Source: Microbacterium sp. MYb54 (lineage in GTDB: Bacteria > Actinomycetota > Actinomycetes > Actinomycetales > Microbacteriaceae). Taken from it: a stretch of DNA of 64,000 nt. Location: NCBI RefSeq assembly GCF_002979515.1, contig NZ_PCPA01000003.1, positions 186,001 through 250,000 of the forward strand, read 5' to 3'. Both the position numbers and the translations under genes were made by a program. Below the pieces are notes generated by a model that was not told where the DNA came from, made no database searches, and saw nothing but the letters and a program-made list of their open reading frames with translations. This document shows positions 1 through 64,000 of this stretch, in pieces; the stretch's first letter is position 1; each line of letters begins with the position of its first letter.

Positions 1-290
1 AGCAGCATGATCGGCACCTGCACCACGAGGAAGATCAGCACGCGGCCGAACGCCTCCCAGAACTGCGGGTCGGTGAGCGCACGGACGTAGTTGTCCAGCC
101 CGACGAACGCGGTCCCGCCGATGAGCTTCTCCTGGAAGAAGCTGAGGTAGAGCGCATAGGCGAGGGGTGTCAGGAACACCAGGGCGAAGACGACCATGAA
201 CGGGCCGACGAAGGCCCAGCCCTTCCAGTCGCGCTTGTCGCGGCGCCGGATGCCGCGGGCACCCAGGGCAGCGGGGATTTCAGTCGTCAT
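1..290 (-). CDS. Sugar ABC transporter permease, MalF/UgpA type (N-terminal part)
   Basis: Inner-membrane permease subunit of a binding-protein-dependent sugar importer. The visible 96 residues start with a basic cytoplasmic tail (RRRDKRDWKG), then a first membrane helix (WAFVGPFMVVFALVFLTPLAYALYL), then the FVGLDNYVRAL segment that in this family follows helix 1, then the start of helix 2. The rest of the gene lies beyond the left edge, so the EAA loop cannot be seen. The start ATG at 290 has an AAGGA site upstream. It is divergent from a LacI regulator and the shared intergenic region carries two operator copies, so it is probably sugar-inducible. The substrate cannot be told from this part. 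Confidence 0.9.
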   Translation of the reverse strand, partial: MTTEIPAALGARGIRRRDKRDWKGWAFVGPFMVVFALVFLTPLAYALYLSFFQEKLIGGTAFVGLDNYVRALTDPQFWEAFGRVLIFLVVQVPIML

Positions 291-330
291 CGACGAGTCC
301 TTCTCAAGATCCGGGCGCATCGTGCGCCGT

Positions 331-382
331 GTGTCAACGTCAACATATTGGATCGACTGGTAGTGTGTCAACGTCAACATAT
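331..382. promoter_or_regulatory. Duplicated LacI-type operator between permease and lacI genes
   Basis: An identical 18-base sequence occurs at 331-348 and 365-382, 34 bases apart. Each copy holds the imperfect dyad TGTnnACGTnnACA, and the central ACGT is itself a palindrome, as is common for LacI-family sites. A TAGTGT -10-like hexamer (361-366) lies between the copies, so regulator binding could block both divergent promoters and allow looping between sites. Assignment to the adjacent regulator is inferred from position. Confidence 0.75.
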
Positions 383-392
383 GAGGGGATGG

Positions 393-1436
393 GTGATCGT
401 GATCCCAGAGCATCCGACAGAGGCGCCGACGCGTCGACGTGAGCCCTCGATGGAAGACGTCGCCCGTGAGGCGGGTGTTTCCGGCCAGACCGTTTCTCGC
501 GTCGTCAACGCCAGAGGCTATGTCGGCGCCGCCACACGCGAGCGCGTCGAGGCGGCCATGCACAGCCTCGGGTACCGCCCCAACAGTGCTGCCCGCGCGT
601 TGCGGTCAGGGCGCTTCCGCACGATCGGCGTCGTGATGTTCTCGTTCAGCTCGTACGGCAATCAGCGCACACTCGATGCGATCGCGGTGCGCGCCGCGCA
701 GCTCGGCTACGCCCTCACCCTCATCCCCGTCGAATCGAGCGCCGGAGAGACCGTGGCAGGCGCGTTCCGACGGCTCGAAGAGCACGCGGTCGACGGCATC
801 ATCATCGTGATCGAGGCGCATCAGCTCGACGAGGCCGACATCGAGATCCCGGAGGCGCTTCCGGTCGTGTTCGTCGACTCGAACCGCGGCGAGACGCATC
901 CGTTCGTCGACACCGATCAGGCCCAGGGCGCACGGCTCGCGACGGAGCACCTGCTCGAACTCGGCCACGACACGGTATGGCACGTCACCGGTCCCGCGCG
1001 CTCGTACTCCGCCGAGCGTCGCCGCGAGGCGTGGCGGGAGACCCTCGAGAAGCACGGGCGGGCGGTACCGGAGCCGCTCGCGGGGGATTGGACGGCGTCA
1101 TCCGGCTACGAGGCCGGTGTCGAACTGCGGGAGATCGACGGAGTCACCGCCGTCTTCGCAGCGAACGACCAGATGGCGATCGGCGTTCTGCGCGCCTTCC
1201 GCGAGGTCGGGCGCGACGTGCCGGAAGACGTCAGCATCGTCGGGTTCGACGGTTTGCCCGATGCCGCACAGCTGTGGCCGCCGCTGACGACCGTGCAGCA
1301 GCATCCGGAACGCGTGGGGGCGCTCGCGGTCGACGCGCTGCTCGCCGAGCTCGACGGGGTCGAGCGTCAGCAGACACCGCTCGTGGGCACCGAGCTCATC
1401 GTGCGCGAGAGCACGGCGGCGCCGCGCAGGCGCTGA
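393..1436 (+). CDS. LacI family transcriptional regulator
   Basis: Sugar-responsive repressor. An N-terminal helix-turn-helix (MEDVAREAGVSGQTVSRVVN) and hinge helix (YRPNSAARALRSGR) are followed by a periplasmic-binding-protein-like effector domain that ends with the family's GFDGLPDAAQLWPPLTTVQQ segment. It is divergent from a sugar ABC permease gene, which is its likely target. The start is uncertain: GTG at 393 is chosen because TGAGG at 382-386 lies 6 bases upstream and a TAGTGT -10 lies at 361-366. ATG 381 and ATG 348 are in frame but lie inside the operator copies and lack a ribosome site. The stop codon is part of a short tandem duplication. Confidence 0.9.
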   Translation: MIVIPEHPTEAPTRRREPSMEDVAREAGVSGQTVSRVVNARGYVGAATRERVEAAMHSLGYRPNSAARALRSGRFRTIGVVMFSFSSYGNQRTLDAIAVRAAQLGYALTLIPVESSAGETVAGAFRRLEEHAVDGIIIVIEAHQLDEADIEIPEALPVVFVDSNRGETHPFVDTDQAQGARLATEHLLELGHDTVWHVTGPARSYSAERRREAWRETLEKHGRAVPEPLAGDWTASSGYEAGVELREIDGVTAVFAANDQMAIGVLRAFREVGRDVPEDVSIVGFDGLPDAAQLWPPLTTVQQHPERVGALAVDALLAELDGVERQQTPLVGTELIVRESTAAPRRR

Positions 1437-1465
1437 GTGCCGCGGAAGCGCTGAGTGCCGGGGAG
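1431..1465. repeat. 18-base tandem duplication over the lacI stop codon
   Basis: CGCTGAGTGCCGCGGAAG at 1431-1448 is followed directly by a near copy at 1449-1465. The lacI stop codon TGA (1434-1436) lies in the first copy. A third fragment (GTGCTGAGG) follows. Confidence 0.7.
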
Positions 1466-1474
1466 TGCTGAGGC

Positions 1475-1828
1475 TCAGCGCCAGATGACGGCGAGGCCCG
1501 CGTTCAGGAGCGCCAGGATGCCGATCAGCCAGAACACTGCGGGCGGCACGGTCTCGCCGCGCTTCTGACGCGCGGAACCGATGCCCAGCAGGGCGCCGAT
1601 GACGAGCAGAACCACCAGCTTGACGCCGATCTTGACGTAGTTCAGGTCGTACTCGATACCCCACGGTGCGGCGAGAGCGAGGCCAGCGACACCCGCGATG
1701 GCGAGGCCGTAGTCCATGATCTTCGTGATCTGGCGCTTGCCGCCGAACGCCTGCGCGGCCCAGGCGCCGAACAGCACGGCGAAGCCGATGAGGTGGATGA
1801 ACACGACGACGTGGCGGAGAGTCTCCAT
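1475..1828 (-). CDS. Small integral membrane protein, function unknown
   Basis: A 117-residue protein with four predicted membrane helices: about residues 5-25, 38-55, 63-83 and 96-114. A conserved-looking motif FGAWAAQAFGGKRQITKIMDYG lies between helices 1 and 2, and the C-terminus is short (AVIWR). I do not recognise a catalytic motif. It lies 53 bases downstream of ribH on the same strand but probably has its own promoter: TACGGT (1835-1840) is exactly 6 bases from the ATG and there is no Shine-Dalgarno site, which suggests a leaderless transcript. A role in riboflavin metabolism is therefore not implied. Confidence 0.75.
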   Translation of the reverse strand: METLRHVVVFIHLIGFAVLFGAWAAQAFGGKRQITKIMDYGLAIAGVAGLALAAPWGIEYDLNYVKIGVKLVVLLVIGALLGIGSARQKRGETVPPAVFWLIGILALLNAGLAVIWR

Positions 1829-1881
1829 GCACTCACCGTACGAGTGAGGTGAGGTCTGCCGCTAGCAAGGGCAGGCTGACC

Positions 1882-2355
1882 TCAGCCGCGCAGCTCCCGG
1901 GTCACGAGGGCCGTGCGCAGTGCAGCGTCGGCTGCCTCGGCACCCTTGTCCTCCTTGGAGCCTTCGAGACCCGCACGATCGAGGCCCTGCTGCTCGTCGT
2001 CGAGGGTGAGCACGCCGAATCCGACCGGCTTGCCGGCATCGAGGGCGACGCGGGTGAGGCCGTCGGTGGTCGCCGCCGACACGTACTCGAAGTGCGGGGT
2101 CCCGCCGCGGATGATCACGCCGAGAGCGACGACCGCGTCCGCTCCGCCGGCGAATGCCGCCTGCGCGGCGATCGCGAGCTCGAAGGATCCGGGCACTCGC
2201 ACCAGGCGGTGGGTGGCCTGCGCCGCATCCAGCACCCGCTCCGCGCCGGCGATCAGGCCGTTCGAGATCGTCTCGTGCCAGGTGCCGGCGACGATGACGA
2301 CGTTCAGCCCGCGTCCGTCGATGTTCCCGGTCTCGGGTGCTCCTGCGCCGCTCAT
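1882..2355 (-). CDS. ribH: 6,7-dimethyl-8-ribityllumazine synthase
   Basis: Condenses 5-amino-6-ribitylaminouracil with 3,4-dihydroxy-2-butanone 4-phosphate to give lumazine, the penultimate riboflavin step; the family forms hollow icosahedral or pentameric assemblies. The 157 residues have the normal length. Visible hallmarks are the substrate-binding VPGSFELAIAAQ (about 54-65), GVIIRGGTPHFEYV (79-92, with the catalytic histidine H88) and PVGFGVLT. It is the last gene of the rib operon; its ATG overlaps the ribBA stop by four bases (ATGA), so translation is probably coupled. Confidence 0.97.
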   Translation of the reverse strand: MSGAGAPETGNIDGRGLNVVIVAGTWHETISNGLIAGAERVLDAAQATHRLVRVPGSFELAIAAQAAFAGGADAVVALGVIIRGGTPHFEYVSAATTDGLTRVALDAGKPVGFGVLTLDDEQQGLDRAGLEGSKEDKGAEAADAALRTALVTRELRG

Positions 2356-3620
2356 TTCTCGTCCCTTCCGTGGGCGAGCGCCTCTGCGAGGGCCGCTTCG
2401 CCGATGATGTGACCCATCCGGTCACGCTTGGTCTCGAGGTACTGGTGGTTGTTCGGTCCGACGCCGACGATCAGCGGCACCTGCTCGATCACGTCGAGCC
2501 CGAGTTCGCGCAGCTGCTCGACCTTGTCGGTGTTGTTCGTGAGCAGACGCACCTTCGACACGCCCAGGTCGGCGAGGATCCCGGCAGCCGCGGCGTAGTC
2601 GCGGGCATCCGCCGGCAGTCCGAGCGCGAGGTTGGCGTCGACCGTGTCGAGCCCCTCCTCTTGCAGGCTGTAGGCGCGCAGCTTGTTGATGAGGCCGATT
2701 CCTCGTCCCTCGTGGCCGCGCATGTAGATCACGATGCCGTCCTCTTTCTCGATCGCGTCGAGCGCGGCGTCGAGCTGCGGCCCGCACTCGCACTTCAGCG
2801 AGCCGAACGCTTCGCCGGTGAGGCATTCGGAGTGCACGCGCACGAGAGCGGTGTCGCCGGGCTCGCCCGAGACGACCGCGATGTGGTCGGTGCCGGTGAC
2901 GCGATCCTTGTAGGCGAGGAAGCGGAAGGTGCCGTGCGTTGTCGGCACGGTGGCGTCGGCGCGCAGGCTCACTCGGCGGCCGCGGTGCGCGCCGGATGTC
3001 GCGCCCTCCGGGTCGATCTCGTTGAGGTGGGCGATGAGCTGCTCGATGGTGATGACGGGCACGCCGTCGCGGGCGCCGAGTTCGAGCAGGCCAGGAAGAC
3101 GCATCATGCTGCCGTCTTCGGCGACCACCTCGGCGATCGCACCGACCGGGTGGAGACCGGCGAGCTTCATGAGCTCGACAGCTGCCTCGGTGTGACCGCT
3201 GCGCTCACGCACGCCGCCGTCGACGGCGCGCAGCGGCAGCACGTGACCGGGGCGGATGACGCTCGTCGACGTCGAGTCCGGGTTCGCCAGCACGTTCAGC
3301 GTGTGGGCCCGATCGTGGGCGCTGATTCCGGTCGTGACGCCGTGGGCCGCATCGACGCTCACCGTGTAGGCGGTCGAACGGGCATCTTCGCTGGCGGCGA
3401 CCATCGGCGGCAGATTCAGATGGTCGGCCAGGTCGGTGGGCATCGGGGCGCAGATGAACCCCGACGACCACCGCACCGTCCAGGCCACCCACTCCGGGGT
3501 CGCGAGCTCGGCCGACAGGATCACATCGCCCTCGTTCTCGCGGTTCTCGTCATCGGCGACGAGAACGGGACGCCCGGCGCGCAGCGCGTCCAGGGCCTCG
3601 GGGATCGTGGAAAGGCTCAT
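2352..3620 (-). CDS. ribBA: Bifunctional 3,4-DHBP synthase / GTP cyclohydrolase II
   Basis: Supplies both early precursors of riboflavin. The N-terminal RibB half (about residues 1-200) makes 3,4-dihydroxy-2-butanone 4-phosphate from ribulose 5-phosphate and carries the acidic metal-binding signature DDENRENEGD (23-32). The C-terminal RibA half opens GTP and carries the zinc-binding cysteines in HSECLTGEAFGSLKCECG and the RGHEGRGIGL motif. The 422 residues are normal for a RibBA fusion. ATG 3620 is chosen because AAGGAGG precedes it; longer in-frame extensions run into the ribE gene. It overlaps ribE by four bases upstream and ribH by four downstream. Confidence 0.97.
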   Translation of the reverse strand: MSLSTIPEALDALRAGRPVLVADDENRENEGDVILSAELATPEWVAWTVRWSSGFICAPMPTDLADHLNLPPMVAASEDARSTAYTVSVDAAHGVTTGISAHDRAHTLNVLANPDSTSTSVIRPGHVLPLRAVDGGVRERSGHTEAAVELMKLAGLHPVGAIAEVVAEDGSMMRLPGLLELGARDGVPVITIEQLIAHLNEIDPEGATSGAHRGRRVSLRADATVPTTHGTFRFLAYKDRVTGTDHIAVVSGEPGDTALVRVHSECLTGEAFGSLKCECGPQLDAALDAIEKEDGIVIYMRGHEGRGIGLINKLRAYSLQEEGLDTVDANLALGLPADARDYAAAAGILADLGVSKVRLLTNNTDKVEQLRELGLDVIEQVPLIVGVGPNNHQYLETKRDRMGHIIGEAALAEALAHGRDEK

Positions 3621-4246
3621 CGCGAGCCTCCTTCCGGTGCGGCGCGGAACGCGAGCAGGCGCTCGACGTGACGGGCGAGGATGTCGGTCTCCAGGTTCAC
3701 GCGGTCGCCGACCGCGCGCATGCCGAGGGTGGTCGCGGCGAGGGTCTCCGGGATCAGGGAGACCTCGAACCAGGGGGACGGGTCGGCGGGGGCGCTGACG
3801 GCGCTCACGGTCAGGGAGGTGCCGTCGACCGAGATCGAACCCTTGTCGACGACGAGCGGGGCGAGGTCGGTCGGCAGGCTGATGCGCAGCACGCTCCACT
3901 GCGCGCCCGGTCGCACCTCGAGCACGTCGCCGACGCCGTCGACATGGCCCTGCACGATGTGTCCGCCGAGCCGCGCGCCGACCGGCATCGCCTTCTCGAT
4001 GTTCACTCGGGTGCCGATGGATGCCGACCCGATCGCGGCGACGTCGAGCGTCTGCTTCATCACGTCGGTGTCGAAGGTGTCGGAGGTCGAGCCGACCACT
4101 GTCAGGCAGACGCCCGAGACGGCGATGGACTCGCCGTGCACGGCATCCGCGGCGGCGCGAGGGGAGCGCACGGTCAGGCGCCAGCCGTCGCCCGCGGGTG
4201 CGATCGCGGTGATCTCGCCCATCTCCTCGATGATTCCGGTGAACAT
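3617..4246 (-). CDS. ribE: Riboflavin synthase, alpha chain
   Basis: Dismutates two lumazine molecules into riboflavin and a pyrimidine that is recycled. The 209 residues show the two internal lumazine-binding repeats: the first opens with the characteristic MFTGIIEEMG and contains SGVCLTV; the second begins near GGHIVQGHVDGVG and contains DGTSLTV. Its ATG shares one base with the ribD stop (TGATG), and its own stop overlaps the ribBA start by four bases. This is the alpha-subunit type and is separate from lumazine synthase (ribH). Confidence 0.97.
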   Translation of the reverse strand: MFTGIIEEMGEITAIAPAGDGWRLTVRSPRAAADAVHGESIAVSGVCLTVVGSTSDTFDTDVMKQTLDVAAIGSASIGTRVNIEKAMPVGARLGGHIVQGHVDGVGDVLEVRPGAQWSVLRISLPTDLAPLVVDKGSISVDGTSLTVSAVSAPADPSPWFEVSLIPETLAATTLGMRAVGDRVNLETDILARHVERLLAFRAAPEGGSR

Positions 4247-5307
4247 CAGGCGGCTCCTTCGTTCTGAGGATCTGTGTCGTTCTGAGGATCTGTGACTTGG
4301 ACAGGGTGCGCGATCGCGAGCAGGTCGTCGCCGAGGGGCACCCACTCCTCGACGGTCAGGCGGCGTGCTTCGTCGATGGATCCGACCCCGATGTCGGTCA
4401 GGGCGAGTCGGCGCCCGCCGAGCAGCACAGGGGCGATGTAGGCGAGCACGCGGTCGGCGAGCCCCGCCTCGATGAAGGCGCTGGCGAGCGTCGGACCGCC
4501 CTCGACGAACAGGCTCTGCACACCGCGGGCGTGCAGGTCTGCCACGACCGCATGCAGGTCGTGGGTGTCGAAGAACAGCGGGGTGTGCGGATGCCGGTGC
4601 ACCGCGGCATCCGCCGGAGTGGGCCGTGACCCGATGATCACCGGGATCGGCTGGTGCGGCAGCAGGGCGTCGCTGTCGCGCGCCGTGAGGGCAGGATCGT
4701 CGGCGAGGACGGTCCCGATGCCGACCGCGATGGCGTCGGCCTCCGCGCGGCGGCGGTGCACGTCGGCGCGGGCGGCCGGTCCCGTGATCCACTGGCTCGA
4801 TCCGTCGTCGGCGGCCGCACGGCCGTCGAGGCTCTGGGCCCACTTGACCGTGATGTGCGGGCGCCCGAGACGCTGGGCCGTGAGCCAGCCGTCGATCAGA
4901 GCCTGCGCGGCATCCGCCTGCTCGCCGGCCTCGACGTCGACGCCGGCGGCACGCAGCCGTTCGGCGCCGCCGCCCGAGGCGACCCCTGGGTCATCGAGCG
5001 CGTAGACCACGCGCGAGACACCGGCTTCGATGAGCGCGACAGCGCAGGGTCCGGTACGTCCGGTGTGGTTGCAGGGCTCGAGGGTGACGACGGCTGTGGC
5101 ACCGGTGGCAGCACCCGAGGCGAGCTTCGAGAGCGCGTCGACCTCCGCGTGCGGGGTGCCCGCGCCGTGGTGCCAGCCCTCCGCGAGGACCGTGCCGTCG
5201 GGGGAGAGGATGACCGCGCCGACCTGCGGGTTCGCCCCGCGCGGTCCGCGGGTGGCGAGCTGGAGCGCGCGGTCCATCGCGCTGCGCTCTGCCGCGTTCA
5301 CTGCCAT
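4246..5307 (-). CDS. ribD: Bifunctional riboflavin biosynthesis deaminase/reductase
   Basis: Deaminates and then reduces the pyrimidine made by GTP cyclohydrolase II. The N-terminal cytidine-deaminase-like domain has the zinc site HAE (H53, E55) and PCNHTGRTGPC (C79, C88). The C-terminal reductase domain has KWAQSLDGR, SQWITG and the GGPTLASAF turn. First gene of the rib operon, with AGGAGG eight bases upstream of the ATG and an FMN riboswitch in its leader. The last 16 residues carry a duplicated TDPQN motif encoded by an 18-base tandem repeat, probably a recent slippage product outside the fold. Confidence 0.97.
   Translation of the reverse strand: MAVNAAERSAMDRALQLATRGPRGANPQVGAVILSPDGTVLAEGWHHGAGTPHAEVDALSKLASGAATGATAVVTLEPCNHTGRTGPCAVALIEAGVSRVVYALDDPGVASGGGAERLRAAGVDVEAGEQADAAQALIDGWLTAQRLGRPHITVKWAQSLDGRAAADDGSSQWITGPAARADVHRRRAEADAIAVGIGTVLADDPALTARDSDALLPHQPIPVIIGSRPTPADAAVHRHPHTPLFFDTHDLHAVVADLHARGVQSLFVEGGPTLASAFIEAGLADRVLAYIAPVLLGGRRLALTDIGVGSIDEARRLTVEEWVPLGDDLLAIAHPVQVTDPQNDTDPQNEGAA
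4260..4294. repeat. 18-base tandem repeat in the ribD 3' end
   Basis: CGTTCTGAGGATCTGTGT at 4260-4277 is followed by a copy differing only at its end (4278-4294). On the coding strand it specifies two TDPQN units just before the ribD stop. The length is a multiple of three, so the reading frame is kept. Confidence 0.8.
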
Positions 5308-5372
5308 CCGTCGTCCTCCTCTGAGGCTCCAGGGGCGAGAGGGGGTGGCGGAACGGACGCACGTATGCGCCT

Positions 5373-5513
5373 CGTGCTGCCTCCCTTCCGGACTAGCGAG
5401 GTCTCCCTCACATCACCGTCGGTCCCGGAATTCCACCGGATCGGCATCCCGATCTCTCGAGACGCTCGCGGACTGTCACCGCCGGTTCGGATTCTCACCG
5501 ACCCCGGAGCACG
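5373..5513 (-). promoter_or_regulatory. FMN riboswitch (RFN element) of the rib operon
   Basis: On the minus strand the leader contains the conserved RFN segments in order: the closing-stem half CGTGCT (5513-5508), GGGGTCGGTGAGAATCCGAA, CCGGCGGTGACAGTCCGCGA, then GGTGGAATTCCGGGACCGACGGT, then AGTCCGGAAGGGAGGCAGCACG, whose AGCACG (5378-5373) closes stem P1. FMN binding is known to shut off rib operons through such elements. The 65 bases before the ribD start hold its Shine-Dalgarno site and no obvious U-tract terminator, so control may be at translation initiation. Confidence 0.95.
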
Positions 5514-5524
5514 TTGTTGCTCTG

Positions 5525-5530
5525 AGTGTA
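5525..5530 (-). promoter_or_regulatory. Probable -10 box of the rib operon
   Basis: TACACT on the minus strand would place the transcript start near 5518, five bases before the first paired base of the FMN aptamer. No convincing -35 hexamer is visible. Confidence 0.5.
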
Positions 5531-5594
5531 CTCAACGCGTCTGGACACATTTCATTCCAAGACATGGACAGGCAGCACGGAGAAGCGGTAGCCG

Positions 5595-6458
5595 TCACTT
5601 CAGCAGTCGCGAGAGCCGCCGGTCGGCGAGCACCTTGCCGCCGGTCTGGCAGGTGGGGCAGTACTCGAGCGAACGATCGGCGAAGAACACGCTGCGCACC
5701 GTGTCGCCGCACACCGGGCAGGCCTCTCCGCGGCGGGCATGCACCTGCATCCCACGGCGCTTGGCGTCTTTGAGATCGGCGGGCGGCTTGCCGGAGGCTT
5801 CGGCGACCGCCTCGGTCAGCGTCTCGCGCATGGCCTCGAACAGGCGGTCGATCTCCGCATCGTCGAGCTTTCCGGCGATCGCGTACGGCGACATGCGCGC
5901 GGCATGCAGGATCTCGTCGGAGTAGGCGTTGCCGATGCCCGCGATCACCGCCTGATCGCGAAGCAGCCCCTTGATCTGCATCCGCCGATCGTCGAGCAGC
6001 GCGGCGAACGCCTCGCGGGTGAACGAGGGGTCGAGCGGATCGGGACCGAGCCGGGTGATGCCCGGTACCTCCTGCGGATCGCGCACGACGTAGACGGCGA
6101 GCGATTTCTTGGTCCCCGCTTCGGTGAGGTCGAACCCGCTGCCGTCATCGAGAGCGATGCGCAGGGCGATGGGTGACTTGCCCGGCTTGATGAGCGTCGT
6201 GGGGAGCGTCTCGTACCAGCGCAGCCACCCGGCCTTCGCCAGGTGGAACACGAGGTGCAACTCGTCGCTGCAGGTGAGTACGACGAACTTGCCGAGACGC
6301 GCGGACGTGGTGATCGTGGCACCCTGCAGCGCGGTGATCTGCGGGTCGTAGGTCTTCAGCGCGGCGATCGCTGCGACGGTCGCCTTGGTGATGGTCCGAC
6401 CCACGGCGCGCTCGCCGAGGAAGGCGGTGAGTCCCTGCACTTCCGGCATCTCGGGCAT
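5595..6458 (-). CDS. Fpg/Nei family DNA glycosylase/AP lyase
   Basis: Base-excision repair enzyme that removes oxidised bases and nicks the abasic site. The start MPEMPEVQG gives the catalytic N-terminal Pro2 and Glu3 once Met is removed and matches the classical MPELPEVE layout, so ATG 6458 is preferred over 6449. Later come the H2TH region (IAGIGNAYSDEILHAARMSP) and a C-terminal zinc finger with CPVC and CPTC pairs and the sequence RSVFFADRSLEYCPTC. The 287 residues are normal. Whether it prefers 8-oxoguanine (Fpg) or oxidised pyrimidines (Nei) cannot be decided here. CAGGAT lies 6 bases upstream of the start, so it may be leaderless; an AGGA site is also present. Confidence 0.93.
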   Translation of the reverse strand: MPEMPEVQGLTAFLGERAVGRTITKATVAAIAALKTYDPQITALQGATITTSARLGKFVVLTCSDELHLVFHLAKAGWLRWYETLPTTLIKPGKSPIALRIALDDGSGFDLTEAGTKKSLAVYVVRDPQEVPGITRLGPDPLDPSFTREAFAALLDDRRMQIKGLLRDQAVIAGIGNAYSDEILHAARMSPYAIAGKLDDAEIDRLFEAMRETLTEAVAEASGKPPADLKDAKRRGMQVHARRGEACPVCGDTVRSVFFADRSLEYCPTCQTGGKVLADRRLSRLLK

Positions 6459-6502
6459 GCGTTCATCCTGCCATCCGCCGTCGACACTGGGCCAGCGGCA
6501 GC

Positions 6503-7117
6503 TCAGACGGCGCTGAGGAGAAGACGGATGCTGGCGGCGCGCAGATGCTCGACGGCCTCCAGGTCGCCACGAAGATACGCGATCAGGGCATTGAGGAAGA
6601 TTCCGTCGAACAGTGCGTACGCCGAAGACGGATCGACGACGGGAGTGCGTCCTTCGAGGGCGGAGAAGCGCTCGACGACGGCCCACACCATGTCGCTGAG
6701 GAGGGCGTCGATCGCGATGATCGTGTCGCGGAAGCCTGCATCGAACAGCGCCTGGTTGCGCAGGTCGTACCAGAGCCGGTGCATGTCGGCCTCATCGCGC
6801 AGCGTCGCGGCCATCTCGGCGCCGAATCGTTCGGCCAGCTCGGATCCGGTCTGCGACGACTCCACGATCGGGTCGTAGCGACGCGCGCATTCCGACTTGT
6901 ACTGCCAGATCGCTTGACCGATCAGGTCGTCCTTGTCCTCGAAGTAATAGTGCAGGAGTCCGTGGGAGAGCTCGGTATGGGCGGCGACATCACGCAGGCC
7001 GGTGCGGGCGAAGCCGCGTTCGGCGATCGCGGTCAGCGCGGCATCGGCGAGCTCGCGCCGACGGGCGGCGAACTTGTCGGTCCCTGCCTTCTCCGCGCGC
7101 GTCACGACATCGCTCAT
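6503..7117 (-). CDS. TetR family transcriptional regulator
   Basis: Ligand-responsive repressor of 204 residues. The N-terminal DNA-binding domain reads ALTAIAERGFARTGLRDVAAHTELSHGLLHYYFEDKDDLI (about residues 27-66), the usual TetR helix-turn-helix; the C-terminal ligand domain is of the common TetR_C type. GGAGGAGG precedes the ATG. It is divergent from a four-gene catabolic cluster (SDR to thiolase), and a perfect inverted repeat sits between them. It probably represses that cluster until a pathway acyl-CoA or substrate binds; the ligand is unknown. Confidence 0.93.
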   Translation of the reverse strand: MSDVVTRAEKAGTDKFAARRRELADAALTAIAERGFARTGLRDVAAHTELSHGLLHYYFEDKDDLIGQAIWQYKSECARRYDPIVESSQTGSELAERFGAEMAATLRDEADMHRLWYDLRNQALFDAGFRDTIIAIDALLSDMVWAVVERFSALEGRTPVVDPSSAYALFDGIFLNALIAYLRGDLEAVEHLRAASIRLLLSAV

Positions 7118-7173
7118 CAGGCCTCCTCCGGTCGGGATGTGAAGCGATCATACGCCCTGTGAGCACCGGAGAT

Positions 7174-7233
7174 CGACTGATTTGAACAGTCGTCCAAGTT
7201 TTCCTTGTCAAGTGTCCAGTTTTCTGATCTGCT
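7174..7233 (+). promoter_or_regulatory. TetR-type operator and promoter ahead of the SDR cluster
   Basis: CGACTG (7174-7179) and CAGTCG (7187-7192) form a perfect inverted repeat with a 7-base spacer, in the TetR/SDR intergenic region. Downstream, TTGTCA (7205-7210) and TCTGCT (7228-7233), separated by 17 bases, make a plausible -35/-10 pair for the SDR operon. The region is visibly more AT-rich than the flanking genes. Operator assignment is by position and symmetry only. Confidence 0.5.
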
Positions 7234-7271
7234 GTCCCCATCGCTTTCAACGACGAAAGGAACAGATCGAC

Positions 7272-8072
7272 ATGACCACTGATCTCACGGGGACTCGGGC
7301 CCTGATCACCGGCGGCGCGAAGGGGTTGGGGTTGCGCACCGCGCAGCTGCTCGCCGAGAGGGGAGCATCCGTCGTCCTGGCCGACGTCGACGCGACTGCC
7401 GGCGCCGCCGCCGCAGCGGCACTGACCGCCGACGGGCGCAACGCGAGCTTCGTCGCCCTCGACGTCACCGACGACGCTTCCTGGAGTCGTGCGATGGAGC
7501 AGGTCCGCACGGATCTCGGCGGCCTGGACGCTCTCGTCAACAACGCCGGCATCGAGATCTCCGACCTGTTCGTCGATCTCGACCCCGCGAACCTGCGCAA
7601 GATCCTGGATGTGAACGTGCTCGGCACCGCACTCGGTGTGAAGCACGCCTTCCGTGGGATGCGGCAGGACGACGGCACGGGAACCGGCGGGGCGATCGTG
7701 AACATCGCCTCGGTCGCCGCGACGATCGCGTTCCCCGGAATCGCGGCCTACTCCGCATCGAAGTCCGCCGTCGAGCGACTGACCAAGGTCGCGGCCGCGG
7801 AATCGGGGCGGCTCGGCTACGGCGTCCGCGTCAACACGGTGTGTCCCGGGCTCGTCCCGAACGCGATGGGAGCCCAGCTCGCCGGCGACATGGAGCGCCT
7901 CGGACTGTTCCCCTCTGCGCAGGATGCGGTCACCGCGGTCGTCGGGCTCACCCCGTCGGGGCGGCTTGCGACCGAAGACGACATCGCAGCGGGCATCGCC
8001 TTCCTGCTGTCGTCGGATGCGGCATTCGTCAACGGAACGACGCTGTCGATCGACGGCGCGATGGGGATGTGA
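7272..8072 (+). CDS. SDR family NAD(P)-dependent oxidoreductase
   Basis: Classical short-chain dehydrogenase/reductase of 266 residues, probably oxidising an alcohol or reducing a ketone. It has the nucleotide-binding motif TGGAKGLG (13-20), NNAG, the catalytic triad S147, Y160 and K164 (IASV...YSASK) and the C-terminal NGTTLSIDGAMG typical of the family. An aspartate (LADVD) at the end of strand 2 suggests NAD rather than NADP, by family knowledge. ATG 7272 has AAAGGA upstream. First gene of the TetR-controlled cluster; 10 bases separate it from the next gene. Confidence 0.92.
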   Translation: MTTDLTGTRALITGGAKGLGLRTAQLLAERGASVVLADVDATAGAAAAAALTADGRNASFVALDVTDDASWSRAMEQVRTDLGGLDALVNNAGIEISDLFVDLDPANLRKILDVNVLGTALGVKHAFRGMRQDDGTGTGGAIVNIASVAATIAFPGIAAYSASKSAVERLTKVAAAESGRLGYGVRVNTVCPGLVPNAMGAQLAGDMERLGLFPSAQDAVTAVVGLTPSGRLATEDDIAAGIAFLLSSDAAFVNGTTLSIDGAMGM

Positions 8073-8082
8073 GGGGAACATC

Positions 8083-9201
8083 ATGGGTACGGACAAGCCT
8101 GTCGTCGTCTACGGCGTGAGCGGATACACCGGCCGACTGATCTGCGAGTACCTGCGGGAGCTGGGGGTGCCGTTCGTGGCCGCCGGCCGCGACGCGGATC
8201 GAGTGCGCGAGGTCGTCGAGAAGATCCCGGGGATCGAGACGGCCGACTACGAGATCATCGGAGTGGAGAACACCGCGGCCGCGCTGGTCGAGGCCTTCGA
8301 CGGTGCGAAGGTCATCTGCAACACCGCAGGGCCCTTCATCAAGTTCGGCCCCGAGGTCGTCGAGGCCGCGTTGCAGATCGGCGCCGACTATCTCGACACC
8401 ACCGGGGAGCAGGATTGGGTGCTGTCGGCGCGCGACCGCTGGGGTGCGCAGTTCGCCGCGAAGAACATCCTGCTCGCGCCCGGTGTCGCGCACATGTACA
8501 CGACGAGCGAGATCGCGGCCAACATCGCACTCGAGCCGGGCGGGTACGACTCGCTCGACATCCTCGTCTTCTGGAAGGGGCTGCCGACCTTCGCCTCCAC
8601 CCAGACGATCTTCACGATCCTCAAAGCGGACTGGTTCTACCTGGAGCAGAATCAGCTCGTTCCCTGGGACCATCTGTCCGCGTTCGACGTGACCGTTCCC
8701 GGCTACCACGAGCAGGCAGTCGCCGTGCCGTGGGGCGGGATGTCGCATCCGATCTGGTTCCAGAACGACCCGCGGGTGTCGAGCGTCCGGGCGATCGGCG
8801 GGGTGCTCAACCGCGCGATCATGGAGAACGTCGGGCAGACGGTGCAGATGTTCGAGGAGCAGATCCGTCCGCTCGAGCCGGAAGCCCAGGAGAAGGCCCT
8901 CGCCGACATCGCGGCAGGACTCCAGGCGAGCATGCCGCCGCGCGAGAACCCACGGGTCAACCGCTCGGTCGACTCGGTGCACGCCTCTGGTCCGCTCGGT
9001 CGCTCGCACGTGGTCATCCACGGCAACAGCAACTACAAGCAGACGGGTCTCCTGCAGGCGTTCGCGGCGTTCTCACTGATGCAGCAGCGACCGCATCGGG
9101 TGGGCTTCGCCTCGGCCTGCCAGGCGTTCGGACACCGTGAGCTGCTCGGACAGCTGCGGGCATTCGGACTCGTCGCCGAACCCGTGATCACGCGGGTCTG
9201 A
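8083..9201 (+). CDS. Saccharopine-dehydrogenase-like NAD(P)-binding oxidoreductase
   Basis: A 372-residue protein with an N-terminal Rossmann motif VVYGVSGYTGRL and the CNTAGPF and YLDTTGE motifs seen in saccharopine dehydrogenase-like and trans-acting enoyl reductase families. Despite the resemblance, a lysine-pathway role is unlikely: it lies between an SDR and an acyl-CoA synthetase in a TetR-controlled catabolic cluster. It may reduce or rearrange an intermediate of that pathway. ATG 8083 is preceded by GAGGGG. Substrate unknown. Confidence 0.8.
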   Translation: MGTDKPVVVYGVSGYTGRLICEYLRELGVPFVAAGRDADRVREVVEKIPGIETADYEIIGVENTAAALVEAFDGAKVICNTAGPFIKFGPEVVEAALQIGADYLDTTGEQDWVLSARDRWGAQFAAKNILLAPGVAHMYTTSEIAANIALEPGGYDSLDILVFWKGLPTFASTQTIFTILKADWFYLEQNQLVPWDHLSAFDVTVPGYHEQAVAVPWGGMSHPIWFQNDPRVSSVRAIGGVLNRAIMENVGQTVQMFEEQIRPLEPEAQEKALADIAAGLQASMPPRENPRVNRSVDSVHASGPLGRSHVVIHGNSNYKQTGLLQAFAAFSLMQQRPHRVGFASACQAFGHRELLGQLRAFGLVAEPVITRV

Positions 9202-9222
9202 ACCCGCCTCGATCACCCCAGA

Positions 9223-9251
9223 GGGGTGCCGCGTCCCCTGCGCGGCACCCC
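9223..9251 (+). terminator. Hairpin between the oxidoreductase and CoA-ligase genes
   Basis: GGGGTGCCGCG (9223-9233) pairs perfectly with CGCGGCACCCC (9241-9251) over a 7-base loop. No U-tract follows. It may terminate part of the transcripts or stabilise the upstream mRNA, splitting the cluster into two expression levels. Confidence 0.5.
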
Positions 9252-9295
9252 GTCCTCCATCCGTTCGCCACCCGCCGGAACACCCGGGAGTAGTC

Positions 9296-10750
9296 ATGCA
9301 CTTCGCCACGCTTCCCTCCACCCGCGCTGTCGAAGCGCCATCCGCCCCGAGCCTTCGCGACGATGCGGTCGCCCTCACCAACGCCGACCTGCTCGCCCGG
9401 GTGGAAGCCGCAGCCGGTGCGCTGTACGACCACGGCATCCGGGCCGGCAGCGTCGTCGCCCTCGCTCTGCCCAACCGCGTCGAGCTGATCGTCGCACTCT
9501 TCGCGGCGTGGCGGCTCGGCGCAGCGGTCACCCCCATCAACCCGGTGCTCGGTCCGACCGAAGCCATGTATCAGGTGGCCGACGCAGGTGCGGCTGTTGT
9601 CGTCATGGAAGAGGGAGCACCGGATCTCGGTGTGCCGAGGATGCTCGTCTCCGACCTGGCCGACGGTGGCGGCGCACCCGAACCCGCTGCTCTCGATGCA
9701 GACGACCTCGCGCTGCTCATCTACACGAGCGGAACCACCGGCAGCCCCAAGGGCGTCATGCTCACGCACGCCAACCTCGACGCGATGACCGCTTCGTTCG
9801 CGGAGTGGTTCGAGCTCGGTCCCGATGACCACAGTCTGCTGGTGCTCCCGCTCTTCCATGCGAACGGCATCGTGCTGGGCACTCTGTCGGCGCTGCGCGC
9901 CGGCGGGCAGGTCAGCATCACCGGAAGGTTCTCGCGCGACCGGTTCTTCGCCGACGTCGAACGGCTGCGTCCCACCTACTTCTCGGCGGTGCCGGCGATC
10001 TACGCGCTGCTCTCGTCGCTCCCTGAGGACGTGCGCCCGGACACCTCTTCGCTGCGATTCGCCGTGTGCGGTGCAGCGCCGATGCCCGCCGAATTGATCG
10101 AACGGTTCGAACGCCGCTTCGGGGTCACGATCGTCGAGGGCTACGGGCTCTCCGAGACGACGTGTGCGTCGACGATCAATCCGCTCCGCGGCGTGCGAAA
10201 GCCGGGGACCGTCGGCCTTCCGCTGCCAGGGCAGCAGGTCGCGGTCATCGCCGGCGACGGCCGGCAGGTGCCTGTCGGAGAGGTGGGCGAAGTCGTCATC
10301 GCAGGTCCCGTCGTCATGGCCGGCTACCTCGGCCGACCAGAGGAGACCGCGAAGACGATCGTCGACGGCTGGCTGCGCACCGGTGACCTCGGACGCTTCG
10401 ATGCGGACGGCTATCTGCAGATCGTCGACCGCATCAAGGACATGATCATCCGTGGGGGTGAGAACCTCTACCCCAAAGAGATCGAGAACGCGCTCTACAC
10501 GCACGACGATGTGCGCGAGGCCGCAGTGGTCGGGGCGCCCGATCCGGTGCTGGGCGAGGTGCCGGTCGCATTCGTGTCGCTGCGTCCTGGTGCGACGGTG
10601 TCCACCGAACTGCTGGCGAGCCACGTCCGCGGCATCCTTTCTGCTTTCAAGTGCCCGACGCACATCGCCGTCCTCGAGGAGCTGCCGAAGAATCCGGTCG
10701 GCAAGATCGACAAGCCCACGCTCCGCCGCGGCCTGCAGGTCGTCTCGTGA
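9296..10750 (+). CDS. AMP-dependent acyl-CoA synthetase
   Basis: Activates a carboxylic acid to its CoA thioester through an acyl-adenylate. The 484 residues hold the AMP-binding P-loop YTSGTTGSPKG (143-153), the adenine-contact motif GYGLSET, the hinge aspartate region WLRTGDLGRFD and the C-terminal catalytic lysine motif NPVGKIDK. No transit or signal sequence is seen. The next gene, a thiolase, starts within its stop codon (GTGA overlap). The acid substrate is not predictable; medium-chain, aromatic or terpenoid acids are all possible for this family. Confidence 0.93.
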   Translation: MHFATLPSTRAVEAPSAPSLRDDAVALTNADLLARVEAAAGALYDHGIRAGSVVALALPNRVELIVALFAAWRLGAAVTPINPVLGPTEAMYQVADAGAAVVVMEEGAPDLGVPRMLVSDLADGGGAPEPAALDADDLALLIYTSGTTGSPKGVMLTHANLDAMTASFAEWFELGPDDHSLLVLPLFHANGIVLGTLSALRAGGQVSITGRFSRDRFFADVERLRPTYFSAVPAIYALLSSLPEDVRPDTSSLRFAVCGAAPMPAELIERFERRFGVTIVEGYGLSETTCASTINPLRGVRKPGTVGLPLPGQQVAVIAGDGRQVPVGEVGEVVIAGPVVMAGYLGRPEETAKTIVDGWLRTGDLGRFDADGYLQIVDRIKDMIIRGGENLYPKEIENALYTHDDVREAAVVGAPDPVLGEVPVAFVSLRPGATVSTELLASHVRGILSAFKCPTHIAVLEELPKNPVGKIDKPTLRRGLQVVS

Positions 10751-11934
10751 GCGTCGTCGTGGCCGGTGTCGGGATGATCCCCTTCGTCACACCTTCCCGC
10801 ACCGAGACCTACGACGTGATGGGGGAGCGCGCGATCCGCGCCGCGCTGGCGGATGCCGGGATCGGCCTCGAGTCGGTCGGCGCCGTGTATGCGGGATACG
10901 TCTACGCCGATACGGCCGCAGGGCAGACCGCGGTGTACGGGGTCGGGACGACCGGGGTTCCGGTGTTCAACGTCAACAACTACTGCGCGAGCGGGTCGAG
11001 CGCGCTGTGGCTCGGAAGGCAGGCGATCCTCTCGGGCGCGGCCGACTGCGTGCTCGTGGTCGGCTTCGAGCAGATGGCGCGTGGCGCGATCGGCAGCATG
11101 TACGGCGACCGGCCGGATTCTCTCTGGCGGTTCACCGAGTCGCGACGGCTGCACCGGCCGGAGTCGGATGCTCCGCCGGCGGCACAGTTCTTCGGCGACG
11201 CGGGGACGGCCTATGCCGAGAAGTACGGCATGGACCCAGCGGTGTTCGCACAGATCACCGTGAAGTCCCGCCGGCACGCCGCCGCCAACCCCTATGCCGT
11301 GTTCCGTGATCCGGTGACGGTGGAAGAGGTGCTCGCCTCGCCGGCGGTGCACGGCCCGCTCACGCGGTTGCAGTGCTGCCCGCCCACCTGTGGCGCGGGA
11401 GCGGCGGTCCTGTGCACCGAGGACTTCGCGCGGACGCACGGCATCGACCCATCGGTTCGCATTCGAGCGCAGGCCATGACGAGCGACCGTGCAGACACGT
11501 TCGAGGGAGACGCCATGGCCCTGGTCGGAGCGTCGATCGCGCAGCGCGCCGCGGATGCCGTGTACGAGCAGTCGGGGGTCGACCCGCGCGATCTGCGGGT
11601 CGTGGAACTGCACGACTGCTTCACGACGAACGAGGTGCTCGCCTACGAGGCGCTGCGACTCACTCCCGAGGGGACGAGCGAGCGCTTCATCCTCGCGGGC
11701 GACAACACCTATGGCGGACGGGTCGTCACCAATCCGTCAGGCGGGCTGCTGTCGAAGGGGCATCCGCTGGGTGCGACAGGTCTCGCGCAGTGCGCTGAGC
11801 TGGTCTGGCAGCTGCGTGGAACGGCAGGCGAGCGTCAGGTGGAGGACGTGACGCTCGCGCTGCAGCACAACCTGGGTCTCGGCAGCGCGTGTGTCGTGAC
11901 CCTGTACGAGCGGATCGGAGGCGGTCAGGGCTGA
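10747..11934 (+). CDS. Thiolase, SCPx / lipid-transfer type
   Basis: Probably cleaves a 3-oxoacyl-CoA with CoA. The 395-residue protein has the nucleophilic cysteine in NNYCASGSSA (C80), the VELHDCFTTNE motif (H289) typical of SCPx-type thiolases rather than FadA-type ones, and GHPLGATG near the C-terminus. Such thiolases act on branched or sterol-like acyl chains in several actinobacteria, but that substrate is only suggested here. GTG 10747 overlaps the CoA-ligase stop by four bases. Last gene of the TetR cluster. Confidence 0.9.
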   Translation: MSVVVAGVGMIPFVTPSRTETYDVMGERAIRAALADAGIGLESVGAVYAGYVYADTAAGQTAVYGVGTTGVPVFNVNNYCASGSSALWLGRQAILSGAADCVLVVGFEQMARGAIGSMYGDRPDSLWRFTESRRLHRPESDAPPAAQFFGDAGTAYAEKYGMDPAVFAQITVKSRRHAAANPYAVFRDPVTVEEVLASPAVHGPLTRLQCCPPTCGAGAAVLCTEDFARTHGIDPSVRIRAQAMTSDRADTFEGDAMALVGASIAQRAADAVYEQSGVDPRDLRVVELHDCFTTNEVLAYEALRLTPEGTSERFILAGDNTYGGRVVTNPSGGLLSKGHPLGATGLAQCAELVWQLRGTAGERQVEDVTLALQHNLGLGSACVVTLYERIGGGQG

Positions 11935-11947
11935 GCGCCCTGACCGC
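11921..11947. terminator. Bidirectional hairpin between thiolase and GNAT genes
   Basis: GCGGTCAGGGC (11921-11931) pairs perfectly with GCCCTGACCGC (11937-11947). The thiolase stop codon starts the 5-base loop. The convergent GNAT gene ends four bases away, so the same hairpin may end both transcripts. There is no U-tract. Confidence 0.6.
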
Positions 11948-11951
11948 GCCC

Positions 11952-12521
11952 TCAGCCCTCGAGGATCGGCCAGTCGACCGGCGTGCGGTCATCCGTCGGC
12001 AGCAGCCCGGCCATCCATCCGTCGTCGCGGCCACGCGGACTCGTGAGGGCCTGGCGCTGGAGGCCCTCATAGCGGAAGCCGAGGGCACGGGCGGCGCGCG
12101 CAGAGGGGATGTTCCCCGCCACGGCCTGCCACCGGATTCGCGCGAGTCCGAGCCCTGTGAAACCCCAGTCGATCACGGCGCGGGCGGCCTCGAGAAGGTA
12201 CCCCTTGCCGCGGGCGTCGGCTGTGACCCAGTAGCCCAGCTCCGCGTGCCTTCCGGTGAAGTGATCGCCGATGTTGTGAAGACCGATCATGCCGATGAGG
12301 ACGCCGTCGGCGTGCAGGCCCCACACGTACTCCGAGTCGTCAGCCCACGAGCCGGTCACGAGACGCACGAACGACTCGGCATCGCCGCGCGTGTACGGGC
12401 TCGGGACAGTCGTCCACCGCGGGATCTCCGGGTCCTGGCACGCGTTCGCGATCGCATCGACATCCGCCTCGGATGGTGCGCGCAGCACGAGTCGTTCGGT
12501 GGTCAGGGTGACGGATTCCAT
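11952..12521 (-). CDS. GNAT family N-acetyltransferase
   Basis: Acetyl-CoA-dependent acetyltransferase of 189 residues, resembling the RimJ/RimL ribosomal-protein type. It opens with ESVTLTTERLVLRAPSEADVDAI and contains the acetyl-CoA-binding turn VTADARGKGYLLEAARAVIDW followed by GLARIRWQAVAGNIPSARAARALGF, the usual GNAT motif B region. The substrate (a protein N-terminus or small molecule) is not known. The start ATG has TACTCT (12528-12533) exactly 6 bases upstream and no ribosome site. It is divergent from mfd. Confidence 0.88.
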   Translation of the reverse strand: MESVTLTTERLVLRAPSEADVDAIANACQDPEIPRWTTVPSPYTRGDAESFVRLVTGSWADDSEYVWGLHADGVLIGMIGLHNIGDHFTGRHAELGYWVTADARGKGYLLEAARAVIDWGFTGLGLARIRWQAVAGNIPSARAARALGFRYEGLQRQALTSPRGRDDGWMAGLLPTDDRTPVDWPILEG

Positions 12522-12527
12522 CCCGAC

Positions 12528-12592
12528 AGAGTAGTGAGCCCGAAGCGGAGACGACGGGCGCGGGCCGGAGTGTCCGTGGGCGCGACTAGTCT
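12528..12592. promoter_or_regulatory. Divergent leaderless promoters of GNAT gene and mfd
   Basis: TACTCT on the minus strand (12528-12533) lies 6 bases from the GNAT ATG (12521). TAGTCT on the plus strand (12587-12592) lies 6 bases from the mfd GTG (12599). With a start site 7 bases after the hexamer, both mRNAs would begin at the start codon. Neither gene has a Shine-Dalgarno sequence. Confidence 0.65.
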
Positions 12593-12598
12593 TATCCG

Positions 12599-15500
12599 GT
12601 GACTGTTCCGGGGATTCTGCGCGCCTTGGAAGAGGCGTCTCTGTACCGTGACGCCCTCAGCTGGGCGCACACCGACGCCGACCTCGGCCTGGTCGACGGA
12701 CTCGACGCACCGGCGCTCGCCGGTCTGCTCGAGAATCGGACCGCGGCGGGACACCCGGCGGCCCTCCTCGCCGTCGTACCCACGGGTCGACGAGCCGAGA
12801 GCCTCGCGCTGGCGATGCAGGCCTATCTGCCCGACGCCGACATCCTCACCTTCCCGGCGTGGGAGACCCTTCCGCACGAGCGGCTCAGTCCGAGCCCCGA
12901 CACGGTCGGTCAGCGCCTGCAGACGCTCCGTCGGATCGCGGACTGGTCGGGCGATCATCCCCTCGTCGTCATCGCCTCGGTGCGGGCAGCACTGCAGCCG
13001 ATCGCGGGGAACCTGGGCGAGATCGCCCCTCTCGAACTCGCGTCGGGTAGCCGGGGCCACGAGCTCGACCGTGTCGTCGAGCAACTGGTCGAGCGGGCGT
13101 ACTCCCGGGTCGACATGGTGTCGCGGCGTGGCGAGTTCGCGGTGCGCGGCGGCATCCTCGATGTCTTCCCGCCGGTCTCGGAGCACCCGTACCGCGTGGA
13201 GTTCTTCGGCGACGAGATCGATCAGATCCGTGCCTTCTCGGTCGCAGATCAGCGGTCGCTCCCCGGCGATGTCTCGGGTGTCGACCTCCCTCCGACGCGC
13301 GAACTGCTGCTCACGGCCGACGTCCGCGATCGCGCGCGTGCGCTCGTCGGCACGTTCCCGGCGATCTCCGGCATGCTCGAGAAGATGGCCGAGGGCATCC
13401 CGGTCGAGGGAATGGAATCGCTGCTGCCCGCGGTGGCCGGACCGCTCAAGTCCCTTGCCGAGTATCTGCCTGCCGGCAGCGCCACGGCCGTCGTCGACCC
13501 CGAGCGCTCGACAGCGCGCGCCATCACCCTGCGCGAGACGAACCGCGAGTTCCTCGACGCCGCCTGGAGCGCGGCCACATCCGGCGCCTCCGCTCCCATC
13601 GACCTCGGTGCCGGCGATTTCCTGACGATCGCCGAGCTGCGTGAGGTGGTGCGCGACCGCGGAGGTGTGTGGTGGCGGCTGAGTCCGTTCGGCGCGGGGC
13701 TCGGCGAGGGCGATGTCGATGCCGCGAACCTCGGCGCCGCCGTCATCCCCTCCTTCCACGGCAACGTCGACGGGGCGATCTCCTTCGTCGAGGCGAAGGT
13801 GACCGACGGCTGGCGGGTGGTGGTGATCGCGGCCGGTCACGGTCTGGTCGACCGGGCTCGCGATGTGCTCGCCGACCGCGGCCTTGCCGCACGAGTCGTC
13901 GAGACATTGACCGACGCACCGGAGGGCGGTGTCGCGACGCTGGTCACCGGATCGGTCGAGGCCGGCTTCCAGGTGGCGGAGGCGAAGCTCGCCGTCCTCA
14001 CCGACAACGAGTTCTACGGCCGCACGATCGGCGGCGACCAGCGTGTCGTCAAGAAGCTCGCGTCCCGTCGCAAGAACGTCGTCGACCCGCTGCAACTCAA
14101 GCAGGGTGACTTCGTCGTGCACGCGACCCACGGCATCGGCCGCTTCGTCGAGATGACTCAGCGCGAGGTGTCCACCGGCGGCCGCAACGCCACCAAGTCG
14201 ATCCGCGACTACCTCGTGCTCGAGTACGCGCCTTCCAAGCGCGGCTATCCGGGCGACAAGCTGTTCGTGCCGACCGATCAGCTCGACGCCCTCTCGAAGT
14301 ACGTCGGCGGCGAGGCCCCGACGCTCTCGAAGATGGGCGGCAGCGACTGGTCGCAGGCCAAGGGCAAGGCCCGCAAGGCCGTTCGGGACATCGCCGTCGA
14401 GCTCGTGAAGCTCTACTCCGCCCGCATGAGCGCGAAGGGCCATGCTTTCGGACCGGACACCCCATGGCAGCGCGAGCTGGAGGAGGCCTTCCCGTTCGCC
14501 GAGACGCCCGATCAGCTGCAGACCATCGACGAGATCAAGGCCGACATGGAGCGGCCCATCCCGATGGACCGGCTGCTCTCCGGTGACGTCGGCTTCGGCA
14601 AGACCGAGGTCGCCGTGCGCGCGGCCTTCAAGGCGATCCAGGACGGCAAGCAGGTCGCGATGCTCGTGCCGACGACGCTGCTCGTGAAGCAGCACCTCGA
14701 GACGTTCACCGAGCGCTTCGCCGGCTTCCCGGTGAAGGTGAAGCCGCTGTCGCGCTTCCAGACCGACAAAGAGGCGCGGCTCACCCTCCAGGGGCTCCTG
14801 GAGGGATCGGTCGACATGGTGATCGGCACCCATCGCATCCTCACCGACCAGGTCATCTTCAAAGACCTCGGTCTGATGATCATCGATGAGGAGCAGCGGT
14901 TCGGCGTCGAGCACAAGGACACGCTCAAGAAGATGAAGACCAACGTCGACATCCTCGCCATGAGCGCGACGCCCATCCCGCGCACGCTCGAGATGGCGGT
15001 GACGGGCATCAGGGAGATGTCGACCCTCGCGACCCCGCCGGAGGACCGGCACCCGATCCTCTCGTTCGTCGGACCCCGCAGCGACAAGCAGATGACCGCG
15101 GCGATCCGTCGTGAGATCCTGCGCGAGGGGCAGATCTTCTTCGTCCACAACCGCGTGCAGTCGATCCAGCGCGTGGCGAGTGAGTTGGCCGAGCTCGTGC
15201 CGGAGGCCCGAATCGCCGTCGCACACGGGCAGATGGGCGAGCACCAGCTCGAGCAGGTCGTCGACGACTTCTGGGAGCGCAAGTTCGACGTGCTCGTCTC
15301 GACGACGATCATCGAGACGGGCCTCGACATCGCCAACGCGAACACGATCATCATCGACCGTGCAGACAAGTACGGCCTCAGCCAGCTGCACCAGCTGCGC
15401 GGCCGCGTCGGTCGTGGCCGCGAGCGCGCCTACGCGTACTTCCTGTACGACGAGATGAAGCCGCTCTCGGAGACCGCGGCCGACCGTCTGCAGACGATCG

Positions 15501-16174
15501 CGGTCAACAACGAACTGGGCTCGGGCATGCAGGTGGCCCTGAAAGACCTCGAACTGCGCGGCGCGGGAAACATGCTGGGTGCAGAGCAGGCCGGTCACAT
15601 CGCCGGTGTGGGCTTCGACCTCTATCTGCGCATGATCGGCGAGGCCGTCGCGACCTTCCGCGGCGACGAGGTCGAGACCGGGCAGGAGCTGCGACTCGAG
15701 CTGCCGCTGGATGCCCGCATCCCCGAGTACTACATCGACAGCGAGCGACTGCGTCTGGAGGCATACCAGAAGCTCTCGGCGGCTTCGGCGGCGACGGCGA
15801 AGGACGACGCGATCGACCTGGTGATCGAGGAGCTCATCGACCGGTACGGCACTCCGCCCGAAGAGGTCGAGGGGCTGTTGGCGATCTCGCGTCTGCGCCG
15901 CCGTGCCGCCAGAGCAGGGCTGACGGATGTCGTGGTGATGGGCTCGAACCTGCGCATCGCGCCGGCACATCTCGAAGACTCGATCAAGGTGCGGTTGCAG
16001 CGGCTGTACCCGAAGGCGAAGCTCGTCGCCGGGGGAGAGGCGCTGGTCGTGCCGATGCCCACCATCCCCGCCGCGGTCGGCGTCGGTCTCGAGCCGTTGA
16101 CCGACGCTACGCTGCTCGAGTGGGTCGGCCAGCTCTTCACCGCGATCTTCCCCGAGCCGGTGAAGGCCGAGTAG
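12599..16174 (+). CDS. mfd: Transcription-repair coupling factor
   Basis: ATP-driven translocase that removes RNA polymerase stalled at DNA damage and recruits UvrA. The 1191 residues have the normal order: N-terminal UvrB-like region (to about 350), the CarD-like RNA-polymerase-interacting domain (LKQGDFVVHATHGIGRF, near 500), then RecG-like helicase domains with Walker A GDVGFGKTEVA (about 661-671), DEEQ Walker B (about 762), SATPIPRTL, and RGRVGRGRERAYAY, and the C-terminal TRCF domain. The start GTG has no ribosome site; a TAGTCT hexamer 6 bases upstream suggests a leaderless message. Confidence 0.98.
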   Translation: MTVPGILRALEEASLYRDALSWAHTDADLGLVDGLDAPALAGLLENRTAAGHPAALLAVVPTGRRAESLALAMQAYLPDADILTFPAWETLPHERLSPSPDTVGQRLQTLRRIADWSGDHPLVVIASVRAALQPIAGNLGEIAPLELASGSRGHELDRVVEQLVERAYSRVDMVSRRGEFAVRGGILDVFPPVSEHPYRVEFFGDEIDQIRAFSVADQRSLPGDVSGVDLPPTRELLLTADVRDRARALVGTFPAISGMLEKMAEGIPVEGMESLLPAVAGPLKSLAEYLPAGSATAVVDPERSTARAITLRETNREFLDAAWSAATSGASAPIDLGAGDFLTIAELREVVRDRGGVWWRLSPFGAGLGEGDVDAANLGAAVIPSFHGNVDGAISFVEAKVTDGWRVVVIAAGHGLVDRARDVLADRGLAARVVETLTDAPEGGVATLVTGSVEAGFQVAEAKLAVLTDNEFYGRTIGGDQRVVKKLASRRKNVVDPLQLKQGDFVVHATHGIGRFVEMTQREVSTGGRNATKSIRDYLVLEYAPSKRGYPGDKLFVPTDQLDALSKYVGGEAPTLSKMGGSDWSQAKGKARKAVRDIAVELVKLYSARMSAKGHAFGPDTPWQRELEEAFPFAETPDQLQTIDEIKADMERPIPMDRLLSGDVGFGKTEVAVRAAFKAIQDGKQVAMLVPTTLLVKQHLETFTERFAGFPVKVKPLSRFQTDKEARLTLQGLLEGSVDMVIGTHRILTDQVIFKDLGLMIIDEEQRFGVEHKDTLKKMKTNVDILAMSATPIPRTLEMAVTGIREMSTLATPPEDRHPILSFVGPRSDKQMTAAIRREILREGQIFFVHNRVQSIQRVASELAELVPEARIAVAHGQMGEHQLEQVVDDFWERKFDVLVSTTIIETGLDIANANTIIIDRADKYGLSQLHQLRGRVGRGRERAYAYFLYDEMKPLSETAADRLQTIAVNNELGSGMQVALKDLELRGAGNMLGAEQAGHIAGVGFDLYLRMIGEAVATFRGDEVETGQELRLELPLDARIPEYYIDSERLRLEAYQKLSAASAATAKDDAIDLVIEELIDRYGTPPEEVEGLLAISRLRRRAARAGLTDVVVMGSNLRIAPAHLEDSIKVRLQRLYPKAKLVAGGEALVVPMPTIPAAVGVGLEPLTDATLLEWVGQLFTAIFPEPVKAE

Positions 16175-16196
16175 CGCGCGGCGGCAGTCGCAGGAC

Positions 16197-16202
16197 TAGT
16201 CT
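16197..16202 (+). promoter_or_regulatory. Leaderless -10 box of the gamma-CA-like gene
   Basis: TAGTCT ends 6 bases before the ATG at 16209. The mfd promoter has the identical hexamer at the identical distance, preceded in both by GAC. Confidence 0.6.
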
Positions 16203-16208
16203 GGCCGC

Positions 16209-16835
16209 ATGTTGTACGAGCACCTCGGGGCTCGGCCCCGCGTCCATGACACCGCCGTCATCGCCCCCACCGCCGTCGTCTCCGGCGACGTGGAGATCGG
16301 CCCGGGCTGCCAGGTGCTGCACGGCGCCGTGATCACCGCCGAAGGAGGGGCGATCACCCTCGGCGAGCACGTCATCGTGATGGAGAACGCCCTCATCAGG
16401 GCGACCGCGGCCAACGCGGTGCACATCGGTGCGCACACCCTGATCGGCACGCTCTCGAGCATCGCCGGCGCGACGGTGGGCGAGGAGACGTTCCTCGCCT
16501 CGGGGTCGCGGCTCTTCAACGGCTCCCTGATCGGACCACGCTGCGAGATCCGCGTCAACGCGATCGTGCTCCGCCGCGCGGTGCTGCCGGAGGGCACCGT
16601 CGTGCCGATCGGGTGGGTAGCCGTGGGAGATCCGGCGAAGCTGTACTCCCCGGATCGCGAACAGGAGATCGCGGCGGCACAGCCCGACCTCGACTTCCCG
16701 GGGCACGTGTTCGGCGTCGACCGGGACACCCCCGATCTGATGGTGCAGCTGACCGAGCGCTACGGCACCTCGCTCGCGCGGCATGCGCACGACGTGAGCG
16801 TCGACTCGGGCCTCGACCAGACGCACCACCGGTAG
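16209..16835 (+). CDS. Gamma-carbonic-anhydrase-like hexapeptide-repeat protein
   Basis: A left-handed beta-helix protein of 208 residues. Repeating hexapeptides are visible (VIAPTAVVSGDVEIGPGC, then LGEHVIVMENALIRA and AHTLIGTLSSIAGATVGEE), as are histidines at positions expected for a gamma-class metal site. This family includes true carbonic anhydrases and acyltransferase-like members such as YrdA and PaaY, so catalytic activity is not certain. It has its own leaderless-type promoter and is unlikely to depend on mfd for expression. Confidence 0.85.
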   Translation: MLYEHLGARPRVHDTAVIAPTAVVSGDVEIGPGCQVLHGAVITAEGGAITLGEHVIVMENALIRATAANAVHIGAHTLIGTLSSIAGATVGEETFLASGSRLFNGSLIGPRCEIRVNAIVLRRAVLPEGTVVPIGWVAVGDPAKLYSPDREQEIAAAQPDLDFPGHVFGVDRDTPDLMVQLTERYGTSLARHAHDVSVDSGLDQTHHR

Positions 16836-17021
16836 CGCCACGGGTGACGATCGGCGCAGCAACCGACGCACCCATCTTCGAATCGCGTGTGCTTTTGAAT
16901 TGTTAAATGCGCATTTCGTGCCAGATTCGCCGTAGCGCTGACGATTACCTCCGGTCCATACTGTTGCTCAGCGTCGGACGACCCGAAGTCCGACCCATGC
17001 GCTGTCCCCTGAGGAGTACCC
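16836..17021 (+). promoter_or_regulatory. AT-rich control region of the amino-acid permease
   Basis: This 186-base gap contains an AT-rich patch unusual for the window (TTTTGAATTGTTAAAT). A perfect 12-base palindrome, AAATGCGCATTT (16905-16916), sits within it and looks like an operator or an upstream element. TACTGT near 16959 is a possible -10. GAGGAG ahead of the ATG 17022 is the ribosome site. The regulator is not identified. Confidence 0.45.
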
Positions 17022-18449
17022 ATGGCCACGAAGACGAAGCCGCTCGCGCAAGGTGGAGGAACGCTCAGACGAAATCTCGGGCTGTGGGCGATCGTCGGGC
17101 TCGGGCTCGGTTACATGACGCCGACGGTCGTGTTCGACACCTTCGGCATGGTCGCCCGCGACACCGACAACGTGGTCCCTGCCGCCTACGCCGTCGCTCT
17201 GGTCGTGATGGTGTTCACCGCGATCAGTTACGGCAAGATCTCCCGTGCGATCCCGAGCGCCGGATCCGCATACACCTACGTGCGGGAGTCGATCCACCCG
17301 AACCTGGGCTTCATGGTCGGGTGGACCTCGCTGATCGACTACGTGCTGCTGCCGATGGTGAACTGCCTCATCATCCGCAGCTACCTGGAGGCGCTCTTCC
17401 CCGAGATCCCGGGCTGGATCTGGGTGGTGCTGTACTGCATCCTCGTCACGAGCGTCATCTACCTGACCATGCGTGGCACCTCGAACATGAACATGATCCT
17501 GCTGGTGTTCTCGATCGTCGTGATGGCGGTGTTCGTCGTGATGGTGGTCGCGCAGCTCATGCGCGGAGAGGGGGCAGGCACGATCGCCTCGATGACGCCG
17601 TTCTTCCACGACGGCGCGACGATGAGCGCGGTGCTGATGGGCGCGACGATCGTCTGCTTCTCGTTCATCGGATTCGACGCCGTCACGATGTACGCGGAGG
17701 AGGCGAAGGATCCGAAGATCATGCCGAAGGCCATCCTCCTCACGGTGCTGCTGGGCGGGGCGATCTTCTTGATCTCCGGGTACCTCACGCAACTGCGCTT
17801 CCCCGACTGGAACGAGTTCGCACCAGGTGGCGACATGCAGTTCGTGGAGGATTCGACCCTGCCCGTCATCGGAGAACTGGTCGGCGGGCCCGTGCTGATG
17901 GCCGTGCTGACGGCCGCGGGGTTCTGCGCGACACTCGCCTCGGGTCTCGCCTCGCACGCGTCGGTGTCGCGGATGCTGCTGGTGATGGGGCGCAACAACG
18001 TGCTTCCGCAGAAGGCGTTCGGGTACATCAACCCGCGCACCCACACTCCGACGTTCAACATCGTGCTGGTCGGTGCGATCTCGCTGTTGGCGATCCCGTT
18101 CACGCTCGAACTGATCGCGGCGTGGATCAACTTCGGCGCGCTGATCGCATTCACGTTCGTCAACATCTCGGTGATCGCATGGTTCGCGATCCGCAAGGGG
18201 CGCCGCAAGACCCCCGGCGACATCTTCAACTTCATCGTGATGCCGGGGATCGGCATGATCCTCACGGGGCTGCTCTGGGCGAACCTGCACGAGGACGCCC
18301 TGCGCGGTGGCTTGGTGTGGACGGCGATCGGGCTGATCTACCTCGCCATCATCACGAAGGGCTTCCGCAAGAAGGTCGTCGCCTTCGATGAGAACCAGGC
18401 GGTGACCGGATACAACAAGGTGGTCAAGGTGCCCGTCGACGAGAGCTAA
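17022..18449 (+). CDS. APC family amino-acid permease
   Basis: Twelve-helix secondary transporter of 475 residues in the cytoplasmic membrane. The N-terminal motif LWAIVGLGLGYMTPTVVFDTFG and ISRAIPSAGSAYTYVRESIHPNLGFMVGW match the amino acid-polyamine-organocation superfamily, as does SFIGFDAVTMYAEEAKDPKIMPKAI in the middle. The exact substrate is unknown; the sequence style resembles putrescine/amino-acid importers. It is followed by a very strong bidirectional terminator and the convergent gdhA, so a link to nitrogen metabolism is possible but only by proximity. Confidence 0.92.
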   Translation: MATKTKPLAQGGGTLRRNLGLWAIVGLGLGYMTPTVVFDTFGMVARDTDNVVPAAYAVALVVMVFTAISYGKISRAIPSAGSAYTYVRESIHPNLGFMVGWTSLIDYVLLPMVNCLIIRSYLEALFPEIPGWIWVVLYCILVTSVIYLTMRGTSNMNMILLVFSIVVMAVFVVMVVAQLMRGEGAGTIASMTPFFHDGATMSAVLMGATIVCFSFIGFDAVTMYAEEAKDPKIMPKAILLTVLLGGAIFLISGYLTQLRFPDWNEFAPGGDMQFVEDSTLPVIGELVGGPVLMAVLTAAGFCATLASGLASHASVSRMLLVMGRNNVLPQKAFGYINPRTHTPTFNIVLVGAISLLAIPFTLELIAAWINFGALIAFTFVNISVIAWFAIRKGRRKTPGDIFNFIVMPGIGMILTGLLWANLHEDALRGGLVWTAIGLIYLAIITKGFRKKVVAFDENQAVTGYNKVVKVPVDES

Positions 18450-18463
18450 CACCGCTGCACACG

Positions 18464-18500
18464 ACGAGAGCCGCCTCCCGGGAAGGGAGGCGGCTCTCGT
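18464..18500. terminator. Strong bidirectional terminator between permease and gdhA
   Basis: A perfect 16-base-pair stem (18464-18479 with 18485-18500, ACGAGAGCCGCCTCCC and its complement) with a 5-base loop GGGAA. It lies between two convergent genes and can serve both. Confidence 0.9.
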
Positions 18501-18515
18501 GCGTCTGTTCAGGGA

Positions 18516-19972
<1,457 letters not shown>

Positions 19973-20017
19973 GTGGGCACCGAAAGGGTCGATTCCCGCT
20001 CGGTCGGGCGCGGGCGG

Positions 20018-22714
20018 TCACCCGGTGTTCTGAAGACCTGCGGCCACGCCGCTGACCGAGAGCAGCAGCAGTCGCTGCTGTTCCGCATCGGCGCCCGAGC
20101 CCGTCGCGCCGCCTTCGGCCGACCGCAGCGCCCGGAGAGCGCGGAGCTGCAGCAGCGAGAGAGCGTCGACATACGGGCTGCGCAACTGCACGGCGCGCTG
20201 CAGGACGGGCTTGTTCTCGAGGAGGCGCTCGCCGCCGGTGAGCCGGATCACCCAGCGTCGCGTGCTCGCGAGTTCGTCGAGCACGAGCTGCGCCAGGTCG
20301 TCGCGGTCGCCGAGCGCCAGGTACTGGCGGGCGATGCGCTCATCGGTCTTGGCGAGGCTCATCGCGACGTTGTCGATCATGGTGCGAAGAAGCGGCCACT
20401 CCTGGTACGCCTCGACGAGCAGCTCTTCGTCGCCCACAGCATCCAGGGCGGTGCCGAGACCGAACCAGCCGGCGAGGTTGATGCGGGCCTGTGTCCACGC
20501 GAACACCCACGGGATCGCCCGCAGGTCTTCCAGCGACTCGACCGACAGCCCACGACGGGCGGGGCGGGAACCGAGCGCGAGCAGCCCGATCTCCTCCATC
20601 GGCGTCACGGTGGCGAACCAGGGAGCGAAGCCCTCCGCCTTCACGAGCGAGAAGAACCGTTCGCGGGACGCGGCATCCATGATGGATGCGACCTCGGCGT
20701 AGCGGGCGGCTGCACGACTCGTGCGCTCCTCCTCGGTGGGGGAGGATGCGAGCAGCGTCGCCGCGGCGACCTGATCGATGTGCCGCATCGCGATCGCCGG
20801 CTCGCCGTAGCGGGCGAAGATGACCTCGCCCTGCTCGGTGAGCTTGAACCGGCCGTCGACCGAGTGCGGCGGCTGCGCGAGGATCGCAGAGTTTGCGGGG
20901 CCGCCGCCGCGTCCGAGTGCGCCGCCACGACCGTGGAAGAGCGTCAGCTCGATGTCGGACTCCTTGGCCCACCGTGCGATCTTCTCCTGCGCCTCGTACA
21001 GCGCGAGGTTCGCGGCCACCGGGCCGACATCCTTCGACGAGTCGGAGTAGCCGAGCATGACCTCGAGCCGGTTGCCGGTCGCGGCCATGCGGGCCCGATA
21101 CTCCGGGAAGGTCACCGCCTCGGCGAGGATCTCGGGTGCCGCCTGGAGGTCGGCGAACGTCTCGAACAGGGGGACGACGTCGAGCACCGGTGCGTCGTCC
21201 CCGAGCGCGTGCCTCGCGAGACGGTGCACGTTCGCGAGGTCGGAAGCGGCCTGGGTGAACGACACCACGTAGCGGCCGGCGGCCTGAAGTCCACGGTCAC
21301 GCTGGATGTCGGCGATGACACGGAAGAGCTCGAGCACCTCTTCGGTCTGCGCGCTGATCGCCGCACCGCTCTCCAGCTCGGCGAGGGCCTTCGCGTGCAC
21401 CTGGGAGTGCTGGCGCACCTCGAGTTCGGTGAGGTGGAAGCCGTAGGTCTCGACCTGCCAGATCAGGTGCTGCACGCCGCCGAACGCATGCCGCTTCGCT
21501 CCGGCGTCCGCGAGCGACGACTGCACTGCGCGGAGATCGGCGAGCAGCTCCTCGGGACGTGAATAGGCCTGTGCGCCGTCATCACCGTGGCGCGTGGCGG
21601 CGACGCGACGCGCCAGCACCAGCAGCACGCGACGGTGCGGCTCATCGGGCGAGCGGGTGGCGAGCTCGGCGGCAAGCTCCGGCTCCGCCGCGACGAACCG
21701 CTCCCAGAGGGCTGTGACCTCGACGCTCGGCGGAGTGTCGTCGGAGGCGAGCGTGAGGGTCCGGCCGATGCGCTCCAGGGCGCGTTCGAGGCCGCGCAGC
21801 ACGTGGTCGGCCGCGATCTGCGACGCCTCGCGGGTGACCGATGCCGTGACGAACGGGTTGCCGTCGCGGTCGCCGCCCACCCAGGAGCCGATCCGCACGA
21901 AGGCGGGAACCATCGGGGCGCTCGATCCGGAGTCCTCGCCGCGGAGCGCGTCGTCGATGCGGCGGTACACGTGCGGCACCGTGGTGAAGAGCGTCTCGTC
22001 GAACACACCCATCACGGTGCGGACCTCGTCGGTCGGAGACGGCTTCTGCGACCGCAGCGGCGCCGTGCGCCAGAGCGTGTCGATCTCCTCCAGCATCCGC
22101 CGGCGGGCGCGGTGCTCCTCCGAGCCGCCCTCGCTCGCCGCATCGTGCTGTGTGAGCAGTTCGGAAAGACGACGGATGCTCGACGACACCGCGCGGCGGC
22201 GGGCCTCGGTCGGGTGCGCGGTGAAGACCGGGTGGAAGCGGAGGCCCTCCAAACGGCGGCGGGCCTCGTCGTCGCCGACCTCGGTGCGCAGCCGCGCGTA
22301 CGCGGTCGCGACGGTGTCGGCGGCATCCTCGCGGCCCGGCTGCCCCGCACGCTCGCGCAGCACGCGCACGCGCTGGTGCTCCTCGGCGAGGTTCACGAGG
22401 TGGAAGTAGCAGGTGAACGCGCGTGCGACCTCGTCGGCGCGAGCGACGGTGAACGACTCGGCGATGGCCGCTGCGCGCTCGAAAGCGTCGGGGGTCTCCT
22501 GGTCATACGCCTGGATCGTCGCGAGCCGCAGTCGCTCGACGTCTTCGAAGAGTCCGTCGCCGCCGGCTTCGCGCAGGACCTGGCCGAGCAGATGGCCGAG
22601 CATGCGGACGTCGGTGCGCATGGCATCGGGGATGCCCTGGCCTGCTTCGAAGCGGCCGATCACGCGGATGGCCTCGGTGTTCGTGGGCTCGGAGAAGGAG
22701 TGTGCGGGGGTCAC
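20018..22714 (-). CDS. ppc: Phosphoenolpyruvate carboxylase
   Basis: Anaplerotic enzyme that carboxylates PEP to oxaloacetate. The 898 residues include the active-site TAHPTEARRR, the GSWVGGDRDGNPFVT loop, GYSDSSKDVGP and the glycine-rich FHGRGGALGRGGGP; the C-terminus ends in NTG, the conserved family end. GTG 22714 is chosen because TACTCT (22721-22726) lies exactly 6 bases upstream, matching the leaderless pattern elsewhere in the window; longer in-frame extensions run through the antisense of nhaA. It is divergent from nhaA. Confidence 0.97.
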   Translation of the reverse strand: MTPAHSFSEPTNTEAIRVIGRFEAGQGIPDAMRTDVRMLGHLLGQVLREAGGDGLFEDVERLRLATIQAYDQETPDAFERAAAIAESFTVARADEVARAFTCYFHLVNLAEEHQRVRVLRERAGQPGREDAADTVATAYARLRTEVGDDEARRRLEGLRFHPVFTAHPTEARRRAVSSSIRRLSELLTQHDAASEGGSEEHRARRRMLEEIDTLWRTAPLRSQKPSPTDEVRTVMGVFDETLFTTVPHVYRRIDDALRGEDSGSSAPMVPAFVRIGSWVGGDRDGNPFVTASVTREASQIAADHVLRGLERALERIGRTLTLASDDTPPSVEVTALWERFVAAEPELAAELATRSPDEPHRRVLLVLARRVAATRHGDDGAQAYSRPEELLADLRAVQSSLADAGAKRHAFGGVQHLIWQVETYGFHLTELEVRQHSQVHAKALAELESGAAISAQTEEVLELFRVIADIQRDRGLQAAGRYVVSFTQAASDLANVHRLARHALGDDAPVLDVVPLFETFADLQAAPEILAEAVTFPEYRARMAATGNRLEVMLGYSDSSKDVGPVAANLALYEAQEKIARWAKESDIELTLFHGRGGALGRGGGPANSAILAQPPHSVDGRFKLTEQGEVIFARYGEPAIAMRHIDQVAAATLLASSPTEEERTSRAAARYAEVASIMDAASRERFFSLVKAEGFAPWFATVTPMEEIGLLALGSRPARRGLSVESLEDLRAIPWVFAWTQARINLAGWFGLGTALDAVGDEELLVEAYQEWPLLRTMIDNVAMSLAKTDERIARQYLALGDRDDLAQLVLDELASTRRWVIRLTGGERLLENKPVLQRAVQLRSPYVDALSLLQLRALRALRSAEGGATGSGADAEQQRLLLLSVSGVAAGLQNTG

Positions 22715-22826
22715 CCTTCGAGAGTATCCCTCGTGGAAGGGGTGTCCTGCACGCATGACAGACGCTTCGCCGACGAGCAGGAGACGGGGGAGGCGCGGAG
22801 AAACGCGGCGACCTACGATGGGGGGA

Positions 22827-23996
22827 ATGCGCATCTCAGCGAACCCCCTCCGCGGGCAGCAGTTCCCCGCAGTCCTCCTCCTCATCGCAGCGGGGCTCGG
22901 ACTGCTCTTCGCGAACCTGCCGACGCACGACGCGCTCGCCGCGTTCCTCGATTTCCACATCGCGGTGCCTGGAACCGACCTCGATCTGTCGATCGCGCAC
23001 TGGGTGTCCGACGGGCTTCTCGCCGTCTTCTTCCTCGTCGTGGCCATCGAGCTGCGCCATGAGCTGACCCACGGCGAGCTCGATTCTCCGCGCAAGGCCA
23101 TGCAGCCCGCGATCGCGGCGGCCGGAGGAGTGCTCGTCCCGATCGCCGTGTATCTGTTGATCGCCGGAGGTGACAGCTCCACAGCCTCGGGGTGGCCGAT
23201 CCCGACGGCGACCGACATCGCGTTCGCCCTCGGTGTGCTCGCGATGTTCGGAAAGGGCCTCCCGTCCCGCGTGCGGGTGTTCCTGCTCGCGCTCGCGATC
23301 CTCGACGACATCATCGGCATCATCTTCATCGCTGTTCTCTTCGCCGACGATGTGCAGTGGGTGCAGTTCGCCCTCGCGATCGTCGGCGTGGCCGTGTTCT
23401 GGGCGCTCAGCCGGCTCCTGCATGCGAGGGGGCACCCGCTGATCGCAGTGGCGATGGTCGTGGTGGGTGCCGTCACTTGGGGTCTGGTCGCCTCCTCCGG
23501 CATCCACGCCACGATCGCCGGCGTGCTGCTGGGACTCGTGATGTCGCCCGTTCCGGCTGGGCGCACCAGGCACGCGCTGGAACCGACCGTGAACGGCGTG
23601 ATCCTCCCGGTCTTCGCGTTCGTCGCGGCGTTCGTGGTGATCCCCGCTGTGTCGATCACGCAGCTGTCGCCGGCGTTCTGGGCGATCGTCGTCGCGCTGC
23701 CGGTCGGAAAGATCATCGGCATCTCGCTGTTCGGCTGGCTCGCGATGCGCATCCGCCCGAAGGGGACGGAACCCGCCCTGCCGTTCGCCGACATCCTCGC
23801 GGCCGGTGCGCTCGGCGGCATCGGCTTCACGGTCTCGTTGCTGCTGGCCAACCTCGCCTTCGCGAGCGACGGCGGCATCCGGGATCAGGCGATCCTCGGT
23901 GTGCTCGTGGGCTCTCTGATCGCGCTCGTCGTCTCCGCGTTCTTCGTGTCGCTCCGTGCGCGCTGGTACCGTCGGGTCGCATCCGCGTCGTCGTGA
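22827..23996 (+). CDS. nhaA: Na+/H+ antiporter NhaA
   Basis: Electrogenic sodium/proton exchanger of 389 residues with about twelve membrane helices. The ion-binding region is visible as WPIPTATDIAFALGVLAMFG and FLLALAILDDIIGIIFIAVLF, which includes the essential adjacent aspartates (DD). GIGFTVSLLLANLAF lies near the C-terminus. ATG 22827 is preferred: TACGAT (22814-22819) lies 7 bases upstream, and the upstream in-frame ATG 22818 overlaps that hexamer. Role: sodium and pH homeostasis. Confidence 0.94.
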   Translation: MRISANPLRGQQFPAVLLLIAAGLGLLFANLPTHDALAAFLDFHIAVPGTDLDLSIAHWVSDGLLAVFFLVVAIELRHELTHGELDSPRKAMQPAIAAAGGVLVPIAVYLLIAGGDSSTASGWPIPTATDIAFALGVLAMFGKGLPSRVRVFLLALAILDDIIGIIFIAVLFADDVQWVQFALAIVGVAVFWALSRLLHARGHPLIAVAMVVVGAVTWGLVASSGIHATIAGVLLGLVMSPVPAGRTRHALEPTVNGVILPVFAFVAAFVVIPAVSITQLSPAFWAIVVALPVGKIIGISLFGWLAMRIRPKGTEPALPFADILAAGALGGIGFTVSLLLANLAFASDGGIRDQAILGVLVGSLIALVVSAFFVSLRARWYRRVASASS

Positions 23997-24034
23997 GCGG
24001 TCCGTCCGGTTCCCCGCCCATCCAAGGAGGAAGC

Positions 24035-24694
24035 GTGAGCTCTCAGCCCGAGCCCGGCACGTCGGCGGACGATCCGCTCCGCATCGCCGCCGACACCATG
24101 CACGCGGTCAGAGAACGCTGCGTGTGGTCGCAGCAGATCACGCATCGCGACCTCGTTCCCTACCTGATCGAGGAGTCGCACGAGGTGATCGACGCCGTCG
24201 AGACCGGCACTCGTGACGACCTGCGAGAAGAGCTGGGCGACCTGCTGTGGCAGGTGCTGTTCCACTCGGCGATCGCGGCGCAGGACCCCGACGATCCGTT
24301 CGACATCGACGATGTGGCTCTGACGCTCACCGAGAAGATGGTGCGCCGGCATCCGCATGTGTTCGCGGGCGAGGTGGCCGAGACACCCGAGCAGGTGCTC
24401 GTGCACTGGAACGCCGCGAAGGCCGCGGAGAAGCGCACCCGTCGCAGCGTGCTCGACGGCGTGCCGCGGGGGATGCCCGCGCTCGCGCTCGCGCAGAAGG
24501 TCGCGGGCCGTGCTGCAGGGGCCGGGGTGACGGTCGAACCGGCGCCCGCTCCTGCGTCGGAAGCAGAACTCGGCGACGCGCTCCTCGCGCTCGTGGCGAC
24601 CGCGCGTGCCGAGGGCTGGGACGCCGAACGGGCGTTGCGTGAGCGGCTGCGCGTTCTGGAAGACGACGTTCGGGCTGCCGAAGCCGCATCCTGA
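24035..24694 (+). CDS. mazG: MazG family nucleoside triphosphate pyrophosphohydrolase
   Basis: Hydrolyses (d)NTPs, including damaged ones, to monophosphates. The single MazG domain shows LIEESHEVIDAVE, the metal-binding helix DLREELGDLLWQVLFH and the C-terminal VLVHWNAAKAAEKR, features of the all-alpha NTP-PPase fold. GTG 24035 has AAGGAGG seven bases upstream. The protein has 219 residues and only one MazG unit, shorter than the two-domain E. coli protein. It lies between nhaA and hisS. Confidence 0.9.
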   Translation: MSSQPEPGTSADDPLRIAADTMHAVRERCVWSQQITHRDLVPYLIEESHEVIDAVETGTRDDLREELGDLLWQVLFHSAIAAQDPDDPFDIDDVALTLTEKMVRRHPHVFAGEVAETPEQVLVHWNAAKAAEKRTRRSVLDGVPRGMPALALAQKVAGRAAGAGVTVEPAPAPASEAELGDALLALVATARAEGWDAERALRERLRVLEDDVRAAEAAS

Positions 24695-24736
24695 CGCCCG
24701 GCACGACGGCGCCGGCAGACCTGGGAAGATGGAACC

Positions 24737-26014
24737 GTGGCTACCGTGAACCCGCCGCGCGGCATGCGCGACATCCTCCCCGCCGACAAGGCCCACCGTG
24801 AGCGTGTGCTCTCCGTCATCCGCGACCGCTATCGCGCGCATGGATTCGACGAGATCGAGACACCGGTCGTCGAGGAGTACGACCGCCTGCATGCCGGCAT
24901 CGGTGGCGACAACGAGAAGCTGTCGTACAACATCCTGCGCCGTGGCCTCGACGCCGACGCCATCCGCGCTGCCGCCGAAGACCCGGCTGCGCTCTCGGAC
25001 CTCGGTCTGCGCTACGACCTGACCGTGCCGCTCGCGCGCTTCTACGCGAGCAACCGCGGCCAGCTCCCCACCGTCTTCCGCTCGATCCAGATCGGTCCGG
25101 TCTGGCGTGCCGAGCGCCCGCAGAAGGGCCGCTACCGCCAGTTCGTGCAGTGCGACATCGACATCATGGGCGACGACTCGTCACGCGCCGAGGCCGAGCT
25201 GATGGTCGCCTCGCTCGATGCGGTCGACGCGCTGGGCCTCGAGGGCGCGACCGTGCGCATCAACGACCGCCGCGTGCTGGATTGGATGCTCGACAGCTTC
25301 GGGTTCACCACCGAGGAGCGCCCCGGTGTGCTCATCACGATCGACAAGCTCGACAAGATCGGGCCAGAGGGCGTGGCGACCGAGCTGCGTGAGCGCAGTG
25401 CTTCCGCTGCGGCCGCCGACGCATTCGAGGCCTTCCTGCGTCGCCCGCAGACCATGGAGTACAACCCGTACGGTGAGCGGCAGATCCGCAAGGCGCTGCC
25501 CGACGGCGCTCCCGCTGAGCTCATCGAGCACCTGGTCGGCATCGGCGAGGCCGTGGCCGCAGGGCGAGGTCAGTCCGACATCCCGCTGGTCTTCGACCCG
25601 TTCCTCGTGCGCGGCATGGGCTACTACACCGGCACGATCTTCGAGCTCGCGCACCCCTCCGTCGGCTACTCGCTCGGGGGCGGCGGACGCTACGACGGCA
25701 TGATCGGCCGGTTCCTCGGGCAGCAGGTTCCTGCCGTGGGCTTCTCGCTCGGGTTCGAGCGCCTGGTCGACCTGATCGCGGATGAGGCCGATGCCGGGGC
25801 ACAGGCGGTCGTGCTCATCCACGATGCCGATGTTCCGGTGCACCAGCTGGTCCAGCACAAGGCGGCGCTCATCGCGGGCGGCGCCAGGGTGCGGCTCGAG
25901 AGACGCACCAAGAACGTCAAGGCGCTGCTCGAGCGTTCGGCCGCCGACGGCTACACGGCATTCGCGACCGTCTCGGCCGATACCGGCGAACTGGAGCTCA
26001 AGCCGCTGAGCTGA
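24737..26014 (+). CDS. hisS: Histidyl-tRNA synthetase
   Basis: Charges tRNA-His. Class II synthetase core of 425 residues: N-terminal PRGMRDILP, motif 2 FRSIQIGPVWRAERPQKGRYRQFVQCDIDI, the histidine-binding LVFDPFLVRGMGYYTG, and motif 3 GFSLGFERLVDL, followed by the anticodon-binding domain. The start GTG has GAAGAT exactly 6 bases upstream and no ribosome site, a weaker version of the leaderless layout. The stop codon lies inside a five-base tandem repeat. Confidence 0.96.
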   Translation: MATVNPPRGMRDILPADKAHRERVLSVIRDRYRAHGFDEIETPVVEEYDRLHAGIGGDNEKLSYNILRRGLDADAIRAAAEDPAALSDLGLRYDLTVPLARFYASNRGQLPTVFRSIQIGPVWRAERPQKGRYRQFVQCDIDIMGDDSSRAEAELMVASLDAVDALGLEGATVRINDRRVLDWMLDSFGFTTEERPGVLITIDKLDKIGPEGVATELRERSASAAAADAFEAFLRRPQTMEYNPYGERQIRKALPDGAPAELIEHLVGIGEAVAAGRGQSDIPLVFDPFLVRGMGYYTGTIFELAHPSVGYSLGGGGRYDGMIGRFLGQQVPAVGFSLGFERLVDLIADEADAGAQAVVLIHDADVPVHQLVQHKAALIAGGARVRLERRTKNVKALLERSAADGYTAFATVSADTGELELKPLS

Positions 26015-26030
26015 GCTGAGCTGAGCTGAG
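26005..26030. repeat. (GCTGA)5 microsatellite over the hisS stop codon
   Basis: Five perfect copies of GCTGA run from 26005 to 26029 plus one base. The hisS stop TGA is at 26012-26014, in the second unit. Pentamer changes upstream of the stop would alter the HisRS C-terminus. Confidence 0.85.
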
Positions 26031-26086
26031 CGGAGCGGCCGCGGCTCGTTCACGCCGCGTTCACGGTGACGGGGTGGAATCGGGGC

Positions 26087-26893
26087 GTGAGTCGCATCCG
26101 CATCCCGGTCCTCGTGGGGGTGGCGCTCGTCGCCTTCCTCGGTGGCGTCCGTCTCGTGCTCGTGAAGCAGGCCGCGCTCGCGCGACGCCGGATCGGGAAG
26201 CCGCTGGGGGAGGAGTCCCTCGACGCGGATCGCCTCTGGCGGCGAGCTCTCGACGGCGAGCCGCTCGAACTGCTTCTGCTCGGTGATTCGATCGCCGCAG
26301 GCCTCGGGGCCGAGCGCCGCAAGGAGACGCTCGGCGGTCGTCTGGCGAAGGCGACAGGACGCCGGATGCATCGGCCGGTGCGGCTGCGCACGGCGGCCGT
26401 GGTCGGAGCGGAGTCACCCGATCTGCCGAGCCAGCTCGACGCCCTGCCTGCGGAGTATCAGCCGCACGCGGCGGTGATCATCGTCGGAGGAAACGATGTG
26501 ACGCACCGGCTGCCCGTGGCACTGTCCGCTCAGCATCTGCACGAGACGATCCGCAGGCTCCGGGAGAGGGGCGCTGAAGTCGTCGTGGGTACCTGCCCCG
26601 ACCTCGGCGCGCTGCGCGCAGTGCCGCAGCCGCTTCGTCGGATCGCGTCCAGCCTGTCCCGCCGTCTCGCCGAGATCCAGGACGAGACAGCGCGACAGGC
26701 GGGCGCCGAGCCGGTCGACCTGCGTCGTGCGGTGGGGCCGATGTTCTTCGACGAGCCGGAGGCGATGTTCAGTCTCGACCGCTTCCACCCGAGTGCGCTG
26801 GGCTATCGCCGCACGGCCGAGGCACTGTTGCCGGCGGTGTGCCGTGCGGCGGAGAGATCGCTCAGCTCGCGCCGTCGGCAGGTGCAGCGCTGA
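26087..26893 (+). CDS. SGNH/GDSL family hydrolase, membrane-anchored or secreted
   Basis: Esterase/lipase-like protein of 268 residues. The N-terminus is an uncleaved signal-anchor (IPVLVGVALVAFLGGVRLVLV). Catalytic blocks are in order: GDSIAAG (block I serine), GGND (block III) and DRFHPS (block V Asp-His). The oxyanion glycine block is less clear. GTG 26087 is chosen over GTG 26066 because it directly precedes the signal-anchor; TGGAAT lies 6 bases upstream. Substrate unknown; cell-envelope lipid or acetylated polysaccharide would be typical. Its 3' end overlaps the convergent VOC gene by 32 bases. Confidence 0.87.
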   Translation: MSRIRIPVLVGVALVAFLGGVRLVLVKQAALARRRIGKPLGEESLDADRLWRRALDGEPLELLLLGDSIAAGLGAERRKETLGGRLAKATGRRMHRPVRLRTAAVVGAESPDLPSQLDALPAEYQPHAAVIIVGGNDVTHRLPVALSAQHLHETIRRLRERGAEVVVGTCPDLGALRAVPQPLRRIASSLSRRLAEIQDETARQAGAEPVDLRRAVGPMFFDEPEAMFSLDRFHPSALGYRRTAEALLPAVCRAAERSLSSRRRQVQR

Positions 26894-27404
26894 ACGACGC
26901 CGCCCATTCCGCGACCCGACGGCTGCTCTCCTCGTCGGAGATGTCCTCGACACGCGTCATGACCGACCAGCGCACCCCGAACGGATCGCGGATGCTGGCG
27001 AAGCGGTCGCCCGAGACGAAGGGCGCGGGGGCTTCGCGCACGGTGGCGCCCGCAGCGACGGCCTTCTCGACGACCGCATCGACGTCGGAGACGTACAGGC
27101 CCATCGAGTAGCAGTCGTCGTCGCCTGCGGGGGAGGGCACGAGGTGGTACTCGGGGTTCGGCTCTCCGAGCTGGAGCAGGCCGAGCCCGAAGTCGAGGTC
27201 GGCGTGTGCGACCACTCCGCCGAACTCGGTCACGTCGATGACCCGGGCGCCGAAGACGTCGCGGTAGAACTCGATCGCCTGCTTCGCGTCGGGGATCGCC
27301 AGGAAGGGGGTGAGCGAGGTGGCGCTGTTCGGGCGGCCGTTCGTCGTGTACGTCCCGTTCGCACCGGTCGTCGGGGCGTCTGTCGTGCTGTCGTCGTTGC
27401 TCAT
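26862..27404 (-). CDS. VOC family protein (PhnB/glyoxalase-like)
   Basis: A 180-residue protein with one vicinal-oxygen-chelate domain after a 28-residue low-complexity N-terminal extension (DDSTTDAPTTGANGTYTTNG). The domain shows LTPFLAIPDAKQAIEFYRDVFGA, YSMGLYVSDVDAVVEKAVAAGA and RFASIRDPFGVRWSV, the pattern of PhnB-like members whose enzymatic role is usually unknown. TAGCGT (27411-27416) lies exactly 6 bases before the ATG, so it is probably leaderless. It is divergent from an AraC regulator, which may control it. Confidence 0.85.
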   Translation of the reverse strand: MSNDDSTTDAPTTGANGTYTTNGRPNSATSLTPFLAIPDAKQAIEFYRDVFGARVIDVTEFGGVVAHADLDFGLGLLQLGEPNPEYHLVPSPAGDDDCYSMGLYVSDVDAVVEKAVAAGATVREAPAPFVSGDRFASIRDPFGVRWSVMTRVEDISDEESSRRVAEWAASFSAAPADGAS

Positions 27405-27410
27405 GCCGCC

Positions 27411-27485
27411 ACGCTAGGCCGGGTGGGATGGCCGTCGCTTGAAGATCCGCGACAACCACGCGATGTCGGAGCCGGAGCCTACGCT
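27411..27485. promoter_or_regulatory. Divergent leaderless promoters of VOC and AraC genes
   Basis: TAGCGT on the minus strand (27411-27416) is 6 bases from the VOC ATG (27404). TACGCT on the plus strand (27480-27485) is 6 bases from the AraC-gene ATG (27492). The 87-base gap holds both promoters. Confidence 0.65.
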
Positions 27486-27491
27486 GGGCGC

Positions 27492-28277
27492 ATGGTGAAC
27501 CCGACCCGTGGCGTGCTGTATCCCGCACGCCTGCCGCAGTTCCACCGACTGCCGGCGCCGTGGGCGGTCACCGAGCTGGTCGCGTGGTTCTGGATCCCGG
27601 AGTGGGAGATCGAGCCGGGGCGCTCATCACGCCAGGAGATCGTCGCGTACCCGGCGCTCAACCTCGTCGTCGATGGAGATGCCGTGACGCTGTCGGGCGC
27701 GACGACGAGGATGTCTCACCGCGACCTGCGAGGGAGCGGATGGGCGGTCGGGGCGCTGCTGCGTCCGGCTGCTGTCGCTGCCCTGATCGACGACCCCGCC
27801 TCGCTGGTCGACGGCGAGCGGGTGCTCGACGACGGCATCACCGAGCTCCGTGATGCCGTCGCCTCGGCGATGGGCTCGGGTGAGCGGCACCGAGAGCGGG
27901 CGGTCGCTGCCTTCTCCGGCTGGCTCGAGAAGCGCGTGGGACGGGCCCGGGAGTCCGCCCTCCAGGCCAACGCTGTCATGGACGTTCTGATGGGTGGCGG
28001 CGCGGCGCTCACCTCCGAAGAGGCCGCCACGCGGCTGGCCGTCTCGGTGCGCACTCTGCAGCGGATGACGCACCGCCACGTCGGGCTGTCGCCGGCAGCG
28101 ATGATCCGGAGGAGGCGGCTGCAAGAGGCGGCGCAGCGGGTGCGTGAGGAGCCGGAGGCCGACCTGGCCTCGATCGCCGCCGAACTCGGCTACGCGGATC
28201 ATGCCCACCTCACGCGCGACTTCCAGGCTGTCCTCGGCATCGCACCGCGCACGTACCGCTCCGAGGTGAGCGGCTGA
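27492..28277 (+). CDS. AraC family transcriptional regulator
   Basis: A 261-residue regulator. The first 150 residues form an unassigned effector domain that begins VLYPARLPQFHRLPAPWAVTELVAWFWIPEWEI, of the kind found in regulators next to VOC and PhnB proteins. The C-terminal AraC domain has two helix-turn-helix units: EEAATRLAVSVRTLQRMTHRHVGLSP and DLASIAAELGYADHAHLTRDFQAVLGIAPRTYR. It is divergent from the VOC gene, its most likely target. The ATG follows a TACGCT hexamer by 6 bases. Confidence 0.9.
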   Translation: MVNPTRGVLYPARLPQFHRLPAPWAVTELVAWFWIPEWEIEPGRSSRQEIVAYPALNLVVDGDAVTLSGATTRMSHRDLRGSGWAVGALLRPAAVAALIDDPASLVDGERVLDDGITELRDAVASAMGSGERHRERAVAAFSGWLEKRVGRARESALQANAVMDVLMGGGAALTSEEAATRLAVSVRTLQRMTHRHVGLSPAAMIRRRRLQEAAQRVREEPEADLASIAAELGYADHAHLTRDFQAVLGIAPRTYRSEVSG

Positions 28278-28305
28278 GCCAGACCCGCGCGTGCGCCAGA
28301 CCCGG

Positions 28306-28354
28306 GCGAGCGTCAACCCGCGCGAGCGTCAACCCGCGCGAGCGTCAGACCCGC
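28306..28354. repeat. Three 16-17-base tandem repeats at the APC gene 3' end
   Basis: GCGAGCGTCAACCCGC occurs at 28306-28321 and 28322-28337, and a third copy with one extra base at 28338-28354. The third copy contains the stop codon of the minus-strand APC gene (28345-28347), so the array seems to have grown outward from that gene's end. Confidence 0.8.
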
Positions 28355-29574
28355 GTGAACCGCAGCCGCAGCATCCGGTATCCGATGCCGATCAGCACCA
28401 CGGCGGTGCCGACCAGCGAGGCGAGCACGGGCAGGGTGTTCACCAGCACCAGGCATCCCACGGCTCCGAGCACCTGCAGCGCCCGCGGGTAGCGGCGGGC
28501 GGGCCCCGTCTGACGGAAGGCGGCCGCGTTTGCGATGAGGTAGTAGAGCAACACGCCGAAGGATGAGAAGCCGATGGCGTCGCGCAGGTCGGCGAGGAGC
28601 ACGATGGCGATGACGATCAGCGCGATCGCGATCTCGGCACGCTGCGGCACCTGGTGGCGACGGTCGATCTGCGCGAGGAATCGGGGCACGTCACCCTCGC
28701 GAGCCATGGCCAGGGTCGTGCGGCCGATTCCCGTCAGCAGCGCCAGCAGAGCGCCGAGCGAAGCCGCAGCCGCGGCCACGCGGAGGATCGGAGCCCACGC
28801 CGATGCGCCGGCGGCCGTGAGCAGGTCGACCAGCGGAGCCGTCGAACCGATCACGTCGGCGCCGAGCACCAGCACGACGGCGAGCCCCACCAGCGTGTAC
28901 ACGACCACCGCGCCGCCCAGGGCGATGACGATGGCGCGCGGAATGGTGCGCGCCGGGTCGACGACCTCTTCGCCCATCGTCGCGATGCGTGCGTAGCCGG
29001 CGAACGCGAAGAACAGCAGCCCTGCGCCCTGGAGCACTCCGTAGGCCGTTGCATCCGGCAAGGGGGTCGGCGTGGCCGTCGGGGCTGCGCCCAGTCCGAA
29101 GCCGACCGCGATCGCGAGTCCGAGCAGCGAGCACACCACCAGGATGCGGGTGACCAGGGCGGTGCGGGTCACGCCGAAGCAGTTCACGACGGCGAGAAGC
29201 ACGACCGCCGAGACGGCGACGGGCAGCTGCCAGCCGGCCGGTGCTGCATACGCGGCGAAGGTCATCGCCATCGCGGCGCAGCTCGCGATCTTGCCGATCA
29301 CGAAACTCCATCCCGCGATGAAGCCCCACCAGGGGCCGATCTCCGCGCGGGCGTAGGCGTACGTGCCACCGGCGACGGGGTGTGCGGCGGCGAGCTGCGC
29401 CGAGGAGGTGGCGTTGCAGTACGCGACGACGGCGGCGATCGCGAGGGCGATGAGGATGCCGCTCCCTGCGACGCCGATCGCGGGAGCCCACACCGCGAAC
29501 ACACCGGCGCCGACCATCGAGCCGAGGCCGATGGCGACCGCGTCTGCGAGTGTCAGTCGACGGGCGAGGGGCAT
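28345..29574 (-). CDS. APC family permease
   Basis: A 409-residue membrane carrier of the amino acid-polyamine-organocation superfamily with about eleven or twelve helices. Hallmarks are LADAVAIGLGSMVGAGVF near the N-terminus, HPVAGGTYAYARAEIGPWWGFIAGW in the helix 2-3 region, and YARIATMGEEVVDPARTIPRAI. It starts four bases after the CocE-type hydrolase gene on the same strand, so it is probably the last gene of the hydrolase/transporter operon, although CACGAT 6 bases from its ATG may give a private leaderless transcript. Substrate unknown. Confidence 0.9.
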   Translation of the reverse strand: MPLARRLTLADAVAIGLGSMVGAGVFAVWAPAIGVAGSGILIALAIAAVVAYCNATSSAQLAAAHPVAGGTYAYARAEIGPWWGFIAGWSFVIGKIASCAAMAMTFAAYAAPAGWQLPVAVSAVVLLAVVNCFGVTRTALVTRILVVCSLLGLAIAVGFGLGAAPTATPTPLPDATAYGVLQGAGLLFFAFAGYARIATMGEEVVDPARTIPRAIVIALGGAVVVYTLVGLAVVLVLGADVIGSTAPLVDLLTAAGASAWAPILRVAAAAASLGALLALLTGIGRTTLAMAREGDVPRFLAQIDRRHQVPQRAEIAIALIVIAIVLLADLRDAIGFSSFGVLLYYLIANAAAFRQTGPARRYPRALQVLGAVGCLVLVNTLPVLASLVGTAVVLIGIGYRMLRLRFTRV

Positions 29575-29578
29575 CCCG

Positions 29579-31267
29579 TCATCGTGGCATGCGACGGTGA
29601 ACGGCGGGTGACCCGGCCCTCTCCCGCGCGGGCACGGACACCTGCGCGGGGAGTGTGAGGGTGGCAGGCCGCGAGCCTCCGAGGTGCACGATCTGGTCGC
29701 TGGGGATCAGGCGCGAGTGGTCGCGCACCGGATCGTCGGTCCCGGAATTGCGCAGATGAAGAGGATGCGCGCCGGACGAGACCTGCACACGCAGCCGCGA
29801 CCCGGCGGCGAAGCGGTGGGCCAGAGGGGCGAGTTCGAGCCGGATCCGGCCGGCCGCGTCGGTTATCGCCCCGTCGGGAGAGAGCCGTCGGTACCCGTCG
29901 CTGAGCGCCCGGGAGACGCCCCGGGCATCCACTTCGCAGAGACGCACGAACAGGTCGGCGCGGGGGTTCGACGACCCGAACGAGAGTGCGATCTCGGGCG
30001 CCCCGATCACGACGAGATCTTCCGGGAGCGGATCTCCGGTGAAGACGAGCACGTCGTTCCGGCGTTCACGGGCGCTTTGCTTGCGTCGCCCCGCGGAGAA
30101 CGGATTGAGGGTGCGACCACCGGCATCCGGGGTCGGATCCGCCGGATCGTAGCGATACGTGAGATCGGCCGCGGGGGTCTCGGTGCCGGTCGGGTCCAAT
30201 CGCCCGTCTGCGGTGAGTTCCAGGGTCATCGTCGTGTGTGGCGGAGGCCAGCTCGCCAGCTCGCGCCAGCCACTGCCGCCGGTCACGTCGATCCGCGCGC
30301 CGTCCGTCGGCGCGTCACCGGTGAACGACCTGAGTGCCTCGCGGACGCCGATCACCGTGATCTCCGGGGCACCGTGCACCCAGTCGCCGATGATGAGGCG
30401 CACCGGACGGCCGGCGTCGTGGAGGGCGGCGTAGTCCGTGAGCTGACCGACCAGGAACAGGTCCTGCCATCCCGCGACCAGGGTGACGGGCGGGATGGTG
30501 TCGACGTCCTGTGCGAAGTGCATGGGCTCCCACCAGGGGTCGCCCTTGTCGCTGTGCTCGACCCAGTCGCGGAAGAACTGCGGGTCGGCGCCGCGTGCCA
30601 CACGCACAGCATCCGCGGGCGGAACCGCGAGCGCGCCCCGACGGAACCCGCCGCGGGCGCGCAGCAGCGCCCACGCCTTCGACGGCAGCGACCGCTCTTG
30701 AATGTCGAGCGCGTAGGCCCACGTGAGCGGGGTGTCGATCGAGAATCCGCCGCCCGGGTAGAGGATCGCGTCGTCGAAGTTTCGCGCGGAGATCGCGATG
30801 CCCATGGCATCGGGGCGCTCGTCGCCGTCGCAGTAGGCCCATTGGGTCACGCCGAAGTAGCTTCCGCCCCAGGAGTGGACGCGCCCCGTCGCCCACGACT
30901 GCGCGCGCAGCCACCGCATCGTCGCCTGTCCGTCGGCGACCTCGTCGTGCAATGGGTCGAATGCGCCGGACGACCCGAACGTGCCGCGGCAGCTCTGCAC
31001 CACCACGTGGTGCCCGCGTTCGGCGAGGAACAGCGCTACTCCGGCGATCCCGTCACGTCCGTACGGGGTCCGGATCAGCACGGTGTGCCCGCCGGATCCC
31101 TCCGCATGCCAGTGGTCGGTGAGGAGGGTGGCGCCGTCGTCTGCTGCGACCCGGATGTCGGCCGTGCGCGTGACGTTCCGGTGCGTCCGCCGCGGCATGT
31201 CGGCGGCTCGGGTCAGGCGCCGGTACTCGCGGCGGGCTGCGCCTGAGAGGCGGGGAGCATCGGTCAT
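29579..31267 (-). CDS. CocE/NonD (X-Pro dipeptidyl-peptidase S15) family hydrolase
   Basis: Serine hydrolase of 562 residues for esters or acyl-peptides. An N-terminal alpha/beta domain has VRTPYGRDG-type sequence (VLIRTPYGRDG), VVVQSCRGTFGSSG and the nucleophile elbow SWGGSYFG; a C-terminal jelly-roll domain carries RVQVSSGAHPLHLRN. No signal peptide, so it is probably cytoplasmic. The ATG overlaps the MFS stop (ATGA). Lying with two other esterases and two carriers under a LacI regulator, it probably helps process an imported ester-containing compound. Confidence 0.88.
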   Translation of the reverse strand: MTDAPRLSGAARREYRRLTRAADMPRRTHRNVTRTADIRVAADDGATLLTDHWHAEGSGGHTVLIRTPYGRDGIAGVALFLAERGHHVVVQSCRGTFGSSGAFDPLHDEVADGQATMRWLRAQSWATGRVHSWGGSYFGVTQWAYCDGDERPDAMGIAISARNFDDAILYPGGGFSIDTPLTWAYALDIQERSLPSKAWALLRARGGFRRGALAVPPADAVRVARGADPQFFRDWVEHSDKGDPWWEPMHFAQDVDTIPPVTLVAGWQDLFLVGQLTDYAALHDAGRPVRLIIGDWVHGAPEITVIGVREALRSFTGDAPTDGARIDVTGGSGWRELASWPPPHTTMTLELTADGRLDPTGTETPAADLTYRYDPADPTPDAGGRTLNPFSAGRRKQSARERRNDVLVFTGDPLPEDLVVIGAPEIALSFGSSNPRADLFVRLCEVDARGVSRALSDGYRRLSPDGAITDAAGRIRLELAPLAHRFAAGSRLRVQVSSGAHPLHLRNSGTDDPVRDHSRLIPSDQIVHLGGSRPATLTLPAQVSVPARERAGSPAVHRRMPR

Positions 31268-32562
31268 CGCACGCCCTTCACTCTGGTGACCGCGAATGCG
31301 GCGATCACGGCCATCACGACCGCGCCGATGTAGAGGGCCGCGAAGTTCTCACCTGTCGGCGAGCCTATGCGGGTGGCGAAGAATCCGAAAACGGGCACGA
31401 GGATGCCCGGCAGCAGATAGGCGAGTGCCACGATACCGAGGTCCTTGCCGGCATCGTCGACGGAGGGGAGGCACTCTGTCATCAGAGCGACGTCGGCGGC
31501 GATGTAGGCGCCTTGCCCGGCTCCGACGATCGCGATCCCGACGAGGAAGAACGCGATGTCGCCGAACGAGATCGCCAGCACCAGGCCTCCCGCGCTCGCG
31601 AGCGCGCCGATGATGACGCTCGGCTTGCGACGGCCCGTGCGATCGGAGATCACCCCGAACACGAACGCCATCACCAGGTTCATCAGGGTGAAGGCCGCCG
31701 TCGCCTGGGTCTGCACCGCGGCGATCTCGGTCGGGTCGTCGATGTCGAAACGGCCCGAGATGGTCAGGTAGAGGTAGCTCGTGACCGACACGATCGACGC
31801 GGTCATGAAGAACCGGCATACCCACGCCCAGGCGAAGTCGGGGTAGCGGCGCGGGCTCAGCCAGAACGTGGCCAGGACGCCGCTCCAGTCCATCGGCGCC
31901 GCGGGTTCCCGACGTCGGATGTCCTTCAGCGTGAAGAAGAGAGTGATCGCCAGGAGCACGGAGAGCCCGCCCGGGATCAGGAACATGCCGACCTGGCCGG
32001 TCGGGGCGACGATGCCGGCGAGGGAGACGCCGCCGAGGATCCCGATCGCGGTGGCGGCACCCGTGACGGCCGACATGATGGCGCGGATGCTGCGGCGGAT
32101 CTGGTCGGCGAACAGAGTGTGGACGGTCATCGACACCGCGCCCCAGCCCACGAGGACCAGGATCGTGCCGACGCCCAGCACGAGGAGGGAAGGGGCAGTG
32201 GCCTGCACCCCGTATCCGGCCAGGGCGATCAGCGAGCCGGAGAGGATCCAGGGGCGGCGGATGCCGAGCTTCGACATCGAGCGGTCGCTGAGCCGGCCGA
32301 AGATCGGCGTCGTGATGAGGATGGCCGCGCCGCCGAGCGTGAGGATGATGCTCAGGTTGCCTGTCGCCTGATCGGGATCCCACTCCTTGAGGAGCTGGGG
32401 GATCGCCACACTGGCGACGCCCTGGGCGATGCCGGATCCGAGCCAGGCGAGCACGAAGGCGATCCAGAACCAGCGGGTCTGGCGCTGGCCGGGGATCGCG
32501 TCGGCGGTGAGCGGGGGAGCGGGGTCGGCGGGGAAAACAGGATCGACTGCGTGGGTGGACAT
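31264..32562 (-). CDS. MFS transporter
   Basis: Major facilitator superfamily carrier of 432 residues with twelve predicted helices. Between helices 2 and 3 it has the family signature as GRLSDRSMSKLGIRRPWILSG, repeated after helix 8 as GVISDRTGRRKPSVI. ATG 32562 is chosen because GGAG lies 6 bases upstream; GTG 32601 is an alternative that would overlap the preceding esterase stop by four bases and add 13 residues. Direction and substrate are unknown, though operon context suggests import of the compound that the esterases hydrolyse. Confidence 0.9.
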   Translation of the reverse strand: MSTHAVDPVFPADPAPPLTADAIPGQRQTRWFWIAFVLAWLGSGIAQGVASVAIPQLLKEWDPDQATGNLSIILTLGGAAILITTPIFGRLSDRSMSKLGIRRPWILSGSLIALAGYGVQATAPSLLVLGVGTILVLVGWGAVSMTVHTLFADQIRRSIRAIMSAVTGAATAIGILGGVSLAGIVAPTGQVGMFLIPGGLSVLLAITLFFTLKDIRRREPAAPMDWSGVLATFWLSPRRYPDFAWAWVCRFFMTASIVSVTSYLYLTISGRFDIDDPTEIAAVQTQATAAFTLMNLVMAFVFGVISDRTGRRKPSVIIGALASAGGLVLAISFGDIAFFLVGIAIVGAGQGAYIAADVALMTECLPSVDDAGKDLGIVALAYLLPGILVPVFGFFATRIGSPTGENFAALYIGAVVMAVIAAFAVTRVKGVR

Positions 32563-32597
32563 CATCGTCTCCGGGTCTCGGTCGGGGTTCGGGCTGG

Positions 32598-33614
32598 TCA
32601 CGGGTGCGCGCCGGCGGTCGTCACCGGATCGGCATTCGGGTGGCTGGTCGTGCGGTAGGCGTCGGCGAGCTCCGAGACGAAGACGTCACGCCATTCCCGT
32701 GCGCCCTGCCAACGGCCGGTGAGTCCGGGAGAGGCGTGATCGTGGCCGGGGCCGATGCACAGCACGACGGGGACTCCCGCCGCACGCAACGCATCGGCAT
32801 AAGCGGTGGCGCCGTCCCGGAGCGGATCGAACTCGGCGGCGAGGATCAGTGCGGGAGCGAGTCCTCGGTGATCCGGCGCGTCCAGCGGAGAGGCGTCCGC
32901 GAGGGGAGCTCCGGCGCGATAGACCTCGGCGAGGTGCTCGACACCCTCCCTCTCCGCGGCGCCGAGGTACCGGTGCATCGATGAGCCGACGATGCGCAGC
33001 GCGGCAGGGAGCACTTCGAGCGCCTGGTGGTGCAGAGACGTTCCGGAGTCGCGTTCGCGCAGGGCGACGGAGGCCGCGATCGTCGCCCCCGCGGAGTTGC
33101 CGCCGATGCCCAGCCGATCTGCGTCGATGGCGAGTTCGTCGGCACGCTCGCGCAGATCCTCCAATGCCGCGACGGCGTCGTCGACCGGAGCGGGGAACGG
33201 ATGCTCGGGCGCCAGCCGGTACTCCAGCGACACGATCTGCACGCCGGAGCGCAGCGCGCGATCTGCGCAGAGACGGTCGTTGAGGAGCTCGTCGATCGTG
33301 CCGCCGGTCCAACCCCCTCCGTGCAGCCACAGCATCGTCGGCAGTGCGCCGGTCGCAGACTCGGGTCGATATCGACGCGCACGCAGCGGACCCGCGCCGC
33401 CGGCGAGCATGAGGTCGTCGATCTCCACGCCTGCGGGAGCCGGTGCGGTGAACTCGACGGCCAGGAGGTCGCTCAATTCCCGTTGCGCGCGGCGGCGCAC
33501 TCCCAGGTCGGGGGAGTCGAGGTCGGGAAGTTTTGCGGAGAGCTCACGGATGCGCTCGATCCACTCCAGAATCTGCGGACTCAACGGCGGCAGACCCTGT
33601 TGCAGCCCGCTCAT
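32598..33614 (-). CDS. Alpha/beta hydrolase, HSL-type esterase
   Basis: A 338-residue esterase of the hormone-sensitive-lipase family. It has the oxyanion motif HGGGW, the SLEYRLAPEHPFPAPVDD segment, the nucleophile elbow GNSAGA, and a plausible acid/histidine pair in EFDPLRDG and GPGHDH. A 60-residue N-terminal cap precedes the catalytic domain. Its ATG overlaps the stop of the preceding esterase by four bases. Together the two HSL-type enzymes suggest paired hydrolysis of related esters; they differ too much to be a recent duplication. Confidence 0.9.
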   Translation of the reverse strand: MSGLQQGLPPLSPQILEWIERIRELSAKLPDLDSPDLGVRRRAQRELSDLLAVEFTAPAPAGVEIDDLMLAGGAGPLRARRYRPESATGALPTMLWLHGGGWTGGTIDELLNDRLCADRALRSGVQIVSLEYRLAPEHPFPAPVDDAVAALEDLRERADELAIDADRLGIGGNSAGATIAASVALRERDSGTSLHHQALEVLPAALRIVGSSMHRYLGAAEREGVEHLAEVYRAGAPLADASPLDAPDHRGLAPALILAAEFDPLRDGATAYADALRAAGVPVVLCIGPGHDHASPGLTGRWQGAREWRDVFVSELADAYRTTSHPNADPVTTAGAHP

Positions 33615-34621
33615 GCCCCAGCTCCTTCGTGAAGCGTGCGCAGCTCGGAGACGACGAGGCGATGTGCGGTATCGGCCGCTGGCACGTATCCGGTCGAACC
33701 GAGCGATCCGTGTGTCTGTCCGATGAAGCGCATCGCCGTCACCGGCACCCCCGCGGCGGAGAGCGCCCGTGCGTAGGCTTCTCCGTCGCCGCGCAGGGGG
33801 TCGAGCTCGGAGGTGAGGATCACCGCGGGCGGAAGCCCTTCGTGGGTCACGGCCAGCAACGGTGAGGCATACGGTCCGCGCGCCGCCGCGGAGTCAGCCC
33901 CGACGTACTGCCGCACCAGGTTGCGGCCGACCGCGCGCACGATGACTCCTGGCATCCGGGCATCGATCCCGCTCATGTCGGCGTGTCCCATCGTCAAGTC
34001 CAGTGCGGGGTTCTCCAGCAGTTGCAGGGCGATCAGGTGTGCAGAGCGATCGCGGTTCATGAGTGTCACGGCGGCGGCGAGGTCACCTCCTGACGAGGCT
34101 CCCCCCACGGCCATCCGATCGCGCGAAGCCCCCAGCTCTTCGGCGTGGGCGTGCGCCCATTCGAACGCCGACCAGCACTGCTCCGGCTGGGTGGGGAAGC
34201 GCTCCTCCGGCGCGTGGGCGTAGTCGGCCGCGACGATGATGATTCCCGCGTCCCGTGCTCTGGCTCGGAACCGGGCGTCCCACGAGACCCAGTCGATCCC
34301 GGCGATCGTGAATCCACCGCCGTAGAAGTACACCAGCACGGGGAGACCCGACCCTGGTGGCGTGCGCTCCTCGCTGGGCCAGTACACGCGGACGCGCACG
34401 TCGGGGTGCCCGTCGACCGCAACGATGTGCTCCTCGGTGGCAGTGGGGAGCGGAGTGATCCCGAGCGCGGCACTCACCGCGTCGTCGTTCTCAGCCGCGA
34501 CCCGGCGGCGCCCTGCGGGGTCTGCGGGTTCCGTGGCGAGCAACGGTGCGACCCGCTCCTCCCACGCTGCGACCGCGTTGTCGAGCGCCGGGCGCCGGAA
34601 TCGGGACCGTGGTGTCGGCAT
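33611..34621 (-). CDS. Alpha/beta hydrolase, HSL-type esterase
   Basis: First gene of the hydrolase/transporter operon, 336 residues. The oxyanion motif is FYGGGF, a variant of HGGGF in which tyrosine replaces histidine. The nucleophile elbow is GGASSGGDLA, and ELDPLRGDGEAYA and GQTHGS probably supply the acid and histidine. ATG 34621 is chosen for the AAGGAG site eight bases upstream. It is divergent from a LacI regulator whose operator lies 70 bases away. The substrate is unknown. Confidence 0.88.
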   Translation of the reverse strand: MPTPRSRFRRPALDNAVAAWEERVAPLLATEPADPAGRRRVAAENDDAVSAALGITPLPTATEEHIVAVDGHPDVRVRVYWPSEERTPPGSGLPVLVYFYGGGFTIAGIDWVSWDARFRARARDAGIIIVAADYAHAPEERFPTQPEQCWSAFEWAHAHAEELGASRDRMAVGGASSGGDLAAAVTLMNRDRSAHLIALQLLENPALDLTMGHADMSGIDARMPGVIVRAVGRNLVRQYVGADSAAARGPYASPLLAVTHEGLPPAVILTSELDPLRGDGEAYARALSAAGVPVTAMRFIGQTHGSLGSTGYVPAADTAHRLVVSELRTLHEGAGA

Positions 34622-34679
34622 CGGGCATCTCCTTCGATGGGTTACGCACCGGTGAATTCCCACAGTGCGAGTTCCGCCC

Positions 34680-34706
34680 TAGTCTGGACAATCGAAGAAC
34701 TTCGAT
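34680..34706 (+). promoter_or_regulatory. Promoter and palindromic operator of the second lacI gene
   Basis: TAGTCT (34680-34685) is a -10 box. ATCGAAG and CTTCGAT form a perfect inverted repeat with a 2-base spacer at 34691-34706, covering the expected start of transcription near 34692. This is where an autorepressing LacI-type protein would bind; it also lies 70 bases upstream of the divergent esterase operon. Confidence 0.7.
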
Positions 34707-34724
34707 GAAGAAGGAAGTCCGATC

Positions 34725-35711
34725 ATGCGTGCACGACCGGGACGGGTCACCATCTACGACGTCGCGGAGCGCGCCGAAGTGAGCATCTCCACCGTTTCAC
34801 TGGCGGTCAGCGCTCCGCACCGGGTGCGCCCCGAGACCCGCGAACGCATCGTCGCCGCGGCCACCGCGCTCGGGTATCGCATGACACAGGGGCGGCGCGT
34901 GGGGGCCGCGCGCATCGCGGTCGCCGCACCGTTCACGACCTACCCGTCGTATCTGCGCCGCCTGTCCGGCATGCTCCGTCGAACGAGGGACGCGGCGGTC
35001 GATATCATCCCCTACGACCTCGATTCCGCGGCCGCGGCGGATGAGCCGCTGCTCGATGTGCTGCCCACTCGCACGGATGCCACCGGCCTCGTGGTGATGG
35101 GGGTTCCGCTCGGCGGTGCGGCGCGCAGAGCGAGCAGAGCGGCGCGCATCCCGGTCGTCTACGTCGACGTGGTGCCGACACGGTCCGATGCGGGCGGTCC
35201 GGTCGTCCTCGTCGACGACCGCGACGGCGGGTCGCAGATCGGCCGCCATCTCGCGGGACTCGGCCATCGCCGGGTCCTGTTCGTGCATGAGCCGCAGCGC
35301 TCGCCGGCATACGTGTCGGCGGGGATGCTCCGCATCGACGGGCTGACGCAGCACGTGGCGATGACGGATCTGGCGGTCGCTGATCCCGCTTCGGTCGATG
35401 GTCGCGTGATCGCCGCAGCCCGAGCTGCAGGTGCGACGGCGATCGTTGCGAACCATGACCAGTTCGCCGCCGCGGTGCTGTCGGCGCTACGTGCGGATCC
35501 TGGCACCGCCCCGCTCGCGGTCGTCGGCTACGACGACGGTGAGGTCGCCGCAGCGCTCGACCTCACGACCGTGCGGCAGCCGTTCGAGGAGAGCGGGCGC
35601 ACGGCCCTCGAACTCGTCCTCGGACTGGTGTCGGGCGCATCGACCGCACACGACACCGTGCGACTCGCCCCGACCCTGATCGCGAGGTCGTCGACGCTCG
35701 CGCCAGGGTGA
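34725..35711 (+). CDS. LacI family transcriptional regulator
   Basis: A 328-residue regulator. The N-terminal helix-turn-helix is TIYDVAERAEVSISTVSLAVSAPHRV (about residues 9-34), followed by the hinge region; the rest is a periplasmic-binding-type effector domain ending with VVGYDDGEVAAALDLTTVRQPFEESG. AAGGAAG is the ribosome site. It is divergent from the esterase/MFS/hydrolase operon and the palindrome between them is the probable operator, so it likely controls both. Effector unknown; a sugar or sugar ester would fit the family. Confidence 0.92.
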   Translation: MRARPGRVTIYDVAERAEVSISTVSLAVSAPHRVRPETRERIVAAATALGYRMTQGRRVGAARIAVAAPFTTYPSYLRRLSGMLRRTRDAAVDIIPYDLDSAAAADEPLLDVLPTRTDATGLVVMGVPLGGAARRASRAARIPVVYVDVVPTRSDAGGPVVLVDDRDGGSQIGRHLAGLGHRRVLFVHEPQRSPAYVSAGMLRIDGLTQHVAMTDLAVADPASVDGRVIAAARAAGATAIVANHDQFAAAVLSALRADPGTAPLAVVGYDDGEVAAALDLTTVRQPFEESGRTALELVLGLVSGASTAHDTVRLAPTLIARSSTLAPG

Positions 35712-35734
35712 CGAAGCGTCGTTCGGCCGTCGCC

Positions 35735-35740
35735 TATGCT
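35735..35740 (+). promoter_or_regulatory. Possible -10 box of the WXG/hydrolase locus
   Basis: TATGCT lies 75 bases upstream of the ATG at 35815. No clear -35 is visible. The rest of the 103-base gap holds a GGGGGG run used as the ribosome site. Confidence 0.4.
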
Positions 35741-35814
35741 TGCTTCCACGCCTGACCTCGTGTGGTGAAACCATGAGGGAAGGATGATCCAGATGGATAC
35801 CGGGGGGTGTCTTC

Positions 35815-36003
35815 ATGTCGGAAGTACAGGTGTTCTATGACGAATTGCAGTCGTCGGCCTCAGACCTCGCCGATGCCGCGTTCGTCCTGCAGACGGATGC
35901 ATCGAATCTCGTCGGCGGTGATGCCGGAGTTCTCCGAACCGCGGATACCCGCTGGAGAAGATCACCGGCGCCCGGGGGGACGCTGCGGCGATCCTGTCGG
36001 TGA
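35815..36003 (+). pseudogene. N-terminal part of a frameshifted WXG/ESX-like protein
   Basis: Codes for 62 residues beginning SEVQVFYDELQSSASDLADAAFVLQTDASNLVGG, a helical stretch like the N-terminus of WXG100/ESX-type or actinobacterial helical secretion domains. After about base 35945 this frame uses codons that are rare here (AGA AGA TCA ... TGT) and reads WRRSPAPGG, while the frame of the downstream gene reads PLEKITGARGDAAAILSV in typical high-GC codons. Loss of one base near 35940-35950 would explain this. The stop overlaps a GTG start at 36000 (GTGA), so the two halves might still be translated in tandem. Confidence 0.55.
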
Positions 36004-37469
36004 TCGGCCCGGACGTCGCGCTCGCGCAGACGCTCGCCGAAGCCCTGACGGCGTACGCGCAGGCGCACGACGCGCACGCCCAGAAGGCGAACGCGCTGAT
36101 CGAGGAGATCGAGAGTGCGCACGCCCAGCACGAGACGCTGGGAAGGGCCGCTGACAGTGCCGGGCGCGGTGCGCTGGCCGCGTCGAGGCTCGACGACCCC
36201 GCAGCCCTGGAGAAGGCGGAAGGCGAGGCGACGGCACAGATCGGAGCGCGCGATCGGGCCGAGGAGGAGCTGAACGAGCTCTGGAGCGAGTACGAACGAC
36301 ACTTCGGGGCCTGGGAAGAGGCCTACGACGCCGCAGTGCGGGCATTGGTCCCGTCGGAGAGCGTGCCGGTGACCCTCGAAGCGCGGGACTTCCTCGATGC
36401 GCTCCTGTCCGCCGACACCCCGGAGGACGTGCTGCTCCTGTGGCTGTCGCGGCCGGAGTTGCAAGACGAGGTGATCGATGCGTACCCCGAGATCGTGGGC
36501 GCGATGGACGGGATTCCCGCCCTCGTTCGCGTGGCTGCAAACCGCTTGAACGCGCCCGACTGGATCGCGGAGGCCGAAGCGGACCTCGCCGTCGAAGGGA
36601 TCTCGGATGAGCGCGCGGCCTTCCTGCGCAGCGAGATCGCCTACCTGAAGCAGGCGCTGAGCGATGATGCTCCCGTGCAGCTCTATCTCTACGATCGCGA
36701 TTCCTCGCGGATCGTCGAGATGATCGGAACCCCCTCGCCCGAGACGGAGAAGGTGATTACGTATGTGCCCGGAACCTTCACGAGTCTCGGGGATTTCTAC
36801 CGGGGTGGCGCGCAGCAGATCGCTGGATACCTCGCGGACCAGGTGCCCGGCACGGTCGCGTTCGTCTACAAGGACGGGCCGTTCCCGGGTGAGAACACCG
36901 ACGTCGGCGGTATCGACATGTTCCGCATCGGCGAGGCGAACGATGAGGATCGCGCGCTCGCGGCAGGGCGACAGCTCGCGCGGTTCGAGGCGGGCATGCG
37001 CGCGGACCCGCTCCTCGGGGCGGCGGAGCAGGATGCTCTCGGACACAGCTGGGGGCTGTCGAACGTCACGAGCTCCGAGGTCGCTGGGGCAGACTACGAC
37101 AAGGTGATCTCGCTCTCGGGGGCCGGGATGCCCGAAGCGTGGAAGCCCGGGCAGGACACGACGTACACCGACCTCTCCTACAACGACATCCTGCAATCCG
37201 GGCAGGGGCTCGGGATCGTGTGGGACGGGAACAATCCACGGGAGCACCCGGCTTTCGAGCACGGCGAATACTACGAAGGGCCGCATGATGACGAACTGGC
37301 AGAGTCGGCAGCAGAGGCCGAAGCCGTGGCGGCCAGCGGGTACCCAGCGGTGTACTTCCCGGTCGATGACATTGGCGTGCTGATGGACAATCACAATCTG
37401 ATCGCCACCAACACAACGGCAAACGACAAGGCGCTGAATGCGATGCTGAATCTGGTGGCTGGAGAATGA
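36000..37469 (+). CDS. Putative secreted-type alpha/beta hydrolase (DUF1023-like) with helical N-terminus
   Basis: A 489-residue protein of unknown function. Residues 1-120 are helical and coiled-coil-like (ALAQTLAEALTAYAQAHDAHAQKANALIEEIESAHAQ), and the C-terminal half is an alpha/beta-hydrolase-like domain with a GHSWG nucleophile elbow (DALGHSWGLSNV) and a late histidine (MDNHNLI), similar to DUF1023 proteins. The true N-terminus is probably at 35815, cut off by a frameshift. No signal peptide is seen, as in ESX/type VII substrates. It overlaps a lipoprotein gene by four bases (ATGA). Confidence 0.7.
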   Translation: MIGPDVALAQTLAEALTAYAQAHDAHAQKANALIEEIESAHAQHETLGRAADSAGRGALAASRLDDPAALEKAEGEATAQIGARDRAEEELNELWSEYERHFGAWEEAYDAAVRALVPSESVPVTLEARDFLDALLSADTPEDVLLLWLSRPELQDEVIDAYPEIVGAMDGIPALVRVAANRLNAPDWIAEAEADLAVEGISDERAAFLRSEIAYLKQALSDDAPVQLYLYDRDSSRIVEMIGTPSPETEKVITYVPGTFTSLGDFYRGGAQQIAGYLADQVPGTVAFVYKDGPFPGENTDVGGIDMFRIGEANDEDRALAAGRQLARFEAGMRADPLLGAAEQDALGHSWGLSNVTSSEVAGADYDKVISLSGAGMPEAWKPGQDTTYTDLSYNDILQSGQGLGIVWDGNNPREHPAFEHGEYYEGPHDDELAESAAEAEAVAASGYPAVYFPVDDIGVLMDNHNLIATNTTANDKALNAMLNLVAGE

Positions 37470-37969
37470 GGGCGCGATGGGGTCTCATCGCCGTGGGTCT
37501 GAGCTGTGTCTTCGCGTTATCGGGCTGTGCACCCGCACCTGACCGAACAAACGAGGAGAGTAACGTGACGCTGGAAGAGGCTAAGGCTGAGGCGCAAGCG
37601 GCGGAGTTGGAGCTCGCGTCATTGATTCCTGAGGACGTCGTCGCCAGCATCGAGCAGAAGCCGGACGGAACGCTGTTCTCCTGTGACGAAGAACGGCACC
37701 GGTGGAAGGGATCGACGACGGTGGTGCTCGTCCCGGAAGCTGATACGACTGCGGTGGTGAAGCAGTTGGAATCAGTTGTGAGAGATGAAGGCCGGTTCTC
37801 CGTCGAATCCTGGGTCGATGTCACTGACACGTACAGCGTGCAGTTGACGCTGCCTGGTTCGGTGGAGAACTACATCTTCAGCGAGGGAGAGCCGCACACG
37901 ATCCGCATCGCGTCGGGTTCGGTCTGCTTCACGTTGCCGGAGGGCGTCTATCCGGGCGGCAAGTTCTGA
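37466..37969 (+). CDS. Putative lipoprotein
   Basis: A 167-residue protein with a lipoprotein signal peptide: basic MRAR, hydrophobic core, and lipobox ALSGC with the lipidated cysteine at residue 21. The mature part starts with a helical acidic segment (EEAKAEAQAAELELASLIPED) followed by a mixed domain; no known family is recognised. It is translationally coupled to the hydrolase gene, so the two proteins probably act together at the cell surface, possibly as an effector and its antagonist. Codon 18 is TTA, the rare codon read by a UAA anticodon. Base composition is lower in GC than the neighbours. Confidence 0.8.
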   Translation: MRARWGLIAVGLSCVFALSGCAPAPDRTNEESNVTLEEAKAEAQAAELELASLIPEDVVASIEQKPDGTLFSCDEERHRWKGSTTVVLVPEADTTAVVKQLESVVRDEGRFSVESWVDVTDTYSVQLTLPGSVENYIFSEGEPHTIRIASGSVCFTLPEGVYPGGKF

Positions 37970-38002
37970 CGACCGCCCCGCCTACACCTCCACGGCCCTC
38001 GA

Positions 38003-38473
38003 TCAACCACGCGAGGCCGTGACCCGCTTCTTCTCCCGGATGTAGACCTCGCGGCGTACCTTCGCCACGACGTCGCCCTCCCGGTCGGTGATGACGGTCT
38101 CGAACCACTCGAGCACTTTGGCTCCGCCGCGTGCGCGCTCACGGATCTCCTCGGCCTTCTCCTTCGACACCTCGAACTCGGCAGTGAGCACGCCACGGCC
38201 GGGCTTGAGGAACTCGATCTCGCCGCGGGTGTCCCACACGACGTGGTCGCGTCCGAGCTGGTGCATCACGAGCATGAAGAAGTACGGGTCGGTCATCGCC
38301 GACATCGAACCGCCGAACGCGGTCTTGACGTAGTTGCGGGTGAAGGCGTTCACATGAAGCTCGACCGTGGCGTGGGTCCAATCCTCACTGAAGCGGCGGA
38401 TGCGGATGCCGCTGAAGAGGTTGGGGATCCACAGGCTCATGCCGATCGCGAGACGGCGGGGAGTGATGCGCAT
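38003..38473 (-). CDS. DUF4442 hotdog-fold protein (thioesterase-like)
   Basis: A 156-residue hotdog-domain protein. LWIPNLFSGIRIRRFSEDWTHATVELHVN, then NYVKTAFGGSMSAMTDPYFFMLV, match the DUF4442 group of acyl-CoA thioesterase-like proteins; the GGSMSAMTDP stretch lies where hotdog thioesterases bind substrate. Activity is not proven for this group. ATG 38473 starts a typical N-terminus; CACACT 6 bases upstream hints at a weak leaderless promoter. It is divergent from the GntR operon. Confidence 0.82.
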   Translation of the reverse strand: MRITPRRLAIGMSLWIPNLFSGIRIRRFSEDWTHATVELHVNAFTRNYVKTAFGGSMSAMTDPYFFMLVMHQLGRDHVVWDTRGEIEFLKPGRGVLTAEFEVSKEKAEEIRERARGGAKVLEWFETVITDREGDVVAKVRREVYIREKKRVTASRG

Positions 38474-38522
38474 CACGCCAGTGTGGAGGAACGAGCAGAG
38501 AGCGACAAAGACGTCTGGAGGG

Positions 38523-38554
38523 TTGGCACAGTTATTATAGTTCGCATAGAATAA
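38523..38554 (+). promoter_or_regulatory. GntR-operon promoter with overlapping dyad operator
   Basis: TTGGCA (38523-38528) and TAGAAT (38547-38552), 18 bases apart, form the best sigma-70-type promoter in the window. TTATTnTA and TAnAATAA arms (38532-38554, 7-base centre) form an inverted repeat across the spacer and -10, where a YtrA-type repressor would block polymerase. The patch is strikingly AT-rich. Confidence 0.75.
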
Positions 38555-38581
38555 GTAGCGATTCCACGAGAGGAGGGTCGG

Positions 38582-38980
38582 ATGCTCATCCGTGTCGATC
38601 CCGACAGCCCCCGCGCTCTGTACGACCAGGTGGCGGCCTCCATTCGCTCCGACATCCTCGCCGGGGTCCTCGCCCCCGGTGACCGCCTTCCCGCGGCACG
38701 CGATGTCGCCGAAGCGCTGGACATCAACCAGCACACCGTCCTGCACGCCTACCAGCGGCTGCGCGACGAGGGCCTCGTGGATCTTCGACGCGGCAGGGGA
38801 GCGGTCATCGCGGCCTCGGCAGCGCCCCTCGCCGAGCTCGCACACGATATCGATGGGCTGGTGCGACGCGCGGCCGCCCTCGGCGTCTCCGCCGACACGC
38901 TCGCCGGCATCATCCAGTCGCACCGCGACGACCGAACCGAACCGACCCGCTCCGAGACCCGCGAGGAGGACTCGCCATGA
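38582..38980 (+). CDS. GntR family regulator, YtrA subfamily
   Basis: A 132-residue repressor. The winged helix is PRALYDQVAASIRSDILAGVLAPGDRLPAARDVAEALDINQHTVLHAYQRLRDEGLVDLRRGRGAVI (about residues 10-75), followed only by a short helical tail (LAGIIQSHR), the YtrA layout. GGAGGG is the ribosome site. It is the first gene of an operon with a DUF1648 membrane protein and a CPBP protease, all linked by ATGA overlaps. YtrA-type regulators usually control membrane-stress transport operons; here no ABC transporter follows. Confidence 0.93.
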   Translation: MLIRVDPDSPRALYDQVAASIRSDILAGVLAPGDRLPAARDVAEALDINQHTVLHAYQRLRDEGLVDLRRGRGAVIAASAAPLAELAHDIDGLVRRAAALGVSADTLAGIIQSHRDDRTEPTRSETREEDSP

Positions 38981-40035
38981 CCACCCACGACCTCACCCGC
39001 ACCCCTCCGCAGCTGCTGAGGCGCGCGCGGCTGACCTTCTTCCTCGTCGCGGTGATCGTGCCGATCGTGATCACCGCCATCGCTGTCGTGGTCCTCCTCA
39101 CCTGGCTGCCCACGCTGCCGCAGCAGGTCGCGACCCACTGGGGTGTGAGTGGCGCCGATGGCTTCGGGCCACCCTCCACGTATCTCTGGCTCCTCATCGG
39201 GATCGGACTCGGACTGCCCGTGCTGATGGCGATCGTGACGCTCGCCTCGGTCGGTGCGCACTGGGGCGGCGCGGCCCGACTGATGGGCGCGCTCGCCGCC
39301 GGCATGTCCGTCTTCGCCGCCGTCATGAGCCTCGGCTCGCTCGCGATCCAGCGCGATCTGACCGACATCTCCGATGCGCCGGGGATCGGAGGGGTCATGG
39401 CCCTGTCCTTCGCCGGACTCGTTGCGGTCGGCGGCATCGTCTGGGCGGTGCAGCCCCGCGTGCGACCGGAGCAGGGACGCACGCTCGAGCCTCGGTACGC
39501 CGTGCATATCGCCAAGGGTGAACGTGTCGTGTGGGTCGCGACGACGACGATGCCGCGCGGCGCGCTCGCCTTCCTGCTCTTCGTGCTCCTCGGTCTCGTC
39601 GCGCTCGCCGCGTACATGCTCGTCGCCGGTGTCGAGGGCGGATGGATCGTCGCGCTGGTCGTGGTTGTCGTGGGCTTCGCCCTCGCAGCGACCGCCTCCT
39701 TCCGCGTCACGATCACCCCTGCAGGATTTTCCGCTCGGGCCCTGCTGGGTTGGCCGCGCATCCGGATTCCGCTCGACGAGGTGGAATCGGCACGTGCTGT
39801 GGATATCTCCCCGTTCGGCGAGTTCGGCGGCTGGGGATGGCGCATCGCCGTCGACGGGCGCACGGGCATCGTCATGCGCCGCGGCTCCGCGATCGAGGTC
39901 TCCCGTCAGGGCCGGCGGCCGTTCATCGTGACGATCGACGGTGCGGAAGAAGCCGCAGCGCTGCTGCAGGCCTATGTCGACCGCTCGCGAACGCCGGGCA
40001 CTCCTTCGACCGACTCCGGAAAGGCGACCTCATGA
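38977..40035 (+). CDS. DUF1648 domain integral membrane protein
   Basis: A 352-residue membrane protein. The N-terminal DUF1648 unit contains LPTLPQQVATHWGVSGADGFGPPSTYLWLL, the family's hallmark. About five or six membrane helices are visible (near residues 20-45, 65-90, 105-125, 140-158, 195-217, 223-240). The C-terminal part is soluble and PH-like (RVTITPAGFSARALLGWPRIRIPLDEVESARAVD). Function unknown; related proteins occur with YtrA-type GntR regulators and in SdpI-type immunity proteins. Its ATG overlaps the regulator's stop. Confidence 0.85.
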   Translation: MTTHDLTRTPPQLLRRARLTFFLVAVIVPIVITAIAVVVLLTWLPTLPQQVATHWGVSGADGFGPPSTYLWLLIGIGLGLPVLMAIVTLASVGAHWGGAARLMGALAAGMSVFAAVMSLGSLAIQRDLTDISDAPGIGGVMALSFAGLVAVGGIVWAVQPRVRPEQGRTLEPRYAVHIAKGERVVWVATTTMPRGALAFLLFVLLGLVALAAYMLVAGVEGGWIVALVVVVVGFALAATASFRVTITPAGFSARALLGWPRIRIPLDEVESARAVDISPFGEFGGWGWRIAVDGRTGIVMRRGSAIEVSRQGRRPFIVTIDGAEEAAALLQAYVDRSRTPGTPSTDSGKATS

Positions 40036-40982
40036 ACGACCAGACCCCGCACGCGCGCCGCGTGCCGTGGACCGCGGTGATCGTCTTCGTGGCGGTCTCC
40101 TTCGCCCTCGCCTGGCTGGTGGCCCTGCCGCTGTGGCTGGGCGACGGCCTCGCCGAGCCGATGTCGGTCTTCCTGCTGCCGGTGATGATGTTCACACCCG
40201 CGGTGGCAGCCCTCGTCGTGACGTTCGTGATGCGCGTCCCCGCACCCGGGCAGCGTGCCCGCTTTCTCGGACTGTGGCCGCTGCGCCCAGCGAAGCGCGT
40301 GATCTGGCTCATGGTCGCGGGCTGGCTGGTTCCGCCGCTGCTGGTGGGTCTCGGCGTCCTGCTCTCCGCCGCGCTCGGCTTCGTACAGCTCGATCTGACG
40401 TTCGCGGCCTTCGCCGCCGAACTCGAGAAGGCCGTGCCCGCTGGCACTCCGCTTCCTCCCGTCCAGATCATCGTGTTCGCCCAGCTCGCGATGATTCCCG
40501 TCGGTGGACTGTTCAACAGCCTCTTCGCATTCGGTGAGGAGCTCGGCTGGCGTGGGTGGTTGCTCCCGGCGCTGCGTCCGCTCGGCACCTGGCCAGCGCT
40601 GATCCTCAGCGGCGTGATCTGGGGCGTGTGGCACAGCCCGATCATCCTGCTCGGCTACAACTTCGGGCGCACCGACATCACCGGGGTGCTGTTCATGATC
40701 GGCGGGTGTGTGGCCTGGGGTGTTCTGCTCGGCTGGCTGCGACTGCGGTCGGCATCGGTGTGGCCCGCGGTCATCGCGCACGGCTCGCTGAACGCCGCTG
40801 CGGGCATGATCGTGATCTTCGCCGCTGCACAGCCGGATCTCGCTCTCGCCGGACCCCTGGGGGTCGCAGGATGGATCGTCGCCGCGCTCGTCGTGATCGT
40901 GCTCGTACTGACCGGTCAGTTCCGGCAGCAGCCAGAGCTCGCCGACGCCCCAGGCCGTCTGCTCTCCGCCCCGCGGTCTTGA
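40032..40982 (+). CDS. CPBP family intramembrane glutamic endopeptidase
   Basis: A 316-residue membrane protein with about eight helices. The CPBP (Abi/CAAX-protease-like) motifs are present: EELGWRG (E169 and E170, the catalytic glutamates), then a histidine in GVIWGVWHSP, then AHGSLNA. These are known from CAAX proteases and bacteriocin self-immunity proteins. Last gene of the GntR operon; the ATG overlaps the DUF1648 stop by four bases. A role in envelope stress or self-protection is plausible but not shown. Confidence 0.9.
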   Translation: MNDQTPHARRVPWTAVIVFVAVSFALAWLVALPLWLGDGLAEPMSVFLLPVMMFTPAVAALVVTFVMRVPAPGQRARFLGLWPLRPAKRVIWLMVAGWLVPPLLVGLGVLLSAALGFVQLDLTFAAFAAELEKAVPAGTPLPPVQIIVFAQLAMIPVGGLFNSLFAFGEELGWRGWLLPALRPLGTWPALILSGVIWGVWHSPIILLGYNFGRTDITGVLFMIGGCVAWGVLLGWLRLRSASVWPAVIAHGSLNAAAGMIVIFAAAQPDLALAGPLGVAGWIVAALVVIVLVLTGQFRQQPELADAPGRLLSAPRS

Positions 40983-41013
40983 CTGACGGCGGTGGCGGGG
41001 GTTGGCTGAAGCC

Positions 41014-41673
41014 ATGGAATCCACCCCCGCCGCCTGGTCCGAAGCAGACTCCTTCCTCGCCGAGACGCTCGTCGGTCCAGACGCGGAGTTGGAGGCGGCG
41101 CTCACCGCGCAGCGAGCCGCGAGTCTGCCCGAGATCGAGGTCGCGCCGGTCGCCGGCAAGCTGCTGAACCTGCTCGTCCGCATCAGCGGCGCGCGTCGGG
41201 TTCTCGAGATCGGCACCCTCGGCGGCTACTCCACGATCTGGCTTGCCAGGGCCGTCGGCTCCGAGGGGCGGGTCGTGACGGTCGAGGCGGAGTCCGAAAA
41301 CGCGGCGGTCGCCCGCGCCAGCATCGACGCCGCGGGCGTCGGAGACCGCGTCGACATCCGGGTGGGCAGGGGAGCGGACGTGCTTCCGACCCTGGTCGGC
41401 GGATTCGACCTGGTGTTCATCGACGCCGACAAGGAGTCGAACACGATCTACCTCGACTGGGCGGCGAAGCTCGGTCATCCCGGCACCGTGATCGTGCTCG
41501 ACAACATCGGGCGCGAGGGCGAGATCGTCCGCGACGATTCCGACGATCCCAAGGTGATCGGCACCCGAGAGGGACTCCGGATGCTGGGGGAGGACGCGCG
41601 CTTCGACGCCACGGCCCTGCAGACCGTGGGCGCGAAGGGCTGGGACGGCTTCGCGATCGCCGTGGTCGTCTGA
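41014..41673 (+). CDS. SAM-dependent O-methyltransferase
   Basis: A 219-residue class I methyltransferase of the catechol/caffeoyl-CoA O-methyltransferase type. It has VLEIGTLGGYSTIWLA (motif I, SAM binding), VVTVEAESENAAVARASI (motif II), DLVFIDADKESNTIYLDWA and VIVLDNIGREGEI, which match the metal-dependent small-molecule family. ATG 41014 is preferred; TTGGCT lies 6 bases upstream and there is no good ribosome site. Substrate unknown. It stands alone between the GntR operon and the enolase group. Confidence 0.9.
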   Translation: MESTPAAWSEADSFLAETLVGPDAELEAALTAQRAASLPEIEVAPVAGKLLNLLVRISGARRVLEIGTLGGYSTIWLARAVGSEGRVVTVEAESENAAVARASIDAAGVGDRVDIRVGRGADVLPTLVGGFDLVFIDADKESNTIYLDWAAKLGHPGTVIVLDNIGREGEIVRDDSDDPKVIGTREGLRMLGEDARFDATALQTVGAKGWDGFAIAVVV

Positions 41674-41742
41674 CGTCGGCGGGGTCAGGGACCGCGGTCC
41701 GCACCTCTCAGGCGAGTCCCTGAGCGTGTCGGGAGGCCGGGC

Positions 41743-41748
41743 TAGACT
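41743..41748 (+). promoter_or_regulatory. Probable -10 box of eno
   Basis: TAGACT would start transcription near 41755, leaving a 50-base leader with AAGGAG ahead of the GTG at 41806. Unlike several neighbours, this gene is not leaderless. Confidence 0.5.
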
Positions 41749-41790
41749 GGGCGCGGATCGACGACGCTCCACACAACGTTTTCCCCCTGA

Positions 41791-43086
<1,296 letters not shown>

Positions 43087-43117
43087 GCGCACCGCAACAT
43101 CGAACAAGCCGCCGATA

Positions 43118-43135
43118 CGGCGGTGAACACCGCCG
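43118..43135 (+). terminator. Short hairpin between eno and divIC
   Basis: CGGCGGT and ACCGCCG form a 7-base-pair stem with a GAAC loop. There is no U-tract; it may only partly end the eno transcript. Confidence 0.35.
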
Positions 43136-43162
43136 CTGAAGCGGCACGACGAAGGAGGAGCC

Positions 43163-43738
43163 GTGGCACGACGACCGGCTCCTCCTTCGCCGTCTCCCGC
43201 GCCGAAGGCAGCTCGGCCGTCGGGGAAGACGACCGCGAAATCGAAGAAGGCGTCCGCGCCCGTCTCGACGACGAAGGCTTCGGCCAAGACTCGTGGCGAG
43301 GCGCCGCGCGTCGATGTCCGCGAGTGGGCCTCCGGCATCCGACTCTCAGCGTTCTCCGTCATCATGCTCTCGCTGGTGGTGCTGGGAGCCTGGGTGCTCG
43401 TGCCGACACTCGGCACCTTCATCGACCAGCGTCAGAAGATCGCCGCTCTCGAGGCCTCGGTGCAGGTGAGCGAAGACCAGATCGCGGCGCTCGTCTCCGA
43501 GCGCGAACGCTGGAACGACCCCGCGTACATCACGACCCAGGCCCGCGAACGTCTTTATTACGTGAAGCCCGGCGAGGTCGTCTACCTGATCGACAACGAT
43601 CTCGACCCGGCAGCTCTGCCTCGGGAGCCGGAGCCGGTGAGCGACACGCTCGAGGAGAAGCCGGCCGACTGGATGCCGCAGCTGCTGCGCACCCTCGTCG
43701 CGACAGGCCTCAGCGACACGGCAGCCGTCGCCCCCTGA
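43163..43738 (+). CDS. FtsB/DivIC family septum formation initiator
   Basis: Divisome protein of 191 residues. A long basic, Ala/Lys/Ser/Pro-rich cytoplasmic tail (to about residue 55) is followed by one membrane helix (AFSVIMLSLVVLGAWVLVP) and an extracellular coiled coil (FIDQRQKIAALEASVQVSEDQIAALVSERERWNDPAYI). The C-terminal RLYYVKPGE is the family's end motif. The family bridges FtsQ and FtsL. GGAGGAG is the ribosome site. Position after eno is conserved in actinobacteria. Confidence 0.92.
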   Translation: MARRPAPPSPSPAPKAARPSGKTTAKSKKASAPVSTTKASAKTRGEAPRVDVREWASGIRLSAFSVIMLSLVVLGAWVLVPTLGTFIDQRQKIAALEASVQVSEDQIAALVSERERWNDPAYITTQARERLYYVKPGEVVYLIDNDLDPAALPREPEPVSDTLEEKPADWMPQLLRTLVATGLSDTAAVAP

Positions 43739-43785
43739 GAATCGGCTCCGAGCATCTTCCCTGGCGGCTCCCCTACGCTGGTGGG

Positions 43786-44328
43786 GTGACCACGCCGCCG
43801 TTCCCTGCACCCACTCCCGCCGAGCTCGCCGTCGTATCGGCTCAGCTCGGTCGTTCCGCCCGCGGTGTGGTGGGCATCGCGGCCCGTTGCACCTGCGGCA
43901 ACCCGACTGTCGTCGCGACCACGCCACGGCTGCCTGACGGCACGCCGTTCCCGACGTTCTACTACCTCACGCACCCCGCAGCGACGGCGGCGATGTCGAC
44001 CCTCGAGGCCACTCAGGTGATGCCGGAGCTCGCCGCGCTCCTCGTTGACGATGAGGAGGTGGCAGCCGCCTACCTCTCAGCCCATGAGGCGTACCTCGCC
44101 GACCGTGCGCAGTTCGGAGAGGTCTCCGAGATCGACGGCATCTCCGCCGGCGGCATGCCTATGCGCGTGAAGTGCCTGCACGCGCTCGCAGGTCACGCCC
44201 TGGCTGCCGGTCCAGGGGTCAATCCCATCGGTGATGCCGCGCTCGCGCGCTCCTCGTGGTCGCCCTCGATCTGCCGTTGCGAAGACCCCGGCGCAGCCAC
44301 CCGCGAAGTGGCGGCGTCCTCGGTATGA
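43786..44328 (+). CDS. DUF501 family protein
   Basis: A 180-residue cytoplasmic protein of unknown function that is conserved after eno and divIC in actinobacteria. Visible family features are RGVVGIAARCTCGNPTVVAT, FPTFYYLTHPAATAAMSTLE and GMPMRVKCLHALAGHALAAGPGVNPIGD; the conserved Cys and His residues could bind metal. TACGCT (43774-43779) lies exactly 6 bases before the GTG, with no ribosome site, so it is likely leaderless. Its stop overlaps the next ATG. Confidence 0.88.
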   Translation: MTTPPFPAPTPAELAVVSAQLGRSARGVVGIAARCTCGNPTVVATTPRLPDGTPFPTFYYLTHPAATAAMSTLEATQVMPELAALLVDDEEVAAAYLSAHEAYLADRAQFGEVSEIDGISAGGMPMRVKCLHALAGHALAAGPGVNPIGDAALARSSWSPSICRCEDPGAATREVAASSV

Positions 44329-45632
44329 CCGTCCGCCGGACGCTGCGCAGCGCTGCCGCCATCGTGGTGGTCGCGGCGACTGTGCTGCTCATCGGCGCCA
44401 CTGCGACTCCGCCGCCGATCCCTGATGATCCGGCTGATCCCGTGCGGGCTTCGGAGTACTGGCTCGACGGCGCGAGAATCCGTGAGGCGTGGCAGACGAC
44501 CCGTGGCAAGGGTGTGACGATCGCAGTGATCGATACGGGCATCGGCAAGGTGCCTGCGGTCTTCGGCGAGGCGGTGGTCGGAGGTACCGACGTGTCGGGG
44601 GCCGGTACGCCCGACGGTCGCACGCCGCTGGGCGCAGTCGACGGAAACCATGGTTCCTGGGTGGCCTCCCTCGCGGCCGGACGCGGTGCACCGGACGGCA
44701 CCGGCATGATCGGTGTCGCACCGGAGGCCAACCTGCTCTCGATCTCGGTGGGTTTCGGTGCTGCTGCCGCTGTGCCTTTCACCGAGCAGGTCGCGAAGGG
44801 CATGCGATGGGCCGTCGACAACGGCGCCGACATCATCAATCTCTCCTTCACCACGAACACCCTCGACTGGGACGAGAGCTGGGACGATGCGTTCCTCTAC
44901 GCGTTCGAGCATGACGTGGTGGTCGTGGTCGCTGCCGGGAACCGGGGGAGCGGCACGAACATCATCGGGGCTCCCGCGACGATTCCCGGCGTGCTCACCG
45001 TCGGCGGCGTCGACCAGACCGGAACGGCGAGCATCGAGGCTTCGACCCAGGGCATCACGATCGGGATCTCGGCGCCCAGCGAGGGCCTCATCGGGGTCTC
45101 TGCCGACGGTTCCGTCGTGCCGTGGCGAGGCACCAGTGGTGCCGCCCCCATCGTCGCCGGTGTCGCTGCTCTGATCCGCTCAGCGCACCCCGATATCAAA
45201 GCGATCGATGTCATCAACCGCATCATCAAGACCGCGATCCCGGTTCCGGATGCGGCGAAGCCACAGGATCCGCTCTACGGCTACGGGCTCGTGGATGCCG
45301 CGGCGGCGATCTCTGCGAACATCGCTCCGGTGAATGAGAACCCCATGGGAGACCTGGCCGAGTGGATCCGCGTCTTCCGTCGAGCCGCCACGGAACCGCA
45401 GCCTGAAGCGCCTGTCACACCGGTGGCGGTTGCCCCTCTCCCGGCGGCCGACGCGCCGACCGAAGCCGGTTCACCGTTGCTTCCCAGCGCGGATTCACTG
45501 CGCTACGGTACCCTGCCGCTCATTGCGCTCACCGTCCCTGGTATCCTGGTAGCGCTTGGCGTCACCGCAGCTGCCCGGCGCATCCGATCGGCGCGCATTT
45601 CCGTACGCCAAACCCCCGACTCCGAGGAGTAG
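44325..45632 (+). CDS. Subtilisin-like (S8) serine peptidase, mycosin-like
   Basis: Membrane-anchored extracellular serine protease of 435 residues. It has a signal peptide (RTLRSAAAIVVVAATVLLIGATATPPP), the catalytic triad D70 (VIDTGIG), H109 (GNHGSWVA) and S271 (GTSGAAP), and a C-terminal membrane helix (LIALTVPGILVALGVTAAA) with a short basic tail. That layout is like mycosins of type VII secretion, but no ESX genes are visible here. The ATG overlaps the DUF501 stop. Substrate unknown. Confidence 0.92.
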   Translation: MTVRRTLRSAAAIVVVAATVLLIGATATPPPIPDDPADPVRASEYWLDGARIREAWQTTRGKGVTIAVIDTGIGKVPAVFGEAVVGGTDVSGAGTPDGRTPLGAVDGNHGSWVASLAAGRGAPDGTGMIGVAPEANLLSISVGFGAAAAVPFTEQVAKGMRWAVDNGADIINLSFTTNTLDWDESWDDAFLYAFEHDVVVVVAAGNRGSGTNIIGAPATIPGVLTVGGVDQTGTASIEASTQGITIGISAPSEGLIGVSADGSVVPWRGTSGAAPIVAGVAALIRSAHPDIKAIDVINRIIKTAIPVPDAAKPQDPLYGYGLVDAAAAISANIAPVNENPMGDLAEWIRVFRRAATEPQPEAPVTPVAVAPLPAADAPTEAGSPLLPSADSLRYGTLPLIALTVPGILVALGVTAAARRIRSARISVRQTPDSEE

Positions 45633-45639
45633 TTCTTCT

Positions 45640-47187
45640 GTGCCTCAGAACAGCACTGTGCCCAAGATTCTGATCGTCGGTGGAGGGTACGCAGGTTTCT
45701 ACACTGCGTGGAAGCTCGAGAAGCACCTGCGCAAGGGTGAGGCCGACGTGACCATGGTCGACCCGCTGCCGTACATGACGTACCAGCCGTTCCTCCCCGA
45801 GGTCGCCGCAGGCTCCATCGAAGCCCGGCACTCGGTGGTCGCGCACCGCCGTCACCTCAAGCGCACCAACGTCCTCACCGCCAAGGTGACGAACATCAAC
45901 CACGCGCAGAAGGTCGCAACGATCACGCCGCCCGTCGGTGAGCCGTACGAGTTCGCGTACGACCAGATCGTCGTCACCGCTGGTGCGGTCTCGCGCACGT
46001 TCCCGATCCCGGGCATCGCCGACAACGCGATCGGGCTGAAGACGATCGAAGAGGCCGTCGCGATCCGCGACAAGGTGATGTCGAACTTCGACAAGGCCGC
46101 GGCGCTCCCGGCCGGCCCCGAGCGCGACCGTCTGCTGACCGTCGTCGTCGTCGGTGGTGGCTTCGCCGGCATCGAGGTGTTCGCCGAGCTGCGCTCGCTG
46201 GCCTCGTCCCTGGTGGGCAAGTACCCGCAGCTGAGCTTCGAGGACACGCACTTCCACCTCATCGAGGCGATGGGGCGCATCATGCCCGAGGTCTCGCTGC
46301 AGACGAGCGAGTGGGTGCTCAAGGACCTCGCCAAGCGTGGTGCCAACGTGCACCTCGACACGCAGCTGACCAGCGCGGTCGACGGCAACGTCGAGCTCTC
46401 CACGGGCGAGGTCATCCCGACCGACGTCATCGTGTGGACTGCCGGTGTCATGGCAAACCCCACCGTCGTGCGCGGCGGAGACCTCCCGGTCGAAGAGCGC
46501 GGTCGCATCCAGACCCGCGCCGACCTGCGCGTCGGCACGCCTGAGGCATTCGTCGAGGGCGCCTGGGCAGCCGGAGACGTGTCCGCTGTCCCCGATCTCT
46601 CGGGTGGCGGTGTCGGCGGCTTCTGCGTGCCGAACGCCCAGCACGCCGTTCGTCAGGCGAAGCTGCTCGCGAAGAACCTCGTCGCCGTTCTGCGCGGTGA
46701 GCTCCCGAAGGACTACTTCCACAAGAACATGGGAGCGGTCGCCGGTCTCGGTCTCTACAACGGTGTCTTCCAGTCCGGAAAGATCGCTCTCAAGGGCTTC
46801 GTCGCCTGGGCTGCACACCGTGGATACCACGGCCTCGCGATGCCGACGTGGGAGCGCAAGTTCCGCGTCATCTGGGGCTGGTGGAACAACCTGTGGCTCG
46901 GACGCGACCTGGTGAACCTCGAGACCGTGCAGAACCCGCGCTATGTCTTCGAGGAGTTCGCTGCGCGCCCGCGTCCGGCGGCTCCCGCAGCTCCCGCAGC
47001 GGACTCTGCTCCGGCCGTGAAGGATGCGCCGGTCGCGAAGGCTGCTCCGGCCGCGAAGAAGACCACGGCCAAGGCTGCTCCAGCAGCGTCGACCGAGGCA
47101 GCAGCGAAGCCTGCCGCGAAGAAGCCGGCTGCGAAGAAGGCCCCCGCGAAGAAGGCTGCCGAGCCCGTCGAGGTTGCGGCGAAGTAG
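45640..47187 (+). CDS. Type II NADH dehydrogenase (NDH-2) with a Lys/Ala/Pro-rich tail
   Basis: Membrane-associated FAD enzyme that passes electrons from NADH to quinone without pumping protons. It has the FAD motif GGGYAG (about 14-19), the NAD motif VVVVGGGFAGIEVF, and the QTRADLRVG...AAGDVSA region, all within about 440 residues. A tail of some 70 residues follows, rich in AAP, AAK and KKPAAKK repeats, like the tail of histone H1-type proteins. GAGGAG precedes the GTG start. The tail is unusual for NDH-2. Confidence 0.92.
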   Translation: MPQNSTVPKILIVGGGYAGFYTAWKLEKHLRKGEADVTMVDPLPYMTYQPFLPEVAAGSIEARHSVVAHRRHLKRTNVLTAKVTNINHAQKVATITPPVGEPYEFAYDQIVVTAGAVSRTFPIPGIADNAIGLKTIEEAVAIRDKVMSNFDKAAALPAGPERDRLLTVVVVGGGFAGIEVFAELRSLASSLVGKYPQLSFEDTHFHLIEAMGRIMPEVSLQTSEWVLKDLAKRGANVHLDTQLTSAVDGNVELSTGEVIPTDVIVWTAGVMANPTVVRGGDLPVEERGRIQTRADLRVGTPEAFVEGAWAAGDVSAVPDLSGGGVGGFCVPNAQHAVRQAKLLAKNLVAVLRGELPKDYFHKNMGAVAGLGLYNGVFQSGKIALKGFVAWAAHRGYHGLAMPTWERKFRVIWGWWNNLWLGRDLVNLETVQNPRYVFEEFAARPRPAAPAAPAADSAPAVKDAPVAKAAPAAKKTTAKAAPAASTEAAAKPAAKKPAAKKAPAKKAAEPVEVAAK

Positions 47188-47204
47188 TCGACTGATCGAA
47201 CACC

Positions 47205-47242
47205 ACGATCGGCCCCGTGCGCACTGTGCCGGGGCCGATCGT
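47205..47242 (+). terminator. Rho-independent-type terminator after NDH-2
   Basis: ACGATCGGCCCCG (47205-47217) pairs perfectly with CGGGGCCGATCGT (47230-47242). A further 4-base-pair helix can form inside the loop. CGTTTCAT follows. It separates NDH-2 from the riboswitch-controlled unit. Confidence 0.8.
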
Positions 47243-47287
47243 CGTTTCATCGAGGGAGACTCCGAGGCGACCCATAGGTGCGGCCGG

Positions 47288-47293
47288 TAGCCT
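47288..47293 (+). promoter_or_regulatory. Probable -10 box of the Mn-riboswitch transcript
   Basis: TAGCCT would place the transcription start near 47300, directly before the first paired base of the aptamer at 47302. Confidence 0.45.
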
Positions 47294-47301
47294 CGTCGGA
47301 G

Positions 47302-47393
47302 CAAGGGGAGTACTCCCGTCTGCAGCGAAGTCGTCACTACGAGCACGAGATCGTGCTCCGGCCCGCTGGCCCGCGAGGGTGGAGGAGACCTTG
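47302..47393 (+). promoter_or_regulatory. yybP-ykoY (Mn2+) riboswitch
   Basis: CAAGG (47302-47306) and CCTTG (47389-47393) close the first stem. The two Mn2+-site loops are recognisable: GGGGAGTA directly after the stem and GGTGGAGGAGACC before its other half. Between them lie CGTCACTACG, a GAGCACGA/TCGTGCTC hairpin and CCGGCCCGCTGGCC, in the order of the family. Known members switch on Mn exporters (MntP, TerC/Alx, P-type ATPases). CCCGC ATC GCGGG (47397-47409) just downstream may be part of the switching hairpin. Confidence 0.85.
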
Positions 47394-47480
47394 GCACCCG
47401 CATCGCGGGCTGCCGAGAGAACCCTGCCGTCGTTCCGACGTCGTGGATCGCGGTGGTCCGCACCACGAAGGGACGCACTC

Positions 47481-48407
47481 ATGGGAAAGCTCTCCCGCCT
47501 GATCGGAATGGCATCCGACGCGCTCGAGAAGAACGCCGGCTCCGGGCGCAACGATCATTCGACTGACGGATCCCGTGCGCAGGACGGATCCCGCTCGACC
47601 GACTGGGGAGGCATGCTCCGTGGCGCCGTCGACGCCGTTCGTGGGCAGGGTGACCCAGGGCAGCCGTCGAGCCAGGGCCGCTCCGCGCCGGCAGATCCGT
47701 ATGCGCCGCCCGCCTCGCCCGGTGAGCGCGCGCGTTCGACGAGCGCGGCACCAGCATCTCCGAATCCGTACGCGCCGCCTGCTCCGGGAGCTCCGCGCGC
47801 TTCGCAGACGGCAACCGATGCCGATCGCGCGGCCATCGCCCGCTATGACTACCTGCTGCAGACGGCAGATCCGCAGCGGGTCGAACAGATCCACCGCGAA
47901 GCCTTCGCCCGACTGACTCCCGAGCAGCGGACGCTCGTCGAAGCGCGCATGCGAGAGGAGCTCGCACCTACCGAGCGCCCGAGGTCGTCATCGCCCGACG
48001 ACCTCGCGCGTGCTGCCGGACGTGCGGAAGCCATGAAGCCGGGGCGGATGCGCGGTCTGCTGTCGCGGGTGCGCGGTGCGGGTGCCGGCGGTGCGGCGGT
48101 CGCCGCAGGTGGCGCGGCGGTCGGTCTGCTCGGCGTGGTCGCCGGTGGCGCCGTGCTCAGCACGGTGGCCGGACCGCTGCTCGAGCAGGCGGCGAACATC
48201 GGCGTCGACTTCGGTGCGTTGGCTGAGGGTATCGATGTCGAGTCCCTTGCATCCGGTCTGGATGTCGAGGGGCTTGCCGGAGGTGCAGGCGACCTGATGG
48301 GCTCCGCAGGGGATGCGGTGTCCGGGATCGGTGATGCGGCGAGTGGGTGGGGCGAGCAGCTCGGCAACCTCGGCATCCCCGGCATCGGCGACCTCTTCGG
48401 ACGCTGA
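47481..48407 (+). CDS. Hypothetical protein behind the Mn2+ riboswitch
   Basis: A 308-residue protein that I do not recognise. The N-terminus is MGKLSRLIGMASDALEKNAG, followed by a disordered Pro/Ala/Ser region with two NPYAPP/DPYAPP repeats. A helical segment follows (AAIARYDYLLQTADPQRVEQIHREAFARLTPEQRTLVEARMREE), then a Gly/Ala-rich hydrophobic helix (about residues 205-235) and a Gly-rich C-terminus (DLMGSAGDAVSGIGDAASGWG). It may be a membrane-anchored accessory protein. ATG 47481 has GAAGGGA upstream; a longer in-frame start would overlap the riboswitch. It is 6 bases ahead of a DedA gene. Confidence 0.75.
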   Translation: MGKLSRLIGMASDALEKNAGSGRNDHSTDGSRAQDGSRSTDWGGMLRGAVDAVRGQGDPGQPSSQGRSAPADPYAPPASPGERARSTSAAPASPNPYAPPAPGAPRASQTATDADRAAIARYDYLLQTADPQRVEQIHREAFARLTPEQRTLVEARMREELAPTERPRSSSPDDLARAAGRAEAMKPGRMRGLLSRVRGAGAGGAAVAAGGAAVGLLGVVAGGAVLSTVAGPLLEQAANIGVDFGALAEGIDVESLASGLDVEGLAGGAGDLMGSAGDAVSGIGDAASGWGEQLGNLGIPGIGDLFGR

Positions 48408-48413
48408 GCGCGG

Positions 48414-49079
48414 ATGGTTCTCCTCACTGCGACCGAGCACGGCTTCACCGGGCTCACCGGGTTCGCCGCCGATGTCCTGACGGCGCTCGGCGACATCGGC
48501 GTGGGCGTGCTGGTCTTCCTCGAAGTGCTGATCCCACCGATCCCGAGCGAGGTGATCCTGCCGTTCGCGGGGTACCTCAGCCAGAGCGGACCCCTGAACC
48601 TGGGCTGGCTGATCTTCTGGAGCACCCTCGCGTCGTGGCTGGGTGCCCTGTTGCTCTACTGGCTCGGTGCGGCGATCGGTATGGACCGGGCCGTACGAAT
48701 GCTCGCGGCGACACGGCTGGTGAGTCGTTCCGACCTGGAACGAGGATCGGACTGGTTCGTGCGCAGCGGCGCCTGGACTGTCTTGGTCGGACGGATGGTG
48801 CCGGGTGTGCGCAGCCTGATCTCGATTCCCGCAGGCGCTTCCCGCATGAACCTCGTGACGTTCAGCGTCTACACGGTCATCGGCAGCGGGCTCTGGAATG
48901 CGCTTCTCCTCGGAGTGGGCGCGGCCCTCGGCACGCAGCACGAACAGCTGGAGGAGTACCTCGGCTACCTCGACTACGCCGTGTACACGGCGATAGCAGT
49001 GGCCTTCGTGGTCCTGGTCTTGCGGAGAATCCGGGAGGCCGCGGGGGAGCGGAAGGCAGTCGCCGAGGTCGAGGACTGA
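48414..49079 (+). CDS. DedA family membrane protein
   Basis: A 221-residue protein with about five membrane helices. Family hallmarks are FLEVLIPPIPSEVILPFAGYLSQSG, the conserved arginine motif VGRMVPGVRSLISIPAGASRM, and GSGLWNALLLGVGAALG. DedA proteins are undecaprenyl-phosphate or lipid flippases and affect membrane potential and metal or pH tolerance. It lies 6 bases after the hypothetical gene with no separate promoter, so it is probably transcribed from the Mn2+ riboswitch. Confidence 0.92.
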   Translation: MVLLTATEHGFTGLTGFAADVLTALGDIGVGVLVFLEVLIPPIPSEVILPFAGYLSQSGPLNLGWLIFWSTLASWLGALLLYWLGAAIGMDRAVRMLAATRLVSRSDLERGSDWFVRSGAWTVLVGRMVPGVRSLISIPAGASRMNLVTFSVYTVIGSGLWNALLLGVGAALGTQHEQLEEYLGYLDYAVYTAIAVAFVVLVLRRIREAAGERKAVAEVED

Positions 49080-49085
49080 GCGCTG

Positions 49086-49161
49086 TGGTGCCCCCGCTGG
49101 GACTCGAACCCAGACTGAAGCGATTTTAAGTCGCCTGCCTCTGCCATTGGGCTACGGGGGC
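49086..49161 (-). tRNA. tRNA with UAA anticodon (leucine codon UUA), class I shape
   Basis: Minus-strand sequence folds as a complete tRNA: 7-base-pair acceptor GCCCCCG/CGGGGGC, D-arm GCC/GGC, anticodon stem GGCGA/TCGCT around the loop CTTAAAA (anticodon TAA), T-arm CTGGG-TTCGAGT-CCCAG, discriminator A and an encoded CCA. The variable loop has only five bases, whereas bacterial tRNA-Leu normally has a long variable arm. Charging by LeuRS is therefore not certain. A base G precedes position 1. Confidence 0.9.
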
Positions 49162-49247
49162 CTCGTCGCCAGCCTATCGCCGCCCTCGGATGCGACGCGG
49201 TGCCGCCGAGGGTGATCCGGAGTACGAGGAGGCCTTAGGGTGGGGGA

Positions 49248-50495
49248 GTGCTCGACCTCATCGACGAACTGAGCCCCGTCCATGGTGCGCCTTCGGTCGC
49301 CCCCGAATGGGAGGACCCGGCCCGCTATTGGCCGCGCCTGTCGGCCGTGACGGGACACCTGCCCGCACCGGTCGCAGTGATCGACCGCGAGGCGCTCCGC
49401 TACAACGCGATGGACCTCCTGGTGCGCGCGGGCGGCCTCCCCATCCGCGTCGCCTCGAAGTCGGTGCGGGTGCGAGCCGTTCTCGACGCCGTGCTGAAGC
49501 TTCCCGGATTCCACGGGATCCTCGCCTTCACGCTCGAGGAGGCGCTCTGGCTCGCCGAGACCCACGACGACATCATGCTCGGCTATCCGACCGTGGATCG
49601 TGCGGGTCTGGAACGCCTCTTCGCCGACGAGCAGGCGGCGCAGCGCATCACTTTGATGGTCGATGACCTCGTCCACCTCGACCTGATCGACAGCGTCGCC
49701 GGTCCCGGCTCGCGTCCGGAGCTCCGGGTCGCCATCGATGTCGACGCTTCCTGGCGATCCTCGCTCCTCGGCCATATCGGCGTGCGCCGTTCGGCATTGT
49801 TCAGCGCGGGAGAAGTGGCAGCCTTCGCCCGAAAGGTCGTCGCACGCCCGGGATTCCAGCTCGTCGGACTGCAGATGTATGACGCTCAGATCGCCGGGCA
49901 GGGCGATGACGCAGGGCCGGACGCGCCGCTGATCCGCATGGTGCAGGCACGCTCGCGCAACGAGCTGCGGGAGCGCCGGGCAGCCATCGTCGCCGCGGTC
50001 GGCGCGATCGCTCCGCTGGAGATCCTCAACGGCGGTGGGACCGGCTCGCTCGAATTCACCGGGAGCGATGAATCCCTCACCGAAGCGAGTGCAGGCAGCG
50101 GGCTCCTCGGCGGCCACCTGTTCGACGGCTACCGCTCCTTCCGCCCCGCGCCGGCATCCGCGTTCGCCTTCGACGTCGTCCGGCGTCCGGCGACCGACAT
50201 AGCCACGGTTCTCGGCGGAGGGTGGATCGCGTCCGGCCCTGCGCTCGCCTCACGCCAGCCGCGAGCGGTGTGGCCGGAGGGCCTCCACACGCTTTCCCGC
50301 GAGGCTGCCGGCGAGGTGCAGACACCGCTCCAGGGTCCAGCCGCGACATCGCTCGGAGTGGGGGATCGGGTCTGGTTCCGCCACGCCAAGAGCGGCGAAC
50401 CGGCCGAGCGCATCGAGAGCTACCACCTGGTGTCGGGCGACGAGATCATCGACGAGCTGCCGACCTACCGCGGTGAGGGAAAGGCCTTCCTGTGA
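49248..50495 (+). CDS. PLP-dependent alanine racemase / D-threonine aldolase-like protein
   Basis: A 415-residue protein with an N-terminal alanine racemase-like TIM barrel. PVAVIDREALRYNAMDLLVRAGGLPIRVASKSVRVRAVLDAV carries the likely PLP lysine in VASKSVR, and LEILNGGGTGSLE and SGLLGGHLFDGYRSF follow. It resembles amino-acid deaminase/aldolase proteins found next to aldonolactone oxidases in actinobacteria. TAGGGT (49236-49241) is exactly 6 bases from the GTG, so it is probably leaderless. Its stop overlaps the next gene's start. Confidence 0.85.
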   Translation: MLDLIDELSPVHGAPSVAPEWEDPARYWPRLSAVTGHLPAPVAVIDREALRYNAMDLLVRAGGLPIRVASKSVRVRAVLDAVLKLPGFHGILAFTLEEALWLAETHDDIMLGYPTVDRAGLERLFADEQAAQRITLMVDDLVHLDLIDSVAGPGSRPELRVAIDVDASWRSSLLGHIGVRRSALFSAGEVAAFARKVVARPGFQLVGLQMYDAQIAGQGDDAGPDAPLIRMVQARSRNELRERRAAIVAAVGAIAPLEILNGGGTGSLEFTGSDESLTEASAGSGLLGGHLFDGYRSFRPAPASAFAFDVVRRPATDIATVLGGGWIASGPALASRQPRAVWPEGLHTLSREAAGEVQTPLQGPAATSLGVGDRVWFRHAKSGEPAERIESYHLVSGDEIIDELPTYRGEGKAFL

Positions 50496-51805
50496 CGCGG
50501 ATCGGCGGCACCTGGCAGAACTGGGGTCGCTCGGCCTCGGTGCGGCCCGTCCGCGTGGAGCGTCCGCGCAGCCCGGAAGGCGTGCAGCGCGCGGTGGTCG
50601 CGGCAGTGAAGCACGGACTCCCCGTCAAGGCCGTCGGCGCCGGACACAGCTTCACCGGAATCGCGGTCGCACCGGGCGTCCTGCTCGAGCTCGATGACCT
50701 CCAGGGACTCGTCTCGGCCGATGCCGCCACCGGGCGTGTGACCCTGCTCGCAGGCACGCGACTGCACCGGATCCCCGCACTGCTCGCCCCGTTCGGGCTC
50801 GCGATGGAGAACCTCGGCGACATCGACCGGCAATCGATCGCAGGGGCCGTCTCGACCGGCACACACGGTACCGGTGCCGGGTACGGCGGACTCGCCACCC
50901 AGGTCGTCGGCGTCACGATGGTCACTGCCGCCGGAGAGTTCCTCCGCATCGACGACCAGCATGAGAGCGACCTGCTTCCCGCGGTGGCGCTCGGGCTCGG
51001 TGCCCTCGGAATCATCGTCGAGGTGACCCTCCAGTGCGTCCCCGCATTCGTGATGCACGCGATCGACGAGCCGGTTCCGTTGGACGATGTGCTCGCGACG
51101 CTCGACGAGCGCGTCGCCGCATCCGATCACTTCGAGTTCTACTGGTTCCCGCACACGGAAGTCGCACTGACCAAGCGGCAGACGCGTCTGCCGGAGGCGA
51201 CCGTGCGAAAGCCGCTTCCCGTGGTCGGACGATGGATCGACGAGACTCTGCTCTCCAATGGGGTCTACCGGGCAGTGTGCGCCACGGGCCAGGTCATCCC
51301 CGCGATCACACCGTCGTTCAGTCGACTCGCTGTCAAGCTCACGGGGGATCGGGAGTACACCGAACTGTCTCATCGCGTGCTCATCCAGAGCAGGACCGTG
51401 CGATTCCGCGAGATGGAATACGCGCTTCCGGCCGAGAACGTCGTGCCTGCCTTCCAAGCGGTGCGCGCACTCATCGCGCAACGGAAGTGGCGGATCGAGT
51501 TCCCGATCGAGGTGCGTTTCGCCGCCGCTGACGATCGCTGGCTGTCGACGGCGCATGGCCGTGAGAGCGCCTACATCGCGGTGCACCGCTACTGGCGCGC
51601 CGACCCGACCGAGTACTTCGGGGCGGTGGAAGAGATCCTGCTCGAGTTCGGTGGCCGCCCGCACTGGGGAAAGCTCCACACTCTCACCGCGGAGACCTTC
51701 CGTGAGCGCTACCCGCGCTTCGACGACTTCGTCGCATTGCGCGATCGGCTGGATCCGGATCGTCGATTCGGGAACCGGTATCTCGAACGCGTCCTCGGCG
51801 CCTGA
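50492..51805 (+). CDS. D-arabinono-1,4-lactone oxidase family FAD enzyme
   Basis: Flavoprotein of 437 residues of the aldonolactone oxidoreductase family. The N-terminal FAD-binding domain has VKAVGAGHSFTGIA, where the histidine is in the position used for covalent flavin attachment, and ISTGTHGTG-type sequence (VSTGTHGTGAGYGG). The C-terminal ALO domain ends with RPHWGKLHTLT, the family's catalytic HWGK. The substrate is probably a sugar lactone. GTG 50492 overlaps the upstream stop (GTGA), so it is coupled to the PLP protein. Confidence 0.92.
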   Translation: MTRIGGTWQNWGRSASVRPVRVERPRSPEGVQRAVVAAVKHGLPVKAVGAGHSFTGIAVAPGVLLELDDLQGLVSADAATGRVTLLAGTRLHRIPALLAPFGLAMENLGDIDRQSIAGAVSTGTHGTGAGYGGLATQVVGVTMVTAAGEFLRIDDQHESDLLPAVALGLGALGIIVEVTLQCVPAFVMHAIDEPVPLDDVLATLDERVAASDHFEFYWFPHTEVALTKRQTRLPEATVRKPLPVVGRWIDETLLSNGVYRAVCATGQVIPAITPSFSRLAVKLTGDREYTELSHRVLIQSRTVRFREMEYALPAENVVPAFQAVRALIAQRKWRIEFPIEVRFAAADDRWLSTAHGRESAYIAVHRYWRADPTEYFGAVEEILLEFGGRPHWGKLHTLTAETFRERYPRFDDFVALRDRLDPDRRFGNRYLERVLGA

Positions 51806-51857
51806 TACGACCGCGGCGGCTGCCGCGCATGCCCAGTCCACGTGCAGACTGCGCGTC

Positions 51858-51863
51858 TAGGAT
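51858..51863 (+). promoter_or_regulatory. Probable -10 box of lemA
   Basis: TAGGAT would start transcription near 51870; GAGGAAGG (51875-51882) is the ribosome site for the ATG at 51894. This is a normal short leader, in contrast to the leaderless neighbours. Confidence 0.5.
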
Positions 51864-51893
51864 GAGAGAAACACGAGGAAGGGTGGGCCTCTG

Positions 51894-52460
51894 ATGGAAT
51901 GGCTCGTGCCGGTACTGATCGTTGTCGGAGTGATCCTGCTCGTCGGCATCTATCTCTGGGCCACGTACAACTCGCTGGTGCAACTGAACGTCCGCGTCGA
52001 CGAGGCGTGGAGCGGTATCACGGTGCAGTTGAAGCGACGAGCCGACCTCATCCCGAACCTCATCGAGACGGTCAAGGGGTATGCCTCCCACGAGAAGGCG
52101 GTGTTCGAGAACGTCACCCGTGCGCGCGCCGAGACACTGTCAGCCGGTGGGCCTGGCGAGGCCGGCATCGCCGAGGGGCACCTCCAGCAGGCGCTGCGCA
52201 GTCTCTTCGCGGTCGCCGAGGCGTACCCGCAGCTGCAGGCGAGCACGAACTTCCTCCAGGTGCAGCAGGCTCTGGTCGACACCGAAGACAAGATCCAGGC
52301 CGCACGCAGGTTCTACAACGGCGGCGTACGCGAGCTCAACACCAAGATCAAGGTCTTCCCGAACAACCTGTTCGCCAAGGGGCTGGGCTTCTCCGAGCGC
52401 GAGTTCTTCGAGGTGGCCGACAGCAGCGCCATCTCCGAGCCGCCGCGCGTGCAGTTCTGA
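51894..52460 (+). CDS. lemA: LemA family protein
   Basis: A 188-residue protein with one N-terminal membrane helix (VPVLIVVGVILLVGIYLWATYN) and a four-helix-bundle LemA domain. Hallmarks are NVRVDEAWSGITVQLKRRADLIPNLIETVKGYASHEK, YPQLQASTNFLQVQQALVDTEDKIQAARRFYNGGVRELN and FPNNLFAKGLGF. Function is not well defined; the family is often linked to phosphorelay or envelope functions. GAGGAAGG precedes the ATG. It is convergent with the next gene. Confidence 0.95.
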   Translation: MEWLVPVLIVVGVILLVGIYLWATYNSLVQLNVRVDEAWSGITVQLKRRADLIPNLIETVKGYASHEKAVFENVTRARAETLSAGGPGEAGIAEGHLQQALRSLFAVAEAYPQLQASTNFLQVQQALVDTEDKIQAARRFYNGGVRELNTKIKVFPNNLFAKGLGFSEREFFEVADSSAISEPPRVQF

Positions 52461-52472
52461 CGAGACCGTCCG

Positions 52473-53372
52473 TCACCACGCCGACAGCACGACTCCGTCG
52501 GCGGTGAACGACGCCTCGCCCCGCAGGCTCCAGGAATCCGTCCGGTAGGTGACAGTGCGGGCGGCGCCGTCTTGGCCGATGCCGGTCACGGTGGCCACGA
52601 GCACTCCACCCTCCGCGGTGAATTCCGTCGACGTCAGTGCGATCGTCGGCGACTCGTCGATGCGGTAGTCGATCTCGGTCACCTCGCGGAACTCCGTGCC
52701 CCACGGAATCCGGATGCCACATCCGTCTGGCACTTCGCTGCCGGGCGCAGTACAGGTCTCGAGATGCTCGTCGAGCTGGGTCTGTGCGGCCGTGGTCGCT
52801 TCCGGTCGTAGCTCGGCATTCACGGCCGCGGTGACTGCAGCGCCGGGCAGCAACGGCACCGTGGTCGCGCCGGAGAGCAATGCCGACGGTGCGGCCGCTA
52901 CCGTATAGGCCGCCGGCAGCAGCGCGATCTCCTTGCTGATGGGTGTGGTCGCCGCACCGATCGCGACGTCGGAGCCGATCGTCGACTGGGCGGTCAGCGT
53001 GCCGAGGCCTGATTCGTCGACGGTCCAGCGTCCGTCGACCGGAATCAGCGTCAGCTGTGCAGTGCGCTTCTCGCCGTCGAGGCGGAACGTGACGTCGACG
53101 TTCGCCGAGTCGCCGTCTTCCCGGACCGTCGTCACCACGGCTTCTTCGATCAGCGCGGTTGCTGAGTCGAAGGCGTCGAGTGCCGTCGCCGACACGGTGA
53201 TCCCGGTCGCAGCCACGGCATCGGGGTCTCCGGATTCCAGGGCGTGCAGATATCCGAGCGCTGCGTCTTCGGGCGTGGGTGGACGGGTCGTCGACTGCCA
53301 GAACCACAGTCCGGCGGCGATGACGACGAGCCCGGCGGCACCGCCGATCAGCCACCACCGACGCCTGCTCAT
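52473..53372 (-). CDS. Hypothetical exported or membrane-anchored protein
   Basis: A 299-residue protein with a short basic N-terminus, a single membrane helix (WWLIGGAAGLVVIAAGLWFW) and a large extracellular part. The part after the helix (PEDAALGYLHALESGDPDAVAATG) looks like the start of an NTF2-like or DUF4878-type domain; two cysteines (TCTAPGSEVPDGCG) could form a disulphide. No known function. Its ATG overlaps the stop of the YcaQ-like gene by four bases. Confidence 0.78.
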   Translation of the reverse strand: MSRRRWWLIGGAAGLVVIAAGLWFWQSTTRPPTPEDAALGYLHALESGDPDAVAATGITVSATALDAFDSATALIEEAVVTTVREDGDSANVDVTFRLDGEKRTAQLTLIPVDGRWTVDESGLGTLTAQSTIGSDVAIGAATTPISKEIALLPAAYTVAAAPSALLSGATTVPLLPGAAVTAAVNAELRPEATTAAQTQLDEHLETCTAPGSEVPDGCGIRIPWGTEFREVTEIDYRIDESPTIALTSTEFTAEGGVLVATVTGIGQDGAARTVTYRTDSWSLRGEASFTADGVVLSAW

Positions 53373-54634
53373 CCGATGCCCTCTCGTGCGTGCACGTGAC
53401 GGCGAACGGAGGGACCGACCCCCGCGCCGGCCGTCAGCGCCGTATGCAGAGCTGCGGTGGCGTCGCCCCAGCCCGAGACCGATACGTGCTCGAGACCCTG
53501 CCACTTCGCGGCGAGAGTCAGTTCGGCGGCGATGGGTTCGGCGTCGCCGGCGCGCGCCTGGGGCTCCCACCAGGCTGACTGCACCTGCAGGGTCGACGTC
53601 GAACGATCGGCCTTGAGATCGACCCGCGCGACGATGCGGTCGCCGACGAGAACGGGCAGCGAATAGTAGCCGTATCGGCGCTTCTCAGCCGGAACGTAGA
53701 TCTCGATGCGGTAGTCGAGCTCGAAGGCGCGGAGCGCCCGATCCCGGAACCACACCACCGGGTCGAAAGGTGTGAGCAGGGCTGCCGTGTCGACCTTGCG
53801 GGGGAGGACGGCGTCTCGATGCCGCCAGGCGGGGAGCGGCCGGCCGCCGCGGTCCCAGCCGCGCACCTGCACCGGAAGCAGCTCGCCGGTGTCGACGAGA
53901 TCGGCGATCGATCGGGCGACGGCGGTGCGATCGCGGATCCGGTAGTAGTCGGCGAGGTCGGATTGCGTCGCCACGCCGCTCGAACGAGCCGCGCGGCGCG
54001 TCAGCTCGAGGATCGCGTCGGCACGGGAGATCTGCTGTGAACGGATGCCGTCGGGGATGACGTGCTCGGCCAGGGCGTAGGTGCGCTCGAACCCGCGGCG
54101 CCCGCTGATCGCGACGTCTCCGGTTCGCCACAAGTGCTCGAGGGCGAGTTTCGCGTCGTCCCAGTCCCACCAGGTTCCGCGTTCGCGAGGCGCGTCGTCG
54201 CGGAGATCGGCCGGGCGCAGCGGACCGCGGGCGCGCAGCTCATCCTGCACCCATCGCACCGTTCGAGCGTTGCTGCTCATCCACGAGTCCTCTCCGGCCC
54301 ACCGCCTGCGGAAGTCCTCCATGCGGAACTGCCAGAGCGGCCAGTCCTCGATCGGGATGAAGGTCGCCTCGTGGGCGAGGTATTCCACGTAGTGGGTGGT
54401 GCGGGAGAGGAAGACGCGGTCGAGCAGCGCGGGCTCGTAGGCGCCGAGGCGGGAGAACAGGGGCAGGTAGTGAGAGCGCGCGAAGACGTTCACCGAGTCG
54501 ATCTGGAGCACGCCGAGCCGGTCCATGACCCGGTGCACGTGCCGCCCCGAGACCGAGGCCGGACGCGCGCGGGTGAAGCCCTGAGCCGCCAGGGCGATGC
54601 GGCGAGCCTGGGCGGAACTGAGGGTATCGGTCAC
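53369..54634 (-). CDS. Winged-helix DNA-binding protein, YcaQ/AlkZ-like
   Basis: A 421-residue protein of the HTH_42 family, which includes the interstrand-crosslink glycosylases AlkZ and YcaQ. Family features visible are HRVMDRLGVLQIDSVNVFARSHYLPLFSRLGAY, ATFIPIEDWPLWQFRM, and LLTPFDPVVWFRDRALRAFELDYRIEIYVPAEKRRYGYY. GTG 54634 is chosen because TACCCT (54641-54646) lies exactly 6 bases upstream; the 23-residue upstream extension lacks any start signal. A role in repair of DNA crosslinks is suggested by the family. Confidence 0.9.
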   Translation of the reverse strand: MTDTLSSAQARRIALAAQGFTRARPASVSGRHVHRVMDRLGVLQIDSVNVFARSHYLPLFSRLGAYEPALLDRVFLSRTTHYVEYLAHEATFIPIEDWPLWQFRMEDFRRRWAGEDSWMSSNARTVRWVQDELRARGPLRPADLRDDAPRERGTWWDWDDAKLALEHLWRTGDVAISGRRGFERTYALAEHVIPDGIRSQQISRADAILELTRRAARSSGVATQSDLADYYRIRDRTAVARSIADLVDTGELLPVQVRGWDRGGRPLPAWRHRDAVLPRKVDTAALLTPFDPVVWFRDRALRAFELDYRIEIYVPAEKRRYGYYSLPVLVGDRIVARVDLKADRSTSTLQVQSAWWEPQARAGDAEPIAAELTLAAKWQGLEHVSVSGWGDATAALHTALTAGAGVGPSVRRHVHAREGIG

Positions 54635-54640
54635 ATCGCC

Positions 54641-54714
54641 AGGGTATCGTCGGCCACCGACACGGGGTGCGGGGGAAAGGATGCGTCCAACGGCATACGG
54701 CATGACCGTAGACT
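54641..54714. promoter_or_regulatory. Divergent leaderless promoters of YcaQ-like and AI-2E genes
   Basis: TACCCT on the minus strand (54641-54646) is 6 bases from GTG 54634. TAGACT on the plus strand (54709-54714) is 6 bases from ATG 54721. The 86-base gap has no Shine-Dalgarno site for either gene. Confidence 0.65.
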
Positions 54715-54720
54715 TGGGCG

Positions 54721-55917
54721 ATGAGCGAGGACCAGCGACCCCGGCTGCGAGATCTCTTCCGTCCGCGCCCGGTCTCCACCGACCGCACCGTGACGACCGA
54801 GGCCGACGAGGCGGTGCCCCTGCCCCTTCGGATCACCGCGAGCTACGCCTGGCGGCTGCTGCTGATCGCGGCGGCCATCGGTGTCTTCATCTGGCTGGTG
54901 ATGACGCTCAAGCTCCTGGTCATCCCGCTCATGGTCGGCATCCTCATCACCGCCCTCCTGTGGCCGGCGTTCTCGTGGATGCTGCGACGCGGACTTCCGC
55001 GCTGGCTGGCGATCGCGATCTCGCTCATCGGAACGGCCGCGATCGTCACGGGACTGATGTGGCTGGTGGTCTGGCAGGTTCGAGAGCAGCTGCCAGACGT
55101 GCAGAAGCGCTCGACCGAGGCCTTCGACCAATTCCAGGTCTGGCTGCACGAAGGGCCGCTGAGCCTCTCCGACACTCAGATCGCCAACTTCGTGCAACAG
55201 GGTCTCGACTTCCTCACCGAGCAGACGCAGGCGCTGTGGACCGGGGCACTGGCGATCGGCACGACCGTCGGGCATGTGGCGACGGGGGCGGTGCTGGCGC
55301 TGTTCATCCTCATCTGCCTCCTGGCCGATGGCGCCGGCATCTGGCGATGGACCCTCCGGATCTTCCCGCGCAACGCCCGCCCGGCCGTCGACGGTGCAGC
55401 CCGCAACGGCTGGACCACCATCGTGAACTACGCCCGTACACAGATGTTCGTGGCGACGATCGATGCGATCGGCATCGGGCTCGGCGCATTCCTGCTCCAG
55501 GTGCCTCTCGCGCTGCCGGTCGCCGTATTGGTGTTCCTCGGCTCGTTCATCCCGATCGTGGGAGCGGTGGTGACCGGCGCGGTCGCGGTGTTCCTGGCGC
55601 TCGTCTACAACGGGCCCTGGATCGCGCTCTGGATGCTCGTGGTCGTTCTGGCGGTCCAGCAGATCGAGGGGCACATCCTGCAGCCGATCCTGATGGGCTC
55701 AGCGGTCAAGGTGCATCCCCTCGCCGTCGTCCTCGTGGTTGCCGGAGGCGCGATGATCGCCGGCATCCCGGGAGCTCTCTTCGCCGTGCCGCTCGCGGCC
55801 TTCGTGAACGTCGCGGCAGTGACCATCAGCACCGGGTCGTGGCGCACCGGCGCCGGCCCTGGCGGAGACCTTATCTGGAGCACAGTACCGCGCGAGCGGA
55901 GACGGAGGAATCGATGA
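54721..55917 (+). CDS. AI-2E family transporter
   Basis: A 398-residue membrane protein of the AI-2 exporter/PerM superfamily with about eight helices. Typical sequence includes PLMVGILITALLWPAFSWMLRRGLPRWLAIA, the long soluble helix region VREQLPDVQKRSTEAFDQF, and LVVVLAVQQIEGHILQPILMGSAVKVHPLAVVLVVAGG, a family hallmark near the C-terminus. Substrates of this family are diverse. TAGACT lies 6 bases before the ATG. Its stop overlaps the ilvA ATG. Confidence 0.9.
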   Translation: MSEDQRPRLRDLFRPRPVSTDRTVTTEADEAVPLPLRITASYAWRLLLIAAAIGVFIWLVMTLKLLVIPLMVGILITALLWPAFSWMLRRGLPRWLAIAISLIGTAAIVTGLMWLVVWQVREQLPDVQKRSTEAFDQFQVWLHEGPLSLSDTQIANFVQQGLDFLTEQTQALWTGALAIGTTVGHVATGAVLALFILICLLADGAGIWRWTLRIFPRNARPAVDGAARNGWTTIVNYARTQMFVATIDAIGIGLGAFLLQVPLALPVAVLVFLGSFIPIVGAVVTGAVAVFLALVYNGPWIALWMLVVVLAVQQIEGHILQPILMGSAVKVHPLAVVLVVAGGAMIAGIPGALFAVPLAAFVNVAAVTISTGSWRTGAGPGGDLIWSTVPRERRRRNR

Positions 55918-57143
55918 GCGAAGTCCCCAGCCTGACCGAGTTCGAACAAGCAGCTCAGAGTCTGGCTGAGGTGATCTCGCACACGCCGACGCTGCCGTCG
56001 CGAGCTCTCTCCGACATCCTCGGAGTCCCCGTCCTGTTGAAGATGGAGAATCTTCAGCGCACGGGGTCGTTCAAGATCCGTGGTGCGGCGTACCGGTTGT
56101 CGAAGCTGAGTGCTGAGGAGCGCTCTCGCGGAGTCGTCGCGGCCTCGGCCGGAAACCATGCGCAGGGCGTCGCGCTCGCGGCGCAGGAGCTCGGCATCTC
56201 CGCCACGATCTTCATGCCGCTGGGCGTTCCGGTGCCGAAGCTGCTCGCCACGCGTGGCTATGGTGCAGAGGTCGTGCTCGAGGGTGAGACGGTGGCGACT
56301 TCGCTGCGCCTCGCCGCCGAGTTCTCCGAGCGCACCGGTGCCATGCTGATCCACCCGTTCGACCATCGCGACGTCGTGATCGGGCAGGGAACTCTCGGGC
56401 TCGAGCTGCTGGAGGATGCGCCCGACGTCGACACCGTCGTCCTGGGCATCGGAGGTGGCGGGCTCATCGCCGGTGTCGCCGCCGCCGTGAAGGCGCGCGC
56501 CGCCGAGCTCGGGCGCACGGTCCGGATCATCGGTGTGCAGGCGGAGAACGCCGCCGCCGTGCCGCCGTCGCTCGAGGCGGGCGAACCTGTCGACATCGTC
56601 ACACGTCCGACGATCGCCGACGGCATCCTGGTCGCGCGCCCCGGCGCGATCCCGTTCGAAATCATCAAAGATCTCGTCGACGAGGTGGTCACGGTCTCCG
56701 ACGACGACCTGGCGCGCGCGATCCTCATCCTGCTGGAGCAGGCGAAGGTCGTGGTCGAGCCCGCAGGAGCCGCCGGCGTGGCCGCGATCCTGGCCGGCAA
56801 GGTGTCGGCGACGGGGACCACGATGGCGGTGCTGTCCGGTGGCAACATCGATCCCCTCCTGCTCCAGCGCGTGGTCTCGCACGGGCTCGCGGCCTCCGGC
56901 CGCTACCTCACCATCCGCATCCCGTTGCCCGACCGTCCAGGTCAGCTCGCCCGAGTGTCCGAGCTCGTCGCCGAGGCAGGTGCGAACGTGATCGAGGCGA
57001 TGCACACGCGGCATGGTCACGGACTGCAGATCAGCGACGTCATCCTCGAGCTCAGCGTCGAGACGCGTGGCCCCGAGCATTCGGAGCACACGCTCGACAC
57101 GCTGCGCCGTGCCGGCTTCGAGCCCATCCTCATCGCCGACTGA
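55914..57143 (+). CDS. ilvA: Threonine ammonia-lyase with C-terminal ACT domain
   Basis: PLP enzyme that deaminates threonine to 2-oxobutyrate, the first step of isoleucine synthesis. The 409 residues have the PLP lysine K54 in GSFKIRGA, SAGNHAQGVA, the phosphate-binding GIGGGGLIAG and a single C-terminal ACT domain (LPDRPGQLARVSELVAEAGANVIEAMHTR), the shorter type rather than the E. coli IlvA with two ACT-like units. GGAGG lies just before the ATG, which overlaps the AI-2E gene stop. Ends at a strong terminator. Confidence 0.95.
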   Translation: MSEVPSLTEFEQAAQSLAEVISHTPTLPSRALSDILGVPVLLKMENLQRTGSFKIRGAAYRLSKLSAEERSRGVVAASAGNHAQGVALAAQELGISATIFMPLGVPVPKLLATRGYGAEVVLEGETVATSLRLAAEFSERTGAMLIHPFDHRDVVIGQGTLGLELLEDAPDVDTVVLGIGGGGLIAGVAAAVKARAAELGRTVRIIGVQAENAAAVPPSLEAGEPVDIVTRPTIADGILVARPGAIPFEIIKDLVDEVVTVSDDDLARAILILLEQAKVVVEPAGAAGVAAILAGKVSATGTTMAVLSGGNIDPLLLQRVVSHGLAASGRYLTIRIPLPDRPGQLARVSELVAEAGANVIEAMHTRHGHGLQISDVILELSVETRGPEHSEHTLDTLRRAGFEPILIAD

Positions 57144-57162
57144 GCACGACCGCCCGACCACG

Positions 57163-57204
57163 CAGAAGCGCCCCCGCGTCCGAGAGGATGCGGGGGCGCT
57201 TCTG
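57163..57204. terminator. Bidirectional terminator between ilvA and greA
   Basis: CAGAAGCGCCCCCGC (57163-57177) pairs perfectly with GCGGGGGCGCTTCTG (57190-57204) across a 12-base loop. It serves two convergent genes. Confidence 0.88.
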
Positions 57205-57214
57205 ACGTGGCGGC

Positions 57215-57703
57215 TCAGCCCGTGTAGGTCTCGACGTTCACGATCTCGACGCTGATCGAGCGGCCGTTCGGAGCCTCGTACGAAGACTTCTCGCCGACCT
57301 TGAGGCCGAGGATGGCCTGTCCGAGAGGGCTGGCTTCGCTGTACACGTCGTGGTCGCTGCCTGCGGCGATCTCACGGCTGCCGAGGAGGAAGACCTCTTC
57401 GCCACCGGCGACCAGCGCGGTGACCACGGTGCCGGGCTCGACGATTCCGCGGCTGGCCGGAGCCTCGCCGACCTTGGCGGTCTTCAGCAGGCCCTCGAGC
57501 GTGCGGATGCGGGCCTCCTGCTTGCCCTGCTCATCCTTCGCGGCGTGGTATCCGCCGTTCTCCTTGAGGTCGCCCTCTTCGCGAGCCGCCTCGATGCGCT
57601 TGGCGATCTCGTCGCGGCCGAAGGTGGACAGGTGCTCCAGCTCGGCGACGAGCCGGTCATACGCTTCCTGCGTGAGGAAGGGAACCTGAGCGTCGGTGGA
57701 CAT
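57215..57703 (-). CDS. greA: Transcription elongation factor GreA
   Basis: Rescues backtracked RNA polymerase by stimulating transcript cleavage. The 162 residues contain the N-terminal coiled coil with the acidic tip (REEGDLKENGGYHAAKDEQGKQEARI, where DLKEN is the catalytic tip) and the C-terminal FKBP-like domain (ASPLGQAILGLKVGE). GAAGGAG precedes the ATG at 57703. The length is normal. Confidence 0.97.
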   Translation of the reverse strand: MSTDAQVPFLTQEAYDRLVAELEHLSTFGRDEIAKRIEAAREEGDLKENGGYHAAKDEQGKQEARIRTLEGLLKTAKVGEAPASRGIVEPGTVVTALVAGGEEVFLLGSREIAAGSDHDVYSEASPLGQAILGLKVGEKSSYEAPNGRSISVEIVNVETYTG

Positions 57704-57756
57704 GACGAAGCTCCTTCTTTCGGTATCCCTCCGACGTGCTGCGGGGGATATGCCAA

Positions 57757-57783
57757 GACGCCCTGGCACGGTGCCAGGGCGTC
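57757..57783 (-). terminator. Hairpin between the DUF4307 gene and greA
   Basis: GACGCCCTGGCA (57757-57768) pairs perfectly with TGCCAGGGCGTC (57772-57783) over a 3-base loop. It probably ends the DUF4307 transcript ahead of greA. Confidence 0.7.
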
Positions 57784-57800
57784 GTCTGTCTGGCACGAGT

Positions 57801-58187
57801 CTAGGCGACCCAGCAGGTGTTCACCAAACCTGTGGTGGCCTCGGCGACGGTCGGGATGGTGACCGATCGCGCCTGCGAGTGGCTGTCTCCGGCCTCGATC
57901 TCGACGATCTTCCAGCCGACGACGCCGAACTCCTCATCGAGTGCTTCGACGGCGCACACGACGTTCTTGCCCTGCACGCCGGTGACCTGGAAGCTGATGT
58001 TCACGGAGTGCTCGTCGACGAGCTCGAAGCCCAGATCGTCGGCGTCGACGGATGCCATCGACTGGGCGACGGTCATCCAGCTGAAGGCACCGACGATCAG
58101 CAGTGCGACCGCGCCGCCGATGATCCATGGCGTCCGCCGTCGTCGGGTTCGGCCATAGCGTTCGTCGAGCTCTTGTGCGGTCGTCAC
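57801..58187 (-). CDS. DUF4307 domain membrane protein
   Basis: A 128-residue actinobacterial protein. A short cytoplasmic N-terminus (ELDERYGRTRRRRTPW) leads into one membrane helix (IIGGAVALLIVGAFSWMTVAQ); the extracellular domain has two cysteines (VVCAVEAL, NTCWVA). Function unknown; the family commonly sits beside greA, as here. GTG 58187 has GGAAG about 9 bases upstream. Confidence 0.88.
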   Translation of the reverse strand: MTTAQELDERYGRTRRRRTPWIIGGAVALLIVGAFSWMTVAQSMASVDADDLGFELVDEHSVNISFQVTGVQGKNVVCAVEALDEEFGVVGWKIVEIEAGDSHSQARSVTIPTVAEATTGLVNTCWVA

Positions 58188-58254
58188 AGGTGGGTCTTCC
58201 GGTCGTTAGGCTGGTGTTACCAGGTTATGCGACCTGCGTACGAAAGGTCGATTC

Positions 58255-58554
58255 ATGCTCGCTCTGTCCGAGACCCCGATGCCGACACCGAGCATGACGG
58301 TCGATCCGGTGTCCGTCACTCCGGGGTTCGTCGGCTTCGCCGCGATCGTCCTGGTCGTGATCGCAGTGATCCTGCTGATCTGGGACATGAACCGCCGCAT
58401 TCGTCGTGTCCGGTACCGCGAAGAGGTTCGTGACGAGCTGGATGCCGAAGAGGCCGCGCGGGCCGAGGGCGACACTGCTGCTCCCGGAAAGGGCGCGCCG
58501 ACCTCCGACGGCCCTGCCGCTCCTGACGTCGACGGCGAGAAGCCCACCCGCTGA
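58255..58554 (+). CDS. Small single-helix membrane protein
   Basis: A 99-residue protein with an extracellular N-terminus of about 25 residues (MTVDPVSVTPG), one membrane helix (FVGFAAIVLVVIAVILLIWDM), a basic juxtamembrane stretch (NRRIRRVRYREEVRDEL) and an Ala/Pro/Gly-rich disordered tail. No known function. AAAGG is the ribosome site. It is divergent from the DUF4307 gene. Confidence 0.8.
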   Translation: MLALSETPMPTPSMTVDPVSVTPGFVGFAAIVLVVIAVILLIWDMNRRIRRVRYREEVRDELDAEEAARAEGDTAAPGKGAPTSDGPAAPDVDGEKPTR

Positions 58555-58561
58555 CCGGCCG

Positions 58562-59293
58562 TTACGGCGCGCCCAGCGAGGGCGACAGCGGTGCCAGCGC
58601 GATGAGCAGGCACGCCGTCCAGTGGCACAGGAACGCGAGCACCGTGCACACGTGGAAGATCTCGTGGAAGCCGAAGTGGCCAGGCCAGGGGTTGGGCTTC
58701 TTGAGTGCGTAGACGATCGCGCCTCCCGTGTAGAGGAGTCCGCCCACGATGACCAGCACCATCATCGCGAAGTTGGCGTTCATGAGGTCGACGATGTACA
58801 TCACCGCGGCCCAGCCGAGCAGCAGATAGAGGGCGACATACAGCCACCGCGGGGCGTTGATCCAGAAGACGCGGAAGAGGATGCCCACCAGCGTTCCTCC
58901 CCAGACCAGACAGAGCAGCAGCACGCCCTTCTCCGGCGGCAGTGCCAGGACGGCGAGCGGGGTGTACGTGCCGGCGATGAGCAGCAGGATGTTGGCATGG
59001 TCGATGCGCTTCAGCAGCACCTTGACCTTCGGCTGCCAATCGAAGCGGTGGTACAGCGCAGAATTGCCGAACAACAGCAGCGACGTGAGCATGAACACGG
59101 CGGAGGCCCATTTCGCCGGTGCGCCGTCGGCCACGATGATCAGCACGATCCCCGCGATGACGGCCACGGGGAAGGTCCCGGCGTGGATCCACCCTCGCCA
59201 GGTCGGCTTGATATCGACCGCCGCATCCACTTCCGCAGCTTCCAGCAGAGGCAGCTGGGGGACGTCGGGGCCGGAGGGCTCAGGAGTGCTCAC
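58562..59293 (-). CDS. Hemolysin III family (PAQR/TrhA-type) membrane protein
   Basis: Seven-helix membrane protein of 243 residues. It has the family's first-helix region KPTWRGWIHAGTFPVAVIAGIVL, the conserved NSALYHRFDWQPKVKVLLKRIDHANILLLIAGTYTP and WPGHFGFHEIFHVCTVLAFLCHW, whose histidines form the PAQR metal site. Bacterial members affect membrane energetics and lipid homeostasis; hemolysis is not implied. TAGAGT (59300-59305) is exactly 6 bases from the GTG start. It is divergent from uppS. Confidence 0.93.
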   Translation of the reverse strand: MSTPEPSGPDVPQLPLLEAAEVDAAVDIKPTWRGWIHAGTFPVAVIAGIVLIIVADGAPAKWASAVFMLTSLLLFGNSALYHRFDWQPKVKVLLKRIDHANILLLIAGTYTPLAVLALPPEKGVLLLCLVWGGTLVGILFRVFWINAPRWLYVALYLLLGWAAVMYIVDLMNANFAMMVLVIVGGLLYTGGAIVYALKKPNPWPGHFGFHEIFHVCTVLAFLCHWTACLLIALAPLSPSLGAP

Positions 59294-59299
59294 GTGCTC

Positions 59300-59381
59300 A
59301 CTCTAAGCCGATGCGCATACCCGGCAGGGCACATATCCTCGGCGTCCGCGCAGGGTGCCGAACGCTCCGGCACGATAGCGT
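59300..59381. promoter_or_regulatory. Divergent leaderless promoters of hemolysin III gene and uppS
   Basis: TAGAGT on the minus strand (59300-59305) is 6 bases from GTG 59293. TAGCGT on the plus strand (59376-59381) is 6 bases from GTG 59388. AGGGAGG lies between the latter hexamer and the start, too close to act as a ribosome site. Confidence 0.65.
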
Positions 59382-59387
59382 AGGGAG

Positions 59388-60170
59388 GTGATGTCACGCG
59401 AGAGCCCGGGGCGAGGGCCGCTGTATCGGCTCTACACCAACCGGCTGCGCCGCCACCTCGATTCCGCATCGGTGCCGCATCATGTCGCGATGATGATCGA
59501 CGGCAATCGTCGATGGGCACGCCAGCTCGGGTTGGACACTCCAGCCGAGGGGCATCGCGCGGGCGCTGCGAAGATGCGCGAGTTCCTGGGCTGGTGCGAC
59601 GAGCTGGGTGTGCGCGTCGTGTCGCTGTACCTCCTCTCCAGCGACAATCTGCGCAAACGCGACTCCGGCGAACTCGCCGACCTCATCGAGATCATCGCCG
59701 AACTCGCCGTGGCGGTGTCGCAGGAGGAGAACTGGCGCGTGAAGCATGTCGGTCGCGCCGACATCCTGCCGGACGAACTCGCTCGCGTGCTCGCCGACGC
59801 CGAGGAGCGCACGAAGGATCACACGGGTCTGCACGTGAATCTGGCCGTCGGCTACGGCGGGCGCAACGAGATCGTCGACGCGGTGCGCAGCATCATCACG
59901 AAGCATGAGGCCTCCGGCGGCACGATGGAGGATCTCGCCGCACACCTGACTCCCGAGATGATCGGCGAACACCTCTACACCGGCGGGCAGCCCGACCCCG
60001 ACCTCGTGATCCGCACCAGTGGCGAGCAGCGGCTCAGCGACTTCCTCCTCTGGCAGAGTGCGCACAGCGAGTTCTACTTCGTCGAGGCCTTGGGTCCGGA
60101 TCTCCGTCAGGTCGACTTCCTGCGCGCGATCCGCGACTACGCCGATCGGGACCGGCGCTACGGTCGCTGA
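59388..60170 (+). CDS. uppS: Isoprenyl transferase (cis-prenyltransferase, UppS type)
   Basis: Makes cis-polyprenyl diphosphates, including the undecaprenyl or decaprenyl carrier of cell-wall synthesis. The 260 residues have the catalytic MIDGNRRWAR (D38), the GHRAGAAKMREFLGWCDELGV helix, YLLSSDNLRKR and DLVIRTSGEQRLSDFLLWQSAHSEFYFVE, the family's substrate-binding end. Actinobacteria often have two such enzymes of different chain length, so the exact product is uncertain. The GTG at 59388 fits the leaderless layout. Confidence 0.93.
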   Translation: MMSRESPGRGPLYRLYTNRLRRHLDSASVPHHVAMMIDGNRRWARQLGLDTPAEGHRAGAAKMREFLGWCDELGVRVVSLYLLSSDNLRKRDSGELADLIEIIAELAVAVSQEENWRVKHVGRADILPDELARVLADAEERTKDHTGLHVNLAVGYGGRNEIVDAVRSIITKHEASGGTMEDLAAHLTPEMIGEHLYTGGQPDPDLVIRTSGEQRLSDFLLWQSAHSEFYFVEALGPDLRQVDFLRAIRDYADRDRRYGR

Positions 60171-60211
60171 GTGGGCACCTGCGGGAGCTGTCCCCGTGCC
60201 AGACTGACGCA

Positions 60212-61342
60212 GTGAGCACTTTCCAGGACTATGTCGACACCTTCGACAACGAGTCCGGCTATCTGAACTGGGCGGCCTTCGGTCCGCTGTCGCCGTCCGT
60301 CCGTGAAGAGGTCTTCGCCGACGCCGACCTGCTCGGAAGCGGACGACCTTCCTCTCTCTCCCTGGTCGCCGAGCGCATCGATCAGGCGCAGGAGCTCGTC
60401 GCCGAACTGCTCGGCGGAGAAGCCGGCGACGTCACCCTGCAGCCATCATCGACCAACGGCCTCATGCATGCGCTGTTCGGCCTGTCCGGGGCGGTGATCG
60501 CGAGCACTGCGGAGTTCCCGAGCGTCAGCCTGACGGTGGAGCGCGCCGCGACGGCATCGAATCACGCCGTGACGCCGCGGTGGATCACGCCGCACGACGG
60601 ACGGGTGACTCCTGAAGCCATCGCCGAGGCGCTCGATGACGAGGTGGTCGCCCTGGCCGTGAGCCACGTCGACTTCCGCACCGGATACCGCGCGGATCTC
60701 GCGGCGCTGCGCGAGGCCATCGGCCCCGATCGTCTGCTCATCGTCGATGCCGTCCAGTCGTTCGGCGTGATCGACGTCGACTACGCGGCCGCCGATGTAG
60801 TGGTCGGCCATGGCTACAAGTGGCTGCGCGCCGGCCGCGGCAGCGCGTTCGCATGGTTCTCGCCCCATGCGAGGGAGCGCATCGTCCCCGTCCTCTCCGG
60901 GATCACCGGCACGACGGCCAGCGGTCTGTTCGTCGACGAACTGCCGGCGCCCGCGCCATCCGCCCGGGCCTTCACGATCAGTCAGCCGGACACACTCGCC
61001 GCCGGTCGACTCGCCATCGGGGTGCGCGACGTACGCGATGCCGGTGTCGCCGCCATCGAGGAACGGGTCGCGGAACACGTCGACACCGTGATCGAGATCG
61101 CCGATCGGCACGGAATCGACGTGAGCTCACCGCGTGAGCGCACACAGCGGGCGGGGATCGTCGCGCTCGCCCCGGAGGAGCCCGCGCGGCTGGCCGCCGC
61201 CCTCGCGAACGCCGGGATCGTCGTCACGGCTCGCGGCTCCTCGGTGCGGATCGCTCCGCATGCGGGCACGGATGCGGCGACCTTCGACCTCCTCGACGAG
61301 ACGCTGCATGCATTCGGCAACGAGACGTTCACGAGCGCGTAA
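60212..61342 (+). CDS. Class V aminotransferase family PLP enzyme
   Basis: A 376-residue PLP-dependent protein. It has QPSSTNGLMHALFG near the substrate site, VSHVDFRTG, the DAVQSFGVIDVD aspartate motif and the PLP lysine K203 in GHGYKWLRAGRG. The family includes cysteine desulfurases, kynureninases and isopenicillin-epimerase-like proteins; no active-site cysteine loop of IscS type is seen, so a desulfurase role is less likely. CAGACT lies 6 bases before the GTG start. Confidence 0.88.
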   Translation: MSTFQDYVDTFDNESGYLNWAAFGPLSPSVREEVFADADLLGSGRPSSLSLVAERIDQAQELVAELLGGEAGDVTLQPSSTNGLMHALFGLSGAVIASTAEFPSVSLTVERAATASNHAVTPRWITPHDGRVTPEAIAEALDDEVVALAVSHVDFRTGYRADLAALREAIGPDRLLIVDAVQSFGVIDVDYAAADVVVGHGYKWLRAGRGSAFAWFSPHARERIVPVLSGITGTTASGLFVDELPAPAPSARAFTISQPDTLAAGRLAIGVRDVRDAGVAAIEERVAEHVDTVIEIADRHGIDVSSPRERTQRAGIVALAPEEPARLAAALANAGIVVTARGSSVRIAPHAGTDAATFDLLDETLHAFGNETFTSA

Positions 61343-61500
61343 CGAAACGCTGGCGTGTCGAAATCGGGTTAAGCACCATCACGGTCGTACGTTCTAGGCA
61401 TCGGGCAAGGAGCCCGATCGAGTCGGCCTCAGGTTGACGGCTCGTGACCCCCTGGTCGACTCGTTCGAATAGCCGGGATTCCCCGGGTCGGGAGTGGGTC
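61343..61500 (+). promoter_or_regulatory. Leader region of the PIN-PhoH gene with a hairpin
   Basis: This 158-base gap has TACGTT and TTCTAGG as possible -10 elements around 61388-61396. ATCGGGC (61400-61406) and GCCCGAT (61412-61418) form a perfect 7-base-pair hairpin with AAGGA in its loop. GGAG (61490-61493) is the ribosome site. No other gene is seen. Confidence 0.45.
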
Positions 61501-62883
61501 GTGACCACACGTACAGCGCAGCAGTCCACCAGCACCGCGCAGCAGTCCACCCGTAAGACATCGAGGCGAGCAACCTCCGCTGATTCTGATCAGGATCTGC
61601 GCACCTATGTGCTCGACACCTCCGTGCTCCTGAGCGATCCGCAGGCGTTCTTCCGGTTCGCCGAGCACTCCGTCGTCCTTCCTGTCGTCGTGATCTCGGA
61701 GCTCGAGGGCAAACGTCACGATCCGGAGATCGGCTACTTCGCGCGGCAGGCCCTTCGCCACCTCGACGACCTGCGCATCGAGCACGGACGGTTGGATTTC
61801 CCGGTCGAGGTCGGTGAGGGAGGGACCCTCCGCGTCGAACTGGCGAACACCGACTCCTCGGTTCTCCCGGCGGGCATCAGGCTCAGTGACAACGACACGC
61901 GCATCCTCTCGGTGGCCATGCACCTCGCGCAGGATGGACAGGACGTCACGATCGTCTCGAAAGATCTGCCCATGCGGGTCAAGGCGGCATCTCTCGGCCT
62001 GCGCGCCGAGGAGTATCTCGCCGAGCAGGCGGTGGACTCCGGGTGGACCGGCATCTCGACGCTCAATCTCACCGGCGACGACATCAGCGACCTGTACGAG
62101 AGCGAGGTCGGCATCAGCGAGGAGGCACGCGGGCTGCCGGTGAACACCGGACTGATCATCCACTCCGAGCGCGGCTCCGCGCTCGGCCGGGTCACCGGCG
62201 ACGGCGAGTACCGACTGGTGCGCGGCGACCGAGACATCTTCGGGATGCACGGCCGTTCGGCAGAGCAGCGTATCGCGATCGACCTGCTTCTCGATCAGGA
62301 GGTCGGCATCGTCTCCCTCGGCGGACGCGCCGGCACCGGCAAGTCGGCGCTCGCGCTCTGCGCAGGACTCGAGGCGGTGCTGGAGCGGCAGCAGCAGAAG
62401 AAGATCATCGTGTTCCGGCCACTGTTCGCCGTCGGTGGGCAGGAGCTCGGCTACCTCCCCGGTGACCAGGGCGAGAAGATGGGCCCCTGGGGGCAGGCGG
62501 TGTTCGACACTCTGGGTTCGGTCGTCTCCGGCAACGTGGTCGAGGAGGTCATCGAGCGCGGACTGCTCGAGGTGCTCCCGCTGACCCACATCCGTGGTCG
62601 TTCACTTCACGACGCTTTCGTGATCGTCGACGAGGCGCAATCGCTCGAACGCAATGTGCTCCTGACGGTGTTGAGCCGCATGGGCCAGAACTCGCGCGTC
62701 ATCCTCACCCACGACGTCGGCCAGCGGGACAATCTCCGCGTCGGCCGGCACGACGGTATCGCCAGCGTGATCGAGACGTTGAAGGGACACGACCTCTTCG
62801 GTCACGTGACCCTGACGCGCTCCGAGCGCTCGGCGATCGCAGCCCTCGTCACCGAGCTCCTGGAGGGTGGAGAGCTCAGCTGA
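61501..62883 (+). CDS. PhoH family protein with N-terminal PIN domain
   Basis: A 460-residue VapC-like/PhoH fusion (PhoH2 type), known elsewhere as RNA helicase and ribonuclease. The N-terminal PIN domain has [12 protein letters not shown] (first acidic residue), SELEGKRHD and [12 protein letters not shown]; the C-terminal PhoH ATPase has Walker [10 protein letters not shown] (about 275-283), Walker [10 protein letters not shown] and [15 protein letters not shown] basic Gln/Thr/Ser-rich N-terminal tail precedes the PIN domain. GTG 61501 is chosen for GGAG seven bases upstream over GTG 61444. Confidence 0.93.
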
Positions 62884-62892
62884 CGACGGATG

Positions 62893-62934
62893 ACAGCGGA
62901 TGCGGCGTGGGCAGAGCTCCGCGGCATCCGCTGT
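62893..62934 (+). terminator. Terminator of the PIN-PhoH gene
   Basis: ACAGCGGATGC (62893-62903) pairs perfectly with GCATCCGCTGT (62924-62934); TTTCG follows. It lies just after the stop. Confidence 0.7.
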
Positions 62935-62973
62935 TTCGTGCGTGCGCGGTGGGTGCGCGGGCCCGGAGACGAA

Positions 62974-63006
62974 GGATGCCGCGAGGAACGAGTCCTCGCG
63001 GCATCC
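62974..63006 (-). terminator. Terminator of fumC
   Basis: GGATGCCGCGAGGA (62974-62987) pairs perfectly with TCCTCGCGGCATCC (62993-63006) over a 5-base loop, 20 bases after the fumC stop. On the minus strand it is followed by TTCGTC. Confidence 0.8.
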
Positions 63007-63025
63007 GGTGATGCGTGTGGGCGGA

Positions 63026-64000
63026 TCAGCCCGGGTGCGTCATCGACAGGAGGTCGAGCTTCTCGTCGAGCTGCTCGAGGGTGAGGTCGCCGCGCTCGAC
63101 GTAGCCGAGGTCGATCACGGCGTCGCGCACCGTGATGCCCTTGGCGACCGAGTGCTTGGCGATCTTCGCCGCGGCCTCGTAGCCGATGAGCTTGTTCAGC
63201 GGCGTCACGATCGAGGGGCTCATGCCCGCGAATGCGGCAGCGCGCTCGACGTTGGCCTGCAGGCCGTCGATCGTCTTGTCGGCGAGCACGCGCGAGGCGT
63301 TCGAGAGCAGACGGATCGACTCGAGCACGGCCGTGCCCATGACCGGGATGGCGACGTTCAGCTCGAAGGAACCGGAAGCGCCGGCCCAGGCGACCGTCGC
63401 GTCGTTGCCGATCACGCGGGCGCACACCATCAGCACGGCCTCGGGAACGACCGGGTTGACCTTGCCGGGCATGATCGAGGAACCCGGCTGCAGGTCGGGG
63501 ATGCGCAGCTCGCCGAGTCCCGTGTTGGGACCGGAGCCCATCCAGCGCAGGTCGTTGTTGATCTTGGTCAGCGAGACCGCGATCGTGCGCAGTGCGCCGG
63601 AGGCCTCGACCAGGCCGTCGCGGTTGGCCTGCGCCTCGAAGTGGTCCTTGGCCTCGGTGATGGGCAGCTCGGTCTCGGCCGCGAGCAGCGCGATGACCTT
63701 CTGCGGGAAGCCGAGGGGCGTGTTGATGCCGGTGCCGACCGCGGTGCCGCCCAGCGGAACCTCGGCGACGCGGGGGAGGGCCGACTGCACGCGCTCGATG
63801 CCCAGGCGGATCTGACGGGCGTAGCCGCCGAACTCCTGGCCCAGGGTCACCGGTGTCGCGTCCATGAGGTGGGTGCGGCCGGACTTGACGGCGTCCTTCC
63901 ACAGCTCAGCCTTCGCCTCGAGGGCCACGGCGAGGTGGTCGAGCGCGGGGATGAGCGTGTCGATGAGCGCCTGGGTGACCGCGATGTGCACCGAGGTCGG
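63026..64000 (-). CDS. fumC: Class II fumarate hydratase (C-terminal part)
   Basis: TCA-cycle enzyme that interconverts fumarate and malate. About 325 C-terminal residues are present, and the 5' end lies beyond the right edge. The first visible residues [12 protein letters not shown] follow the conserved SSND motif of the family. The signature [11 protein letters not shown] is present, as are [21 protein letters not shown] and [11 protein letters not shown]. It is convergent with the PIN-PhoH gene. Confidence 0.97.

What the first reader, a model, noticed from the sequence alone, without database searches (positions are those of the whole stretch)
47302..49079. Mn2+ (yybP-ykoY) riboswitch in front of an unrecognised protein and a DedA protein, not a known Mn exporter
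The aptamer is well formed (closing stem CAAGG/CCTTG, GGGGAGTA and GGAGGAGACC loops), but the first gene is a disordered Gly/Ala/Pro-rich protein with one hydrophobic segment, followed 6 bases later by dedA. No TerC, MntP or P-type ATPase is present. Either these two genes form a new Mn-response or efflux unit, or an exporter has been lost between riboswitch and gene.
Basis: partly seen in the sequence, partly recalled or inferred. Interest (0 to 1): 0.72.

Follow-up and report, generated by a model that had tools for sequence, protein, structure and literature searches.

The report
Manganese-switch leader controlling an unknown protein
In this relative of Microbacterium an RNA leader of the kind found in front of manganese exporter genes sits instead in front of a conserved protein of unknown function plus a DedA membrane protein, so both are predicted to be switched on by excess manganese and would be new parts of the bacterium's manganese handling.

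Summary
A structured leader (47302-47393) precedes a 308-aa protein ("gene1", 47481-48407) and dedA (48414-49079). Rfam RF00080 does not score it, nor any place in this genome, but RF00080 reaches its cut-off in 0 of 148 genomes of the class. A model built from relatives shows strong covariation (13 of 21 pairs changed on both sides). It finds two more leaders in this genome, both before TerC genes. In 80 family genomes, 56 of 60 hits lie before TerC. In the class it overlaps sub-threshold RF00080 hits before GDT1 and Na/Ca-exchanger genes. So this is a divergent manganese-type (yybP-ykoY-like) leader. The exporter is not lost: terC2 sits elsewhere with its own copy. Relatives keep leader-terC2-gene1, or terC2 and gene1 back to back, each with a leader. 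In the genus, 43 of 48 strong gene1 hits have the leader directly upstream, in several neighbourhoods. dedA is a clade-specific addition (13 of 119 genomes, always behind gene1). Gene1 has no Pfam family and no convincing fold match. Best guess: a membrane-associated partner of TerC. Manganese binding, induction and gene1's function are untested.

The parts
47288..47293 (+). predicted -10 promoter element (TAGCCT) about 15 bases before the aptamer
   Evidence: TANNNT at offset -14 to -16 in 31 of 31 leaders examined, including both TerC leaders of this genome; 1.6% of random 20-base stretches of the same loci hold one. No consensus sigma-70 promoter was found by the generic scan.
47302..47393 (+). 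Mn2+-riboswitch-type (divergent yybP-ykoY-like) aptamer
   Evidence: Model R1 112 bits (this row is in the training set); covariation; homologous leaders before TerC, GDT1 and Na_Ca_ex genes.
47302..47306 (+). 5' strand of closing stem P1 (CAAGG); pairs with 47389-47393
   Evidence: 90.7% of cells paired; the second pair (A-U) is broken in 10 of 28 rows.
47389..47393 (+). 3' strand of P1 (CCTTG), shared with the alternative hairpin
47390..47417 (+). anti-P1 hairpin (predicted Mn-free state of the expression platform)
   Evidence: Present in the unconstrained fold, -87.1 kcal/mol against -77.7 with P1 forced. On 20 distinct rows 90% of cells pair, but only one pair changes on both sides, and two of the outer pairs that overlap P1 are broken in 13 and 6 of 20 rows.
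47467..47472 (+). likely ribosome-binding site (GAAGGG) of gene1
   Evidence: Sequence; inference from spacing.
47481..48407 (+). gene1: 308-aa protein, NCBI name of many relatives 'cation-transporting ATPase', no Pfam family; helical core residues about 113-202, Gly-rich hydrophobic segment about 207-234
48414..49079 (+). dedA (VTT domain), 6 bases behind gene1
   Evidence: Pfam VTT_dom 6.9e-20; NCBIfam UptA models below their cut-offs.

Best explanation
The leader at 47302-47393 is homologous to the leaders that precede TerC and other manganese-exporter genes in related actinomycetes, and it likely senses Mn2+ and then raises expression of gene1 and dedA. Shown here: homology, covariation, shared promoter-like element, conserved linkage to gene1, and linkage of gene1 to terC2 in relatives. 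Inferred: at low Mn2+ the 3' strand of stem P1 is held in an alternative hairpin (in a sister clade this hairpin would also cover the ribosome-binding site); Mn2+ bound between the GGGGAGUA and GGAGGAGACC loops would stabilise P1, free the downstream part and allow expression. Inferred and weaker: gene1 is a membrane-associated accessory of the TerC2 manganese exporter/metallation factor, working through its conserved helical core; the ancestral operon was leader-terC2-gene1, and in Microbacterium gene1 came to have a leader of its own while terC2 kept one elsewhere. In the window's clade a dedA gene was added behind gene1.
For: Own genome: three hits of R1, the window plus the two TerC genes (C45 72 bits, in training; C1 46 bits, E 1.2e-6, not in training); next best E 0.64. 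Family: of 60 hits in 80 genomes, 56 lie under 800 bases upstream of a TerC domain on the same strand. Class: R1 overlaps sub-threshold RF00080 hits before Na_Ca_ex genes (L098; L097 weakly) and GDT1 genes (L099, L101, L102, L104, L108). Genus: 43 of 48 gene1 hits over 150 bits have the leader 19-220 bases upstream, two more at 1.1 and 2.1 kb with a TerC between; of 25 lower-scoring hits only one does, and that one (G275) is split over two frames. Leader-terC-gene1 in L026, L027, L070, L120; divergent leader/terC2 and leader/gene1 in L122. Leader and -10-like element go together. Own terC2 is 81% identical to the TerC of L026. Literature: terC cg2157 of C. glutamicum has an RF00080 leader observed by RNA-seq (PMC3890552, passage); mneA and terC behind yybP-ykoY are Mn-induced in Vibrio (PMC13274385, passages).
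Against: RF00080 gives no hit here. No ligand test. P1 has a broken pair in 10 of 28 rows. Expression-platform hairpins show little covariation, one pair each; in the window's clade two outer pairs of the anti-P1 hairpin are often broken, and there is no terminator-like site. Gene1 also exists without the leader: L028 and L029, three of 48 genus hits (G240, G279, G282), and long homologues in other genera (L068, L069, L071-L075). Gene1 is next to TerC in only a few lineages. Of the 23 loci behind the weak RF00080 hits, R1 finds only 7 at E<=0.01. Three of 60 family hits besides the window precede no TerC. The tree's polarity rests on a fork of support 82 from 105 columns, and one TerC-linked row (L121) lies elsewhere in it.
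Confidence: 0.72

Rival explanations
1. Relic: terC2 was excised from an old leader-terC2-gene1 operon, and the leader now controls gene1 only by accident of history, without a manganese role for gene1 or dedA.
For: TerC lies between leader and gene1 in L026, L027, L070 and L120, which branch first in the tree, support 82.
Against: Leader and gene1 stay together across the genus (43 of 48) and in different neighbourhoods (ndh/alr site, L024/L025/L030, L141-L165); in L122 each gene has its own leader. A relic should decay.
Confidence: 0.12
2. The leader senses something other than Mn2+ (another divalent ion, or pH as proposed for some TerC leaders; the pH idea is recalled).
For: It is too divergent for RF00080, and TerC proteins have other reported roles.
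Against: The GGGGAGUA loop is invariant and the GAGACC loop nearly so; homologous leaders sit before GDT1 and Na_Ca_ex genes, and a weak one before Mntp.
Confidence: 0.12
3. Gene1 and DedA together are themselves a manganese exporter, replacing TerC in this operon.
For: Both look like membrane proteins in one Mn-type operon; in the genus sample the window-type dedA was found only behind gene1 (13 of 13).
Against: dedA is missing from 30 of the 43 leader-gene1 loci of the genus; the dedA co-location is one clade, so shared descent explains it; gene1 has a single clear hydrophobic segment; two TerC genes remain in the genome.
Confidence: 0.07
4. Gene1 is a cation-transporting ATPase, as NCBI names it.
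For: Name on many relatives.
Against: No Pfam or NCBIfam domain at E<=1, no convincing fold match, 308 residues with one hydrophobic segment.
Confidence: 0.01

Closest known systems
yybP-ykoY / Manganese riboswitch (RF00080), e.g. terC cg2157 leader of Corynebacterium glutamicum
   Same: Loop motifs, closing stem, position before TerC, GDT1 and Na_Ca_ex genes (and, weakly, Mntp); R1 overlaps sub-threshold RF00080 hits at L097, L098, L099, L101, L102, L104, L108.
   Different: No RF00080 match at E<=10; compact (92 bases); target gene is not an exporter.
TerC family metal exporters/metallation factors (MeeF/MeeY of Bacillus, Alx)
   Same: Carry the same kind of leader in this genome, and are operon partners of gene1 in relatives.
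   Different: Gene1 has no TerC domain and a single clear hydrophobic segment.
YqgC (membrane protein of the yqgC-sodA operon supporting Mn efflux in B. subtilis; PMC11332163, abstract)
   Same: Precedent for a membrane protein of unknown function that supports Mn efflux.
   Different: No sequence comparison was made; other operon and regulation.
DedA / UptA undecaprenyl-phosphate transporters
   Same: VTT domain; best NCBIfam matches are UptA models.
   Different: 128.5 and 103.2 bits against cut-offs of 300 and 250; placed behind a Mn-type leader.

Membership tests
Mn2+ riboswitch yybP-ykoY (RF00080) | Score above Rfam's gathering cut-off | tested here: not met
   The same cut-off is reached in 0 of 148 genomes of the class, so it is called a yybP-ykoY-like variant, not filed as an RF00080 member.
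Mn2+ riboswitch yybP-ykoY (RF00080) | Conserved GGGGAGUA loop and GAGACC loop joined by a closing stem | tested here: met
   GGGGAGTA invariant in 29 of 29 rows, GAGACC at 90% or more per column. That these are the family's motifs: GGGGAGUAG is in the RF00080 consensus; GAGACC as the second loop is recalled.
Mn2+ riboswitch yybP-ykoY (RF00080) | Conserved secondary structure supported by covariation | tested here: met
   for the structure drawn here; agreement helix by helix with RF00080 was not tested.
Mn2+ riboswitch yybP-ykoY (RF00080) | Homologous leaders precede Mn exporter genes | tested here: met
   TerC 56 of 60; GDT1 and Na_Ca_ex; Mntp only with R1 at E 0.57 (L100).
Mn2+ riboswitch yybP-ykoY (RF00080) | Binds Mn2+ and changes expression | not testable with these tools
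   Needs RNA probing or a reporter.
DedA family | VTT domain | tested here: met
   PF09335, 72.2 bits against 33.9.
UptA undecaprenyl-phosphate transporter | NCBIfam equivalog cut-off | tested here: not met
   128.5 of 300, 103.2 of 250.
P-type cation-transporting ATPase (gene1's NCBI name) | ATPase domains | tested here: not met
   0 Pfam and 0 NCBIfam families at E<=1.
TerC (for gene1) | PF03741 domain | tested here: not met
   the genome's TerC genes are at C1 and C45.

The most novel reading that the evidence does not exclude
Gene1 founds a new family of Mn2+-induced, membrane-anchored partner proteins of TerC exporters/metallation factors, controlled by an actinomycete subtype of the Mn2+ riboswitch that present RNA-family searches do not see; in one clade a DedA lipid transporter has been recruited to the same switch, tying manganese status to envelope lipid traffic.
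Probability: 0.33. Interest if true: 0.72.

Novelty: new variant of a known kind. Interest (0 to 1): 0.55.

Why it matters
The targets of this riboswitch class named in the papers seen here are transporters or membrane proteins of that kind (terC; MneA, TerC, YrbG, and titles naming MntP and a Mn2+/Ca2+ ATPase). Here a conserved non-transporter protein carries the same kind of leader across a genus, so its role in manganese handling can be tested directly. The finding also exposes a blind spot: the current RF00080 model reaches its cut-off in none of 148 genomes of the class, although homologous leaders precede TerC genes in 48 of 80 genomes of the family. What works alongside TerC proteins outside Bacillus is, as far as I know, little studied; gene1 is a concrete candidate.

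Full report
WHAT IS THERE. RF00080 does not match: no hit at the gathering score, at E<=10 in the surrounding 2.5 kb, in the 121 bases alone or at E<=0.001 in the whole genome.

THE LEADER IS A CONSERVED STRUCTURED RNA. Gene1's protein brought in 31 loci from named genomes. 29 of 31 carry the leader: 27 directly before gene1 and 2 before a terC-gene1 pair (L026 Salinibacterium, L027 Marisediminicola); L028 and L029 have none. An alignment of 29 sequences (window, 27 of these 29 loci, and the genome's own terC2 leader) keeps GGGGAGTA in all rows. With the structure I wrote down, 94.0% of cells pair and 13 of 21 pairs change on both sides; slid versions give 29-46% and 0-4 pairs. Stem P1 is among the weaker: one of its pairs is broken in 10 of 28 distinct rows. 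Model R1 was built from this.

IT IS THE MANGANESE-EXPORTER KIND OF LEADER. In this genome R1 finds three places: the window, a TerC gene on contig 45 (terC2; in training) and a TerC gene on contig 1 (46 bits, E 1.2e-6; not in training); the next is E 0.64. In 80 genomes of the family, 49 have hits at E<=0.01; of 60 hits, 56 lie under 800 bases upstream of a TerC domain match on the same strand. The four others are the window, G074, G068 and G013. In 148 genomes of the class RF00080 reaches its cut-off in none, but 19 have a match at E<=1. Of the 23 loci fetched around those matches R1 finds seven at E<=0.01, each overlapping the RF00080 match: L097, L098, L099, L101, L102, L104, L108. The next gene is Na_Ca_ex in L097 and L098 and GDT1 in the other five; L100, where R1 reaches only E 0.57, precedes Mntp. 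The remaining RF00080 matches, mostly short and weak, have no R1 support. C. glutamicum's terC (cg2157) leader is listed with an RF00080 score of 49 and observed by RNA-seq (PMC3890552, passage read), yet that genome is not among the control genomes that ring with today's model (it is in the control set). So the current model under-detects this class, and the window leader belongs to the same stock. That this stock binds Mn2+ is inferred from the known family, not tested.

ONE MODULE, MANY PLACES. A TANNNT element lies 14-16 bases before the aptamer in 31 of 31 leaders examined, TerC and gene1 leaders alike, against 1.6% of random stretches (L019 was dropped by the pattern used). Promoter and aptamer therefore seem to travel together.

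GENE1 BELONGS WITH THE LEADER. In 119 genomes of the genus, 48 gene1 hits score over 150 bits (two are cut by contig ends). 43 have the leader 19-220 bases upstream; G277 has it 1.07 kb upstream with terC2 in between (L120); G300 has it 2.06 kb upstream with another TerC and about 1.1 kb more in between (L121); G240, G279 and G282 have none, confirmed on the fetched stretches. Of 25 lower-scoring hits only one has a leader, and that one (G275) is split over two frames; eight loci of the shorter paralogue (L168-L175) show none. The neighbourhood differs between clades: ndh/tRNA-Leu/alr around the window, other sites in L024, L025, L030 and L141-L165. In L122 terC2 with a CNNM gene behind it and gene1 stand back to back, each with a leader. 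In a tree of the 105-column core, leader-bearing gene1 forms a starred group of 80 rows (five leaderless ones inside); the terC-operon rows L070, L120, L026 and L027 branch at its base and the leader-gene1 rows are nested within, support 82; L121 lies among the latter. I read this as leader-terC2-gene1 first, gene1 with its own leader later. The genome's terC2 is 81% identical to the TerC of L026, terC1 52%.

DEDA IS A LATE ADDITION. dedA follows gene1 in 17 of the 27 leader-gene1 loci among L001-L031. In the genus sample the window-type dedA (82-100% identity) is in 13 of 119 genomes, always 10-107 bases behind the end of the gene1 hit; the other DedA hits at E<=1e-40 are 44% identical or less. 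This is one clade, so descent alone could explain it. Separately, the short gene1 paralogue has a different dedA just upstream in 3 loci (L088, L093, L094) of the 21 (L076-L096) looked at.

GENE1 ITSELF. No Pfam or NCBIfam family at E<=1. AlphaFold2 gives a helical core (residues about 113-202, most confident at 131-190), low-confidence flanks and a Gly-rich hydrophobic segment. Neither the whole model nor the core alone matches a solved fold convincingly. Across 111 core sequences of both subfamilies R121, Y122, Y124, L125, T128, E135, A141, F142, L145, R150, R181, E183, P187 and G188 never vary, and H138 is kept in 110. The NCBI name 'cation-transporting ATPase' has no support.

HOW IT LIKELY WORKS. 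In the window's clade a hairpin (47390-47417) uses the 3' strand of P1; the unconstrained fold contains it (-87.1 kcal/mol) and forcing P1 costs 9.4 (the ligand is not modelled). In a sister clade the P1 3' strand (ACCUU) pairs with the AGAGGU ribosome-binding site: 91.5% of cells paired on 17 rows. Covariation is slight in both (one pair each), and in the window's clade two outer pairs are broken in 13 and 6 of 20 rows. So the switch mechanism is a model: Mn2+ would stabilise P1 and free the message. There is no terminator-like site. Whether the window acts on transcription or translation is open.

ROLE OF GENE1. The shared leader and the operon links point to TerC2. TerC proteins in Bacillus work with the secretion machinery to supply Mn to exported enzymes (PMC10550928, passages), and a membrane protein of unknown function that supports Mn efflux has a precedent in YqgC (PMC11332163, abstract). 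A membrane-anchored partner of TerC2 is therefore my best guess, at about one in three.

VERDICT. The riboswitch kind is known; a conserved non-exporter target and a subtype invisible to RF00080 are the new parts.

Noticed in passing
L033:3-1202 (minus), contig 45 of this genome: terC2 is followed by a CNNM/CBS/CorC gene; a homologue also follows terC2 in L122.
   Followed up: partly
L052:1501-1584 (minus): A 61-bit leader without TerC, on the minus strand between ackA- and serA-like genes (by eye) on the plus strand; no convincing gene seen downstream.
   Followed up: partly
L050:1501-1599 (minus): A 62-bit leader followed by an acetyl-xylan-esterase (AXE1) frame instead of TerC.
   Followed up: partly
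L067:1501-1593: A 37-bit leader-like hit before a TctC (tripartite tricarboxylate receptor) gene; may be a false positive.
   Followed up: partly
L088, L093, L094: A short paralogue of gene1's core lies just behind a different dedA gene, a second gene1-family/DedA neighbourhood.
   Followed up: partly
L098 and L097: Sub-threshold RF00080 hits precede Na_Ca_ex genes; a paper names yrbG under yybP-ykoY in Vibrio vulnificus (PMC13274385, passage); that YrbG is of the Na/Ca-exchanger type is recalled.
   Followed up: partly
window 5371-5515 (minus): FMN riboswitch (79.6 bits) before a ribD-like frame (by eye); ordinary.
   Followed up: partly
The present RF00080 model does not ring in the control genome Corynebacterium glutamicum although an older Rfam listing gives its terC leader 49 bits.
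   Followed up: no
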